A stretch of 40,133 nt of DNA from IMG/VR virus record IMGVR_UViG_3300028650_000004, positions 1 through 40,133 of that record. The stretch is one strand, 5' to 3'. Below, piece by piece: positions 1-40,133 of this stretch (the first letter of the stretch is position 1; every line of letters begins with the position of its first letter). Under the pieces are notes generated by a model. The model did no database searches. It was not told the DNA's origin and saw only the letters and a program-made list of their open reading frames with translations. This DNA is from a virus. The position numbers were made by a program, and so were the translations under genes.

Positions 1-147
1 AACACTCTTACATTTCTCATAACCTTCATTTCCAACTCTGGGGCATGTCTCTTGTGGATTATAACAAATGTTCATCCCTTTATACGTAGCCCCCTCAAGA
101 GTAATAATGTCGCATGTTACAACTTTCTTTGCACAATGTCCTATCAT
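1..147 (-). CDS. Cys-rich protein, deaminase-like N-terminus (partial)
   Basis: This gene is cut by the left edge of the window; only 49 N-terminal residues are visible. It starts at an ATG whose last base pairs overlap the TGA of the upstream gene (ATGA), so it is translationally coupled to it. The visible part has many cysteines, in the order C-A-K-K, T-C-D, N-I-C-Y-N-P-Q-E-T-C-P-R and G-Y-E-K-C-K. From memory, phage proteins with a Cys-Pro-Arg / Gly-Tyr-Glu-Lys-Cys start often continue into a His-Ala-Glu and Pro-Cys-x-x-Cys deaminase-like zinc site, but that part lies outside the window. The deaminase idea is therefore an inference. Confidence 0.6.
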   Translation of the reverse strand, partial: MIGHCAKKVVTCDIITLEGATYKGMNICYNPQETCPRVGNEGYEKCKSV

Positions 148-386
148 TGCTCACTCTTCACAATAAACATTCCATCTTTAACGGAACCATGAAACATTGC
201 CTCAGTAAGTGCAGATTTAGCAGGAATTGTAAATGGAAGCAACGCTTCAATAACCTTGTGAAAACTATCGAATGAGACTTCATATTTATCCCACAAGTAT
301 TGTTCAACTTCGTCACTATCTGCATCATCATTATTCATCATTCCACGAACAAGTTCTCCAACATCAAAATAATCAACTCTCATCAT
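144..386 (-). CDS. hypothetical acidic protein, 80 aa
   Basis: A small acidic protein starting MMRVDYFDVGELVRG. A good ribosome binding site (AAGGAGG) stands just before two adjacent ATG codons, so either may be used. It overlaps the upstream gene by four bases and the downstream gene by four bases, which shows a tightly packed leftward operon. No motif is recognised; the family and function are unknown. Confidence 0.7.
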   Translation of the reverse strand: MMRVDYFDVGELVRGMMNNDDADSDEVEQYLWDKYEVSFDSFHKVIEALLPFTIPAKSALTEAMFHGSVKDGMFIVKSEQ

Positions 387-541
387 TTCTCCTCCTTAAT
401 AGGCCAATAATAATCACAAAATCCCATATCAAACTTAAACTCAGCATAACTCTGTGCATATTCATCAGGCTTCGCCTGAGCACGATAACAAGATTGAAAT
501 TGTGGGCATTGTTTATTGTCGCACATACAAATATCGCTCAT
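383..541 (-). CDS. small phage protein with Cys pairs, 52 aa
   Basis: A 52-residue protein beginning MSDICMCDNKQCPQFQSC and continuing with a YRAQAKPDEYAQSYAEF stretch and a closing CDYYWPI. Short proteins with the pattern C-x-N-x-x-C-P-x-x-x-x-C-Y-R-x-x-A-K-P-x-x-x-x-Q-S-Y-A-x-F are frequent in the early regions of many phages. Their role is unknown and the cysteines suggest metal binding. Both ends overlap neighbours by four bases (ATGA), so it belongs to the same translated unit. Its last codons supply the ribosome binding site of the next gene. Confidence 0.75.
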   Translation of the reverse strand: MSDICMCDNKQCPQFQSCYRAQAKPDEYAQSYAEFKFDMGFCDYYWPIKEEK

Positions 542-753
542 GATTTGTTTACATTGTGTAGTTCACCATTGTTACACTTTACTTGGAATAATCGGGTGAA
601 GTCAGTAATAGCAAACAATGTTGGAGCAATAAATTGTTCAACTCCACCTTTGTCTTTGCAACGATCAGTTGCTCGTTGTAGTTCTCCACTTGTAATTGTT
701 GGGGAACATGCTGAAAGAGTCAATGCAATACTTGCTAAATAAATCTTGTTCAT
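538..753 (-). CDS. small lipoprotein, 71 aa
   Basis: The N-terminus has a short charged start (MNK), a hydrophobic stretch (IYLASIALT) and a lipobox L-S-A-C with the lipidation cysteine at residue 16. This is a bacterial type II signal peptide. The mature part of about 55 residues has two further cysteines (C32 and C60), which could form a disulfide. The predicted place of action is the periplasmic face of an envelope membrane. Small phage lipoproteins of this kind can act in superinfection exclusion or as outer spanins. No spanin partner is seen here and no receptor link can be shown, so the role is open. The start has an AAGGAGAATAA leader with good spacing. Confidence 0.75.
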   Translation of the reverse strand: MNKIYLASIALTLSACSPTITSGELQRATDRCKDKGGVEQFIAPTLFAITDFTRLFQVKCNNGELHNVNKS

Positions 754-797
754 TTATTCTCCTTAATTTAAACGAAGACTAATATTGTAGCATACAA

Positions 798-824
798 TTA
801 GCGATAAAGCAATATTATCGCTAA
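798..824. repeat. 10-bp inverted repeat between two leftward genes
   Basis: A perfect inverted repeat, TTAGCGATAA (798-807) and TTATCGCTAA (815-824), with a 7-base spacer. It lies in the 83-base gap between the genes at 837-1049 and 538-753. There is no run of T on either side, so it is not a clear terminator. It may be an operator, or a hairpin that stabilises or processes the transcript. Confidence 0.55.
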
Positions 825-836
825 AATAATTACACA

Positions 837-1049
837 TTAGAATGTACGATATTGTGTAAGCACAAACACGCCTACAGGAGCACACCACTCATGCTCCATT
901 TTATACAATTCCCAAGAGGCTACAGCCTTATCTTCAGAGTCATAATATTCCTTGATTGTATTCTCACAGTCAACATCTGCAACAGGGAAGAATAACTCAA
1001 TGTTTCCATTATTATTGTACGCCAGTACAAACACCTTACGTAAAATCAA
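837..1049 (-). CDS. hypothetical protein, 70 aa, TTG start
   Basis: The frame starts with TTG at 1049 (MILRKVFVLAYNNNGN). No ATG is available in frame, and an AAAGGAG ribosome binding site is spaced correctly for the TTG. The protein has the look of a small alpha/beta domain (FVLAYNNNGNIELFFPVADVDCENTIKEYY). No family is recognised. A promoter with a perfect TATAAT lies just upstream (1080-1108), so this gene begins a leftward transcript that continues to the left edge. Confidence 0.65.
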   Translation of the reverse strand: MILRKVFVLAYNNNGNIELFFPVADVDCENTIKEYYDSEDKAVASWELYKMEHEWCAPVGVFVLTQYRTF

Positions 1050-1079
1050 TGTTGTCTCCTTTGTGTAACATTAGTTTGC

Positions 1080-1108
1080 ATTATAACATGCACAGTGTTA
1101 ATGTGCAA
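1080..1108 (-). promoter_or_regulatory. sigma70-type promoter, leftward
   Basis: Read on the minus strand: TTGCAC (1103-1108), 17 bases, then TATAAT (1080-1085). The -10 is perfect and the -35 is weak. The -10 is flanked by a short inverted repeat TGCAT/ATGCA. It lies directly upstream of the gene starting at 1049. Confidence 0.55.
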
Positions 1109-1116
1109 GAGTTGTG

Positions 1117-1392
1117 TTATCCTTTACGTGCTGAAAAGTCTTCGGCAAACCATTTTACCTTGTTCATATCGTAGTCAATTGGCGCTCCTTGTTTCCCTTG
1201 CCCAATTGTAGCCAAATATGAACGACGACATGCTTTAACAATATTGCCAAGGTCAAAGTCTCCTCCGAATACGGAGTAGATAATGTCTCCCATTTCACAA
1301 TCAAATGTTTCGCCATCGCTAACGCGAGTAATAGTTAGTTTGTAATAGTCGCTACTTCCGCCGTTCGATGCTACCAATTGTTTATTAGGCAT
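1117..1392 (-). CDS. conserved phage protein, DUF3310-like pattern, 91 aa
   Basis: The protein begins MPNKQLVASNGGSSDYY and ends with a segment of the form G-x-F-x-x-G-N-I-V-K-A-x-x-R-S ... D-Y-D-M-N-K-V-K-W-F-A-E. A G-N-x-x-K-x-x-x-R helix followed by a D-x-x-K-x-x-x-F/Y helix is the pattern of the small phage DUF3310 proteins, often labelled nucleotide kinase without proof. I infer a distant relationship and not a function. The ribosome binding site (AAAGGAG) lies inside the broken HNH gene upstream, whose original stop codon overlaps this ATG. Confidence 0.65.
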   Translation of the reverse strand: MPNKQLVASNGGSSDYYKLTITRVSDGETFDCEMGDIIYSVFGGDFDLGNIVKACRRSYLATIGQGKQGAPIDYDMNKVKWFAEDFSARKG

Positions 1393-2064
1393 TCTCTACT
1401 CCTTTGGTGCTATTGGGGCGATCACCGAAATGCTTTTCAGACGCATTGTCATATGCAACAGCAGCTTCATGCTCGTCTAAAAAGTGGCCAGGATCGTGTT
1501 CTTTGAATTAATACAAATCTGCGCCATAAATTTTTGCTCTCGACTGTGGAAGCAAACACCAATATACTCAGACGAGCAATTGGACTGCTTTCTTTGAACG
1601 TGAGATTGTATACTATCAGTCCCCCACTTGCAGTTTTCTGGTGTGTAGTCACCATTGTTATCTATTCGGTGTATAGACAGTCCTTCTTGATAAGACGGAT
1701 ACATATCTTCAATAAAGTTTTCAATAGATAACCATCTATCACAAATCTTAATACCTCTTCCACCGTAGTGCTTGTATGATGGACAATCTTCATTAAATAT
1801 ACGCTTCTTCATGTCAGGCCATACAAAGTATAATGGATGATTAGTCATCCCATGTGTTGTATTCCTTCCTGCAATAGTGTCTCTTTGTAGACAGCCACAA
1901 GATTTAGTAATACCCTCACGGATGTCTTGGCTAACAACAGCGACTTCTTCCCCACAATCACACAAACACTTCCACATTACTTTCCCGTTTTTGTTACTTC
2001 CTCTTGATGTGACCAAGAGTCTTCCAAACCTCTGGTCAACTAAGTTTATAAATTTGCCCCGCAT
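1385..2064 (-). pseudogene. HNH homing endonuclease with AP2-type C-terminus, frameshifted
   Basis: Residues 1 to about 190 read as a free-standing HNH endonuclease: start MRGKFINLVDQRFGRLLV, a C-L-C-D-C-G ... S-C-G-C-L zinc motif, the Y-G-G-R-G-I-K-I-C-D-R-W motif, and the H-R-I-D-N-N-G-D-Y-T-P-E-N-C-K-W core. The frame then stops early at 1477, in the middle of the AP2-like DNA-binding domain. In another frame the expected end of the domain continues (GHFLDEHEAAVAYDN, then FGDRPNSTK) to a TAA at 1385-1387, which overlaps the next gene's ATG. One missing base near 1486-1489 (ctggc where ctgggc or cttggc is expected) explains this. With one base added the length is 681, the same as the paralogue at 7976. 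The truncated 195-residue product keeps the nuclease core. Confidence 0.85.
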
Positions 2065-2084
2065 AGACTCTCCTTAATAATTAA

Positions 2085-2267
2085 TTACATAGATGCAACA
2101 GCGTCAACCAATCCCGTAAACAATTCATCTTCGCCATAGAAATCAGCAAGCAACTTTACGTCATTATACATGATATTCTGATAACGTGCAATACTTCGCA
2201 AGTAATCTTCCAAATCATGATAGCCTTGCTCATGAATCTTGTCAAGTGTTTGTTGGCTAATGTTCAT
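2085..2267 (-). CDS. hypothetical protein, 60 aa
   Basis: A 60-residue acidic, mostly helical protein (MNISQQTLDKIHEQGYHDLEDYL at its start, with FYGEDELFTGLVDAV near its end). It starts two bases after the stop of the gene at 2270-2449, so it is part of the leftward operon. No motif is recognised. Confidence 0.6.
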   Translation of the reverse strand: MNISQQTLDKIHEQGYHDLEDYLRSIARYQNIMYNDVKLLADFYGEDELFTGLVDAVASM

Positions 2268-2269
2268 TA

Positions 2270-2449
2270 CTAATCTTCAACTTGTGACAATATATCACAC
2301 ATTCTATCAATCTTCTTACGAAGATGCTCATTCTCCGCAAGGAGAATGACAATCTCTTGCAACATTGCTTCGCGTAATGCCTGTTGCGAAGCGTACTTGC
2401 TCATGACAAATTCTTGTGCTACGGCATCAAGTTCTTCTGTGTTGGTCAT
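2270..2449 (-). CDS. hypothetical coiled-coil-like protein, 59 aa
   Basis: A 59-residue frame starting MTNTEELDAVAQEF and ending CDILSQVED. The middle has a hydrophobic spacing suited to a coiled coil (LREAMLQEIVILLAENEHL). The start overlaps the stop of the upstream gene by four bases (ATGA). No family is recognised; it may be a dimerising regulator or adaptor. Confidence 0.6.
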   Translation of the reverse strand: MTNTEELDAVAQEFVMSKYASQQALREAMLQEIVILLAENEHLRKKIDRMCDILSQVED

Positions 2450-2595
2450 TTGTAGTCTTCCTTCAGAAAGTCAAAATTAATATTTATCTGATCCCCGCTA
2501 ATTATGAGTGCAATCCCTGCAAATAACTCTGCAAAGAATCCAAATGGGATTGACAACAGAAATCGAAATGTGCTATTGCTCTGTTTAATCTTCAT
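2446..2595 (-). CDS. small membrane protein, 49 aa
   Basis: I place the start at the ATG at 2595 (MKIKQSNSTFRF). A longer frame exists, but its ATG lies inside the promoter at 2626-2654 and has no ribosome binding site. One transmembrane helix is clear (LLSIPFGFFAELFAGIALII), followed by a short polar tail. The protein is probably inserted in the inner membrane. It is the first gene after the promoter. No function can be assigned. Confidence 0.6.
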   Translation of the reverse strand: MKIKQSNSTFRFLLSIPFGFFAELFAGIALIISGDQININFDFLKEDYK

Positions 2596-2625
2596 TTGAT
2601 AGACCCTTTTAATTCGAGATGACCT

Positions 2626-2654
2626 ATTATTGCACATGTTGTTGTATATGTCAA
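2626..2654 (-). promoter_or_regulatory. sigma70-type promoter, leftward
   Basis: Read on the minus strand: TTGACA (2649-2654), 17 bases, AATAAT (2626-2631). The -35 is perfect, the -10 has five of six consensus bases and the spacing is ideal. It drives the membrane protein gene at 2595 and those further left. Confidence 0.75.
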
Positions 2655-2657
2655 GAA

Positions 2658-2855
2658 CTACCAGCTACGAATGATAGCCTTCTTTGAACAATGTGGACAA
2701 TCAACCCACTCGTATCCATCAGAACCTCCTGAGTAATCCTTACCATGATATTCTTTCACGTTACTGGGAACATACTCAAGAGTGCTTCCACAATGACGAC
2801 ATACAACTTGTTTGACTACTGAACGATCTGGGATACTGCTAACAATTTGCACCAT
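2658..2855 (-). CDS. zinc-ribbon protein, 65 aa
   Basis: The start at 2855 (MVQIVSSIPDRSVVKQVVC) follows an AAGGAG ribosome binding site; a longer frame to 2876 lacks one. Two C-x-x-C pairs (CRHC and CPHC) about 35 residues apart form a zinc-ribbon knuckle. The region between them is rich in Tyr, Gly and Ser. Such small ribbons can bind nucleic acid or host proteins. The function here is unknown. Confidence 0.75.
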   Translation of the reverse strand: MVQIVSSIPDRSVVKQVVCRHCGSTLEYVPSNVKEYHGKDYSGGSDGYEWVDCPHCSKKAIIRSW

Positions 2856-2987
2856 GATTATCTCCTTAATTAGCAATTAATTATATTCGCACAATCAACG
2901 TATAAGCGTTTATTTTATGGCTACCTATACGTTCGTATGGGCTTATGTGTATAAATTGAATGTAGGGCTATTGTGTGGGTTTATTGG

Positions 2988-3149
2988 CTACTTTGCAATA
3001 GCAACAAGAGTGTAACTTCCATCAGGAAGCCCTGTTTCAAAGTAGACACACTGATTAAGTGTCACCCCTTGAGCAACATCAAACTTTCCGACAACTTTCA
3101 ACTCAACTTTGTCATCAGCAGACAAGTCTTCATATTCAATAGTTTCCAT
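2988..3149 (-). CDS. hypothetical beta-rich protein, 53 aa
   Basis: A 53-residue frame starting METIEYEDLSADDKVEL and ending GSYTLVAIAK, with an excellent AGGAGGATGAT leader. The pattern of alternating hydrophobic residues suggests a small beta-sandwich or barrel. A TTGACA promoter lies just upstream (3181-3209). No family is recognised. About 130 non-coding bases follow on its downstream side. Confidence 0.65.
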   Translation of the reverse strand: METIEYEDLSADDKVELKVVGKFDVAQGVTLNQCVYFETGLPDGSYTLVAIAK

Positions 3150-3180
3150 ATCATCCTCCTATTCGTTATTCAATGTGTTC

Positions 3181-3209
3181 ATGCTACAGCAGGAATTGTG
3201 GGTTGTCAA
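3181..3209 (-). promoter_or_regulatory. sigma70-type promoter, leftward
   Basis: Read on the minus strand: TTGACA (3204-3209), 17 bases, TAGCAT (3181-3186). The -35 overlaps the stop codon of the upstream gene, a placement repeated elsewhere in this genome. It drives the gene at 3149. Confidence 0.65.
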
Positions 3210-3376
3210 TACACCAAGTCATCATAACCCCAATATTCGTCACTGTCCAGTGGAAACTTAGCAATTGGCCTCCAAAAGTTATAACGCTGCATATATTCTT
3301 CATCATAAGGCATACTCGGGCCTTCATAGTTGGAACAATCATTATATGCCATAGAGTTCTTTTCGTCACGGGTCAT
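3206..3376 (-). CDS. hypothetical Tyr/Asp-rich protein, 56 aa
   Basis: The start at 3376 (MTRDEKNSMAYNDCSNYEG) follows AAGGAGACTATT. A longer frame runs through the promoter and is rejected. The product is acidic and rich in Tyr, Trp and Asp (NFWRPIAKFPLDSDEYWGY). This is the first gene of the leftward operon and is served by a near-consensus promoter (3405-3433), so it is probably expressed early. No family is recognised; small acidic early phage proteins often bind host enzymes or mimic DNA, which is only a general possibility here. Confidence 0.65.
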   Translation of the reverse strand: MTRDEKNSMAYNDCSNYEGPSMPYDEEYMQRYNFWRPIAKFPLDSDEYWGYDDLVY

Positions 3377-3404
3377 AATAGTCTCCTTGTTGATGTATGT
3401 AGCA

Positions 3405-3433
3405 ATTCTATAGCACACTCTTCATATTGTCAA
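3405..3433 (-). promoter_or_regulatory. strong sigma70-type promoter, leftward
   Basis: Read on the minus strand: TTGACA (3428-3433), 17 bases, TAGAAT (3405-3410). The -35 is perfect and the -10 has five of six bases. It is the main promoter of the leftward early operon and lies back to back with the rightward promoter at 3477. Confidence 0.8.
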
Positions 3434-3476
3434 CACATTTCTACATTCTTTGTGTTAATTTATTTATGTGTTGGTG

Positions 3477-3505
3477 TTGACAATTTAACAATTGTAGGAT
3501 ATAAT
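3477..3505 (+). promoter_or_regulatory. perfect consensus sigma70 promoter, rightward
   Basis: TTGACA (3477-3482), 17 bases, TATAAT (3500-3505): all 12 consensus bases with ideal spacing. The spacer holds AACAATTG, part of which recurs in the palindrome at the promoter at 35164. No gene follows for about 730 bases. The transcript instead covers the structured non-coding region 3512-4160. Confidence 0.85.
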
Positions 3506-3545
3506 ATATGTATGAGTTGAAGAGGGAAGCGATTCTCTTGGTTGT

Positions 3546-3574
3546 AGAATATAACACTAACTCTAGTGTGTCAA
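3546..3574 (-). promoter_or_regulatory. second leftward promoter, with inverted repeat in the spacer
   Basis: Read on the minus strand: TTGACA (3569-3574), 17 bases, TATTCT (3546-3551). The spacer carries the inverted repeat ACACTA/TAGTGT (3554-3569), which could be an operator or a hairpin of the opposite-strand RNA. The promoter points into the rightward promoter at 3477 and would give RNA antisense to the start of the non-coding transcript. Confidence 0.5.
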
Positions 3575-4129
3575 GCAATTGATGCACGACTTCACAGAAA
3601 TTTTTGACCACTTGTTCGTCTGTGTCGTAGCCATCGAAATACCATGTTGGCAAGGGTGGAGAAACTACTTAAAGAGATTTCGGGTGCTGGAACATCAGTT
3701 GCCCCCTGTTCAATCAGGATACTGTAGTGGGAAGGCCCGGTAAGAGGGGATGCACATCTTGAGAGATGCCCTTTAAACTTCCCATGTTGTTGTGTTCTTG
3801 CAAAGCACACCAATGCTAATGTTCCGACGGTTGATGCTAACGCATTCTGTCAATAGCTTCCTCTCCCCTGAACACGTTACAGGCGCATCTCTGATGCCTC
3901 TCTGCGTATAAGGGGAGAAATGCGCTAAGAACCTCGGGTTGATGTTATAAAGAACTAATATAAGAACTAAGTATACAACACAGTATAAGGCGCTTACAGC
4001 GCTAGTATACGTCTACTACCTGCCCTTCGGGCTAGTGTACACATCCTAGAGCATACCTCACGGTATGCATCCTCTCAGCGTAGACAACATTAGCTACAAA
4101 GCGCACATAAAATTAAACAACACACACAA

Positions 4130-4160
4130 AGCCCTCTCCTACAATGGATGAGGGCTATTT
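4130..4160 (+). terminator. hairpin terminator at the end of the noncoding transcript
   Basis: AGCCCTC (4130-4136) pairs with GAGGGCT (4150-4156), and TCC (4137-4139) can pair with GGA (4146-4148). ATTTCTC follows. The T-run is short, so termination may be partial. A new promoter starts only 25 bases downstream. Confidence 0.6.
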
Positions 4161-4180
4161 CTCATTGTTGAAGAAATGTG

Positions 4181-4208
4181 TTGACATCTGTAAATATTGT
4201 GGTAAGAT
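4181..4208 (+). promoter_or_regulatory. sigma70-type promoter, rightward
   Basis: TTGACA (4181-4186), 16 bases, TAAGAT (4203-4208). It restarts transcription after the hairpin at 4130 and serves the first rightward genes at 4239 and 4387. Confidence 0.6.
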
Positions 4209-4238
4209 GGTGTCTGTCTAATCAACAAGGAGATGAAC

Positions 4239-4382
4239 GTGTATGAACTACCATGGATACACCCAAATGGATTGTTCGGTAATCAATCTTATGACGACAT
4301 TGATGATGCAGAATACGATAGGCATCAAATGTTAAAGGATGGTTGTTCTGTAGATACAAATTATCTGAATGAAGAGGAATAA
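4239..4382 (+). CDS. hypothetical acidic protein, 47 aa, GTG start
   Basis: A short frame encoding VYELPWIHPNGLFGNQS and an acidic tail (YDDIDDAEYDRHQ, ending LNEEE). An AAGGAG site sits six bases before GTG at 4239. An in-frame ATG at 4233 is too close to that site, so GTG is preferred. It is the first gene after the promoter at 4181. The sequence is too short to assign to a family. Confidence 0.6.
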   Translation: MYELPWIHPNGLFGNQSYDDIDDAEYDRHQMLKDGCSVDTNYLNEEE

Positions 4383-4386
4383 TACT

Positions 4387-4677
4387 ATGCAACATGATTT
4401 CGCAGATGGAAAATACACAGTAATCAACGACGATGGCAAGCTCACTGCTCTACGTCACGGAGAACATTGGGATCGTGATCTTTGTGGAGACAGCTTGATT
4501 TATTGGATGCTTGTTGATTGTGACAAGATGAAAGAACAACGTGATGAGTTGCTTTTCGCGCTAAAGCTATGCCTAGAGCAACTTGAAATTGTACTACCTT
4601 CTACTGGTCTAGTGCACAGTGAGCGTCAAGCAATCATTTCTGCTAAGGCCGCGATTTCTAAAGCAAACAACTCTTGA
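4387..4677 (+). CDS. hypothetical protein, 96 aa
   Basis: I place the start at 4387 (MQHDFADGKYTVINDDGKL), five bases after the preceding stop and behind GAAGAGGAA. The N-terminal half is a short beta-like segment containing RHGEHWDRDLCGD. The C-terminal half is helical and may form a coiled coil (MKEQRDELLFALKLCLEQLE). The stop codon TGA is part of the -35 element of the promoter at 4674. Helical tails like this are common in small phage proteins of unknown role. Confidence 0.65.
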   Translation: MQHDFADGKYTVINDDGKLTALRHGEHWDRDLCGDSLIYWMLVDCDKMKEQRDELLFALKLCLEQLEIVLPSTGLVHSERQAIISAKAAISKANNS

Positions 4678-4701
4678 CATTCCCACTATTCATGTTAGAA
4701 T
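4674..4701 (+). promoter_or_regulatory. sigma70-type promoter, rightward
   Basis: TTGACA (4674-4679), 16 bases, TAGAAT (4696-4701). The -35 includes the upstream stop codon. A short palindrome AGAATAGATTCT overlaps the -10. It serves the operon starting at 4759, which includes the lysin and the primase-helicase. Confidence 0.7.
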
Positions 4702-4758
4702 AGATTCTGAATGGTGCATTGTGTTGCTATTGAATTACTAATTTAAAGTAGAAACAAT

Positions 4759-5358
4759 ATGAAATGGCTATTAATCCTTCCTCTACATATTATTGTTAAT
4801 GTTGTAGCCTATCTGTTTGCATGGCTATTATCAATGTTCTACTCCAATGCAAATGGGCCTATTAACAATGGGGACGCAATAGGAATTGAACCAAGACTTC
4901 CTGGTTGGCTACCATGGTTTCAGACAGTAGATAACTCCCTTCTTGGCGATATGGCGTGGAAGGAGATGCAGGAAGACCACTGGGCTTGGCGAACGAAGCT
5001 CTCTGGCTACCCTTGTATTCAAAATTATTTTGGAAGGCTTGGCTGGCTTCTACGTAACCCTGGACAGAGGTTTGAGAGGGCTCCCTATGTAGTTGCAAAC
5101 ATTCTTCCTACAGATTGTGTTCAGACAAAAGGAAATCCGTTTATTCAAGATAAGCCCGCAGGTGTTGCAGGATATTGTTTTACAAAGATCAACAATTATT
5201 GGGGATTCTATGCTATAATCAAGTTATCTAGTAAGCGCTGTATGAAGATCAAAGTTGGCTGGAATCTTAAGACATATTCAGAGAAGCCAGAACGTGTATT
5301 GAGCAAGCCAATAGCACCGTATGTGCTAACTGTATCGTTTCCATCTTTTGTTGCATAA
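4759..5358 (+). CDS. membrane-anchored phage protein, 199 aa
   Basis: The N-terminus holds a long hydrophobic segment (LLILPLHIIVNVVAYLFAWLL, residues 4-24), which is a membrane anchor. After it comes a conserved-looking segment with LPGWLPWFQTVDNSLLGD, followed by W-x-x-R-x-x-x-Y and N-P-G-Q-R-F-E motifs. Phage proteins with an N-terminal anchor and a W-F-x-T-x-D-N-x-x-x-G-D motif are widespread and of unknown function. The C-terminal part is beta-rich. A role at the inner membrane is likely from the anchor, but nothing more specific can be said. It leads the operon containing the lysin, though it is too large for a usual holin. Confidence 0.7.
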   Translation: MKWLLILPLHIIVNVVAYLFAWLLSMFYSNANGPINNGDAIGIEPRLPGWLPWFQTVDNSLLGDMAWKEMQEDHWAWRTKLSGYPCIQNYFGRLGWLLRNPGQRFERAPYVVANILPTDCVQTKGNPFIQDKPAGVAGYCFTKINNYWGFYAIIKLSSKRCMKIKVGWNLKTYSEKPERVLSKPIAPYVLTVSFPSFVA

Positions 5359-5392
5359 CTATTAAGTTTAATTTTACCTAGGAGAATTACAC

Positions 5393-5599
5393 ATGAATGA
5401 TATTAAGAATGTCTACAAAAATAATGAATCTGGACTTGAATACTTCTACATCAATCTTGCCTACGATGTTACGTGTGCATCAGATATGTCCCCTGTAATA
5501 ATTTATACAAGCATTGGAACATCTGATGCTACATGGTATGTACTTGATGTTACTGAGTTCTACAATAAGTTTACTTTGGTAGTTACGGAGGCTGAATAA
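5393..5599 (+). CDS. hypothetical protein, 68 aa
   Basis: A 68-residue protein starting MNDIKNVYKNNESGLEYFY behind TAGGAGAATTACAC. It is rich in Tyr, Thr and Asp and looks like beta strands. The stop codon overlaps the next ATG (TAATG), so the two are coupled. No family is recognised. Confidence 0.65.
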   Translation: MNDIKNVYKNNESGLEYFYINLAYDVTCASDMSPVIIYTSIGTSDATWYVLDVTEFYNKFTLVVTEAE

Positions 5600-5784
5600 T
5601 GATCGTAGAGCCACAACGTATCCAAGTATGTAAATACTGTGAAAAGAAACTAGACGAGGAGTATGTTGATGTAGGTGTGTGTCCTCGTTGTATTGATAAT
5701 ATGGAATACGAGGAATACGATAAAGAGGAAGATAAACTTTATTATGGCAATATCTTTGATGGCAGGGTCGAGGATGAGTATTGA
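5599..5784 (+). CDS. acidic zinc-ribbon protein, 61 aa
   Basis: Two Cys pairs, C-K-Y-C near residue 11 and C-P-R-C near residue 28, make a compact zinc knuckle. The rest is a very acidic Tyr-rich tail (MEYEEYDKEEDKLYYG). Such a charge pattern may allow binding to a basic partner, but this is a guess. It is coupled to both neighbours: the start overlaps the previous stop, and the stop TGA overlaps the TTG start of the lysin. Confidence 0.7.
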   Translation: MIVEPQRIQVCKYCEKKLDEEYVDVGVCPRCIDNMEYEEYDKEEDKLYYGNIFDGRVEDEY

Positions 5785-6233
5785 CTTTGGCAATTAAGCT
5801 ATTCCTGATAATAGCGTTAATGTTCCCCTCTTTGACATATGACCATGTTATTAATAATAGCAAAGCAGAAGAAATATATTGCTTGGCTACCGTCGTATAT
5901 TTTGAGTCAAGAGGAGAACATTTGCGTGGACAAATTGCTGTAGCTAATACGGTGTTGAACCGTAGCAAGAAGAGACGTAAGCCTGTTTGTTATATTATGT
6001 CGGAACGACATCAGTTCAGTTGGCATGGGAAGGCTAAGACGCCTACGGCGGATATGTTAGCAGCTTCGCTGCCAGTTGCTTATAATATGTTTATGAGTTA
6101 TAATAGTGAAGGGCATGTTGATGACACAGCAGGGGCTACACATTTCGCAACGAAACATGTACGTAATGCTTGGACAAGGGTGTTCAAGAAGACACTAACA
6201 TTAGGTTCACATTCATTCTACAAGGAGAGATAA
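5781..6233 (+). CDS. SleB-like cell wall hydrolase (endolysin), 150 aa
   Basis: Residues 30-148 match the SleB/Hydrolase_2 pattern: EIYCLATVVYFESRGE (catalytic-type Glu at about 42), GQIAVANTVLNR, P-V-C-Y-I, F-S-W and GATHFATKHVRNAW with a final H-S-F-Y. This family cleaves peptidoglycan glycan strands, so the product is the likely endolysin. Residues 5-19 are hydrophobic (IKLFLIIALMFPSLT) and may be a signal peptide or a signal-anchor. The start is TTG at 5781, overlapping the previous stop, with GAGG spaced well before it; no ATG is available in frame near the start. It is unusual for a lysin to sit directly before the primase gene. No classical holin or spanin is recognised nearby. Confidence 0.85.
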   Translation: MTLAIKLFLIIALMFPSLTYDHVINNSKAEEIYCLATVVYFESRGEHLRGQIAVANTVLNRSKKRRKPVCYIMSERHQFSWHGKAKTPTADMLAASLPVAYNMFMSYNSEGHVDDTAGATHFATKHVRNAWTRVFKKTLTLGSHSFYKER

Positions 6234-6236
6234 TCA

Positions 6237-7976
6237 TTGAAAATTGGAAAGAATCCTTGTCCTAAGTGTAGGGAAAAAGGACATGATGACAAAGGCGATA
6301 ACTTCTACTTCTATGGGGAGGGTTTGGGCGGGTATTGTTTCGCATGTTCTCACACCATTCTTTCTGACAGTGAACGGGAAGCCAGAGGCATTGATACAGT
6401 TGAAGAGGAGGAAGAAGTGTCTACACGAGAACGTATTACAGATGAAGAGAATGATAAAATTAAATCCTATACCGGAACGGACGGAAAAGGATTTCGAGGA
6501 ATTCGTAAAGAGATTAACCAGTTTTTTGGTGTTCGCTATCAATACGATGAAGAAAATGGGGAGCCGATCAAGGAGTATGTCCCAACAACCATCGACTCAG
6601 AACTTGTAGGCTATAAGACGCGCCTTTTCCCAAAGGACTTCTCACAACCAGTTGGCGTAGTTGGAAAGGATTGTGATCTCGTTGGGCAGTTCCGTTTCAA
6701 GAACAATAACCACACATGTCTAATTGTCGGAGGCGAGATTAAGCAACGTGCAGCGTATCAAATGCTTGTTGACGATCAGAAGCGCAGGGGCAAAGAAGAC
6801 TACGAGTCTATTGCTGTCGTATCCCCAACCATCGGAGAAAATGGTGCCTGGAAACAGGTACAGAAGCAATACTCATGGCTGTCACAATTCAAGAAGATCG
6901 TTGTGTGCATGGACATGGACGATGCAGGACAACTCGCAAACGAAGCAATCTGCAAGATTCTGCCTAAAGGCAAGTCATTCATTATGAAGATGTCTTTTAA
7001 TGATGCTGATGAATATATCAACCACGGAAAAGAGCAGGCTTTCATCAATGATTTCTGGAAAGCAAAGCAATGGACGCCGTCTGGCATTGTAGATAGTGAC
7101 CAAATCTATAGTGAAATTAAGGAACGAGCTAAAGTAGACAAGTTGCCATTTCCTCCAATGATGGAAGGTGTTAATCGTGCATTGGCAGGCGGAGTGAACT
7201 ACGGGTATATTTGTAACATTCTTGCCGGGAGTGGATCAGGGAAGACATCTGCAATCAACCAGTGTATTGCTTATTGGATGATTGATCTTGATCTTAACAT
7301 TGCGGTACTGTCCCTTGAGGCAGAGGCAGCAGAGTTTGGTGAGAACTTGCTATCACATTATATGGGCAAGAAGATTGCTCTTATTAAGGACAAAGAAGAA
7401 CGTATTGCTTTTGTGGGCAGCAAGGAGGCAGAGGATGCTGCTAATACTTTGTTCAAGCGGCAAGATGGAACAAGCCGCCTATACCTGCTTGATGATCGTG
7501 GGGATTACTCACAGTTGCAAGAAAAAGTCGAAGAGATGATTATCGCCTGCAACTGCAAGGTAATTTGTATTGATGTGCTGTCTGATGTTTTTGCAGGGAA
7601 GACAATTGAAGAAGTAGATAAGTGGATGGCATGGGAAAAGAAGATAGTCAAGCAGTATGGTGTAATTATTATTAATATCTCACACGTTAGAAAGTCTGGT
7701 AGCGGGGAGAAGGCTGCTTCGCAAGGGGCTTTCCTGACAGAAGAAAGCATTATCGGATCAGGAACACAATATCGTAGTGCGGGTGTAAACATTGCTTTGC
7801 AGCGAGATAAGAATAATCCAGACGAGATGATTAAGAACACCACAAGTGTTCATGTATTGAAGTCTCGTTCAACTGGGTGGACAGGTCTTGCTTGTGAAAT
7901 GTATTATGATTCTGCGACGCATACTTTGTGGGACAAGGTAGAGTACATGTCAATGCATGGGCCAAGGGATTTCTGA
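6237..7976 (+). CDS. T7 gp4-like primase-helicase, 579 aa
   Basis: This bifunctional replication protein makes primers and unwinds DNA at the fork. A zinc-binding domain lies at the N-terminus (CPKC at residues 8-11, CFAC at 34-37). A TOPRIM primase domain follows, with an acidic VGGEIKQRAAY segment and the metal-binding DMDDAG motif. The C-terminal RecA-like helicase starts near residue 310: Walker A AGSGSGKTS (about 330-338), LSLEAEAAE, a Walker B strand VICIDVLSDVF, and SHVRKSG. The length is close to T7 gp4 (566). The start is TTG at 6237, behind AAGGAG carried in the last codons of the lysin. The stop TGA overlaps the ATG of the HNH gene at 7976. Confidence 0.92.
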   Translation: MKIGKNPCPKCREKGHDDKGDNFYFYGEGLGGYCFACSHTILSDSEREARGIDTVEEEEEVSTRERITDEENDKIKSYTGTDGKGFRGIRKEINQFFGVRYQYDEENGEPIKEYVPTTIDSELVGYKTRLFPKDFSQPVGVVGKDCDLVGQFRFKNNNHTCLIVGGEIKQRAAYQMLVDDQKRRGKEDYESIAVVSPTIGENGAWKQVQKQYSWLSQFKKIVVCMDMDDAGQLANEAICKILPKGKSFIMKMSFNDADEYINHGKEQAFINDFWKAKQWTPSGIVDSDQIYSEIKERAKVDKLPFPPMMEGVNRALAGGVNYGYICNILAGSGSGKTSAINQCIAYWMIDLDLNIAVLSLEAEAAEFGENLLSHYMGKKIALIKDKEERIAFVGSKEAEDAANTLFKRQDGTSRLYLLDDRGDYSQLQEKVEEMIIACNCKVICIDVLSDVFAGKTIEEVDKWMAWEKKIVKQYGVIIINISHVRKSGSGEKAASQGAFLTEESIIGSGTQYRSAGVNIALQRDKNNPDEMIKNTTSVHVLKSRSTGWTGLACEMYYDSATHTLWDKVEYMSMHGPRDF

Positions 7977-8656
7977 TGGGTAAATTAATAGATATATCAG
8001 GCCAGCATTTTGGTCTGCTTACTATTGTTTGTAGGGAGGGTAATCAGCAGGGTTATTCTGGAACTATATGGAGATGTAGGTGTGAGTGTGGAAAGGAGGT
8101 TGTTGTATATAAAGGAAACCTTACAAGCGGAAAATCTTTATCTTGTGGATGTTTAGGTAATACGAGGAAGACAAAACACGGGATGTGTAAATCCTCGGCA
8201 TACTCGTCTTGGAGCGGAGCTATCCAGAGAACAACAAATCCAAAGAATGAAGAGTGGAATAACTATGGAGGAAGAGGAATTACAACGTGTAGAGAGTGGC
8301 GAAAGTCTTTTAAGACATTCTGGGATGAGATGGGAGAAACATGGGAAGAGGGCTTGACTTTAGATAGAATTAATGTTAATGGAAATTACTGCAAAGAAAA
8401 CTGCCGTTGGGCTACGGATACAGAACAGAGCCATAACCAAAGGAAGAAAAATAATTGCTCGTCTGCTTATAAGGGCGTGTATTGGAGCATTGTAGTGGGA
8501 AAGTGGTCTTCCAATATACAACAAAATAGAAAAAGAGAGCACTTAGGATATTTCTTTAATGAACTAGATGCAGGAACAGCCTATGACAACCGCTCAGAAG
8601 AGTTATATGGAGACAGGCCGAACGGAACAATAAAGATTAATTCAGAAATTGCTTGA
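7976..8656 (+). CDS. HNH homing endonuclease with AP2-like domain, 226 aa
   Basis: A free-standing mobile endonuclease. The N-terminal Cys motifs are C-R-C-E-C-G and S-C-G-C-L. The HNH core shows YGGRGITTCREW, then L-D-R-I-N-V-N-G-N-Y-C-K-E-N-C-R-W, where the usual His of an H-R-I-D motif is replaced by Asp. A C-terminal AP2-like DNA-binding domain ends with AYDNRSEELYGDRPNG. I chose the ATG at 7976, which overlaps the stop of the primase-helicase gene (TGATG); a longer frame starts inside that gene and is rejected. The position exactly at the end of a replication gene is typical of homing endonuclease insertion. The last codons form the -35 of the next promoter. Confidence 0.88.
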   Translation: MGKLIDISGQHFGLLTIVCREGNQQGYSGTIWRCRCECGKEVVVYKGNLTSGKSLSCGCLGNTRKTKHGMCKSSAYSSWSGAIQRTTNPKNEEWNNYGGRGITTCREWRKSFKTFWDEMGETWEEGLTLDRINVNGNYCKENCRWATDTEQSHNQRKKNNCSSAYKGVYWSIVVGKWSSNIQQNRKREHLGYFFNELDAGTAYDNRSEELYGDRPNGTIKINSEIA

Positions 8657-8681
8657 CAACACACATTCTTCCTGATAGAAT
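8653..8681 (+). promoter_or_regulatory. sigma70-type promoter, rightward
   Basis: TTGACA (8653-8658), 17 bases, TAGAAT (8676-8681). The -35 contains the stop codon of the HNH gene. It restarts transcription for the genes from 8715 onward. Confidence 0.78.
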
Positions 8682-8714
8682 GCTTTCATTGTGTTAATAA
8701 CTGAGGAGAGCAGA

Positions 8715-8816
8715 ATGGAAACTAAGTTTAGCTATCAGTCTCTTGTAAGAGCACTCCATAACAAGAGTGCCTTGTTAATTTGGTGCAATGGAGAGGTTTG
8801 TAAATGTCAAAGTTAA
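8715..8816 (+). CDS. hypothetical peptide, 33 aa
   Basis: A short frame starting METKFSYQSLVRALH, behind GAGGAGAGCAGA, just downstream of a promoter. The C-terminus has Cys residues (WCNGEVCKCQS). It overlaps the start of the next frame. The good leader and position support expression; the function is unknown. Confidence 0.5.
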   Translation: METKFSYQSLVRALHNKSALLIWCNGEVCKCQS

Positions 8817-8926
8817 AGGTGTTATGGAGCAGGATTCATCCATTTCATAGGCCAGCTATTATTGCATTTGTTTTACTTGACATTATGATGCTAATAGTTG
8901 CTATAATTGGTGCACACAATCAGTAA
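8804..8926 (+). CDS. small membrane protein, 40 aa
   Basis: Starts MSKLKVLWSRIHPFHRP with a basic N-terminus and continues into one transmembrane helix (AIIAFVLLDIMMLIVAIIGA). It overlaps the previous frame by 13 bases and has GGAGAGG upstream. A single-span basic peptide could be a holin-like or host-membrane-acting protein, but nothing else supports this. Confidence 0.55.
   Translation: MSKLKVLWSRIHPFHRPAIIAFVLLDIMMLIVAIIGAHNQ
8877..8907 (+). promoter_or_regulatory. possible promoter with 19-base spacer
   Basis: TTGACA (8877-8882) and TATAAT (8902-8907) are both perfect, but the spacer is 19 bases, which is longer than usual. They lie inside the 40-residue membrane gene and upstream of the gene at 8939. 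Activity is uncertain. Confidence 0.35.
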
Positions 8927-8938
8927 AGGAGAACTAAC

Positions 8939-9409
8939 ATGGCTAAATATGCAAAAGGCACACAAGCAGACTTGGATGCAGCAAAGAATGATGCAACATT
9001 GTTGCCATTTGACACTGTGTTTATGTATGATGGCGAGGAGGTTATCCGACAAGTACATGCCCTAGACGACCCATATACAATATTTATGATCCCACTAAAT
9101 GTTGAAGCAACCGGTAGATATTGTGGATGGTACCCATTGAGCATGCTTCTTCCAGCAAATAAAGATAAGAAGCCTAAGCAAAAGAAATGGCAGAATGGAA
9201 CACAGGAACAATTAGACATTGCCAAAGAGGATGCTAGGCTTATTCCTAAGAAGACATATTTTATGTCTAAGTGGGGATGTACTGAAGGAACTAAAGTGTT
9301 TCGTGTAGACAATCCAGTTAATGATAGTTCAACAACTATGATGTCCAATATTAACCTTGATTGTGATTTTCATTCAGCAGAAGACTTGGAGCCTATCAAT
9401 GAAAACTAA
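8939..9409 (+). CDS. protein made of two related repeats, 156 aa
   Basis: The two halves resemble each other. Residues 6-80 start KGTQADLDAAKNDATLLPFD and contain F-M-Y-D-G and W-Y-P-L-S-M-L. Residues 85-150 start NGTQEQLDIAKEDARLIPKK and contain F-M-S-K-W-G and S-A-E-D-L-E-P-I. This is a tandem domain duplication with divergence. No known family is recognised. The start follows AAAGGAGAACTAAC. The end overlaps the next gene by 11 bases. Confidence 0.75.
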   Translation: MAKYAKGTQADLDAAKNDATLLPFDTVFMYDGEEVIRQVHALDDPYTIFMIPLNVEATGRYCGWYPLSMLLPANKDKKPKQKKWQNGTQEQLDIAKEDARLIPKKTYFMSKWGCTEGTKVFRVDNPVNDSSTTMMSNINLDCDFHSAEDLEPINEN

Positions 9410-9548
9410 TCAGCCTATTGGAACATATCACATTATTCCACAACGTAGCCCTGTTCCTACGTGGACAATTAGCCTTGTATATGGATTTTGGGCAGGTGTA
9501 ATTGTTGGCTACTTGCTTAAGATACTCGCCTCCACGGGATGCTCGTAA
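9399..9548 (+). CDS. small membrane protein, 49 aa
   Basis: The start at 9399 (MKTNQPIGTYHIIPQRSPV) has GGAG seven bases upstream; a longer frame reading from 9357 does not. One transmembrane helix (ISLVYGFWAGVIVGYLLKIL) and a short tail follow. The stop overlaps the next ATG. The function is unknown. Confidence 0.6.
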   Translation: MKTNQPIGTYHIIPQRSPVPTWTISLVYGFWAGVIVGYLLKILASTGCS

Positions 9549-9709
9549 TGGAAGACACAACAATGTGCCTATTCTGTGCAGTGTGTGGAAGCCTTGATAA
9601 TAATGGCTATGAAATTTGTGAACATTGTGAAGAAATGCTTGTAGCAGAGCAAACATATGTTGAGCCCATTATCATGGATTATTGTGATTGTTGTGGTAAT
9701 ATTAATTAA
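9548..9709 (+). CDS. zinc-ribbon protein, 53 aa
   Basis: The protein (start MEDTTMCLFCAVCGSLDNNG) holds three Cys pairs: C-L-F-C/C-x-x-C-G near the start, C-E-H-C in the middle, and C-D-C-C-G at the end. This suggests one or two zinc sites. It is coupled to the preceding gene by a TAATG overlap. The role is unknown; it is one of several small zinc-ribbon genes in this genome. Confidence 0.65.
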   Translation: MEDTTMCLFCAVCGSLDNNGYEICEHCEEMLVAEQTYVEPIIMDYCDCCGNIN

Positions 9710-9720
9710 GGATTATTAAC

Positions 9721-9885
9721 ATGCAACGTACAAAGACTCCACGACATAAATTGTTGAATGACATGCTTAGGCAATCTCGTAATGTTCAACATGAGGATAA
9801 ACATGGCAAGCATGTTTGCAGGGCTAAGGCTGATGTTCAATGTAAGAAATATTTGAAGGAGGAATTGTATGATTTTTCAAGCTGA
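9721..9885 (+). CDS. hypothetical basic protein, 54 aa
   Basis: A basic peptide starting MQRTKTPRHKLLNDMLRQSR, rich in Lys, Arg and His, which may bind nucleic acid. It starts behind AAGGATTATTAAC and overlaps the next gene by 17 bases, supplying that gene's AAGGAGG site. Confidence 0.6.
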   Translation: MQRTKTPRHKLLNDMLRQSRNVQHEDKHGKHVCRAKADVQCKKYLKEELYDFSS

Positions 9886-10405
9886 TACATATCACTATGA
9901 TATGAAGCATTTTGGCGAGTGTCCAAAGTGTCCAGATGGTGTAGCTGGTGCTTGCTTTAATAATGTATTCATGTTTGAGAAACATTACGCTGCTCTGAAT
10001 AAGCAAATGGACATTGTTCTATCTATTGGAGGAAGATCATTTGACAGTTCAAGTGTATTCTGTTATCATTTCCTGTTGCAAGATAAAGACACACTTGAAT
10101 ACATTGATCCTCAGTATCGTAGATATACATTCCTTCCTCTTCATAAGTGGTCACTAGACGATTATAGTCGAGAGACAAAAGAGTTTGAAGAGAAGCAGGG
10201 CTACACACATGCAGAAGAATTTGCTGCTTGGTATTGTGAGAACTTCGCAGACTATATAGAAGCAGGTTGCTTAATGATTCGTGCTATGGCAAACTATAGG
10301 AAGCCCTCTAAGAAGACTATTCGAGAGCATACTAAAGAACTTGTTGGATATGGGGTTAAGCCTGAGTATGGTGAGTCTTTGGTTAAGACGTTGATGTTTG
10401 GTTAA
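9869..10405 (+). CDS. hypothetical protein, 178 aa
   Basis: The start MIFQADTYHYDMKHFG lies behind AAGGAGGAATTGT. The N-terminal part has C-P-K-C-P-D, a possible metal site. The middle contains S-x-x-F-C-Y-H-F-L and Y-I-D-P-Q-Y-R-R-Y-T-F, and the C-terminus is helical and basic. No family is recognised. A promoter-like sequence (TTGACA at 10041, TATCAT at 10064, spacing 17) occurs inside the frame and may be chance. Confidence 0.65.
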   Translation: MIFQADTYHYDMKHFGECPKCPDGVAGACFNNVFMFEKHYAALNKQMDIVLSIGGRSFDSSSVFCYHFLLQDKDTLEYIDPQYRRYTFLPLHKWSLDDYSRETKEFEEKQGYTHAEEFAAWYCENFADYIEAGCLMIRAMANYRKPSKKTIREHTKELVGYGVKPEYGESLVKTLMFG

Positions 10406-10420
10406 TTATTAGGAGGTGTT

Positions 10421-11089
10421 ATGGCATTGCCGCAAACTGTTTTTGTTGGTGAGAGGTATGGACGATTGGTTGTTGTAGGCTGGCGTAAAGATAAGCAAGG
10501 ATGGGAATGCATTTGCGATTGTGGAAACACTACGTATCAAAATACCTTTCACTTAAAAGTCGGTAATGTGCTGTCATGTGGTTGTTATAGAAAAGAATGT
10601 GATGTTCTTGATGGTTGGTCACAGACCCCTACGTGGTCGTCTTTCAGATCAATGCATCAGCGGTGTGATGGAGAAGATAAGCGCGGGGATTACCTTAGAA
10701 AAGGAATTGTTGTCTGTGAGAAGTGGGAATTGTCTCCAACTGGATTCTTTAACTTTTTAGACGACATGGGAGAGAGGCCAGAAGGAAGAACACTTGAGCG
10801 TAAAGACACAAACGGAAACTACTCACCAGAGAACTGCAAATGGGACACACCAAGTAATCAGGCATTTAATAGAGAGTTGTTTAAAAATAACAAATCAGGT
10901 GTAACAGGTGTATCTTTTGATAAATATAAAGGTAAATGGGTCGCTACTCTCCACAAAGAAGGAGAGACTGTCCTTAGAGAAACCTTCTTTGACTTTGATG
11001 AGGCTGTATTAGCAAGAAAAGAAGCAGAGCAAGAATACTATAAAGAGAAGATTGAGGAAACTAGACTAGCAACAGGAGGAGGAATCTAA
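10421..11089 (+). CDS. HNH homing endonuclease with AP2-like domain, 222 aa
   Basis: N-terminal C-I-C-D-C-G and S-C-G-C-Y zinc motifs, then a core of the form R-K-G-I-V-V-C-E-K-W in place of the usual Y-G-G-R-G-I, followed by L-E-R-K-D-T-N-G-N-Y-S-P-E-N-C-K-W, and a C-terminal AP2-like stretch NKSGVTGVSFDKYKGKW. It is the most divergent HNH paralogue here. It sits one base before the DNA polymerase start, and its final codons (GGAGGAGGAA) form the ribosome binding site for the polymerase. This suggests the mobile gene and the polymerase start have become adapted to each other. Confidence 0.85.
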   Translation: MALPQTVFVGERYGRLVVVGWRKDKQGWECICDCGNTTYQNTFHLKVGNVLSCGCYRKECDVLDGWSQTPTWSSFRSMHQRCDGEDKRGDYLRKGIVVCEKWELSPTGFFNFLDDMGERPEGRTLERKDTNGNYSPENCKWDTPSNQAFNRELFKNNKSGVTGVSFDKYKGKWVATLHKEGETVLRETFFDFDEAVLARKEAEQEYYKEKIEETRLATGGGI

Positions 11090-11090
11090 A

Positions 11091-13196
11091 ATGGAAGGAT
11101 GGGTATTCGACCTTGAGGGAAATGACCTCTATCTAGGCTGCACTGATATTTGGTACGGGAATTTCAAGTCACTTGATGGCACACGCGCTATGTCCGTATA
11201 CCCTTTCAGAGAGGGCGTAGACGCCTCACAACAGAAGATTATTGACTGGGCTGACAGTTTCCCTGATGGGGCTTTGTGTGGCTCCTTTAACGGCCTCTCC
11301 TACGATCACTTTGTGCTGTGGAAATTGCTTGGAATTAAGCCGACTGTTGGCAAGAAGGGGAAGGACTACTTTGGAAGCAAGTTGGTATCCTTCTTCGACT
11401 CGTTCTATGTTGCACAATTCCTTAATCCTAATCTCCCTGAGTTCTCTCTTGCTGCCTTGTCACGAGGGTCAAGCGCAGAGAAGATTGATTATCGACAGAG
11501 TTTGATTAATGCTGGTGTAATGACAGGGGACGAGTGTAAGGGCTTCGAGTTCGGATTCTACAATCCACTAATGGACGAGTATTGCGATGCTGACGTTGAA
11601 GCTACTCGTATCCTTATGCTAAAGCAAATGAGCGAGTTGAAGGAACTGTACGGGGAAGTTAAACCTCCTTGCTTGAAGATGGGAACAAAGTCACAGTTTC
11701 TTATGAAGGCCCAAGAACACACAGGGCATGGTTTTAATCGACCGCTTGCTGAAGAAGTGATGCAAAATCTTGAAACTGATATGGCAGCACTAGAAGTAGA
11801 GGTTCTTCCAAAACTTCCTCCTCGTTCATTAAAGAAGACTGAGCAAGCAAACTATACAATGCCGGCGAAACCTTATAAGTTGGACGGGTCTTTTAGTAGC
11901 CACATGGAAAACTTCATTACAAAGCACAGCGGAGTAGTTAAAGAAGGAAACATCGTTGAGTTTTATGGGAAAGACTATCCAGTTGTTAGTAAGACGATCT
12001 TGGACATTAAGCTCCCAATGGTTATTGGCGACCAGAAGCAGTTCAAAGAATGGCTAATGGAACAAGGGTGGGTTCCTACATTTTGGAATTACCAACGAGG
12101 GCCAGATGGGAAGCCTCTTAGAGATGATCGTGGAAACTACATTGAGACTTCACCTAAGTTGCAAGAACAAGGTGTAATTTGTCCTAACCTACTTGAACTT
12201 GAGGGAGATACAGTAAAGGAAGTTGTCAAGTTTCTTTCGCTGAGGAATAGACGGAGCGTACTGCAAGGCTGGTTATCAAACCCTAGACTTGCTTTTGATG
12301 GAAGGCTTCCAACAGCATCCTCTAAGATTGCAAACTCTCATCGACAATGCCACGCAGTTGTGTGTAATGTCCCACGCGCCGGAGGACAAAGTATTTATGG
12401 AGACGAGTTCAGGGATTTGTTCTGTTCTGAAGAAGGAAAGTTGATTGCAGCAGCAGATGCATCTGGCCTGGAGCAACGCTGCGCTGGACACATGACTTTC
12501 AAGTATGACAATGGGGCGTATGCGGAAGAATTGCTGCATGGTGACGTGCACTCCAAGGTAGCTTTTGCATGGTTTCCTTCAGAATTGTTGAGACTCGGAT
12601 TTACACCAGAACATTTTGATAAGGAAGACAGGAAGTTTAAGCCGTTCCGTGGGAAAGGAAAGACTGGAGGCTATGCGGTTATCTATGGTTGCGCACCGTC
12701 TAAGTTGGCTAAGACCCTAGGAAAGCCAGAGAAGGAAGGGAAGCGCCTACACAAAGCTTTTTGGGATGCAAACCCTGCGCTAAAGCAGCTTGTAGAAAAC
12801 ATTGGCAAGTATTGGGAAACAGCAGGAAAGAAAACATGGGTGCCAGCAGTTGATGGCAGGCTTATTAGAACACGCTCTAAGCATTCTTTGCTGAATAATA
12901 TCCTTCAGAGTCTTGGTGCAATTGTTATGGACTTGGCTTGTTGTATCATGGATGCAAAGTTGGGCACAATGTATATCGACGATCTTGGAAGGCCATATTA
13001 TCTGCATAAAGGAAAAGAAGTTAAGCGAGTGATTTATTATCACGACGAATATTCCTTTGAATGTGATGCAGAAATTGCAGAGGAGGTTAAGGTCATGGCA
13101 GAACTAAGCATTAAGGAGGCAGGGGAGTATTTTAAGATGAAGGTTGCTCTGGCAGGAGAAGGAAAAGTAGGAAATTCTTGGAAGGCTGTGCACTAA
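11091..13196 (+). CDS. T7-like family A DNA polymerase with 3'-5' exonuclease, 701 aa
   Basis: The replicative polymerase. The exonuclease motifs are intact: Exo I D-L-E (D7, E9), Exo II FNGLSYDHF (D72) and Exo III Y-C-D-A-D (Y164, D168). The polymerase motifs are motif A ADASGLEQRCAGHM (catalytic Asp at about 456), motif B RGKGKTGGYAVIYG (about 515-530) and motif C YYHDEYSFE (H-D-E at about 651-653). The length nearly equals T7 gp5 (704). The start ATG at 11091 follows GGAGGAGGAATCTAAA. The stop overlaps the ATG of the next gene (TAATG). Its location after the primase-helicase and before the ssDNA-binding protein and exonuclease completes a T7-type replisome. Confidence 0.94.
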   Translation: MEGWVFDLEGNDLYLGCTDIWYGNFKSLDGTRAMSVYPFREGVDASQQKIIDWADSFPDGALCGSFNGLSYDHFVLWKLLGIKPTVGKKGKDYFGSKLVSFFDSFYVAQFLNPNLPEFSLAALSRGSSAEKIDYRQSLINAGVMTGDECKGFEFGFYNPLMDEYCDADVEATRILMLKQMSELKELYGEVKPPCLKMGTKSQFLMKAQEHTGHGFNRPLAEEVMQNLETDMAALEVEVLPKLPPRSLKKTEQANYTMPAKPYKLDGSFSSHMENFITKHSGVVKEGNIVEFYGKDYPVVSKTILDIKLPMVIGDQKQFKEWLMEQGWVPTFWNYQRGPDGKPLRDDRGNYIETSPKLQEQGVICPNLLELEGDTVKEVVKFLSLRNRRSVLQGWLSNPRLAFDGRLPTASSKIANSHRQCHAVVCNVPRAGGQSIYGDEFRDLFCSEEGKLIAAADASGLEQRCAGHMTFKYDNGAYAEELLHGDVHSKVAFAWFPSELLRLGFTPEHFDKEDRKFKPFRGKGKTGGYAVIYGCAPSKLAKTLGKPEKEGKRLHKAFWDANPALKQLVENIGKYWETAGKKTWVPAVDGRLIRTRSKHSLLNNILQSLGAIVMDLACCIMDAKLGTMYIDDLGRPYYLHKGKEVKRVIYYHDEYSFECDAEIAEEVKVMAELSIKEAGEYFKMKVALAGEGKVGNSWKAVH

Positions 13197-13888
13197 TGAA
13201 ACACTCCGAAATTAAAATTCCTACGCCAGAGGGCTTCCCTTACAAGTTACCAGATGGAAATTGGACACAACAAATTGTTAATGCTACTCTCGTTGACAAA
13301 GGCCCATATTTTCTCCATCCCGAAGGGAGCGTATACTTGGGCCTATCCGTAACAGAACAATGTGAACTAGCCAAAATGAGGCGTCCTGTGGGGAAGATGC
13401 CTAAATGGAAAACTAGCCAAATGAGAGTAGCAACTAAGAATGACTATGAGAAACTTGTATTAGCATGTACAGAAGCATTAGTTCATGCTTGGTATGATAC
13501 ATCTCAGAGACTTGATTATGTTAATGTTTATGTTAAACTGCCGTTTAATTTCAAATCTTTTTATGATAAAACTTTACCAAGATGTTTCATATTAGGATAT
13601 GAGGATTTTAATATCTTTGTCTCATGGAGGGTAAACAGAATCATAGATTGGTTATACGCAAAAGGATATTCACATTATGATTCACAATCTTTGCGGAAGA
13701 GTATGTGGGGTATTTTGCAAGAACAAGAAAAAATCCAATTATATAATGATGTAGCGGTAGATCAGAGCATACTTGAATTATATTCCGATATTATAAATTC
13801 TTCTATTGGTAAACAAGGGAAGAGAAGATACAGTAAAAGCACCATTAATGAAAATAAAAAGGAGACTGTTGAGTTATGCGAGAAATAA
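13196..13888 (+). CDS. hypothetical protein with changed base composition, 230 aa
   Basis: The start MKHSEIKIPTPEGFPYKLPD overlaps the polymerase stop. The first 90 or so residues use codons like the neighbours. From about 13480 onward the sequence turns clearly more AT-rich and the protein becomes rich in Tyr, Asn, Ile and Lys (for example YVNVYVKLPFNF, GYEDFNIFVSW). The gene ends by overlapping the HNH gene at 13876 by 13 bases. No domain is recognised. The composition shift suggests a fusion of an old 5' part with newer DNA, possibly acquired with the HNH gene. Confidence 0.65.
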   Translation: MKHSEIKIPTPEGFPYKLPDGNWTQQIVNATLVDKGPYFLHPEGSVYLGLSVTEQCELAKMRRPVGKMPKWKTSQMRVATKNDYEKLVLACTEALVHAWYDTSQRLDYVNVYVKLPFNFKSFYDKTLPRCFILGYEDFNIFVSWRVNRIIDWLYAKGYSHYDSQSLRKSMWGILQEQEKIQLYNDVAVDQSILELYSDIINSSIGKQGKRRYSKSTINENKKETVELCEK

Positions 13889-14577
13889 AGGACATTACCG
13901 GAGATGTGTTTGGTAGGTTGGTTGCTTTAGAATATGTGGGAAGAAATAGGCGCAATAAACCTTTGTGGATATGCAAGTGTGAATGTGGTAATATACACAT
14001 TGTCGACATGTACTGTCTATTAGCAGGAAGTTGTAAGTCCTGTGGGTGTTTAAATAGAGGCATGCCGAGTAGGACAAAGCATGGAATGTACAAGCACAGT
14101 GCTTATAATGCGTGGGCAAATATTAGAGGTCGAGTGTATAACAAAGATAATCCTGCATGGAAAGACTATGGTGGAAGAGGCATTACTATGTGTCGGGAGT
14201 GGGAAGATTCTTTTAAAAACTTTTGGACAGACATGGGAGATACATATCGTGAAGGGCTTTCGCTAGATCGTATCGACACTAACGGAAATTATTGCAAAGA
14301 AAATTGTCGTTGGGTAGAGTGGGATATACAGATGCATAATAAGAGAAAGCGTGGTGGCTGCTCTTCAAAGCACATGGTATTTTATTATTATAAAGATTTT
14401 GGTAAGTATGGTGCACAAATCACTTACAATAAGACAAGGGAAAATCTTGGCTATTTTCTGAATGAGCTTGATGCAGCCACAGCCTACGACAATCGCTCGG
14501 AGCAGTTATACGGCGACAGACCCAACGGTACAACAAAGATTGCTAAAGAAATGCTTGACAAGAGTGTTGAAGTATGA
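13876..14577 (+). CDS. HNH homing endonuclease with AP2-like domain, 233 aa
   Basis: A paralogue of the gene at 7976. It has zinc motifs C-K-C-E-C-G and S-C-G-C-L, the core YGGRGITMCREW and L-D-R-I-D-T-N-G-N-Y-C-K-E-N-C-R-W, and the ending AYDNRSEQLYGDRPNG. The C-terminal protein sequence is nearly the same as that of the 7976 gene, while the DNA differs at many third positions, so the duplication is not recent or the copies came separately. It overlaps the previous gene by 13 bases. The last codons contain the -35 element of the promoter at 14555. Confidence 0.87.
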   Translation: MREIKDITGDVFGRLVALEYVGRNRRNKPLWICKCECGNIHIVDMYCLLAGSCKSCGCLNRGMPSRTKHGMYKHSAYNAWANIRGRVYNKDNPAWKDYGGRGITMCREWEDSFKNFWTDMGDTYREGLSLDRIDTNGNYCKENCRWVEWDIQMHNKRKRGGCSSKHMVFYYYKDFGKYGAQITYNKTRENLGYFLNELDAATAYDNRSEQLYGDRPNGTTKIAKEMLDKSVEV

Positions 14578-14583
14578 GATAAT
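14555..14583 (+). promoter_or_regulatory. sigma70-type promoter, rightward
   Basis: TTGACA (14555-14560), 17 bases, GATAAT (14578-14583). It lies inside the end of the HNH gene and drives the genes at 14652 and 14946 (the ssDNA-binding protein). Tandem palindromes start at the base after the -10. Confidence 0.75.
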
Positions 14584-14622
14584 GCTTCTTCAAGTGAAGA
14601 AGCCCTTGTTCTACGAACAAGG
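14584..14622. repeat. two adjoining perfect palindromes just after a promoter
   Basis: GCTTCTTC/GAAGAAGC (14584-14603, 4-base loop) is followed without a gap by CCTTGTTC/GAACAAGG (14604-14622, 3-base loop). Both stems have 8 perfect pairs. The first covers the expected transcription start; the second lies in the leader of the gene at 14652. They could be operators, or a pair of stacked hairpins at the 5' end of the mRNA. There is no T-run, so a terminator is unlikely. Confidence 0.8.
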
Positions 14623-14651
14623 TGTTATGTTCATTACTAGAGGAGATAACT

Positions 14652-14918
14652 ATGGCACTGAAGATTATTAGTGAAGACGAAGATAAACAAGAGGAATATA
14701 TCATTGACTATCCTTGTTTGATGAAAAGTATTGATCCTGATCCTCGCTACAATGAGCACATTTGTATTATTTTGGCATTGAGTGAATATTCTGGCATCCC
14801 GTTGGTTAACACATTTGATGAATCATTGGTTGGTAGAATTGACGACGATTGGATTTCATTTGAGGACGAAGAATATTGGAAGCCTTACAACAAGGCTGTA
14901 ACATTTTGCAATAAATAA
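14652..14918 (+). CDS. hypothetical acidic protein, 88 aa
   Basis: The start at 14652 (MALKIISEDEDKQEEYIIDY) follows AGAGGAGATAACT. The protein is acidic, with mixed helix and strand (NEHICIILALSEYSG, then WISFEDEEYWKPYN). It is the first gene after the tandem palindromes and lies directly before the ssDNA-binding protein gene, so it is likely expressed with DNA replication genes. No family is recognised. Confidence 0.65.
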   Translation: MALKIISEDEDKQEEYIIDYPCLMKSIDPDPRYNEHICIILALSEYSGIPLVNTFDESLVGRIDDDWISFEDEEYWKPYNKAVTFCNK

Positions 14919-14945
14919 TTTATTAACAACAAAGGAGAACTAACT

Positions 14946-15878
14946 ATGGCATTTGTTCCTAAGCAACAAAATCACAGCATCACTACTACATTTGAGAAGC
15001 ATAATTATCCTACACCGAAGGCTGGTAGTCGTCCTGCGAGAATTTCGCTCATAGTAGACTTGGGTATCCAAGAGCGTGAAGACTTTGAGGATCAAAAAAC
15101 TGGTGAGGTAAAACCACAAAAGCCTGTTCAACAAGTTGTTGTCTTTGCTGATCTTGTTAACGACGTAGTTGATTATGGTGATGCAATTGGCAAGATGCCC
15201 TATCGTCTTTGCCTTAACAAGACTTTCCAAGGGGAGACTCAAGGTGTGAACTTTACGGCTGTTCCCCCTCGTGATGCTGATGGTAATCAGATTCAAGGCA
15301 AGGCTTGGGGCTTTCATCCACAGAATCTTCTCACAAAGATTGCTAAGGCTATTCAGAAGCCGGAAGTAATTGAGAGTATGGACATTGAGGAATTCTTGAA
15401 CGAGGCTCTGATGGCGCAAGTTGAAGTTAAGAAGACTGAAAGCAAAGACAAGAAGGATGACGACGGTAATCCTGTTGTCTACACCAATGTAAATTATCGT
15501 GGAGCCTCGGAGGTTCCTATGGTAGAGGACGACGATGGCAATGAGGCTCCAATGAAGATTAAGCCACTGGCTACTCCTGCAATGATTATTAGCTTTGATG
15601 ATGCTGAAGCAAGTCAGATTAAATTCTTGCGTAAGAATCTTATTGCTAAGATTAAGTTGGCTAAGAATTATGCTGGCAGTTCTATGGAAGCAGCAATCAA
15701 GGAGTTTGAGAAGCAACAGAATGGTCAGCAAGGGGCTTCTGAGGGGCAAGGTGAGGCTAAGAAGGGAGAACCGCAGGTTCCCCCTAAGCAAGCAGCTAAG
15801 GAAGCAGCGAAAAAGACTACCAAGAAGGTTCCTGAGCCGCCTGTAGACGATGATGACTTTGATGATATTCCATTTTGA
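14946..15878 (+). CDS. single-stranded DNA-binding protein, 310 aa
   Basis: The N-terminal 150 residues look like an OB-fold SSB: strands with ARISLIVDLGIQEREDF, QQVVVFADLV, a GKMPYRLCLN segment and GKAWGFHP. The C-terminal third is low-complexity (Lys, Ala, Glu and Gln) and ends in an acidic tip DDDDFDDIPF (302-310), the hallmark by which SSBs bind replication partners. The role is to coat single-stranded DNA at the fork and stimulate the polymerase and exonuclease. The context between the T7-like polymerase and exonuclease fits the place of T7 gp2.5, though overall length is greater. The start follows AAAGGAGAACTAACT. A hairpin follows the stop. Confidence 0.85.
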   Translation: MAFVPKQQNHSITTTFEKHNYPTPKAGSRPARISLIVDLGIQEREDFEDQKTGEVKPQKPVQQVVVFADLVNDVVDYGDAIGKMPYRLCLNKTFQGETQGVNFTAVPPRDADGNQIQGKAWGFHPQNLLTKIAKAIQKPEVIESMDIEEFLNEALMAQVEVKKTESKDKKDDDGNPVVYTNVNYRGASEVPMVEDDDGNEAPMKIKPLATPAMIISFDDAEASQIKFLRKNLIAKIKLAKNYAGSSMEAAIKEFEKQQNGQQGASEGQGEAKKGEPQVPPKQAAKEAAKKTTKKVPEPPVDDDDFDDIPF

Positions 15879-15893
15879 TGTAGACTAAACATA

Positions 15894-15915
15894 GCCCACT
15901 CCAAACGGAGTGGGC
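15894..15915 (+). promoter_or_regulatory. 9-bp hairpin after the SSB gene
   Basis: GCCCACTCC (15894-15902) pairs with GGAGTGGGC (15907-15915) around a 4-base loop. No T-run follows; the exonuclease ribosome binding site (AAGGAG) starts four bases later. It probably protects or processes the SSB mRNA end, or tunes translation of the exonuclease. Confidence 0.65.
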
Positions 15916-15928
15916 ATAAGGAGATTGC

Positions 15929-16870
15929 ATGAGTAAACTACTTCTAATTGATGCAGATACAATTGTTTATGCAAGTGCTGCAACAGAAGAGATTAACAAG
16001 TGTCTAGCAACAAATAATAATAATGGGAAATCACAAATGTTTCCCTCCAAGAGCGCATTTAATGAGTGGCACAAGGAATACTCAAAGTACCCTAAAGAGG
16101 ACTATTCATTTACTGTTGTCAAAGAGTTAGTCGGAGAAACTTCATATGCTTGTTCATCTGTAAAGCGAAAGATTTCTGCTATCCTTGAAGCAGTTCCACA
16201 CACTGATTACAAAATTTGTATTCAAGGAACTGGTAATTATAGGATGGACTATCCAGCAAAGTACGTTGCCTATAAAGGTCAACGAGGTGACAAACCATTG
16301 CTGTTCAAGGATACATACCAATATGTTTTGAGCAAGTGGAACAAGAATGTTATTGTTGTTGATTCAGAAGAAGTTGATGACTTCGTCTGCTACAGTAGCT
16401 GGAATAATTTTAATCCAAAAGGTAATGTAGAAGACAGCAACATTGTTGTAGCTTTCTGCGACAAGGATATTCACCAAAATTCTGTTGGGGCTTTGTATAA
16501 CTATAAGCAACCAGATGGAGGAGTATTCTGGAACACACGGAAGATGCAGTATAAAGGCTTTTGGGGAAGTTGTCTTGTGGGAGACACAGCAGATAACATC
16601 GACGGTATTCTTAAGCTGTCTGATGAAACAAAAAAGAAGTACGGTATTAAGACAAACACTTGTGGTAAGGTTGCAGGGGCAAAGATTCTCTGTGATGTAA
16701 AGACAGAGAAAGAAGCAGCACAAAGAGTTGTTGATGCCTACAAATTGGCATGGCCTGAAGATGGAGTTGATCGTCTTAGCGACATGGCTTTCTTCCTGTG
16801 GCTGCGTAAGCGTGAAGGACAAATGTATGTGCTAAGAGAGCATCTTGAACATCTTGGTGTAACATATTAA
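15929..16870 (+). CDS. 5'-3' exonuclease, T7 gp6-like, 313 aa
   Basis: A FEN/PIN-like nuclease. The acidic metal-binding sites are in order: LLIDADTIVY (D8, D10), the YKGQRGDKP substrate loop (115-123), EEVDD (147-151), FCDKD (D178, D180) and GDTADNIDG (D219, D222). This family degrades 5' ends and removes RNA primers, and in T7 breaks host DNA and helps form recombination intermediates. It follows the SSB gene and the hairpin at 15894. The start at 15929 has AAGGAG at the right spacing. The length is close to T7 gp6 (300). Confidence 0.88.
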   Translation: MSKLLLIDADTIVYASAATEEINKCLATNNNNGKSQMFPSKSAFNEWHKEYSKYPKEDYSFTVVKELVGETSYACSSVKRKISAILEAVPHTDYKICIQGTGNYRMDYPAKYVAYKGQRGDKPLLFKDTYQYVLSKWNKNVIVVDSEEVDDFVCYSSWNNFNPKGNVEDSNIVVAFCDKDIHQNSVGALYNYKQPDGGVFWNTRKMQYKGFWGSCLVGDTADNIDGILKLSDETKKKYGIKTNTCGKVAGAKILCDVKTEKEAAQRVVDAYKLAWPEDGVDRLSDMAFFLWLRKREGQMYVLREHLEHLGVTY

Positions 16871-16881
16871 AGGAGAACAAC

Positions 16882-17214
16882 ATGAGTACAAGTTATAGTC
16901 CACTACTTTACCTTGGCAAATCATTTGATGACCAAAGTGAAGCTGAAGAATTTTATAAGCAATATATTGTGTTGTCTGAAGACGATCTTGAATTGATTGA
17001 AGAAGACGGGTTTAATGAGTTTATGTATGGTCAAAAGGAAATTTCTGGAAGCATTCTAAATCATTACTCTGGATATGGTTATATTCTTGGTATTGATCTT
17101 AGTTATCCTAAGCCATCTACATTTCATAATGACTACGCCAAGGCTATTACCACTTGGCAGAAGTATTTCAAAGACGAGACATATGATTTGATTCATGAAG
17201 TTTGTGTGAGTTGA
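16882..17214 (+). CDS. hypothetical acidic protein, 110 aa
   Basis: The start (MSTSYSPLLYLGKSFDDQSE) lies behind AAAGGAGAACAAC. The middle is acidic (LSEDDLELIEEDGFNEF) and the second half has Tyr/Gly-rich strands (YSGYGYILGIDLSY). The stop overlaps the next ATG. No family is recognised. Confidence 0.7.
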   Translation: MSTSYSPLLYLGKSFDDQSEAEEFYKQYIVLSEDDLELIEEDGFNEFMYGQKEISGSILNHYSGYGYILGIDLSYPKPSTFHNDYAKAITTWQKYFKDETYDLIHEVCVS

Positions 17215-17543
17215 TGGCTTTCGCCATTCCAACATGGAGCCTATGGCTCCTATTATCCAACATAGCAATAGCCTTCATTGAATATACCTATCGCTCAGGA
17301 AACTATGATACATTCCTACAAGCCTTGCCATATATTATTGTGCCTATATTAATTGGACAACTTGGTCTGTTCGAGGGGTTTAGGAGGGCTGATTCTCTTT
17401 TCCTTGCAGCGGCAATCTTCTCGTGTATTAATGTCTCAATGCGAGTGGTTGTTTGCCACTTCATTGGAGAGACATTGAGCATTGTCAACTGGGTTGGGGT
17501 TGCACTGTTGTTTTGTAGTGCTATCTTGATAAAAATCAAATGA
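17214..17543 (+). CDS. four-helix membrane protein, SMR/DMT-like size, 109 aa
   Basis: The start at 17214 (MAFAIPTWSLW) overlaps the previous stop (TGATG). Four hydrophobic helices are visible: near residues 7-25, 40-57, 62-82 and 90-107. The last two are joined by the loop HFIGETLS, and the end is GVALLFCSAILIKIK. Length, number of helices and the G-E-x-L-S loop before the last helix are like small multidrug resistance (SMR/DMT) proteins. The conserved N-terminal Glu site of EmrE is not clear, so transport is uncertain. A holin-like role is another possibility. Confidence 0.6.
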   Translation: MAFAIPTWSLWLLLSNIAIAFIEYTYRSGNYDTFLQALPYIIVPILIGQLGLFEGFRRADSLFLAAAIFSCINVSMRVVVCHFIGETLSIVNWVGVALLFCSAILIKIK

Positions 17544-17560
17544 TCTTTTGGGAGTGATAC

Positions 17561-18124
17561 ATGGAAGAAAAATATAACGTTGATTTTGGTGAATTCCTTT
17601 ACTATGATGAAAATTCTCCGGGAGGGTTGAGATGGAAAGTAAATATCAGTAAAAGGATGAGGGCCGGAGCGGTTGCAGGCTATTGTTCGACAAGGAGTGG
17701 TTACTGGTGTGTAGCACTCAAAGGTAAATTATATCGTTCTCATAGGGTTGTAATGGTATTAAACGGAACAAAATGTTATGATTTATTGGTTGACCACATA
17801 GATAGAAACAAATCAAATAATAGAGTAGAGAATTTGAGACTTGTCGATAATAATCTTAGTGGCAGAAACAAATCAAAACATAAAAGAAATTCAACAGGTG
17901 TTACTGGAGTCTCTAAGGACGTAGTTACTAATAGGGATGGAAAAATTTATGAGTATTTTGTATCTCAATGGCAAGACTTGATGGGTAACAAACATAGAAA
18001 AAGGTTTTCAATTAACAAACTCGGTTATGATGTATCCTTTCGTTTGGCGGGTGAGTACCGCGAGGAAATGATTAAGGAACTGAATGCACAGGGTGCAGGT
18101 TATACAAATGGGCACGGAACTTGA
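17561..18124 (+). CDS. HNH endonuclease (HNH_3 type) with AP2-like domain, 187 aa
   Basis: A different architecture from the other HNH genes: residues 50-100 have the HNH_3 pattern SHRVVMVLNGTKCYD, LLVDHIDRNKSNNRVENLRL, followed by STGVTGVSKD, an AP2-like start, and a basic DNA-contact segment. It has no N-terminal Cys motif. The start follows TGGGAGTGATAC. It sits directly before the HNH gene at 18126, whose likely start lies two bases after its stop. It is very probably a mobile endonuclease. Confidence 0.83.
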   Translation: MEEKYNVDFGEFLYYDENSPGGLRWKVNISKRMRAGAVAGYCSTRSGYWCVALKGKLYRSHRVVMVLNGTKCYDLLVDHIDRNKSNNRVENLRLVDNNLSGRNKSKHKRNSTGVTGVSKDVVTNRDGKIYEYFVSQWQDLMGNKHRKRFSINKLGYDVSFRLAGEYREEMIKELNAQGAGYTNGHGT

Positions 18125-18125
18125 C

Positions 18126-18692
18126 ATGAATAAAAACAGCATAGAGCCTTGGGAATATTACCCCGAAGTATGGCCCACTAGGGCATCCTTTTTTAGTTGG
18201 CTACGTGGAGGTCTTCGTAGAGCAATATGGGAAAAATACCCAGGAAAAATTATCTACAAGAAGTCACACTTAACTAAACCACCAGAGGGCTACACAGGAA
18301 AGGCTAAGTCTGGTGCTGTGTGTGCTTTAACAGGTGTTTGGACTGGTAATAGCAAGTTGCAAGTGGATCACATTGTTGGAGAAGCATCATTGCGAGATTG
18401 GTGTGACATTGAATCATTTGCTAGACACTTATGTACAAATGATGATAATATGCAACTCGTAGAAGTTGAGGCTCATAAAATTAAGAGTTATTCTGAGAGG
18501 CAGGGAATGTCGTTTGAAGACGCAATGTTCGAGAAGAAATACATTCTGCCATTCAAAAAACTTAATTCAGAGAAACAGAAAGAAACATTGACTTCACTTG
18601 GAGTTGATAGTATAATGCTTTCCACAGCAGCAAAGAGGGTGGCAGCGTACCGCAACTACTTGAAGGAGAGAAACAGTGGCAACGAAGATTAA
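18126..18692 (+). CDS. HNH nuclease, probably phage-intrinsic, 188 aa
   Basis: The protein (MNKNSIEPWEYYPEVWPTR) has a helical N-terminus (FFSWLRGGLRRAIWEKYP) and an HNH-type centre with CALTGVWTGNSKLQVDHIVG, DWCDIESFARHL and a closing EVEAHKIKSYSERQG. The V-D-H and E-x-H pairs are the likely metal site. It differs from the mobile HNH genes in the window and lies in the replication module, so a role in DNA degradation, branch resolution or packaging is more likely than homing. An in-frame ATG at 18108 inside the previous gene is an alternative start. A promoter with a perfect TATAAT lies inside its 3' part. Confidence 0.7.
   Translation: MNKNSIEPWEYYPEVWPTRASFFSWLRGGLRRAIWEKYPGKIIYKKSHLTKPPEGYTGKAKSGAVCALTGVWTGNSKLQVDHIVGEASLRDWCDIESFARHLCTNDDNMQLVEVEAHKIKSYSERQGMSFEDAMFEKKYILPFKKLNSEKQKETLTSLGVDSIMLSTAAKRVAAYRNYLKERNSGNED
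18588..18616 (+). promoter_or_regulatory. sigma70-type promoter inside the HNH nuclease gene
   Basis: TTGACT (18588-18593), 17 bases, TATAAT (18611-18616). It would drive the genes from 18676 onward. Confidence 0.6.
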
Positions 18693-18876
18693 AAAGATTC
18701 ACTTACAAAAATCTGGAACTAGATCATACTGTAGATTTACTTCTCGCCCAAGTAGGGGAGTCGTACTTCTGTCTTTGCAGGACTTTGCTAGTGTCAGCAA
18801 AGAGTTACGCTGCACGGAATGTGGTTCAGCATACGAGAAAATGTGTAGCAGCATTAACCTGCTGGCAGAGGGGTGA
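18676..18876 (+). CDS. small Cys-rich protein, 66 aa, GTG start
   Basis: Starts with GTG (MATKIKKIHLQKSGTRSYC) behind GAAGGAGAGAAACA, inside the end of the previous gene. It has C-R-F near residue 19 and C-T-E-C-G with a later Cys (residues 46-57), so a zinc-ribbon-like site is likely. The N-terminus is basic. The function is unknown. Confidence 0.65.
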   Translation: MATKIKKIHLQKSGTRSYCRFTSRPSRGVVLLSLQDFASVSKELRCTECGSAYEKMCSSINLLAEG

Positions 18877-18881
18877 TCAAC

Positions 18882-18983
18882 ATGGGAGAATTCTTTCACT
18901 ACGTTTTTATAGCCATGGGAGTGTGCGGAATTTCTTGTTTAATACTTTCAATGTGTATTGGTTTATACTATCTGGCTAAGTAG
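18882..18983 (+). CDS. small membrane peptide, 33 aa
   Basis: A frame MGEFFHYVFIAMGVCGISCL ending YYLAK that is nearly all hydrophobic, one transmembrane helix. It starts a few bases after the previous stop with GAGGGGTGATCAAC as leader. Too short to assign. Confidence 0.5.
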   Translation: MGEFFHYVFIAMGVCGISCLILSMCIGLYYLAK

Positions 18984-19008
18984 CGTCTTTAAATAAAGGA
19001 GAAAACTC

Positions 19009-19332
19009 ATGAATGAACAATTTACTAAGAAGCAAATTGCTGAGATTGTTTTGTGGTATGCTGATGATTACGCAGAAGAGGAATGCCCATATAATGCTCA
19101 AGACTATGTTAAAGATAACATAACTTGTGTAGATGCAGGAGTCGATATTGTAGAGTATAAGACAGTTTATAATTCAAATGTATATCTTATTGGCGGCGTT
19201 TATTTCGAGGTAACTTGTTCGCGTAGCAATAGTGGTTATTGGTCAGATAGTGAACGAGATGAGCCAACTATCTGTGAAGTGTTTCCACAAGAAGTCACTA
19301 AGACTATTTATCTTGCAAAGAAACCAGATTAA
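19009..19332 (+). CDS. hypothetical acidic protein, 107 aa
   Basis: The start (MNEQFTKKQIAEIVLWYADD) follows AAAGGAGAAAACTC. An N-terminal helix is followed by Tyr-rich beta segments (SNVYLIGGVYFEV). The Cys residues are not paired as a zinc site. No family is recognised. Confidence 0.65.
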   Translation: MNEQFTKKQIAEIVLWYADDYAEEECPYNAQDYVKDNITCVDAGVDIVEYKTVYNSNVYLIGGVYFEVTCSRSNSGYWSDSERDEPTICEVFPQEVTKTIYLAKKPD

Positions 19333-19341
19333 GGAGAACAA

Positions 19342-19605
19342 ATGACTAACAACATCATCGTAACAGAACAAGAGCGTAATATCATTCTTATCGGAATTGC
19401 TACAGCAGGCTACATGTATATTCTTGAAGACATTCAAGCATTAACGTTTGCTATTAATGCAACAGGCTATCATTTTGATGAGTATGGAGATATGCTTGAT
19501 AAAGCATCTGTTGATATTACAAATGAGAAAGTGGAGCATGTACTGAAGCAAATGATTATGTCGGCTACGCCTAGTGTTGTGGCTATGTCTGGTAAGTTGA
19601 ATTAA
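19342..19605 (+). CDS. hypothetical protein, 87 aa
   Basis: The start (MTNNIIVTEQERNIILIGIA) has AAGGAGAACAA before it. Mixed hydrophobic and acidic helices; the first part (ILIGIATAGYMYI) is hydrophobic but interrupted, so membrane insertion is doubtful. No family is recognised. Confidence 0.65.
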   Translation: MTNNIIVTEQERNIILIGIATAGYMYILEDIQALTFAINATGYHFDEYGDMLDKASVDITNEKVEHVLKQMIMSATPSVVAMSGKLN

Positions 19606-19619
19606 CAGGGAGAATAAAT

Positions 19620-19832
19620 ATGAAACACAAAGTTAGGATTGTTACAAATAATAAAGGGAGTGGTGATTACGCATGTGTGTATATCGATGACATGGTTGGT
19701 CGATCAGGACACAGTATCTCGTTACACGATTGGGAGTTCATGCTCAACTTCATGGGAGTTGATGTAAAGCTTGTCCATTTAGACGACGAAGACTTTGATG
19801 ATCCATTGTTTAATTTTGATGCAGTACAATAA
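19620..19832 (+). CDS. hypothetical acidic protein, 70 aa
   Basis: A 70-residue acidic protein with alternating strands (MKHKVRIVTNNKGSGDYACV) and an Asp-rich C-terminus (LDDEDFDDPLFNFD). The leader is CAGGGAGAATAAAT. The acidic end resembles partner-binding tips but nothing further is known. Confidence 0.65.
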   Translation: MKHKVRIVTNNKGSGDYACVYIDDMVGRSGHSISLHDWEFMLNFMGVDVKLVHLDDEDFDDPLFNFDAVQ

Positions 19833-19847
19833 GGGAGAACAAAACTA

Positions 19848-20819
19848 ATGGTAAGTATTACTACGCAAAAACGTGCTTCGTATATTGAAGAGTATGCAGA
19901 TAAGATTGATGATCTACTCGTCAAGGGGTTTTCAAAGCGACAAGTTGCATATAAGTTGAACCTTCCAAAGTCTTCTGTTTCAGACTATTTGCGAGATAAA
20001 GAATTTAATGGGGTTGTTGTAAAGCCATATAACAAGATGAAAATCCTTGTGCTTGATATTGAGACAGCCCCGCTTGTGTCTGACCTCTGGAGCATCTGGC
20101 AACACGGCGTAGGACTCAATCAAGTGCAGAAGGATTGGCATCTTCTCTCATTCGCTGCTAAGTGGTATGGCGAAGAGGAAGTATTCTACTATGACCAATC
20201 TGATGAACGAGATATTGAAGATGATTTCAATCTGTGTCATGTTCTCTATGATCTTCTTAATCAAAGCGATGCCACTTTAACTCAAAATGGACGAAAATTT
20301 GACCTTAAGAAGATTAATGCTCGCTTTGTTATTAATGGGCTTCCGCCAGCAAAGCCTTCACGAGTAATTGACACGTTGGAAATAGCAAAACGTGAGTTTG
20401 GATTTACGTCAAATAAGTTGGAGTACATGACTGACAAACTGTGTAAGAAGTATAAGAAACTGTTGCACAAGAAGTTCCCTGGACATACTTTGTGGACAGA
20501 AGTAATGAAGGGTAATACTGAAGCATGGGCAGAGATGAAGGAATACAACATTCATGATGTCTTGGCATTGGAAGAGTTGTATGATATTATTAAGCCTTTC
20601 TCCAACAAGCATCCTAATGTCGCACTGGCACAAGGTAGTGACCAACTTACGTGCCGTGTCTGTGGTGGAACACACTTGAGTAATTCTGGTGATTGGCATA
20701 CTTCGTTGTCTGTTTATGACTTGTATCGTTGCGAGGATTGTGGAGCGTATAGCCGTGGGCGTAAGACGAATACAACTAAGGAACAACGAAACAACGTCAC
20801 GATGGCAACGATTTCTTAA
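19848..20819 (+). CDS. HTH + DEDD exonuclease + zinc-ribbon protein, 323 aa
   Basis: Three parts are visible. Residues 20-52 form a helix-turn-helix (GFSKRQVAYKLNLPKSSVSD), as in resolvase-like DNA-binding domains. Residues 65-250 are an RNase H-fold DEDD exonuclease: LVLDIETAP (D70, E72), QNGRKFDLKKI (D152) and YNIHDVLALEEL (Y233, D237), closest in pattern to YprB/DnaQ-type nucleases. Residues 269-298 form a zinc ribbon with C-R-V-C-G and C-E-D-C-G. It may act in DNA repair, recombination or host DNA breakdown. The HTH and ribbon suggest it recognises a particular DNA site or structure. The catalytic residues are all present. Confidence 0.75.
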   Translation: MVSITTQKRASYIEEYADKIDDLLVKGFSKRQVAYKLNLPKSSVSDYLRDKEFNGVVVKPYNKMKILVLDIETAPLVSDLWSIWQHGVGLNQVQKDWHLLSFAAKWYGEEEVFYYDQSDERDIEDDFNLCHVLYDLLNQSDATLTQNGRKFDLKKINARFVINGLPPAKPSRVIDTLEIAKREFGFTSNKLEYMTDKLCKKYKKLLHKKFPGHTLWTEVMKGNTEAWAEMKEYNIHDVLALEELYDIIKPFSNKHPNVALAQGSDQLTCRVCGGTHLSNSGDWHTSLSVYDLYRCEDCGAYSRGRKTNTTKEQRNNVTMATIS

Positions 20820-20839
20820 CTTAACAGGAGCCAATACAA

Positions 20840-21103
20840 ATGCGAGCCTTACAATGTAATCTTCCAATGGTGCCTGCTACTGTATTCTGCAACAAGGAAA
20901 ACAAAGCAATCCTTTTTGTGAAGCATGGAAATGGCAATTTCATTGATTATCAATCTGGTCAAGATATGGTTGCTTGGACTCGTGATGCTCTTTGTATTGG
21001 CCCAAAGGAATACAAATATAACATTTGGACAATTGTTGAAGATAATCCAGAGTTGAAGGATTACTTTAGGGAAGTTCTTAGGGAAAGCCTGCAAGATATT
21101 TAA
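20840..21103 (+). CDS. hypothetical protein, 87 aa
   Basis: The start (MRALQCNLPMVPATVFCNKE) follows AACAGGAGCCAATACAA. The body contains FVKHGNGNFIDYQSGQD, then a helical acidic end (LKDYFREVLRESLQDI). No family is recognised. Confidence 0.65.
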   Translation: MRALQCNLPMVPATVFCNKENKAILFVKHGNGNFIDYQSGQDMVAWTRDALCIGPKEYKYNIWTIVEDNPELKDYFREVLRESLQDI

Positions 21104-21112
21104 GGAGAATAT

Positions 21113-21394
21113 ATGGCAACTGTTAAGCAACAGATGGATAAGATGTTAAAGCAAATGGACAAGTTATACGCTAAACAAGAACTTCTTAAATCTCAGTGTA
21201 CTCATGAAGGGCTTCTTGGAGAGTATGGGGCAAACACTGGCAACTATTGCAGCAGTGACAATAGTTATTGGGTAAACTTCAAGTGTCCTCAGTGTGATAA
21301 GTGTTGGAGGGAAGATCAAGATAAGCAACAGTATAAACAAGGCAATCATTATACTGAGCAAGGATTTATTTGGACTAAAGGAGACAACAAATGA
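21113..21394 (+). CDS. coiled-coil zinc-finger protein, 93 aa
   Basis: Residues 1-26 form a helix with coiled-coil spacing (MDKMLKQMDKLYAKQELLKS). It is followed by C-T-H (residue 29) and C-P-Q-C-D-K-C (about 68-74), making a likely zinc site. The stop overlaps the next gene by four bases (ATGA). The function is unknown; binding of DNA or protein is plausible. Confidence 0.68.
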   Translation: MATVKQQMDKMLKQMDKLYAKQELLKSQCTHEGLLGEYGANTGNYCSSDNSYWVNFKCPQCDKCWREDQDKQQYKQGNHYTEQGFIWTKGDNK

Positions 21395-21897
21395 ATATCA
21401 ATGATTGTATTGACCAAGTAGTAATTTTCAACGAGATTGCTGGTAATCTTAGTAATGTGTCACATGAAGGCCTTATTGCACAAGCTAAAGTTGTTGCTGA
21501 AGAAGGTAATGAACTTCTTGAAGCGGTAGCCGAAGGCAATCCAAATGAAATCCTAAAGGAAGCTGTAGATGTTCTTGTAACAATTCATGGCTTTGTTAAA
21601 ATGCTTGAGGAACAAGGGTACGATGTTATTGGGGCGTTCAATGAAGTGAACATTAATAATTTGAGCAAGTTCACGCCTAGTGCTAATATTGCTAACTTGA
21701 CTATTCAAGAATTTGAGGACAAAGGTATTAAGGTTTATGGAGAAGAGAATCTTGATTATAATGTGTTTGTAATCAAAAATGAACATGGCAAAGTTGTGAA
21801 GCCTTCGGGATACAAGAAGTGTTCTGTTGCTAGTTATACGCCAAAAGGAATCTTGCCGAAAGTGAAACTTGATGATGTTGGAGGTGACTTGTGCTAG
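21391..21897 (+). CDS. MazG-like nucleotide pyrophosphohydrolase, 168 aa
   Basis: The metal-binding pattern of the all-alpha NTP pyrophosphatases is seen: E38-x-x-E41 in KVVAEEGNELLEAV and E57-x-x-D60 in ILKEAVDVLVT. These enzymes hydrolyse NTP or dNTP to NMP and pyrophosphate, and in phages may adjust nucleotide pools or (p)ppGpp signalling. Residues 70-95 (LEEQGYDVIGAFNEVNINNL) fit the C-terminal helices of the family. The remaining 70 residues appear to be an added domain. It overlaps the gene before it by four bases and the one after it by seven. Confidence 0.8.
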   Translation: MNINDCIDQVVIFNEIAGNLSNVSHEGLIAQAKVVAEEGNELLEAVAEGNPNEILKEAVDVLVTIHGFVKMLEEQGYDVIGAFNEVNINNLSKFTPSANIANLTIQEFEDKGIKVYGEENLDYNVFVIKNEHGKVVKPSGYKKCSVASYTPKGILPKVKLDDVGGDLC

Positions 21898-22457
21898 TCT
21901 ATTTTAGCTTCCTAGATATTCTCAAGATTCCAGAAATTTCAACTATTGCAGAAAGCCAATTTGATTTGCTTCAGCCAAAGATGGATAATATTGTTGCCCC
22001 ATATATTTTTAAACTTGGAGGATTTGTTGATAATGGACTTAAGCTTCAGGCTTGCGTCCATAGAACAATTGACTTGAAGATCGTTACAGGCTATCGTTAT
22101 GTTTGTACTGAGCGCTATGATAAAGAATGGAAGGCTAATCGTAACTTCTCCATGAGCGCACGTATTAACTCTCAGACAGACAATGAGTTGGCAAATGATA
22201 TGGTACGCAGTAGTGCTGAAGGCATGGGTGAGTCAGGTTTTAGAGCTATGTGCATGGCTAGTTTTAAAGCAGAGGGAACTACGCGAAGCGTAAAGAAAGA
22301 TGAAAGTGAAACATGGGAAGAAGATCGTAGTACAATTGCAGCATTGCAAGATATTCAAAAAGGAATTAGAGGCTTCTTGCATCCAGATGAAGATGTGTGG
22401 TACACTAATGATTTAGTTGTAGCAATCAAAGAAGCAAACGAAGCAGACGTAATCTAA
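21891..22457 (+). CDS. hypothetical protein, 188 aa, GTG start
   Basis: Starts with GTG at 21891 behind GGAGGTGACTT (MLVYFSFLDILKIPEIS) and overlaps the MazG-like gene by seven bases. The body has beta-like segments (KLGGFVDNGLKLQACVH) and a basic/helical middle with ARINSQTDNELANDMVRSS. No domain is recognised. The coupling suggests a shared task with the nucleotide hydrolase, but this is only context. Confidence 0.65.
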   Translation: MLVYFSFLDILKIPEISTIAESQFDLLQPKMDNIVAPYIFKLGGFVDNGLKLQACVHRTIDLKIVTGYRYVCTERYDKEWKANRNFSMSARINSQTDNELANDMVRSSAEGMGESGFRAMCMASFKAEGTTRSVKKDESETWEEDRSTIAALQDIQKGIRGFLHPDEDVWYTNDLVVAIKEANEADVI

Positions 22458-22485
22458 TTTATTAACTAAAAAAGGAGAAACACAA

Positions 22486-22725
22486 ATGAGTATTCAAATT
22501 AGTCCAGAACAAAAGACTGTTTATCAAGGTTATCGTAACGAAGCAATTGAGCGTCTTACTGAAGCAGCAAGTGCAATGGAACAATATAAGGAAATTGTTA
22601 CTGCTGCGGCAGAGACAACTAAGTTGTCAAAGAAGGAAATTGGCAAGTCGTTTAAGACATTCTTTGCTGACAAGGTTAAGGCATTATCTGATGAGGCAAG
22701 TGTTGTTGAATTCTTGAATGACTAA
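22486..22725 (+). CDS. small helical protein, 79 aa
   Basis: The start (MSIQISPEQKTVYQGYRNEA) follows AAAAGGAGAAACACAA. The protein is alpha-helical with Lys and Glu rich segments (LSKKEIGKSFKTFFADKVKA). Small helical proteins of this size in phages sometimes bind double-stranded DNA (T4 DsbA-like), but similarity is only general. It is the last gene of the rightward operon and is followed by a strong terminator. Confidence 0.65.
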   Translation: MSIQISPEQKTVYQGYRNEAIERLTEAASAMEQYKEIVTAAAETTKLSKKEIGKSFKTFFADKVKALSDEASVVEFLND

Positions 22726-22741
22726 GTAGTAGATAAGCAAT

Positions 22742-22772
22742 AAGCCCTACGTCAATGACGTAGGGCTTTTAT
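22742..22772 (+). terminator. strong bidirectional hairpin terminator
   Basis: AAGCCCTACGTC (22742-22753) pairs perfectly with GACGTAGGGCTT (22757-22768) around a 3-base loop and is followed by TTATTGTT. On the minus strand the hairpin is followed by ATTGCTT. It separates the converging replication and structural operons. Confidence 0.9.
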
Positions 22773-22785
22773 TGTTAATTAAACA

Positions 22786-22947
22786 TTAGGTAAATTCAAA
22801 GAAGAAACACTCTTCACATTCAAACCCTGCAACTCCTGGGACCATCGTAAGGGACTCTACCCAATACATCTGACCAGCACAGATTGGGCAAAATCGATAA
22901 TTTACAGCCGAAGCTTCTGGAACTTCTACATTGACATTGGTATCCAT
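22786..22947 (-). CDS. zinc-ribbon protein, 53 aa
   Basis: A frame starting MDTNVNVEVPEASAVNYRFC. Two C-x-x-C pairs (CPIC near residue 20, CEEC near 44) frame a beta-rich core, forming a zinc ribbon. It is the last gene of the leftward structural operon, just before the terminator. The upstream leader is AGAGGGAATT. The function is unknown. Confidence 0.65.
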   Translation of the reverse strand: MDTNVNVEVPEASAVNYRFCPICAGQMYWVESLTMVPGVAGFECEECFFFEFT

Positions 22948-22955
22948 AATTCCCT

Positions 22956-23414
22956 CTATGCGTATTTTGAGATAATAGCAGCAACATCGGATGTATATTT
23001 TGATTTTGCTGCTGCAATATTTGACATTACAATTGCCTTCTTTCCCACTTCACTCGTTCCATCATTAACCATTGCTGTTAGCCATGTTAATTGCAAATTT
23101 GTGGTAGTTGCTTTATAATCATCTGCAAGAGTAGCGAGTTCTGCTAATTTCTGCCTATTCTTATTAGCTGCTGCAACATCTGTTGGAAGGTTAATAACTT
23201 CCCATTGCTGCTCATATGTTCCCTTTACCGTAAGAACGGGAGTTGTCTCTTGGACAACTTGAGTCAAGGAGTTATATGTTGGCTGTGGGGACGGAAACAC
23301 ATAAGCATACCCATCAGGATTGAATGGAGTAGCAAATGATGTGTTAGGAAGAGAGTTGCGGATATCCTGTTCGGAGACAGGATACTGTTTTGTTACTAGA
23401 TTGATGTATGACAT
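22956..23414 (-). CDS. tail fibre assembly-type protein, 152 aa
   Basis: The start at 23414 (MSYINLVTKQYPVSEQDIR) follows AAAAGGAGTCTT. The segment PNTSFATPFNPDGYAYVFPS and the later QWEVINL are like the small proteins encoded right after tail fibre genes, which help fold or attach fibres. The C-terminal half is helical. The position directly after the fibre gene supports this role. Confidence 0.7.
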   Translation of the reverse strand: MSYINLVTKQYPVSEQDIRNSLPNTSFATPFNPDGYAYVFPSPQPTYNSLTQVVQETTPVLTVKGTYEQQWEVINLPTDVAAANKNRQKLAELATLADDYKATTTNLQLTWLTAMVNDGTSEVGKKAIVMSNIAAAKSKYTSDVAAIISKYA

Positions 23415-23424
23415 AAGACTCCTT

Positions 23425-25353
23425 TTAAGCAAATGCTAAGAAAATATAAGTACCACCTGTAATATTGATATTGGTAGCAGCAACTTGATTAACTATAAAC
23501 CCGGAGATATCCACGTCTACACTGTCATCTGTGGTAACTTCCGCAACACTGGTGTTTAATGAAAGGTGCGGGTCATCTCCAGAAATAATTCCACGTGCAG
23601 AGTCCCAATAAAACCAGTCCCCTACATTATCAATAGATTTTATAAACATATATCTAGCACCAGTTGTGAATCCACAATTGATAACTTGTGAAGAACCATT
23701 CCCCACATAACTCCCAATCTTACTAATTCCAGATCGTGATGCAAAAAGATAAGATATGAAAGTGTCAGAACCAGCATTAATCTCCCCAATAGAAGAGACT
23801 GAAAACGTGGAGGGTGTCATATTAACTGACCCATTTGTCCATAAGTTCATACTAGCGGCTTGGGCTGATGTTTGCTGTAGCACAAGATTCCCGGATGCGT
23901 ATGAGCAGTAAACTTGCCAGTTATAGGCAAATGTTCGGCATTTTCTTATGATCAATTCTGGAGTGGCAGAGAGGTTATGTGCAACCTGTTTTGATATGCC
24001 AGTACCTGTGTCACAAACAATATCAAATACCCCCTGGGCCCTATGAAAAAAATGATGAATAAGAGAAATACCACTTCCATTTATATATATATTGTTTTGA
24101 ACTCCAACAGATATACCATTCATATCAAAGCTGACTAGATCTTGTGACGATGAACTTGTGGCCTCTGTCGTGTTTGAATGTGCATAAAGGGATTGTGTAT
24201 GCCCACGGTTTTTATCTACGAAGGAATAAAATCCACCTGTCCTAGAAGTAGTTCCTAGTAAATCCGGCGCAAACCCCACCCCTGTCACCACAGCAGCAGC
24301 ACCAGTACCCGTTCGTGCAATCGCGTTATAAACCTGCGTGCCGAGTGTTGGGGGCTTGTTGGGGCGACGGATGGCGAGGTAGACCGTATTTGATCCTGCT
24401 GAAACCAAACCACTCCTAATCACAAACCCGGTAGCTGTCGGGCTTGAATATATTGTTCCATCATTAACTTCCGCCGCTGGCCAGTTAGCTGTGATACGTA
24501 ATTCCGCTGACTGACTAAATGCCCTCGACGTATCCAGTATGTGCCAAGACCCACCGACGGTGATATCTTTCACCATCAAATACTGCGGCTCCCACCCGAG
24601 ATTAACCGTAGCATTACCACTCGCATCCGTAGTAAAGCTGCCTGCCTGAATAATCCCATCTGCTGAAGTATCGTGGGCGAATAGGTAGGCGACGTAGGTT
24701 TGTCCGCTAGTGTTTAAACCCCCATCAGCCCCAATAGAAAACTGTGCTGCTGTTGGGGAAACAGGAATTGATCCATTCCCCCATACATTTCCTGTAACAC
24801 TTGTTTCAACCGCCGCTGTAGTGTTAAGAAAAAGATAGCCCGTGTTTCCAAGACTTTGATGATATACGTACCAAGCATTAGCCCCGCTAGTCTGTTTTAC
24901 GATAATCATACCCGGTGCAATACCGAGCGAATGTGCAATGTTTTGTGTCGTACCATTCCCCGTATAAGTAACCACATCGAAAAATTCCGGGGCGCGGCGG
25001 AATGTCCATCCCACGTAACCTGTGGAAGCACCATTATCACCTGCATAATTGCTTGTGACATAACCATTATTTAGAAACACTGGTGCTGTTAACCCACTAC
25101 CACTAAAACTCTGTTGTGCGTCGGTGGTATTTGTTCGTATAAACTTATCTACTCCACGTATAGAGTCAACTAAAGTATGCGAGTTAGTAGAAGTTCTTTG
25201 TTTTGCCCAAACCATCCCGCCCTTACCCGCAAGATCAATCCCATTGTTGATCGGCTGCGTTGCGCCATTTCCGGTGTAGGTATACGCACTGAAAACATCG
25301 TCTGAGTATAATTTTTGTGCTCCACTAGATGCAGATAATAGTTTATTTAACAT
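23425..25353 (-). CDS. tail fibre protein with repeated beta domains, 642 aa
   Basis: The protein contains at least five diverged copies of a beta-rich module of roughly 100 residues. Each has a pattern like Y-T-G-N-G-T-x-Q-x-I-x-H-x-L-G-x-x-P-x-M-I-I-V-K, followed by W-Y-V-Y and D-x-x-R-G or T-S-R-A. Clear copies begin at FSAYTYTGNGATQPI, FDVVTYTGNGTTQNI, IIQAGSFTTDASGNA, FDIVCDTGTGISKQV and KIGSYVGNGSSQVI. This is like the DUF7483-type repeats of phage fibres (name from memory). It is likely the distal receptor-binding part of the tail. It ends one base from the gene upstream and overlaps the assembly protein leader. Confidence 0.8.
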   Translation of the reverse strand: MLNKLLSASSGAQKLYSDDVFSAYTYTGNGATQPINNGIDLAGKGGMVWAKQRTSTNSHTLVDSIRGVDKFIRTNTTDAQQSFSGSGLTAPVFLNNGYVTSNYAGDNGASTGYVGWTFRRAPEFFDVVTYTGNGTTQNIAHSLGIAPGMIIVKQTSGANAWYVYHQSLGNTGYLFLNTTAAVETSVTGNVWGNGSIPVSPTAAQFSIGADGGLNTSGQTYVAYLFAHDTSADGIIQAGSFTTDASGNATVNLGWEPQYLMVKDITVGGSWHILDTSRAFSQSAELRITANWPAAEVNDGTIYSSPTATGFVIRSGLVSAGSNTVYLAIRRPNKPPTLGTQVYNAIARTGTGAAAVVTGVGFAPDLLGTTSRTGGFYSFVDKNRGHTQSLYAHSNTTEATSSSSQDLVSFDMNGISVGVQNNIYINGSGISLIHHFFHRAQGVFDIVCDTGTGISKQVAHNLSATPELIIRKCRTFAYNWQVYCSYASGNLVLQQTSAQAASMNLWTNGSVNMTPSTFSVSSIGEINAGSDTFISYLFASRSGISKIGSYVGNGSSQVINCGFTTGARYMFIKSIDNVGDWFYWDSARGIISGDDPHLSLNTSVAEVTTDDSVDVDISGFIVNQVAATNINITGGTYIFLAFA

Positions 25354-26357
25354 TATCTAATCACCTTTACAAACACAGTAACACCAGCATCTCTTGTCCA
25401 CATACAAATCCAGTCTGTTCCAGATGTTTGCAATGTGACACCCGCCCCTGCAAATGTTGTACTATAGCTACCATCAGATTTAATCCAATTGGTAGTTGTC
25501 CCAAGAGAAAATGTCAAAGTGGCCGATCCTGCATTAGTAAGTTCTAATAGAACATCCCCAAGATTCCCACTTGGGGGCCAATTAGTTGTACTAATAATGT
25601 GGCTTCCTGTTACAGTGATCTTTTGGTGGCTCCCTGCTGTATAGTCAATTACTTGATTAGTAGTTCCAGAGTTTCCTTTGTCAAGGAATACATAACCAAA
25701 ATCTTTAATCAACCCTCTGCTTAGTTGCTGGTCAGAGTAGATTTGAGCACCAGTAAATGTATTTGTGCCTAAACTTGCTCCCGTATTACTTGCCACCGCA
25801 GATAATGCAACTGTCCAATCCGTAAATGTTCCGCTTCCACTTATAGTAGATACACTTACAACCAAGGCTCCAGTTCCACTAGTAAATGAAGTAATCTGCC
25901 CAAACATATAATTACTTGGTGTAGGAGTATTTGCTATAACAACAAACTGCCCAACAGCATATGCCTTCCCTGTTTGGATAGTTAGTGAGTGACTCCCTAA
26001 ACTAATAGGCAAACTGGTAGTGCTTGTTGCGGATGTTCCTGGCGCGTTTAAGGCGCTTGCTGCGCTTGCTGCTGCGGCATATGCTGAGCCTTGTGCATTG
26101 TTAGCTTGCACTGTTGCAAGCGATACTTGAGCAGCCCCATTAGTTGTAGCCAAACCCGCTTGCGTAGTGGCTATACCTGCCTGTGTTGTAGCAGTGTTGG
26201 CCGCATTAGTAGCTATTGCTTGTTTAGCTGAGACGTCCACCTGTAGAGCATTTATGTCTGTAGAGAATGTTGGCAACTGTGTTGCGAAGAACGTATCTAC
26301 ATCAGTTTTAAATGTAGGTGATGTTCTGTCTAAGGATGGAAGTGTGGCAATTGTCAT
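25353..26357 (-). CDS. tail fibre / tip protein with Ala-Thr-rich stalk, 334 aa
   Basis: Residues 1-45 are helical. Residues 45-110 are an Ala/Thr/Gln-rich stalk (AANTATTQAGIATTQAGLAT) typical of trimeric fibre coiled coils. The rest is beta-rich (GSHSLTIQTGKAYAVGQFVV and later YTAGSHQKITVTGSHI). It probably forms the near part of the fibre attached to the tail tip. The start ATG overlaps by four bases the true stop of the frameshifted gene upstream (ATGA), and the stop overlaps the start of the next fibre gene. Confidence 0.75.
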   Translation of the reverse strand: MTIATLPSLDRTSPTFKTDVDTFFATQLPTFSTDINALQVDVSAKQAIATNAANTATTQAGIATTQAGLATTNGAAQVSLATVQANNAQGSAYAAAASAASALNAPGTSATSTTSLPISLGSHSLTIQTGKAYAVGQFVVIANTPTPSNYMFGQITSFTSGTGALVVSVSTISGSGTFTDWTVALSAVASNTGASLGTNTFTGAQIYSDQQLSRGLIKDFGYVFLDKGNSGTTNQVIDYTAGSHQKITVTGSHIISTTNWPPSGNLGDVLLELTNAGSATLTFSLGTTTNWIKSDGSYSTTFAGAGVTLQTSGTDWICMWTRDAGVTVFVKVIR

Positions 26358-27267
26358 ATTAATCCTTCAATTTCAAGTGAGCAGTAATTCATTGTTGGGT
26401 AGGCCACTTCTATGGAAAACTCTTTGTAAAAGCCGTATACTGTCAAAGGCTCATACCCATAAACATCTGTAGCAATCCAAACAGCAGGCGTGGCGCGTAA
26501 ATCGGCAAGGGCACGCGAGATACGAGGATAATCAACTTGTTAGTGATTACCTTAAGAGACATTTTCTTAGAGTAGCCGCGCTTAACAATTGTATATCTCC
26601 CAAAGGCATCAACTGTTTTTACGCTATAATCAATAGCACCAGAAGTAGCTCCATATTCTGTTGCACCAATCCCTATGACCTCTCCAAATTTACACACGCC
26701 ACAAGAAACACTACCAGATGTAGAGGATATTGAGACTGTTAATTCACAATTAGGAAAATGAAACGGCAAGTCTGTAAGGGCTACTGATTCTTCTTGGGCA
26801 TACGGAGTGTAAAACCAGTCGTAAAAACTTGTAATGATTGTTCCATCCAGAGTTACGACCTTGTTGTATGCTACAGCCCCCCCTGTAGACTCCTTCATTG
26901 TTATTGTTGCGGTCTTGCCTACCAATTCTAGAAGTGCTAAACCAGAGATACTTCCTGGTTTAAGCACAACTGTTAAAGGAGTAGTAATTGTTGTAGCAGT
27001 TCCAACAACATTGTCAAACATGGCCCAACGGTTTGTTGGGCCAATATCTAGCCAATTAGTTGGGTCTGTTTCAGGAGGAGTAGCAGTTGTTCCTGCGATA
27101 AGTCTCTCGTATATCCTATGTGTTGAAACTCTGATACATTTCTGCCCTAGTGTATAAGCAGTTGCAGCGGCCCAGACAGCATAATCTGTTTCTGGGGCGG
27201 TGCTAGAGATTAATATTGCATCTGTTAATGCTATAGGGCTTATTACCTTTGTTGACAGTTCAATCAT
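26354..27267 (-). pseudogene. distal tail / minor tail protein, interrupted by a frameshift
   Basis: Residues 1 to about 245 are in one frame: an N-terminal part with YAVWAAATAYTLGQKCIR and a P-x-x-D-P-x-x-W-x-x-x-G-P-T-N-R-W motif, which resembles a carbohydrate-binding (CBM5/12-like) module, then beta strands. Near 26535-26545 the frame is lost after LKVITNK and goes out with a stop at 26443. In another frame the protein continues naturally (DYPRISRALADLRATPAVW, then YGYEPLTVYGFYKEFS and NYCSLEIEGLI) to a TGA at 26354 overlapping the next start. One missing base (ttgat where ttggat is expected) restores 305 codons. The gene should be needed for virion assembly, so a sequence error must be considered. 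Confidence 0.82.
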
Positions 27268-30200
27268 ACTGGTGCAGCCTCCCTAGTAGAAATAGCATCG
27301 CCATCTGGCATTACTCTCTTGATAAGTTTTACATTTTCGCTTGTATTGACAACAATTGCTCTTGCTTCAAAACGAAGCATAACCATTTCCTGCTTCATGG
27401 CTTCCATCGTTGTCAACAAAGCTTCAGCATTAAACGATTCACTCTTATTTGACGGAGTAGATAACCGCCCTATTAGTTGCTTATTATCCCCAGCAGGCGT
27501 AATGCGTTCGCCCTTGTGCACCATTGCAAGCATATCCTCTGGAACATAATTTGTGCCAACAGCAAACTTTGTAAGACCATACTTGTCTGCCGCTGCTGCG
27601 GCTGTTCCGGCAGGTTGCCCAAAGATTGTGTCAAGAGTTGCAAGAGATTGCCCATTAAGTGCTGCTGACTGATATACGGCTGCATAAGCACCAGGATTAG
27701 CAGCCCATGTGTCCTTAACTAGACTTTGATCCCAAGAGCCACTAAACTTCTGTGTGATAACTCCGGCATCATTTGTAGAGTAGCCTGCTGCTGCACCCAT
27801 TGTTCCTGCTTGGGAGATGCTGCCACCTAACCCCCCACCTACTGCTTTAGACATAGCAATAACAGAGCCAAGATTTGCAATTGCTGCTGCAACGGATAAG
27901 ACACTTGTGTTAATACCTTTCAACTCATTAATCTGAGCAGTAGCATCTGTTAAAATCTTATCTAAAGCGTCTTGTGCCCTATTGTTCTGTAACTCAGCTA
28001 AGTCTGCTGCATTAGTTATTTCATTAAGCGTTTGTTCAGCAAGACTCTTCTGTGATCCTGCAACCGTCTTGAGTGCCGAGAGTGTTGCACTAGCTCTGCC
28101 TTGATCCCTTGCATAATCCTCAAAACTAGAGTATAGTTGCTCGGACGGCTTCGACAGATCCTCAATAGCTGTAGAAATACTCTCACTATAGGCGGTTAAT
28201 GATGAACCACTTTTTGACGCAGTTAATGCAGTGTTAAGTGCAGCCTGTGCTTCGGCACGAAGCAATGCAAGCTTTGTATCACTTTCCAACTCTACTGTCT
28301 TTACTGCTGTCTCAAGTGCATCGTTTAAACTTGTTAATGTTTCTTTTGTTGCTGTTGCAGCCTCTATAGAACTTTTGTAAATAGCTGCTTGTATCTCATA
28401 AGCATCCTGCAATGTTTTCTTCTGTGCTGTAACCGAGTCTTCCAACTTAGAATATGCAGCATCAACCAGATCATAAGAAGCCTTAATACGTGTTGCTAGT
28501 AGGTCAGCAGAAGTTTTCGCGGCTTCGTCTGCGGCTTGTTTTACAGTTGCTGCTGAATCAATAAGCGATGAGAACGAAGCAGAGACAGACATCATTGCTG
28601 CAAAAGCAGCCTGCCCAGATGAAGTTGTTAAATCCAATCCTTCTACGACACTTCGGAATGCTGCTTTACTAGCAGGCATTGCAACACCAACATCATTAAG
28701 AGCCTTAGTTACCTGCTTCGTTATGTTTGCATTCTTCTCAGCAGTAGAATAATAATTATCATAGTAGCTGTTAAGATTGGTATTAAGAGTTTCAGCACCA
28801 CCAGCGGCAGTGATTAATGATGTAGAAAGCTTATCTGCACCAAAACCAAGTGTATCAAAGGCTGTTCTTAATGTGGTGATCGCTGTTAGATTAGACAGCA
28901 CAGTTTGCAATTCTTCAGCACTGGCAGTGTATAAATCAACACTATTTGCTACATCTTTATACACTTGAGAAACATCAGAAGCTTTAACTGCAGCCACTAA
29001 CATTCTTTGTGTTTCTAGTTGCAACTCTGTATCATATGTGCCCCTCTCGGCATTTCTACCATTACGGTAAACATAATTACCTTGAGCATCCATAACACCA
29101 GATTGGATATTGTCTTTAGCTGTACCTTTAGGATCAGTACTAAAACCCAAGTTCAGGCCAATACCGGCAGCATTTCCACCAAGACTAGTAATTAAACTTG
29201 CTACAGATTTACCAATCGGAGTTACAAGGCTCTCTACAATATTATTGCTACCTGTTCCTGTGATGTAGTTATTACCTTTTGCATCTTGTGTAGACAATGA
29301 TGAGATTCCACTATTTGATAGTGTTGCGTAGGCATCACCTTCTGTCTTCGGGCCTCCGCCTTTTTTCATTAGGCTAGTAATAAGAGTTACAGCAGCTAAG
29401 GCTGCTCCAACATAAGGGAGGGCTGCCCCAATCGTTGCACCAGCCCCTGTCAATCCACCAGCAGCAGTCCCTGTGCCTGCTGACAGCAATGCCCCACCTT
29501 CGCCGTACACAGGGGCCATATACCCTGCTGCTTGTGCAGTAGACAGCCCTAATCCTGCCCCAACACTTGAGTTAGCAAAAGCTCCATATGCCGATCCGAT
29601 TCCACCTGTATAAGCTCCCCAAGCACTATTCCCCATAGAAGCAATATTACCAATACCACCAACAGTAGACGCCGTTGATCCTGCTGCTTGTGCAGTAGAC
29701 ATACCAACTAGCCCCATACCTCCTGTAACAATTGCTTGAACAGTTGGTCGCAACACAAGCGTTTTAAACATATTTGTAAGGGTATCACGGAAATTCTGAG
29801 CAAGCGTCTTTCCTTTTTCAAACCCCTTCATTAAAGCATCCGTGATATTGTCAGAAATCTTTTCGTTTGTCTTCTTCCAGCCCTTTTCTATCTCTGCTTG
29901 GTTTTCCTTCATTCCTTTTTCTAAACGAAGGTCAGCCTGTGCTGTGATCTTATCACCAGTTTTTTCTATAGCATCTGCAAGGGCAGGATAGTGGCTAATA
30001 GCCTCCATAGAGGCCCCTGTAGCCTCTCTAATGGCATACGCCTCTCGTAGTATTGCCGCAGCAGCGTAATCAGCAGCAGCGGCCACCCTGAGCTTCTGGG
30101 CCTCATTCCTACCTTGCTGTGCTTCACTAACTCCCAGATTATCAATCTGTAGGCGAATAGCATCATTTTCTTCTTCAAGCTTATCTGCAACTTTTGATGC

Positions 30201-32393
30201 ATTGCCAACAACACTGTTCTGGTATGATTGATACTCTTTAGACATTTTAGCTAAAGCTGCTGTATAATCTGCCCATGCTTTTTCTGACTCATTAAGAGCA
30301 GCCTTAATACCTTCGTTAATTTTTGCCTTGTCTCCAATATCCTTAGTCTTGCTGTATTGCTCCTCAAGAAGTTTTACACGCTTATCAGAGGACTGTGTTT
30401 GAAGAATAAGAATATCACTAGCTGCTGTTTCTTCTGTAATTTTCTGCTCTGTGAGCCTATCCTTAACAATCTTAATTTGTGTTTCTGAATAATCTTTGGC
30501 TTCAGCTATACGAGCAGAATAAATCTGGGCCATGTCATTCTTAGCTCCAGAGGTAGACTTGTCTTTATACTTTTCGTTGATAGCTTCTAAATTTGCTTGA
30601 TAGTCTGTTTTGTCTTGAGAGGTTTTATTACCAAGTCCTTCATATGACTTCTTAAGATCATTTATTTCTTTTAGCTTCTTTGCCTCTTTGGACATGTTTG
30701 ATTCTGTAATCTTGCCAAACTCTGAGCGTGATTTATTAGCTCTCTCGGCTTCTTTTACTTCATCAGACTGCGCCTTAACCATAGACGTTTGGGTTGACAG
30801 GTTAATTCTCAACTGCTCTCGTTGTTTCATAAGAGAGGCTAATTGAGATTCACTTTCATTCAATCCAACTCCAAATAACTCTACAGAACCTGTTCTTTTC
30901 ATCTCACTAATATTTTTCTGAATATTAGCAATAGTTCTATCTAGTGCTGCAATAGGCTTATTGGGATCGTCTGATCCCCAAGAAAGGGCTGCATCCTTTG
31001 CACCAACGATTGCCTTCTTGATGGCGTACCAACTGCGCTCAATATAGCCTGCCTTAGCAATTGATTCTGTAGTCATTTTATCAATAGCGTCTTGAAAGGC
31101 TTGCGCCGCTGCTTTTGTAGCCCCAAACATATTGCCCTGTTTTTCCAAGGCTGTAATATTGTCGTAAGTAGATGCTGTTAAGAAATGATACTTATCATTT
31201 AATTTTAATATTGCCTCTGATGGCTTTTCTCCAAGAGACTCAAACTGCTTTACTGTATCCTCAACCGACTGGCCCGTTAATGCCTCCATCTTAACGGCAG
31301 CTATGCCAATGGATTCCACATTAAGTCCTGCTAACTTACTGCTTCCAGCAATTGCAAGCAATGCATCGGATGCCTTTCCTTGCGTTCCTGCAACTGATGA
31401 AATTGAATCTCTCATCTTATAGAAATTCTCTGTAGACATACCAGAGATTCCATTAGTAGTAGTCATTACTTTATTAAATGCAGACAGTTCAGACTGACTT
31501 GTATAAAGTGCGTATACGACTCCTGCAATTGCTCCTATGGCAAGAGTAAATGGACTAACTATAAAATTAAGCACCATCCCGCCAACATTCTTCAGCATTG
31601 GCCCTAGCCCATGAAACATGTCCTTCAACTGTCCACCTTGTTGCAACATAATAAGCATAGGACTCTGTCCACCCGCCAACTGTGTTGCAATATCTGTAAA
31701 CTGTGCAGGAACCATGCGCATTGCCGCATTTAGTTCCCTTGTTGACATTACATATTTACCAGTAGTCTTTTCAGCAGATGCAATAGTTGTAATATGTTTT
31801 GCTGTGATATCTGTAATGCCCTCTTGGGCAGCACGTAGAGCAAGATACTCGCTCTTTTGCTTGCCAACCATCATGGCAGTTCGCTCAATCTGCGTTGCCA
31901 AGCGCTGTTGTGCCTTAGTCAAAGAGTCTGTTGCTTCAGTATTAGCTGAAGAGACAACAGAGGAGGCTTTACTAGAACTAGAGCCTGAAGTTGTTACCTT
32001 ACCAATATTTACACTAAGACCCTTCATTCCCTCTAGTTCAACTCGTAATGCTTTAATCTGTGCTACATATGCAGACACATCGCTAGTCTTTGCAGATAAT
32101 CGATCAGTAGCATTTGCAATATTAGTTAGGTTAACAGATAAACCACCAATGTTTTTAGCAATATCTGCCATGCCTGAAGTGCTTGTCTTGATATCTTTAA
32201 TTGCTGTGGCTAATTGCTGTAGTTGCGTAGCAAAAGAGTCAATATTAACTGATTTGAACCCTTTTAGCGAAGAAGAAAGCCTCTCGACAGCCGGGGCGGC
32301 GTTATCGGAGGCTTTTGCAAGGCTTTCAAGATTCTTGGCTGTAGGAGCAATACCAGTCTGCTCTACAACTACACTAAGTTTCTTTACGTCCAT
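27264..32393 (-). CDS. tail tape measure protein, 1709 aa
   Basis: The longest gene in the window, lying after the tail chaperones, as expected for the tape measure that sets tail length. The N-terminal 200 residues are helical. A TMP_2-like segment follows (LNAAMRMVPAQFTDIATQLA, then GGQSPMLIMLQQGGQLKDMF), and a hydrophobic stretch at about 275-300 (FTLAIGAIAGVVYALY). Long coiled coils fill residues 480-760. A second hydrophobic, Gly/Ala-rich region lies near 930-1010. Near residue 1613 is FAVGTNYVPEDMLAMVHKGE, a motif common at tape measure C-termini. By the usual rule of about 0.15 nm per residue the tail would be near 250 nm. It overlaps the next gene by four bases. Confidence 0.92.
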   Translation of the reverse strand: MDVKKLSVVVEQTGIAPTAKNLESLAKASDNAAPAVERLSSSLKGFKSVNIDSFATQLQQLATAIKDIKTSTSGMADIAKNIGGLSVNLTNIANATDRLSAKTSDVSAYVAQIKALRVELEGMKGLSVNIGKVTTSGSSSSKASSVVSSANTEATDSLTKAQQRLATQIERTAMMVGKQKSEYLALRAAQEGITDITAKHITTIASAEKTTGKYVMSTRELNAAMRMVPAQFTDIATQLAGGQSPMLIMLQQGGQLKDMFHGLGPMLKNVGGMVLNFIVSPFTLAIGAIAGVVYALYTSQSELSAFNKVMTTTNGISGMSTENFYKMRDSISSVAGTQGKASDALLAIAGSSKLAGLNVESIGIAAVKMEALTGQSVEDTVKQFESLGEKPSEAILKLNDKYHFLTASTYDNITALEKQGNMFGATKAAAQAFQDAIDKMTTESIAKAGYIERSWYAIKKAIVGAKDAALSWGSDDPNKPIAALDRTIANIQKNISEMKRTGSVELFGVGLNESESQLASLMKQREQLRINLSTQTSMVKAQSDEVKEAERANKSRSEFGKITESNMSKEAKKLKEINDLKKSYEGLGNKTSQDKTDYQANLEAINEKYKDKSTSGAKNDMAQIYSARIAEAKDYSETQIKIVKDRLTEQKITEETAASDILILQTQSSDKRVKLLEEQYSKTKDIGDKAKINEGIKAALNESEKAWADYTAALAKMSKEYQSYQNSVVGNASKVADKLEEENDAIRLQIDNLGVSEAQQGRNEAQKLRVAAAADYAAAAILREAYAIREATGASMEAISHYPALADAIEKTGDKITAQADLRLEKGMKENQAEIEKGWKKTNEKISDNITDALMKGFEKGKTLAQNFRDTLTNMFKTLVLRPTVQAIVTGGMGLVGMSTAQAAGSTASTVGGIGNIASMGNSAWGAYTGGIGSAYGAFANSSVGAGLGLSTAQAAGYMAPVYGEGGALLSAGTGTAAGGLTGAGATIGAALPYVGAALAAVTLITSLMKKGGGPKTEGDAYATLSNSGISSLSTQDAKGNNYITGTGSNNIVESLVTPIGKSVASLITSLGGNAAGIGLNLGFSTDPKGTAKDNIQSGVMDAQGNYVYRNGRNAERGTYDTELQLETQRMLVAAVKASDVSQVYKDVANSVDLYTASAEELQTVLSNLTAITTLRTAFDTLGFGADKLSTSLITAAGGAETLNTNLNSYYDNYYSTAEKNANITKQVTKALNDVGVAMPASKAAFRSVVEGLDLTTSSGQAAFAAMMSVSASFSSLIDSAATVKQAADEAAKTSADLLATRIKASYDLVDAAYSKLEDSVTAQKKTLQDAYEIQAAIYKSSIEAATATKETLTSLNDALETAVKTVELESDTKLALLRAEAQAALNTALTASKSGSSLTAYSESISTAIEDLSKPSEQLYSSFEDYARDQGRASATLSALKTVAGSQKSLAEQTLNEITNAADLAELQNNRAQDALDKILTDATAQINELKGINTSVLSVAAAIANLGSVIAMSKAVGGGLGGSISQAGTMGAAAGYSTNDAGVITQKFSGSWDQSLVKDTWAANPGAYAAVYQSAALNGQSLATLDTIFGQPAGTAAAAADKYGLTKFAVGTNYVPEDMLAMVHKGERITPAGDNKQLIGRLSTPSNKSESFNAEALLTTMEAMKQEMVMLRFEARAIVVNTSENVKLIKRVMPDGDAISTREAAPV

Positions 32394-32440
32394 TTTAGTC
32401 CTTTACGAAGGAAGCCTTTAGGCATCTCCAAGATTCTTGT

Positions 32441-33177
32441 TTATTTTTGTGATTGCACTCTAAGCCATACTTGATCTAAGGCGTCTATAACATCTAACCA
32501 CAGCTGGCTAACCTCTACATTAACAACTCTACACCAAGCAGCTATATCAACAAATGTTATAGGAGAGAATCCAGACTCAGAACAATGCCTCTTGCTGGTA
32601 AGTTGCAAGAAGTCCTCCCAATAAGAATGAAACTCAACAGGCATTTCTAAGTCAAGGTATTCTTGTAATTCGGGAGGTGTAATATTGGTTATCTCTTTAA
32701 CTTTATTAAAGGTTACTATTGGGGCTACGCCACTCTTATCTGCTTTATGAATCTTGAATGTCTCTTCAGCATAGTGGCGTAGCTCTAGGAGTTTCCCTCA
32801 AGCATTGCCTTTACGTCGTGAATCGCTGCAAGAATCTGATTACGAAGAAATGGATACGCAGTGTACATATGAATAGCGTTGTCATAAGAGAATTCCACCG
32901 GCTTTCCGCCCTCTTCAACATTGATCCATCCCTTAGTACATTTAGCCAAAAGTTCTACCCACAATTCATTACTAACATCATCATCCATTTTCTTGCCCTT
33001 GCGAGCATAAATGGACTCTTGGTTATCAATCTTTGACTTGGCCTGCTTAAACACGCGACTACCAACCCCGATAATTGAAACTACAACATCTGTCTCAATT
33101 TCATCGAAATCTTTTACAACATAGTCCATTCCTTTTTCAGCGGCAGAAATGGTATCAAAATTCTTTTTAAAGTCCAT
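32441..33177 (-). CDS. tail assembly chaperone G-T fusion made by -1 frameshift, 245 aa
   Basis: The 130-residue G protein ends at 32785. A -1 shift at the slippery heptamer GGGAAAC (32791-32797) joins residue 129 to an open frame that runs without a stop to 32441, giving 116 more residues (LLELRHYAEETFKI, then VTFNKVKEITNITPPELQEY, and ending WLRVQSQK). I checked every codon of the second frame between 32791 and 32644 and found no stop. Position, order before the tape measure gene, and the lambda-like slippery site all agree with the G/G-T system, in which the fusion carries the part that binds the tail tube while G coats the tape measure. Confidence 0.85.
32785..33177 (-). CDS. tail assembly chaperone G, 130 aa
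   Basis: The main product of the chaperone gene (MDFKKNFDTISAAEKGMDY). The first part is beta-like, followed by helices (MDDDVSNELWVELLAKCTKG). It lies between the tail tube and tape measure genes. In lambda and relatives this protein binds the tape measure and keeps it ready for tail polymerisation, and is absent from finished virions. The stop TAG at 32785 lies just after the slippery sequence. The leader before ATG 33177 is ATAAGGAGTAAAC. Confidence 0.85.
   Translation of the reverse strand: MDFKKNFDTISAAEKGMDYVVKDFDEIETDVVVSIIGVGSRVFKQAKSKIDNQESIYARKGKKMDDDVSNELWVELLAKCTKGWINVEEGGKPVEFSYDNAIHMYTAYPFLRNQILAAIHDVKAMLEGNS
32791..32797 (-). promoter_or_regulatory. GGGAAAC slippery site for -1 ribosomal frameshift
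   Basis: On the minus strand the codons read GAG GGA AAC TCC TAG, so the heptamer G GGA AAC is in the exact X XXY YYZ phase. The zero-frame stop follows one codon later. Lambda uses GGGAAAG at the same place. Confidence 0.85.
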
Positions 33178-33193
33178 GTTTACTCCTTATGTT

Positions 33194-33224
33194 AAGAAAG
33201 AAATAGCGGGGCAATGCCCCGCTA
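33194..33224 (-). terminator. hairpin terminator after the tail tube gene
   Basis: Read on the minus strand: TAGCGGGGC, loop ATT, GCCCCGCTA (33204-33224), followed by TTTCTTTCTT. It is a good rho-independent terminator six bases after the tail tube stop. Read-through must still supply the chaperones and tape measure, so it probably sets the ratio of tube to other tail proteins. Confidence 0.82.
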
Positions 33225-33229
33225 TAATG

Positions 33230-34426
33230 TTATGCTACAGAATCAATAATAACGACAGTGCTTTGTTCAATAGTGGTATCAACGCCATTGTTCAGCAACG
33301 CAGTGAATGGGATAGTCTGAATACAACCACCAACTTCCTTATCGTCAACAGACGATCCACTGAGCTTGATTCGTGGGAACTTAATAACCATTGTCTCGTT
33401 GGTATCCCCAACAAACTTATACACAAGCGAGATACCTTGTTCATTCTTGAACTTAGTAAAGATAGTATCGTCTGTAAAGTATGCAGTAAATTCACCAGTT
33501 GCCCCAACACGACCGAGGAAGATCGCTGCTGGATTACGGTTACCAATAACAACACCAGCCTCTGTATTACCTGTAATGGTAAAATTAAGACCTGTAACAA
33601 CTGCCTGTGGAACACCATCAACCAGCAGCAAACCAGAATTACCAGAGAAGATAGAGGTAGTTGAAGCAGCAGTAGGCGTGGTAAAATACGCAGAACTGGT
33701 GGATTCAACATTCTTACCAGTAAGTCCAAAATCGACTGTGGTCATTGCATTAGGTGCAACCTTGACAGCAGCAGTGCTAATCTTCACACCAGTAGCAAGG
33801 CGGCTAACACCAATGTTGTCATAGAACTGTTCAATAGTGTATGATTCGTCAGTACGCCCCGAAGGGGTAAGCGGAACAATCAACTTCTTACCTGCAACTG
33901 CTACTGTAACACTATCCCCCTCTGCTTTAGTAACAAGGGTAACACTATTAATGTCAAGCGACATATCTGTAGCAGTAAGCACTGTAATGAGAGCAGATTT
34001 GTTATTACCAACAGCAGTAGTTGTAAAGCCACTAACATTAACTAAGTCACCAACTTTGAAGCCAAGGGTAATCCAGCTACCTGCGCTACGAATCAACTTA
34101 TTGCCAGTTGCTGCCGACGCAATAGTTAGTGCTGTAGCTGTGACAACTGATGCCCACGTTCCGCGAAGAAGCGACGCGAAGAAGTCGCTATAGCTGCCAG
34201 GAGACAATTCACCATTTAGTGTGCCGTCTACTTTGTCACTACCAAGTCGCATATCAGAGGTCTGCGCAGTAGAGCTAATTTCAGCACTCTGAAAACTATC
34301 TCGTGTAAGATTAAGATCAAGAGTTGTACGACGAATGTACTTACCTGAATTGGCAAGAGGGGCTGTACCCCAAACAGTTTCTTTACTATAGATGCAGCTT
34401 TTATTGACCCCGGAAGGTATGCTCAT
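33230..34426 (-). CDS. major tail tube protein, 398 aa
   Basis: The protein starts MSIPSGVNKSCIYSKETVWG, with RRTTLDLNLTRDSFQSAEIS and GTLNGELSPGSYSDFFASLL, as in the Phage_tail_tube_2 type of tube proteins: an N-terminal beta-barrel with a conserved E-L-S-P-G-S-Y-S-D-x-F turn. Residues 90-190 and 245-310 hold Ig-like or added beta domains (for example TLTKAEGD-type strands). The position between the tail terminator and the chaperones is right. A terminator follows directly, as for genes made in large amounts. The leader at the start is AAAAGGAAATGAT. Confidence 0.85.
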   Translation of the reverse strand: MSIPSGVNKSCIYSKETVWGTAPLANSGKYIRRTTLDLNLTRDSFQSAEISSTAQTSDMRLGSDKVDGTLNGELSPGSYSDFFASLLRGTWASVVTATALTIASAATGNKLIRSAGSWITLGFKVGDLVNVSGFTTTAVGNNKSALITVLTATDMSLDINSVTLVTKAEGDSVTVAVAGKKLIVPLTPSGRTDESYTIEQFYDNIGVSRLATGVKISTAAVKVAPNAMTTVDFGLTGKNVESTSSAYFTTPTAASTTSIFSGNSGLLLVDGVPQAVVTGLNFTITGNTEAGVVIGNRNPAAIFLGRVGATGEFTAYFTDDTIFTKFKNEQGISLVYKFVGDTNETMVIKFPRIKLSGSSVDDKEVGGCIQTIPFTALLNNGVDTTIEQSTVVIIDSVA

Positions 34427-34440
34427 ATCATTTCCTTTTG

Positions 34441-35136
34441 TTATAAACCATGTTTTTCAGAATATCCCGCACCATCGGAATTAAGTTTCTCAATTGCGTG
34501 TGTTCTTGCAGCGCATGCAAGTTCAAAGGCAACGTTATTACCGTACTTCCTAGCAGAAAATGATTTTGATTCGTGCTTACCGTCTAATGACCTCCAGTGA
34601 GCAAACCACCTATTATCTTCTGCATTAAAGCCAACACCTGTAACTCCAGATGTGTTGGACTTTGTTTTCCTCCTATTCCTTGCCTGTTTCTTTCGTGTTT
34701 CCCATTTACAGTTTTCTTTGCAGTAGTTCCCATCTACATCAATACGCTCTAATGTTGCGCCTGTAAAATACGTGTCCTGCAAATCTCCAGCAAATTCTTC
34801 TAAGGATTCCCAACAAAACTTAATTCCACGACCACCATAGTCTTTGTAGTCGGTGTCATTGGTATTCTCACAACGGTGTCTAGCCCCATGAAAACAATGC
34901 CAAAACGGTGTGTAGTAAAGGCCGTGGGTTGTTCTATCGTATTCAGACATAACTTCTGTCTTATAGCAGCCACAACTTGTTGTATTTCCAGAGGTTACAT
35001 TATTAACTCTACGCGTAACCTCTGTTCCACACTCACAAACGAATACCCAGAATGTCGTGCCATTCTCTGAATGAGAAAACTCTTTTGCTGTGAGTCGGCC
35101 ATATTTATTACCGGCATAGTCTTTACGTTTTGTCAT
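34441..35136 (-). CDS. HNH homing endonuclease with AP2-like domain in the tail operon, 231 aa
   Basis: The start at 35136 (MTKRKDYAGNKYGRLTAKEF) follows GAAGAGGATGCC; a longer frame starts next to the promoter and is rejected. It has zinc motifs C-E-C-G and S-C-G-C-Y, the core YGGRGIKFCWES, L-E-R-I-D-V-D-G-N-Y-C-K-E-N-C-K-W, and an AP2-like end (SNTSGVTGVGFNAEDNRWFA). Unlike the structural genes around it, it has its own perfect promoter (35164-35192) overlapped by a palindrome. It lies between the tail terminator gene and the tail tube gene, an insertion into an otherwise compact tail operon. Confidence 0.87.
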   Translation of the reverse strand: MTKRKDYAGNKYGRLTAKEFSHSENGTTFWVFVCECGTEVTRRVNNVTSGNTTSCGCYKTEVMSEYDRTTHGLYYTPFWHCFHGARHRCENTNDTDYKDYGGRGIKFCWESLEEFAGDLQDTYFTGATLERIDVDGNYCKENCKWETRKKQARNRRKTKSNTSGVTGVGFNAEDNRWFAHWRSLDGKHESKSFSARKYGNNVAFELACAARTHAIEKLNSDGAGYSEKHGL

Positions 35137-35148
35137 GGCATCCTCTTC

Positions 35149-35166
35149 AATTGTTATACAACAATT
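35149..35166. promoter_or_regulatory. palindromic operator overlapping the HNH promoter
   Basis: AATTGTT (35149-35155), four bases, AACAATT (35160-35166): a perfect inverted repeat. It overlaps the -10 element and the expected transcription start, the classical place for a repressor. AACAATTG also occurs in the spacer of the promoter at 3477. Confidence 0.6.
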
Positions 35167-35192
35167 ATACCACAACTTTAACAGTATGTCAA
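35164..35192 (-). promoter_or_regulatory. perfect consensus sigma70 promoter for the HNH gene
   Basis: Read on the minus strand: TTGACA (35187-35192), 17 bases, TATAAT (35164-35169). All 12 consensus bases are present. It sits within the late structural cluster, between the tail terminator gene and the HNH gene. Confidence 0.85.
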
Positions 35193-35226
35193 GGCTGTGA
35201 GAGAATTTATTATTATTAAGATATTG

Positions 35227-35643
35227 CTATGCAGAAATCTCATCTGCTCGGTAGGGGATGTCTACAACAATAAACATGTAGGCACCTTCATATCCAGGCA
35301 TAGTCACACTTGCGGTGTTAGTTATGTTGGTAGTAAGAGTTCCCGCTGTAACTTGCAAACCCCTTGGAAAATAATCTACTAGGCTATCAACAAATGCTAT
35401 AGTTGATCCCATTCCACTATTGAAGTCCTTAGTATAATATGTCACTCTAAGCAATCCGAAGTAACGACGATGCCTATTACCAAAGGAGGGGTCTTGTGTT
35501 GGAGAAGGAAATATTGTTGCTCTTAGAAATTTAGGGTCTGTTGGTATAAATTTTATATTCTCCCAACACACGCCAACACTCTTTGATTGCGCAAATTCTT
35601 TTAGTTTAGTCTCCAAGGCATTACGCACATTTAACTGAGACAT
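35227..35643 (-). CDS. tail terminator-like protein (DUF4128 type), 138 aa
   Basis: The protein (MSQLNVRNALETKLKEFAQS) has an N-terminal helix, a beta segment with FLRATIFPSPTQDPSFGNRH and a central FDSLVDYFPRG-type helix (seen as IAFVDSLVDYFPRG), as in the DUF4128/gpU-like tail terminators that cap the tail tube at the head end. Its place after the gp10-like gene and before the tail tube supports this. The start overlaps the previous stop by one base. Confidence 0.75.
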   Translation of the reverse strand: MSQLNVRNALETKLKEFAQSKSVGVCWENIKFIPTDPKFLRATIFPSPTQDPSFGNRHRRYFGLLRVTYYTKDFNSGMGSTIAFVDSLVDYFPRGLQVTAGTLTTNITNTASVTMPGYEGAYMFIVVDIPYRADEISA

Positions 35644-36077
35644 TAAACAATCCCTCCCATAATAGCCCCAAGTGTTTGTCCAACTGGAGCAGAGCCATCG
35701 CCAATCTTTGCTAGTTTCATAATAGTGTCTCCCACAGGGGCATATCCCATCCGACCACCTGGCCAGCCATACTCAACTTTATCTGCGTAGAATACATTAT
35801 TGACTAAGTAGGCTTGTTTGTGAGTTAGGAAATAATCTGCGGTGATTGTTGCGTTAATCTCCGCAATTTTTGCATCCCAATCGGACACCCCCATTACAGA
35901 GTAATTAACATCTGTTGGCCCAACATGCCAATTATTTAAGAATCGACCAGTCAATTTTGGTGATCTATCTATGACCATGGTGAAAATTGTTCTTGTTGTG
36001 GCTGCAACTTCTGCGGCTACTTCTGTGGTAGCCTCTTCTGTCCACAATTTTATGTCACTAAAGAAATCTGAGGCCAT
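35643..36077 (-). CDS. tail completion protein, HK97 gp10-like, 144 aa
   Basis: The protein (MASDFFSDIKLWTEEATTEV) has an N-terminal helix with TTEVAAEVAATTRTIFTMVI, the PKLTGRFLNNWHVG motif (typical S/P-x-x-T-G-x-x-x-x-x-W turn), and the closing F-Y-A-D-K-V-E-Y-G and G-Y-A-P-V-G. This is the pattern of HK97 gp10-type proteins at the head-tail junction. The neighbours (stopper before it, terminator after it) agree. Confidence 0.8.
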   Translation of the reverse strand: MASDFFSDIKLWTEEATTEVAAEVAATTRTIFTMVIDRSPKLTGRFLNNWHVGPTDVNYSVMGVSDWDAKIAEINATITADYFLTHKQAYLVNNVFYADKVEYGWPGGRMGYAPVGDTIMKLAKIGDGSAPVGQTLGAIMGGIV

Positions 36078-36078
36078 A

Positions 36079-36471
36079 TTAGCTTCTCAGCAGTAGGTCG
36101 TACATAATTGTATAACTACCCGAAGGGTTATACTCTTTAACACCCATAATCCTCCAGACTACGCCAGCAACAGTAATTGTATCCCCAGCAGGGGAGGGCT
36201 TAACTGTGAGGTCAACACCATTAGTTTTTGCATCCATATAACATTGTTTATCGCCGTCTTCAATTAGGCATCCATCTCTAGTAGTTAGTCCGCTAGTTGT
36301 AGCAGAGTAGTCTAGTAGGACAACTTTAACAGTGGTTGTAACTGGCGTAGCAGGCGTGTAGGACGATGTAGTTGGGTCATAGGTGCCTGTGGCTCCAAGT
36401 TGCGTAAGCGTGGCTGTAGCGCCTTCTCTTGCAAGGATACCGTAGACCATTCTATAGAGACTAGAAAGCAT
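36079..36471 (-). CDS. head-tail stopper-like protein, 130 aa
   Basis: The protein (MLSSLYRMVYGILAREGATA) is mostly beta strands, with TVKVVLLDYSATTSGLTTRDG and a C-terminal AGVVWRIMGVKEYNPSGSYT. This is the layout of SPP1 gp16/lambda FII-like stoppers that close the connector after packaging. The position between the connector and gp10-like gene fits. The identity rests on order more than on motifs. Confidence 0.65.
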   Translation of the reverse strand: MLSSLYRMVYGILAREGATATLTQLGATGTYDPTTSSYTPATPVTTTVKVVLLDYSATTSGLTTRDGCLIEDGDKQCYMDAKTNGVDLTVKPSPAGDTITVAGVVWRIMGVKEYNPSGSYTIMYDLLLRS

Positions 36472-36480
36472 TATGTCTCC

Positions 36481-36945
36481 TTAATAGTTACTGAAGTAGT
36501 TATAGCCGTCTTCTTCGATGTCGGGAACATTGTATAGCGACTTATCATCATCACGGTAGCTATCCTTCGGATAATTGATGATGCGTTTTTGTACAAGGGT
36601 AGAATCTTGTAGATTGGCTTGGACATCCAAAAGGTCTTGGCCTCCTACATAAATTCCTGCTGTAGCATTATATGTTGGGTTGTTTACTACTTCCTTCAGG
36701 AAGCGCATATACTGGTTGAAAACAGTGTCACCATAAAATTCCAGCTTATCTAGGCGCTCATGGCCCGAGTAGGCCATTCTGGCAAGAATAAATTGTGCAC
36801 ATTGCTTAGTTGCTGCATTCTCGTTGTTGTTATTTACAGATAATGAGTACGTAATTTCAGCAGTAGTTAAGAATGCAATATCTGAAGTGTCCCCAATATT
36901 AAGGCGTACCCTGTCTTCTGCTGTGCTTAGGTCAAGTGTCGCCAT
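36481..36945 (-). CDS. head-tail connector (adaptor) protein, 154 aa
   Basis: The protein (MATLDLSTAEDRVRLNIGDT) opens with the R-x-x-I/L-G-D-T segment and then FLTTAEITYSLSVNNNNENA and a helix with KQCAQFILARMAYSG, as in gp6/gp15-like adaptors with helical rings that join the portal. The C-terminal tail is acidic and Tyr-rich. Its start lies inside the end of the GIY-YIG gene, which thus carries its ribosome binding site (AAGGAGCCACATGG region, partly weak). Confidence 0.7.
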   Translation of the reverse strand: MATLDLSTAEDRVRLNIGDTSDIAFLTTAEITYSLSVNNNNENAATKQCAQFILARMAYSGHERLDKLEFYGDTVFNQYMRFLKEVVNNPTYNATAGIYVGGQDLLDVQANLQDSTLVQKRIINYPKDSYRDDDKSLYNVPDIEEDGYNYFSNY

Positions 36946-37687
36946 GTGGCTCCTTATTATTGTTTGCTATGTATTGTTGTACGAATGCTACTACTTCGTG
37001 GTATGGGGCTGTTGTGCTTTCTCGTTTAAAACCTTCTAGATGCGAAGTAGCAGAATCAGCTGTGAATGTCTCTTTCAGGGTATTCTCTAGTTGCTGAATA
37101 AACTTACCATCCATTTCATCACTAACAAAGGACTCTGTAATTAAATAACCTTCACGATTTAAGTTTTTAGTGTGGCTTCTCGTCCTAGCCTTTAGGTTTC
37201 TTGTTATACCAAATCCAGTGAAACTGTGCTGGCAATTTACGATATTGTGGATGTATAATTTTGCTGGCTTGCCTGGATTGAACCCAGTATCCATACACAG
37301 GCTACAGCCACAGCCTCTAAGTAGTGTTCTAGGGGCAATTAGAAAATCCCCGTGTACTTTACACGTTACAATAACTTTTTCGTCATAAGTCACATATTCT
37401 ACTTTTGATAAATCGTACTTTGTTTGGTCAACAACTTGCTCTAACTTATAAATACCTTCTTGTTTAGTGAGCCGATTATTAAGTCCTCGTTCTGCATCAC
37501 AACACTTTTTGCATCCACGCCCTTTTGTTAAATGATCTGGTCTAGACATGAACGAACCGTGTATCGGACAAATGATCTCTACCTTTATGTTGTTGTTTAC
37601 ATATACAACACTGGAGTAGTCATATCCTTTATCTTTGTTTGCGAGAGTCACCTTTGCAATAAACTCTTCTCTTGTTAGCTTTCTCAT
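36932..37687 (-). CDS. GIY-YIG-type homing endonuclease with two zinc repeats, 251 aa
   Basis: I place the start at 37687 (MRKLTREEFIAKVTLANKDK). Residues 1-130 hold two copies of a repeat of the type Y-D-Y-S-x-V-x-Y-V-x-x-x-x-K-V-x-I-x-C-x-x-H-G-x-F ending in G-C-x-x-C, likely zinc-binding DNA-contact modules (DUF723-like, name from memory). Residues 150-240 show a GIY-YIG nuclease: KLYIHNIV, then FTGFGITRNLKARTRSH, with a later Glu in QQLENTLKETF. The gene has its own promoter and lies between the capsid and connector genes; it overlaps the connector start by 14 bases. The leader has hairpins (37695-37736) that may control translation. Confidence 0.8.
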   Translation of the reverse strand: MRKLTREEFIAKVTLANKDKGYDYSSVVYVNNNIKVEIICPIHGSFMSRPDHLTKGRGCKKCCDAERGLNNRLTKQEGIYKLEQVVDQTKYDLSKVEYVTYDEKVIVTCKVHGDFLIAPRTLLRGCGCSLCMDTGFNPGKPAKLYIHNIVNCQHSFTGFGITRNLKARTRSHTKNLNREGYLITESFVSDEMDGKFIQQLENTLKETFTADSATSHLEGFKRESTTAPYHEVVAFVQQYIANNNKEPHGDT

Positions 37688-37694
37688 ATTGTTC

Positions 37695-37736
37695 CCCACT
37701 AAGAATTGGTGGGCTATCTTGTGTAGTGGCACAAGA
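37695..37736 (-). promoter_or_regulatory. leader hairpins before the GIY-YIG endonuclease
   Basis: On the minus strand TCTTGTG/CACAAGA (37717-37736, 7 pairs, 6-base loop) is followed by CCCAC/GTGGG (37695-37713, 9-base loop). The GTGGG arm is next to and part of the weak ribosome binding site (GTGGGGAACAAT before the ATG). Folding would hide it. Confidence 0.6.
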
Positions 37737-37776
37737 AGGAGGATCAGTCCGTTCGCCCAATTCATTAAAAACAAAC

Positions 37777-37805
37777 ATTATATCATAATTAATCAACTTT
37801 AGCAA
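37777..37805 (-). promoter_or_regulatory. sigma70-type promoter for the GIY-YIG gene
   Basis: Read on the minus strand: TTGCTA (37800-37805), 17 bases, TATAAT (37777-37782). The -10 is perfect, the -35 matches four bases. It begins directly after the hairpin that follows the capsid gene. Confidence 0.65.
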
Positions 37806-37824
37806 GGGGGCATTTTGCCCCCTT
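37804..37824 (-). promoter_or_regulatory. hairpin after the major capsid gene
   Basis: AAGGGGGCA/TGCCCCCTT, 9 perfect pairs with a 3-base loop (37804-37824). Read on the minus strand it lies 19 bases after the capsid stop, but no T-run follows, so it is more likely to protect the capsid mRNA end or to be a weak terminator. Confidence 0.7.
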
Positions 37825-37843
37825 TGTAAAGCAGACTATCTAA

Positions 37844-38854
37844 TTACGCCGTATATCCTCGCACAATTAGAGCGGGGCGAGTACATGCGTTCAAGAAATT
37901 GGCTTCTGACTCAATAACAATCTTATCCCCTCGTTCTGAAGGATACTCGAACGCGTAAACACGCTCCCCAACGGTTCCCAGCAAGTCAAACTTATTTGCT
38001 GGCACGGTGAAAGTCAAAAATGAGGAAGTACCAACCGGGACAAATACTGCATCCTTAGCAGGAATGAACAAATTGCCCGCGTAGTTACCACGGACTTCAA
38101 CAAACTGAATACCCGCGTAATCGAAGGTACGATACATAGCAGTGTTTCCACCCAGCCGTGAACGAAGCGGGTCTTGAGTGGAAGCATAGTATGTATATGC
38201 AGCCTTAACGTTAGGATGTGAAATTAGGGCGGCAAAAAAGCCAGGAGAACAGTAACCAATAACACTCTGTACATTCTCACCACTTGCATTATCTTGGATA
38301 GACGAAATAACTGCCTCAACCTTAGAGATAACATCGGTCGTGCTAGTAGCTAGATCAAAGTTAACAACGGTCTGACTAACACCCATTTCAGTAAAGTAGT
38401 TCATACTCACCGTGCCATTTGGGGCGTAGACTGTACCGGCAGTCAGTAGTTGAAAACGTGCGTATTCGAGAGTCCAAGCGTGGTTTTGAACAATACGTGC
38501 CAGCTTACGTGCGCGAACGGCGGCGAGCGTTTCTTCTTGATCCGCGCTGCCGTATGCGCGTTTACCCTTGATGTCTTGTGGGAAAATTGCATCGTCATAA
38601 GGGAAATGTGGAACTGCCCAGCTAAACAGTTTACTGGTAGAATCCTTGCCAGCGCTTGCGCGCTCACCACGAACCTTGTCAACGATCAGCGCGCCGTCTT
38701 TAGTGGTTTGTTCAAATTGAACCGAATACTCACTAACCCCTTCATCCATGAACAAACCGGACTGGTTGAGTAGCCCCCACTGGTTCGGAATCATCAACAC
38801 TTCACCAGTGTAGTCGGCTACCTCAAAGCTACTACCAAATTTACGGATAATCAT
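37844..38854 (-). CDS. major capsid protein, lambda gpE-like, 336 aa
   Basis: The protein (MIIRKFGSSFEVADYTGEVL) matches the phage capsid E family in order and length (lambda gpE has 341 residues): N-terminal strands, TTKDGALIVDKVRGERASAG, a helix with QEETLAAVRARKLARIVQNH, a TAGTVYAPNGTVSMNYFTEM segment, and the P-domain/A-domain end with VPANKFDLLGTVGERVYAFE and ARPALIVRGY-type strand (seen as TRPALIVRGYTA). It builds the icosahedral head. A gpD-like gene directly upstream supports the call. The leader has AAGGAAATATAACAA. Confidence 0.92.
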   Translation of the reverse strand: MIIRKFGSSFEVADYTGEVLMIPNQWGLLNQSGLFMDEGVSEYSVQFEQTTKDGALIVDKVRGERASAGKDSTSKLFSWAVPHFPYDDAIFPQDIKGKRAYGSADQEETLAAVRARKLARIVQNHAWTLEYARFQLLTAGTVYAPNGTVSMNYFTEMGVSQTVVNFDLATSTTDVISKVEAVISSIQDNASGENVQSVIGYCSPGFFAALISHPNVKAAYTYYASTQDPLRSRLGGNTAMYRTFDYAGIQFVEVRGNYAGNLFIPAKDAVFVPVGTSSFLTFTVPANKFDLLGTVGERVYAFEYPSERGDKIVIESEANFLNACTRPALIVRGYTA

Positions 38855-38882
38855 TTGTTATATTTCCTTATCTTATTTTATA

Positions 38883-39302
38883 TTAAAGCGCAGCAACTTG
38901 GACGATGCCCTTGTCAGCAAGGGTGTTCTGGACAGCAAGTTTATGAGCAGCAGTAGTCGTACCAGCACCATAGACAAGTTTTCCAGCGACAATTTTTGCT
39001 GGCCCCCTTGCCAACATCAAAACTTTAGTATCTGTCGTAGTCGCACAAACAACACTTGAAGTAAGTTCGTCAGCACCAATAAGAACGCCTGCGGCCTCAA
39101 GGCCAGCGCCAGCACCAAGAGTTGAGTCTTGAACAATGTACTTGCCAGTGGCAGTGACTTTTGCCAAGACAGTTCCTTGGACAAGCGTAGCGCCTGCGGC
39201 TAGATTTACGGTAACAACGTCACGAGTAATCGAGCTAGAAGGATCGTATTCGTCCTGGAAAACTGCGCTAAAAATGTCGCCACGAGTAGCAATAACAGTC
39301 AT
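38883..39302 (-). CDS. head decoration protein, lambda gpD-like, 139 aa
   Basis: The protein (MTVIATRGDIFSAVFQDEYD) shows the beta-tulip-like pattern of gpD: ITRDVVTVNLAAGATLVQGT, VLAKVTATGKYIVQD, AAGVLIGADELTSSV and a closing GIVQVAAL. It binds the expanded capsid as trimers and stabilises it. It is somewhat longer than lambda gpD (110 residues). The position between the scaffold and the capsid gene is the usual one. Confidence 0.87.
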   Translation of the reverse strand: MTVIATRGDIFSAVFQDEYDPSSSITRDVVTVNLAAGATLVQGTVLAKVTATGKYIVQDSTLGAGAGLEAAGVLIGADELTSSVVCATTTDTKVLMLARGPAKIVAGKLVYGAGTTTAAHKLAVQNTLADKGIVQVAAL

Positions 39303-39317
39303 TTGTAATTCCTTTTC

Positions 39318-39851
39318 TTATTTATTGTAAGTTTGTTTGATGATACGTGCAGTTTCAGATTCTTCTTCTGCCTTAACTTCTGCTTCGCCACTAATGCCTA
39401 CTTCATTAAACATGGCACCCTTTGCTTCAGTCTCAAATGAAGCCTTAAAGCCACTAAGCACAACTCCGAATGCTTCCGCATTCAACGATTGCAACGCAGC
39501 AAAGGTAACATCGAAGCCGGGATTATCCTTGCCGATTACATCGGCTAGTTGCTCACGTTTATCGCTAAGTTCCTTAGCCTTCAATTCTTCAGCAGCAGCC
39601 AATGCCTTGGCTTGCGCCTCATCTGCATAAGATTGCAAATTAGCAAGTTGCTCCTTGTAGCCTTCGATTTCTTTTGCCATAGTGTCAAACTTAGCAGTGA
39701 ATTCACCAAGCATATTGTCTTTAGCAACAATCTCATCCAAGGCAACAGTAAGTTGCTCATTGATATTCAAATTAGTCAAATCTTGATTTGCTTCAACAGG
39801 AGCAACCTGCTCCGTATCTGCGCCAAGCGCTTTCATTACAGCCTTAAGCAT
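39318..39851 (-). CDS. scaffold-like protein, 177 aa
   Basis: The protein (MLKAVMKALGADTEQVAPVE) is acidic and mostly helical, with a central coiled coil (FDTMAKEIEGYKEQLANLQS, then AKALAAAEELKAKELSDKRE). It lies between the prohead protease and the decoration protein, where scaffolding proteins stand. It should guide capsid assembly and be removed by the protease. The start overlaps the protease stop by eight bases. Confidence 0.72.
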   Translation of the reverse strand: MLKAVMKALGADTEQVAPVEANQDLTNLNINEQLTVALDEIVAKDNMLGEFTAKFDTMAKEIEGYKEQLANLQSYADEAQAKALAAAEELKAKELSDKREQLADVIGKDNPGFDVTFAALQSLNAEAFGVVLSGFKASFETEAKGAMFNEVGISGEAEVKAEEESETARIIKQTYNK

Positions 39852-40133
39852 AGTTACTTCCCTTCGTCATCAAATAATTCATAAACTCCCTTGGTGTCAT
39901 GATTGAATTAACTAATCCAATTTCAAGAGCCTTCTCTGCATAGAATGTTTGAGCATCCATTGCAAGAATATCGTCAACCGGCAAACCGGTATATTTTGCT
40001 ACATGCTCCGCAAAAGTATTGCCAAGTCGTGTAACATCTTCCTGCATCTTTGCAAGGAATTGCTCAGAGAAGCCGCCATCCTCATTATATGGAGACTTGC
40101 CCGGTGTGCTTGAAATAACAACTCTACGATAGC
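39844..40133 (-). CDS. S49/ClpP-like prohead protease, C-terminal part (partial)
   Basis: The gene is cut by the right edge. The visible C-terminal 95 residues read YRRVVISSTPGKSPYNEDGG, FSEQFLAKMQEDVTRLGNTF, VAKYTGLPVDDILAMDAQTF and EIGLVNSIMTPREF. This is the end of SppA/S49 peptidases used as head maturation proteases (lambda C-like): a helix with F-x-x-x-V-A-x-x-x-G/T-x-x-x-x-x-I, then A-x-T-F-x-x-x-x-A-L-E-I-G-L-V. The catalytic Ser part lies outside. Confidence 0.85.
   Translation of the reverse strand, partial: YRRVVISSTPGKSPYNEDGGFSEQFLAKMQEDVTRLGNTFAEHVAKYTGLPVDDILAMDAQTFYAEKALEIGLVNSIMTPREFMNYLMTKGSNYA

What the first reader, a model, noticed from the sequence alone, without database searches (positions are those of the whole stretch)
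3477..4160. Large, highly structured noncoding RNA candidate between the two early operons
About 650 bases have no credible gene on either strand, yet begin with a promoter that has all 12 consensus bases and end with a hairpin terminator, after which a new promoter restarts transcription for the coding genes. At least ten perfect helices can be drawn along the + strand, including a three-way junction (GTCTAC 4011-4016 with GTAGAC 4080-4085 enclosing two hairpins) and a nested long-range helix (TCTCCCCT 3862-3869 with AGGGGAGA 3911-3918). Size, phage setting and density of structure are like the GOLLD and ROOL families of large ornate phage RNAs. I could not compare sequences, so it may be a member of a known class or a new one.
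Basis: partly seen in the sequence, partly recalled or inferred. Interest (0 to 1): 0.85.

Follow-up and report, generated by a model that had tools for sequence, protein, structure and literature searches.

The report
New large structured phage noncoding RNA
A roughly 650-base stretch with no protein gene, in an uncultured large phage, has its own promoter and makes an RNA whose folded shape is preserved by matched mutations in a distant relative; it belongs to none of the catalogued RNA families, so it looks like a new kind of big phage RNA of unknown job.

Summary
Window 3477-4160 has a 12/12 sigma-70 promoter, no conserved ORF and a terminal hairpin. Folding energy of the single sequence is only modest and does not favour a strand (z -2.7 plus, -2.6 minus). 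The decisive evidence is one diverged homologue at the same gene position in an 80 kb phage contig (L003, 62% identity over 420 aligned columns). The consensus fold of the pair is far better than column-shuffled alignments on the plus strand (z -7.4; minus -3.3). Seventy pairs in 14 helices are all kept in both phages, 17 by changes on both sides; sliding partners by 1-3 columns leaves at most 1. No Rfam family matches; GOLLD and group I intron are not met, and ROOL is unmatched. In L003 an HNH endonuclease gene sits inside the 3' domain. I read it as a stand-alone early RNA gene acting in trans, a new family resembling GOLLD/ROOL in size and setting only. Function, expression and oligomerisation are untested; the family is known from two lineages.

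The parts
3477..3505 (+). sigma-70 promoter TTGACA-17-TATAAT of the RNA gene
   Evidence: 12/12 consensus; homologous position in L003 has 11/12, TTGACT-17-TATAAT at L003 626-654
3512..4160 (+). structured noncoding RNA, about 650 nt
   Evidence: no conserved ORF; pair fold z -7.4; 70 pairs kept in both sequences, 17 double changes
3514..3563 (+). 5' three-way domain: GAGT/ACTC closing stem, GAGGGAA-GCGA-TTCTCTT hairpin with GNRA tetraloop, and GTTGTA/TATAAC hairpin
   Evidence: all 17 pairs kept in L003, one double and four single-sided changes
3593..3624 (+). hairpin CACAGA/TCTGTG around a 20-nt loop AATTTTTGACC(A/C)CTTGTTCG with one difference between the two phages
   Evidence: inner pair A-U to G-C double change; 19 of 20 loop bases identical
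3630..3651 (+). helix GCCA/TGGC (GTCT/AGAC in L003)
   Evidence: two of four pairs change on both sides
3725..3818 (+). central three-way junction: TAG/CTA closing stem, arm TGGGAAG/CTTCCCA with inner GAGGGG/CCCTTT and CATC/GATG, and arm TGTTG/CAATG capped by invariant CTTGCAAAGCAC
   Evidence: 10 double changes over five helices, no broken pair; covariance model R1
3855..3926 (+).
   Evidence: three double changes, none broken
4011..4085 (+). junction GTCTAC/GTAGAC enclosing two hairpins; in L003 the same hexamers flank the bulk of an HNH endonuclease gene
   Evidence: predicted fold of window; L003 1142-1147 and about 1833-1838
4131..4157 (+). terminal hairpin AGCCCTC...GAGGGCT, probable terminator with weak U-tract
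   Evidence: folds alone at -17.8 kcal/mol; L003 counterpart 1909-1934 has 11 pairs and is called terminator-like
4181..4208 (+). promoter of the downstream early genes
   Evidence: 10/12, extended TG; shares AAATGTGTTGACA with the leftward promoter
3405..3433 (-). promoter of the leftward early genes, back to back with the RNA promoter
   Evidence: TTGACA-17-TAGAAT, 11/12

Best explanation
The stretch is a stand-alone early phage RNA gene. Host RNA polymerase starts at the perfect promoter at 3477-3505, makes about 650 nt and stops at the hairpin 4131-4157; the downstream protein genes have their own promoter. The RNA folds into at least three helical domains and is not translated. It most likely acts in trans as a folded object, a scaffold or decoy that binds a host or phage factor (or copies of itself) through its invariant loops (AAUUUUUGACCnCUUGUUCG and CUUGCAAAGCAC). 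Promoter, lack of a conserved ORF and conserved fold are shown by computation; early transcription, termination and trans action are inferred; the bound partner is unknown.
For: 12/12 promoter, 11/12 at the same place in L003. Syntenic homologue between leftward genes (homologue of window 2085-2267) and the rightward DUF7338 and primase genes. Within window 1.8-4.76 kb the RNA is the only stretch with detectable nucleotide similarity to L003. Consensus fold z -7.4 on plus, -3.3 on minus. 70/70 pairs kept, 17 double changes, at most 1 when slid. Local stems with two or more double changes: 10 against 3.3 +/- 1.8, 0 of 120 shuffles. Gap lengths rule out a shared reading frame. Hairpin end in both phages. 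An HNH gene inserted in the 3' part of L003 leaves the conserved helices intact.
Against: Only two distinct sequences, and the counted structure was chosen with both in view. Single-sequence folding is no better on this strand than on the other. No expression data. The window U-tract is weak, so some read-through into the downstream genes is possible. The segment 3655-3722 and most of the 3' domain (3930-4130) cannot be aligned with confidence.
Confidence: 0.6

Rival explanations
1. A long structured leader acting in cis: the RNA is the 5' part of the rightward early transcript and controls, by attenuation or anti-termination at the imperfect terminator, how much polymerase reaches the early genes.
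For: It lies upstream of the rightward early genes in both phages; the window terminator has a weak U-tract and is not called; L003 shows no sigma-70 site of 9/12 or better on the plus strand between its terminal hairpin and the next gene.
Against: In the window a separate promoter follows the hairpin. 650 nt with many domains is far larger than usual phage leader elements (general knowledge).
Confidence: 0.17
2. A replication-origin transcript: the RNA primes or regulates DNA replication, as RNA II does in ColE1, with the leftward promoter-like site inside its 5' end making an antisense regulator.
For: Divergent-operon junction near replication genes; cumulative GC skew is minimal here; a 10/12 leftward promoter-like site lies at the same alignment position inside the RNA in both phages (window 3574-3546, L003 725-697).
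Against: Skew simply follows gene direction and flips again at about 23 kb where genes flip. The repeats are covarying RNA helices, not repeated DNA sites. No R-loop evidence.
Confidence: 0.1
3. A ribozyme or relic of a mobile intron: the RNA is a self-splicing or self-cleaving element whose homing endonuclease survives in L003.
For: L003 has a 239-aa HNH gene inside the 3' domain, between GTCTAC and GTAGAC, an arrangement like intron-encoded ORFs; related HNH proteins are scattered in these genomes.
Against: The group I model finds a real intron above cut-off in the L003 genome but nothing in this RNA; no group II or other ribozyme family in the Rfam scans. The unit has its own promoter and end hairpin and interrupts no recognisable gene.
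Confidence: 0.08
4. It codes for small proteins and the RNA structure is incidental.
For: TTG-start minus-strand ORFs of 70 and 73 aa exist.
Against: Frame-breaking gaps against L003; plus-strand helices covary much more than minus.
Confidence: 0.02

Closest known systems
GOLLD RNA (RF02032)
   Same: Phage setting, several hundred nt, many helices, function unknown
   Different: No match in window, L003 or six related records; no tRNA nearby; lies at an early divergent promoter region
ROOL RNA (RF03087)
   Same: Length about 650 nt (ROOL env-120 is 659 nt, PMC12286853), phage-borne, dense structure
   Different: No match at E<=10 in the full Rfam scans or directly (where no control rang); not near tRNAs; cage formation untested
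Group I introns with HNH ORFs in phages
   Same: Structured RNA with an HNH gene in its 3' part (L003 only)
   Different: Model RF00028 finds introns elsewhere in the L003 genome but not here; no interrupted gene
PAK_P3 sRNA1 and sRNA2 (PMC4933390)
   Same: Noncoding RNAs of a phage from the broader group to which the primase of this phage is related (PAK_P1, 43% identity)
   Different: About 100 nt, late, one between hypothetical genes and one between tRNAs; models R1 and R2 find no convincing match in PAK_P1 (R2 none, R1 E 0.6)

Membership tests
GOLLD | Match to covariance model RF02032 | tested here: not met
   No match at E<=10
GOLLD | Closeness to tRNA genes (frequent, not universal) | tested here: not met
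   No tRNA in the 40 kb window or in L003/L008/L013
GOLLD | Homo-oligomeric cage | not testable with these tools
   Needs cryo-EM
ROOL | Match to covariance model RF03087 | tested here: not met
   No match in all-Rfam scans of window, window region and L003; the direct search gave none either but no control genome rang
ROOL | Homo-oligomeric cage | not testable with these tools
   Needs cryo-EM
Group I intron | Match to RF00028 core | tested here: not met
   No match in the window or at the L003 RNA, while the same search finds one above cut-off at G001:9938-10198
Group I intron | Interrupts a gene or RNA that splicing restores | tested here: not met
   Own promoter and end hairpin in an intergenic position
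Conserved structured RNA (general) | Compensatory changes preserving helices in a diverged homologue | tested here: met
   17 pairs with both sides changed, none of 70 broken; pair fold z -7.4
Conserved structured RNA (general) | Transcribed as a discrete RNA | not testable with these tools
   No transcript data for this phage

The most novel reading that the evidence does not exclude
First two members of a new class of large phage RNA that folds and acts as an RNA machine or RNA-only assembly, with the palindromic UUGCAA in the invariant CUUGCAAAGCAC loop and the near-invariant 20-nt loop as intermolecular contacts.
Probability: 0.25. Interest if true: 0.85.

Novelty: new variant of a known kind. 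Interest (0 to 1): 0.6.

Why it matters
Large structured noncoding RNAs of bacteria and phages with unknown function are few (GOLLD, ROOL, OLE), and these three turned out to self-assemble (PMC12286853). Another, unrelated phage family placed at the early divergent promoter would help to ask whether such assembly is general and what large RNAs do early in infection. The homologue pair gives a helix map that can be tested directly.

Tried and rejected
Motif scans of viral contigs (and the too tight) and of genome contigs, filtered with models R1 and R2: only the known loci scored; the rest at E>=0.1 share just the selected motif. The extra loci were read directly and are not homologous. R1/R2 on whole records of relatives including Felix O1 and PAK_P1: none convincing. 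BLASTN of the phage collection: none for the window; one 53-nt E 0.5 hit for L003, taken as chance. The contig behind L001 is 100% identical over the fetched part and adds no comparison. GC-skew minimum as sign of an origin: explained by gene direction. The full-length two-sequence fold with ribosum scoring was set aside because its covariance term dominated. Candidate pseudoknots, such as GGGT/GCCC (columns 146-149/232-235, kept with two double changes), are not above background.

Full report
Source. The window is a 40,133-base IMG/VR virus record. Its primase/helicase is 43-44% identical to Pseudomonas phages of the PAK_P1/PaP1 group, and the DUF7338 gene downstream of the RNA has about 30% identity to genes of Felix O1-like phages. 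Relatives in IMG/VR have contigs of up to 80-89 kb, so this is probably about half a genome.

Observation. Between leftward genes and rightward early genes lies 3477-4160. It begins with a 12/12 promoter. Apart from TTG-start minus-strand ORFs of 70 and 73 aa there is no ORF of 60 aa or more inside it. It ends in a stable hairpin. The downstream promoter at 4181 is 10/12. The leftward promoter at 3433-3405 and the downstream rightward promoter both carry AAATGTGTTGACA, found nowhere else in the window followed by a -10-like site.

Homologue. A contig 100% identical over the stretch gives no information. A contig of 80,014 bases whose primase is 96% identical carries a diverged copy at the same place between homologous genes: promoter 11/12, copy from about L003 661, terminal hairpin 1909-1934. 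Over 420 aligned columns identity is 62%. Within window 1.8-4.76 kb this is the only stretch with nucleotide similarity to L003.

Structure. The consensus fold of the two sequences (535 columns) has energy -82.5 against -42.1 +/- 5.4 for column-shuffled alignments (z -7.4); the reverse strand gives z -3.3. A hand-checked set of 70 pairs in 14 helices is fully kept in both; 17 pairs changed on both sides; sliding partners by 1-3 columns gives at most one such pair. Because the set was chosen with both sequences in view, the shuffled folds and the stem census (10 local stems with two or more double changes, 3.3 +/- 1.8 in shuffles, 0 of 120) are the fairer tests. Clearest is TGGGAAG/CTTCCCA against TAGGAGA/TCTCCTG, three double changes. 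The central domain is a three-way junction whose closing stem TAG/CTA is AGC/GCT in L003, all three pairs doubly changed. The 5' domain is a three-way unit with a GCGA tetraloop. A 20-nt loop AATTTTTGACC(A/C)CTTGTTCG and a loop CTTGCAAAGCAC are nearly or fully invariant and are the likely contact sites (inference).

The HNH gene. In L003 an ORF of 239 aa (1115-1834) lies in the 3' domain. Its protein is 52% identical over 179 residues to the protein of window 1477-2064, which is an HNH endonuclease by PHROGs. GTCTAC (L003 1142-1147) and GTAGAC (about 1833-1838), the same hexamers that close the junction in the window, lie on either side of the bulk of the gene, and the bases after it (GTAGACAACA, then GCTACA) resemble the window. 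Inference: a homing gene was inserted in a loop, as in introns, without destroying the conserved part.

Families. No Rfam match at gathering thresholds in the window, and at E<=10 only sub-threshold matches to unrelated families in the window region and L003. GOLLD gives nothing; ROOL gives nothing, though no control rang in that direct search. The group I model finds an intron above cut-off elsewhere in the L003 genome but not this RNA. No tRNAs nearby. GOLLD and ROOL are phage-borne, often near tRNA islands, and form cages (PMC12286853).

Distribution. Motif scans and covariance searches in IMG/VR, the GTDB genome set and whole records of relatives found no third member. There is no BLASTN hit for the window in 50,697 phage records. 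These scans need exact short motifs, so more diverged members could have been missed.

Function. Shown by computation: promoter match, conserved fold, lack of a conserved ORF, conserved gene position. Inferred: early transcription, discrete RNA, action in trans. A cis leader, an origin transcript and a ribozyme remain possible in that order. Confidence that it is a real conserved structured RNA: about 0.93; that it acts in trans as a stand-alone RNA: about 0.6.

Noticed in passing
window 3405-3440 (-) and 4174-4208 (+): The two early promoters flanking the RNA share AAATGTGTTGACA upstream of and including the -35 box; L003 has the same string for its leftward promoter. Probably a coordinated early promoter signature.
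   Followed up: partly
window 3574-3546 (-) and L003 725-697 (-): A 10/12 leftward promoter-like site lies inside the RNA 5' end at the same alignment position in both phages; possible antisense transcript.
   Followed up: partly
window 1477-2064 (-), 7928-8656, 10421-11089, 13876-14577, 34441-35175 (-), 36932-37774 (-): Six HNH-type endonuclease genes in 40 kb by PHROGs, five of one family (phrog_374) and one best matched by phrog_681, a heavy load of homing-type genes.
   Followed up: partly
genome of L003 (G001:C1 9938-10198 - and 57745-57928 -): One group I intron above cut-off and a second sub-threshold match in the relative, away from the RNA.
   Followed up: no
L003 1963-2015: Strong inverted repeat AAATACAACACAT...ATGTGTTGTATTT followed by T's just after the terminal hairpin, possibly a second terminator or an operator.
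   Followed up: no
window 5781-6233 (+): A cell wall hydrolase (Hydrolase_2, PF07486) lies directly upstream of the primase gene in the rightward operon.
   Followed up: no
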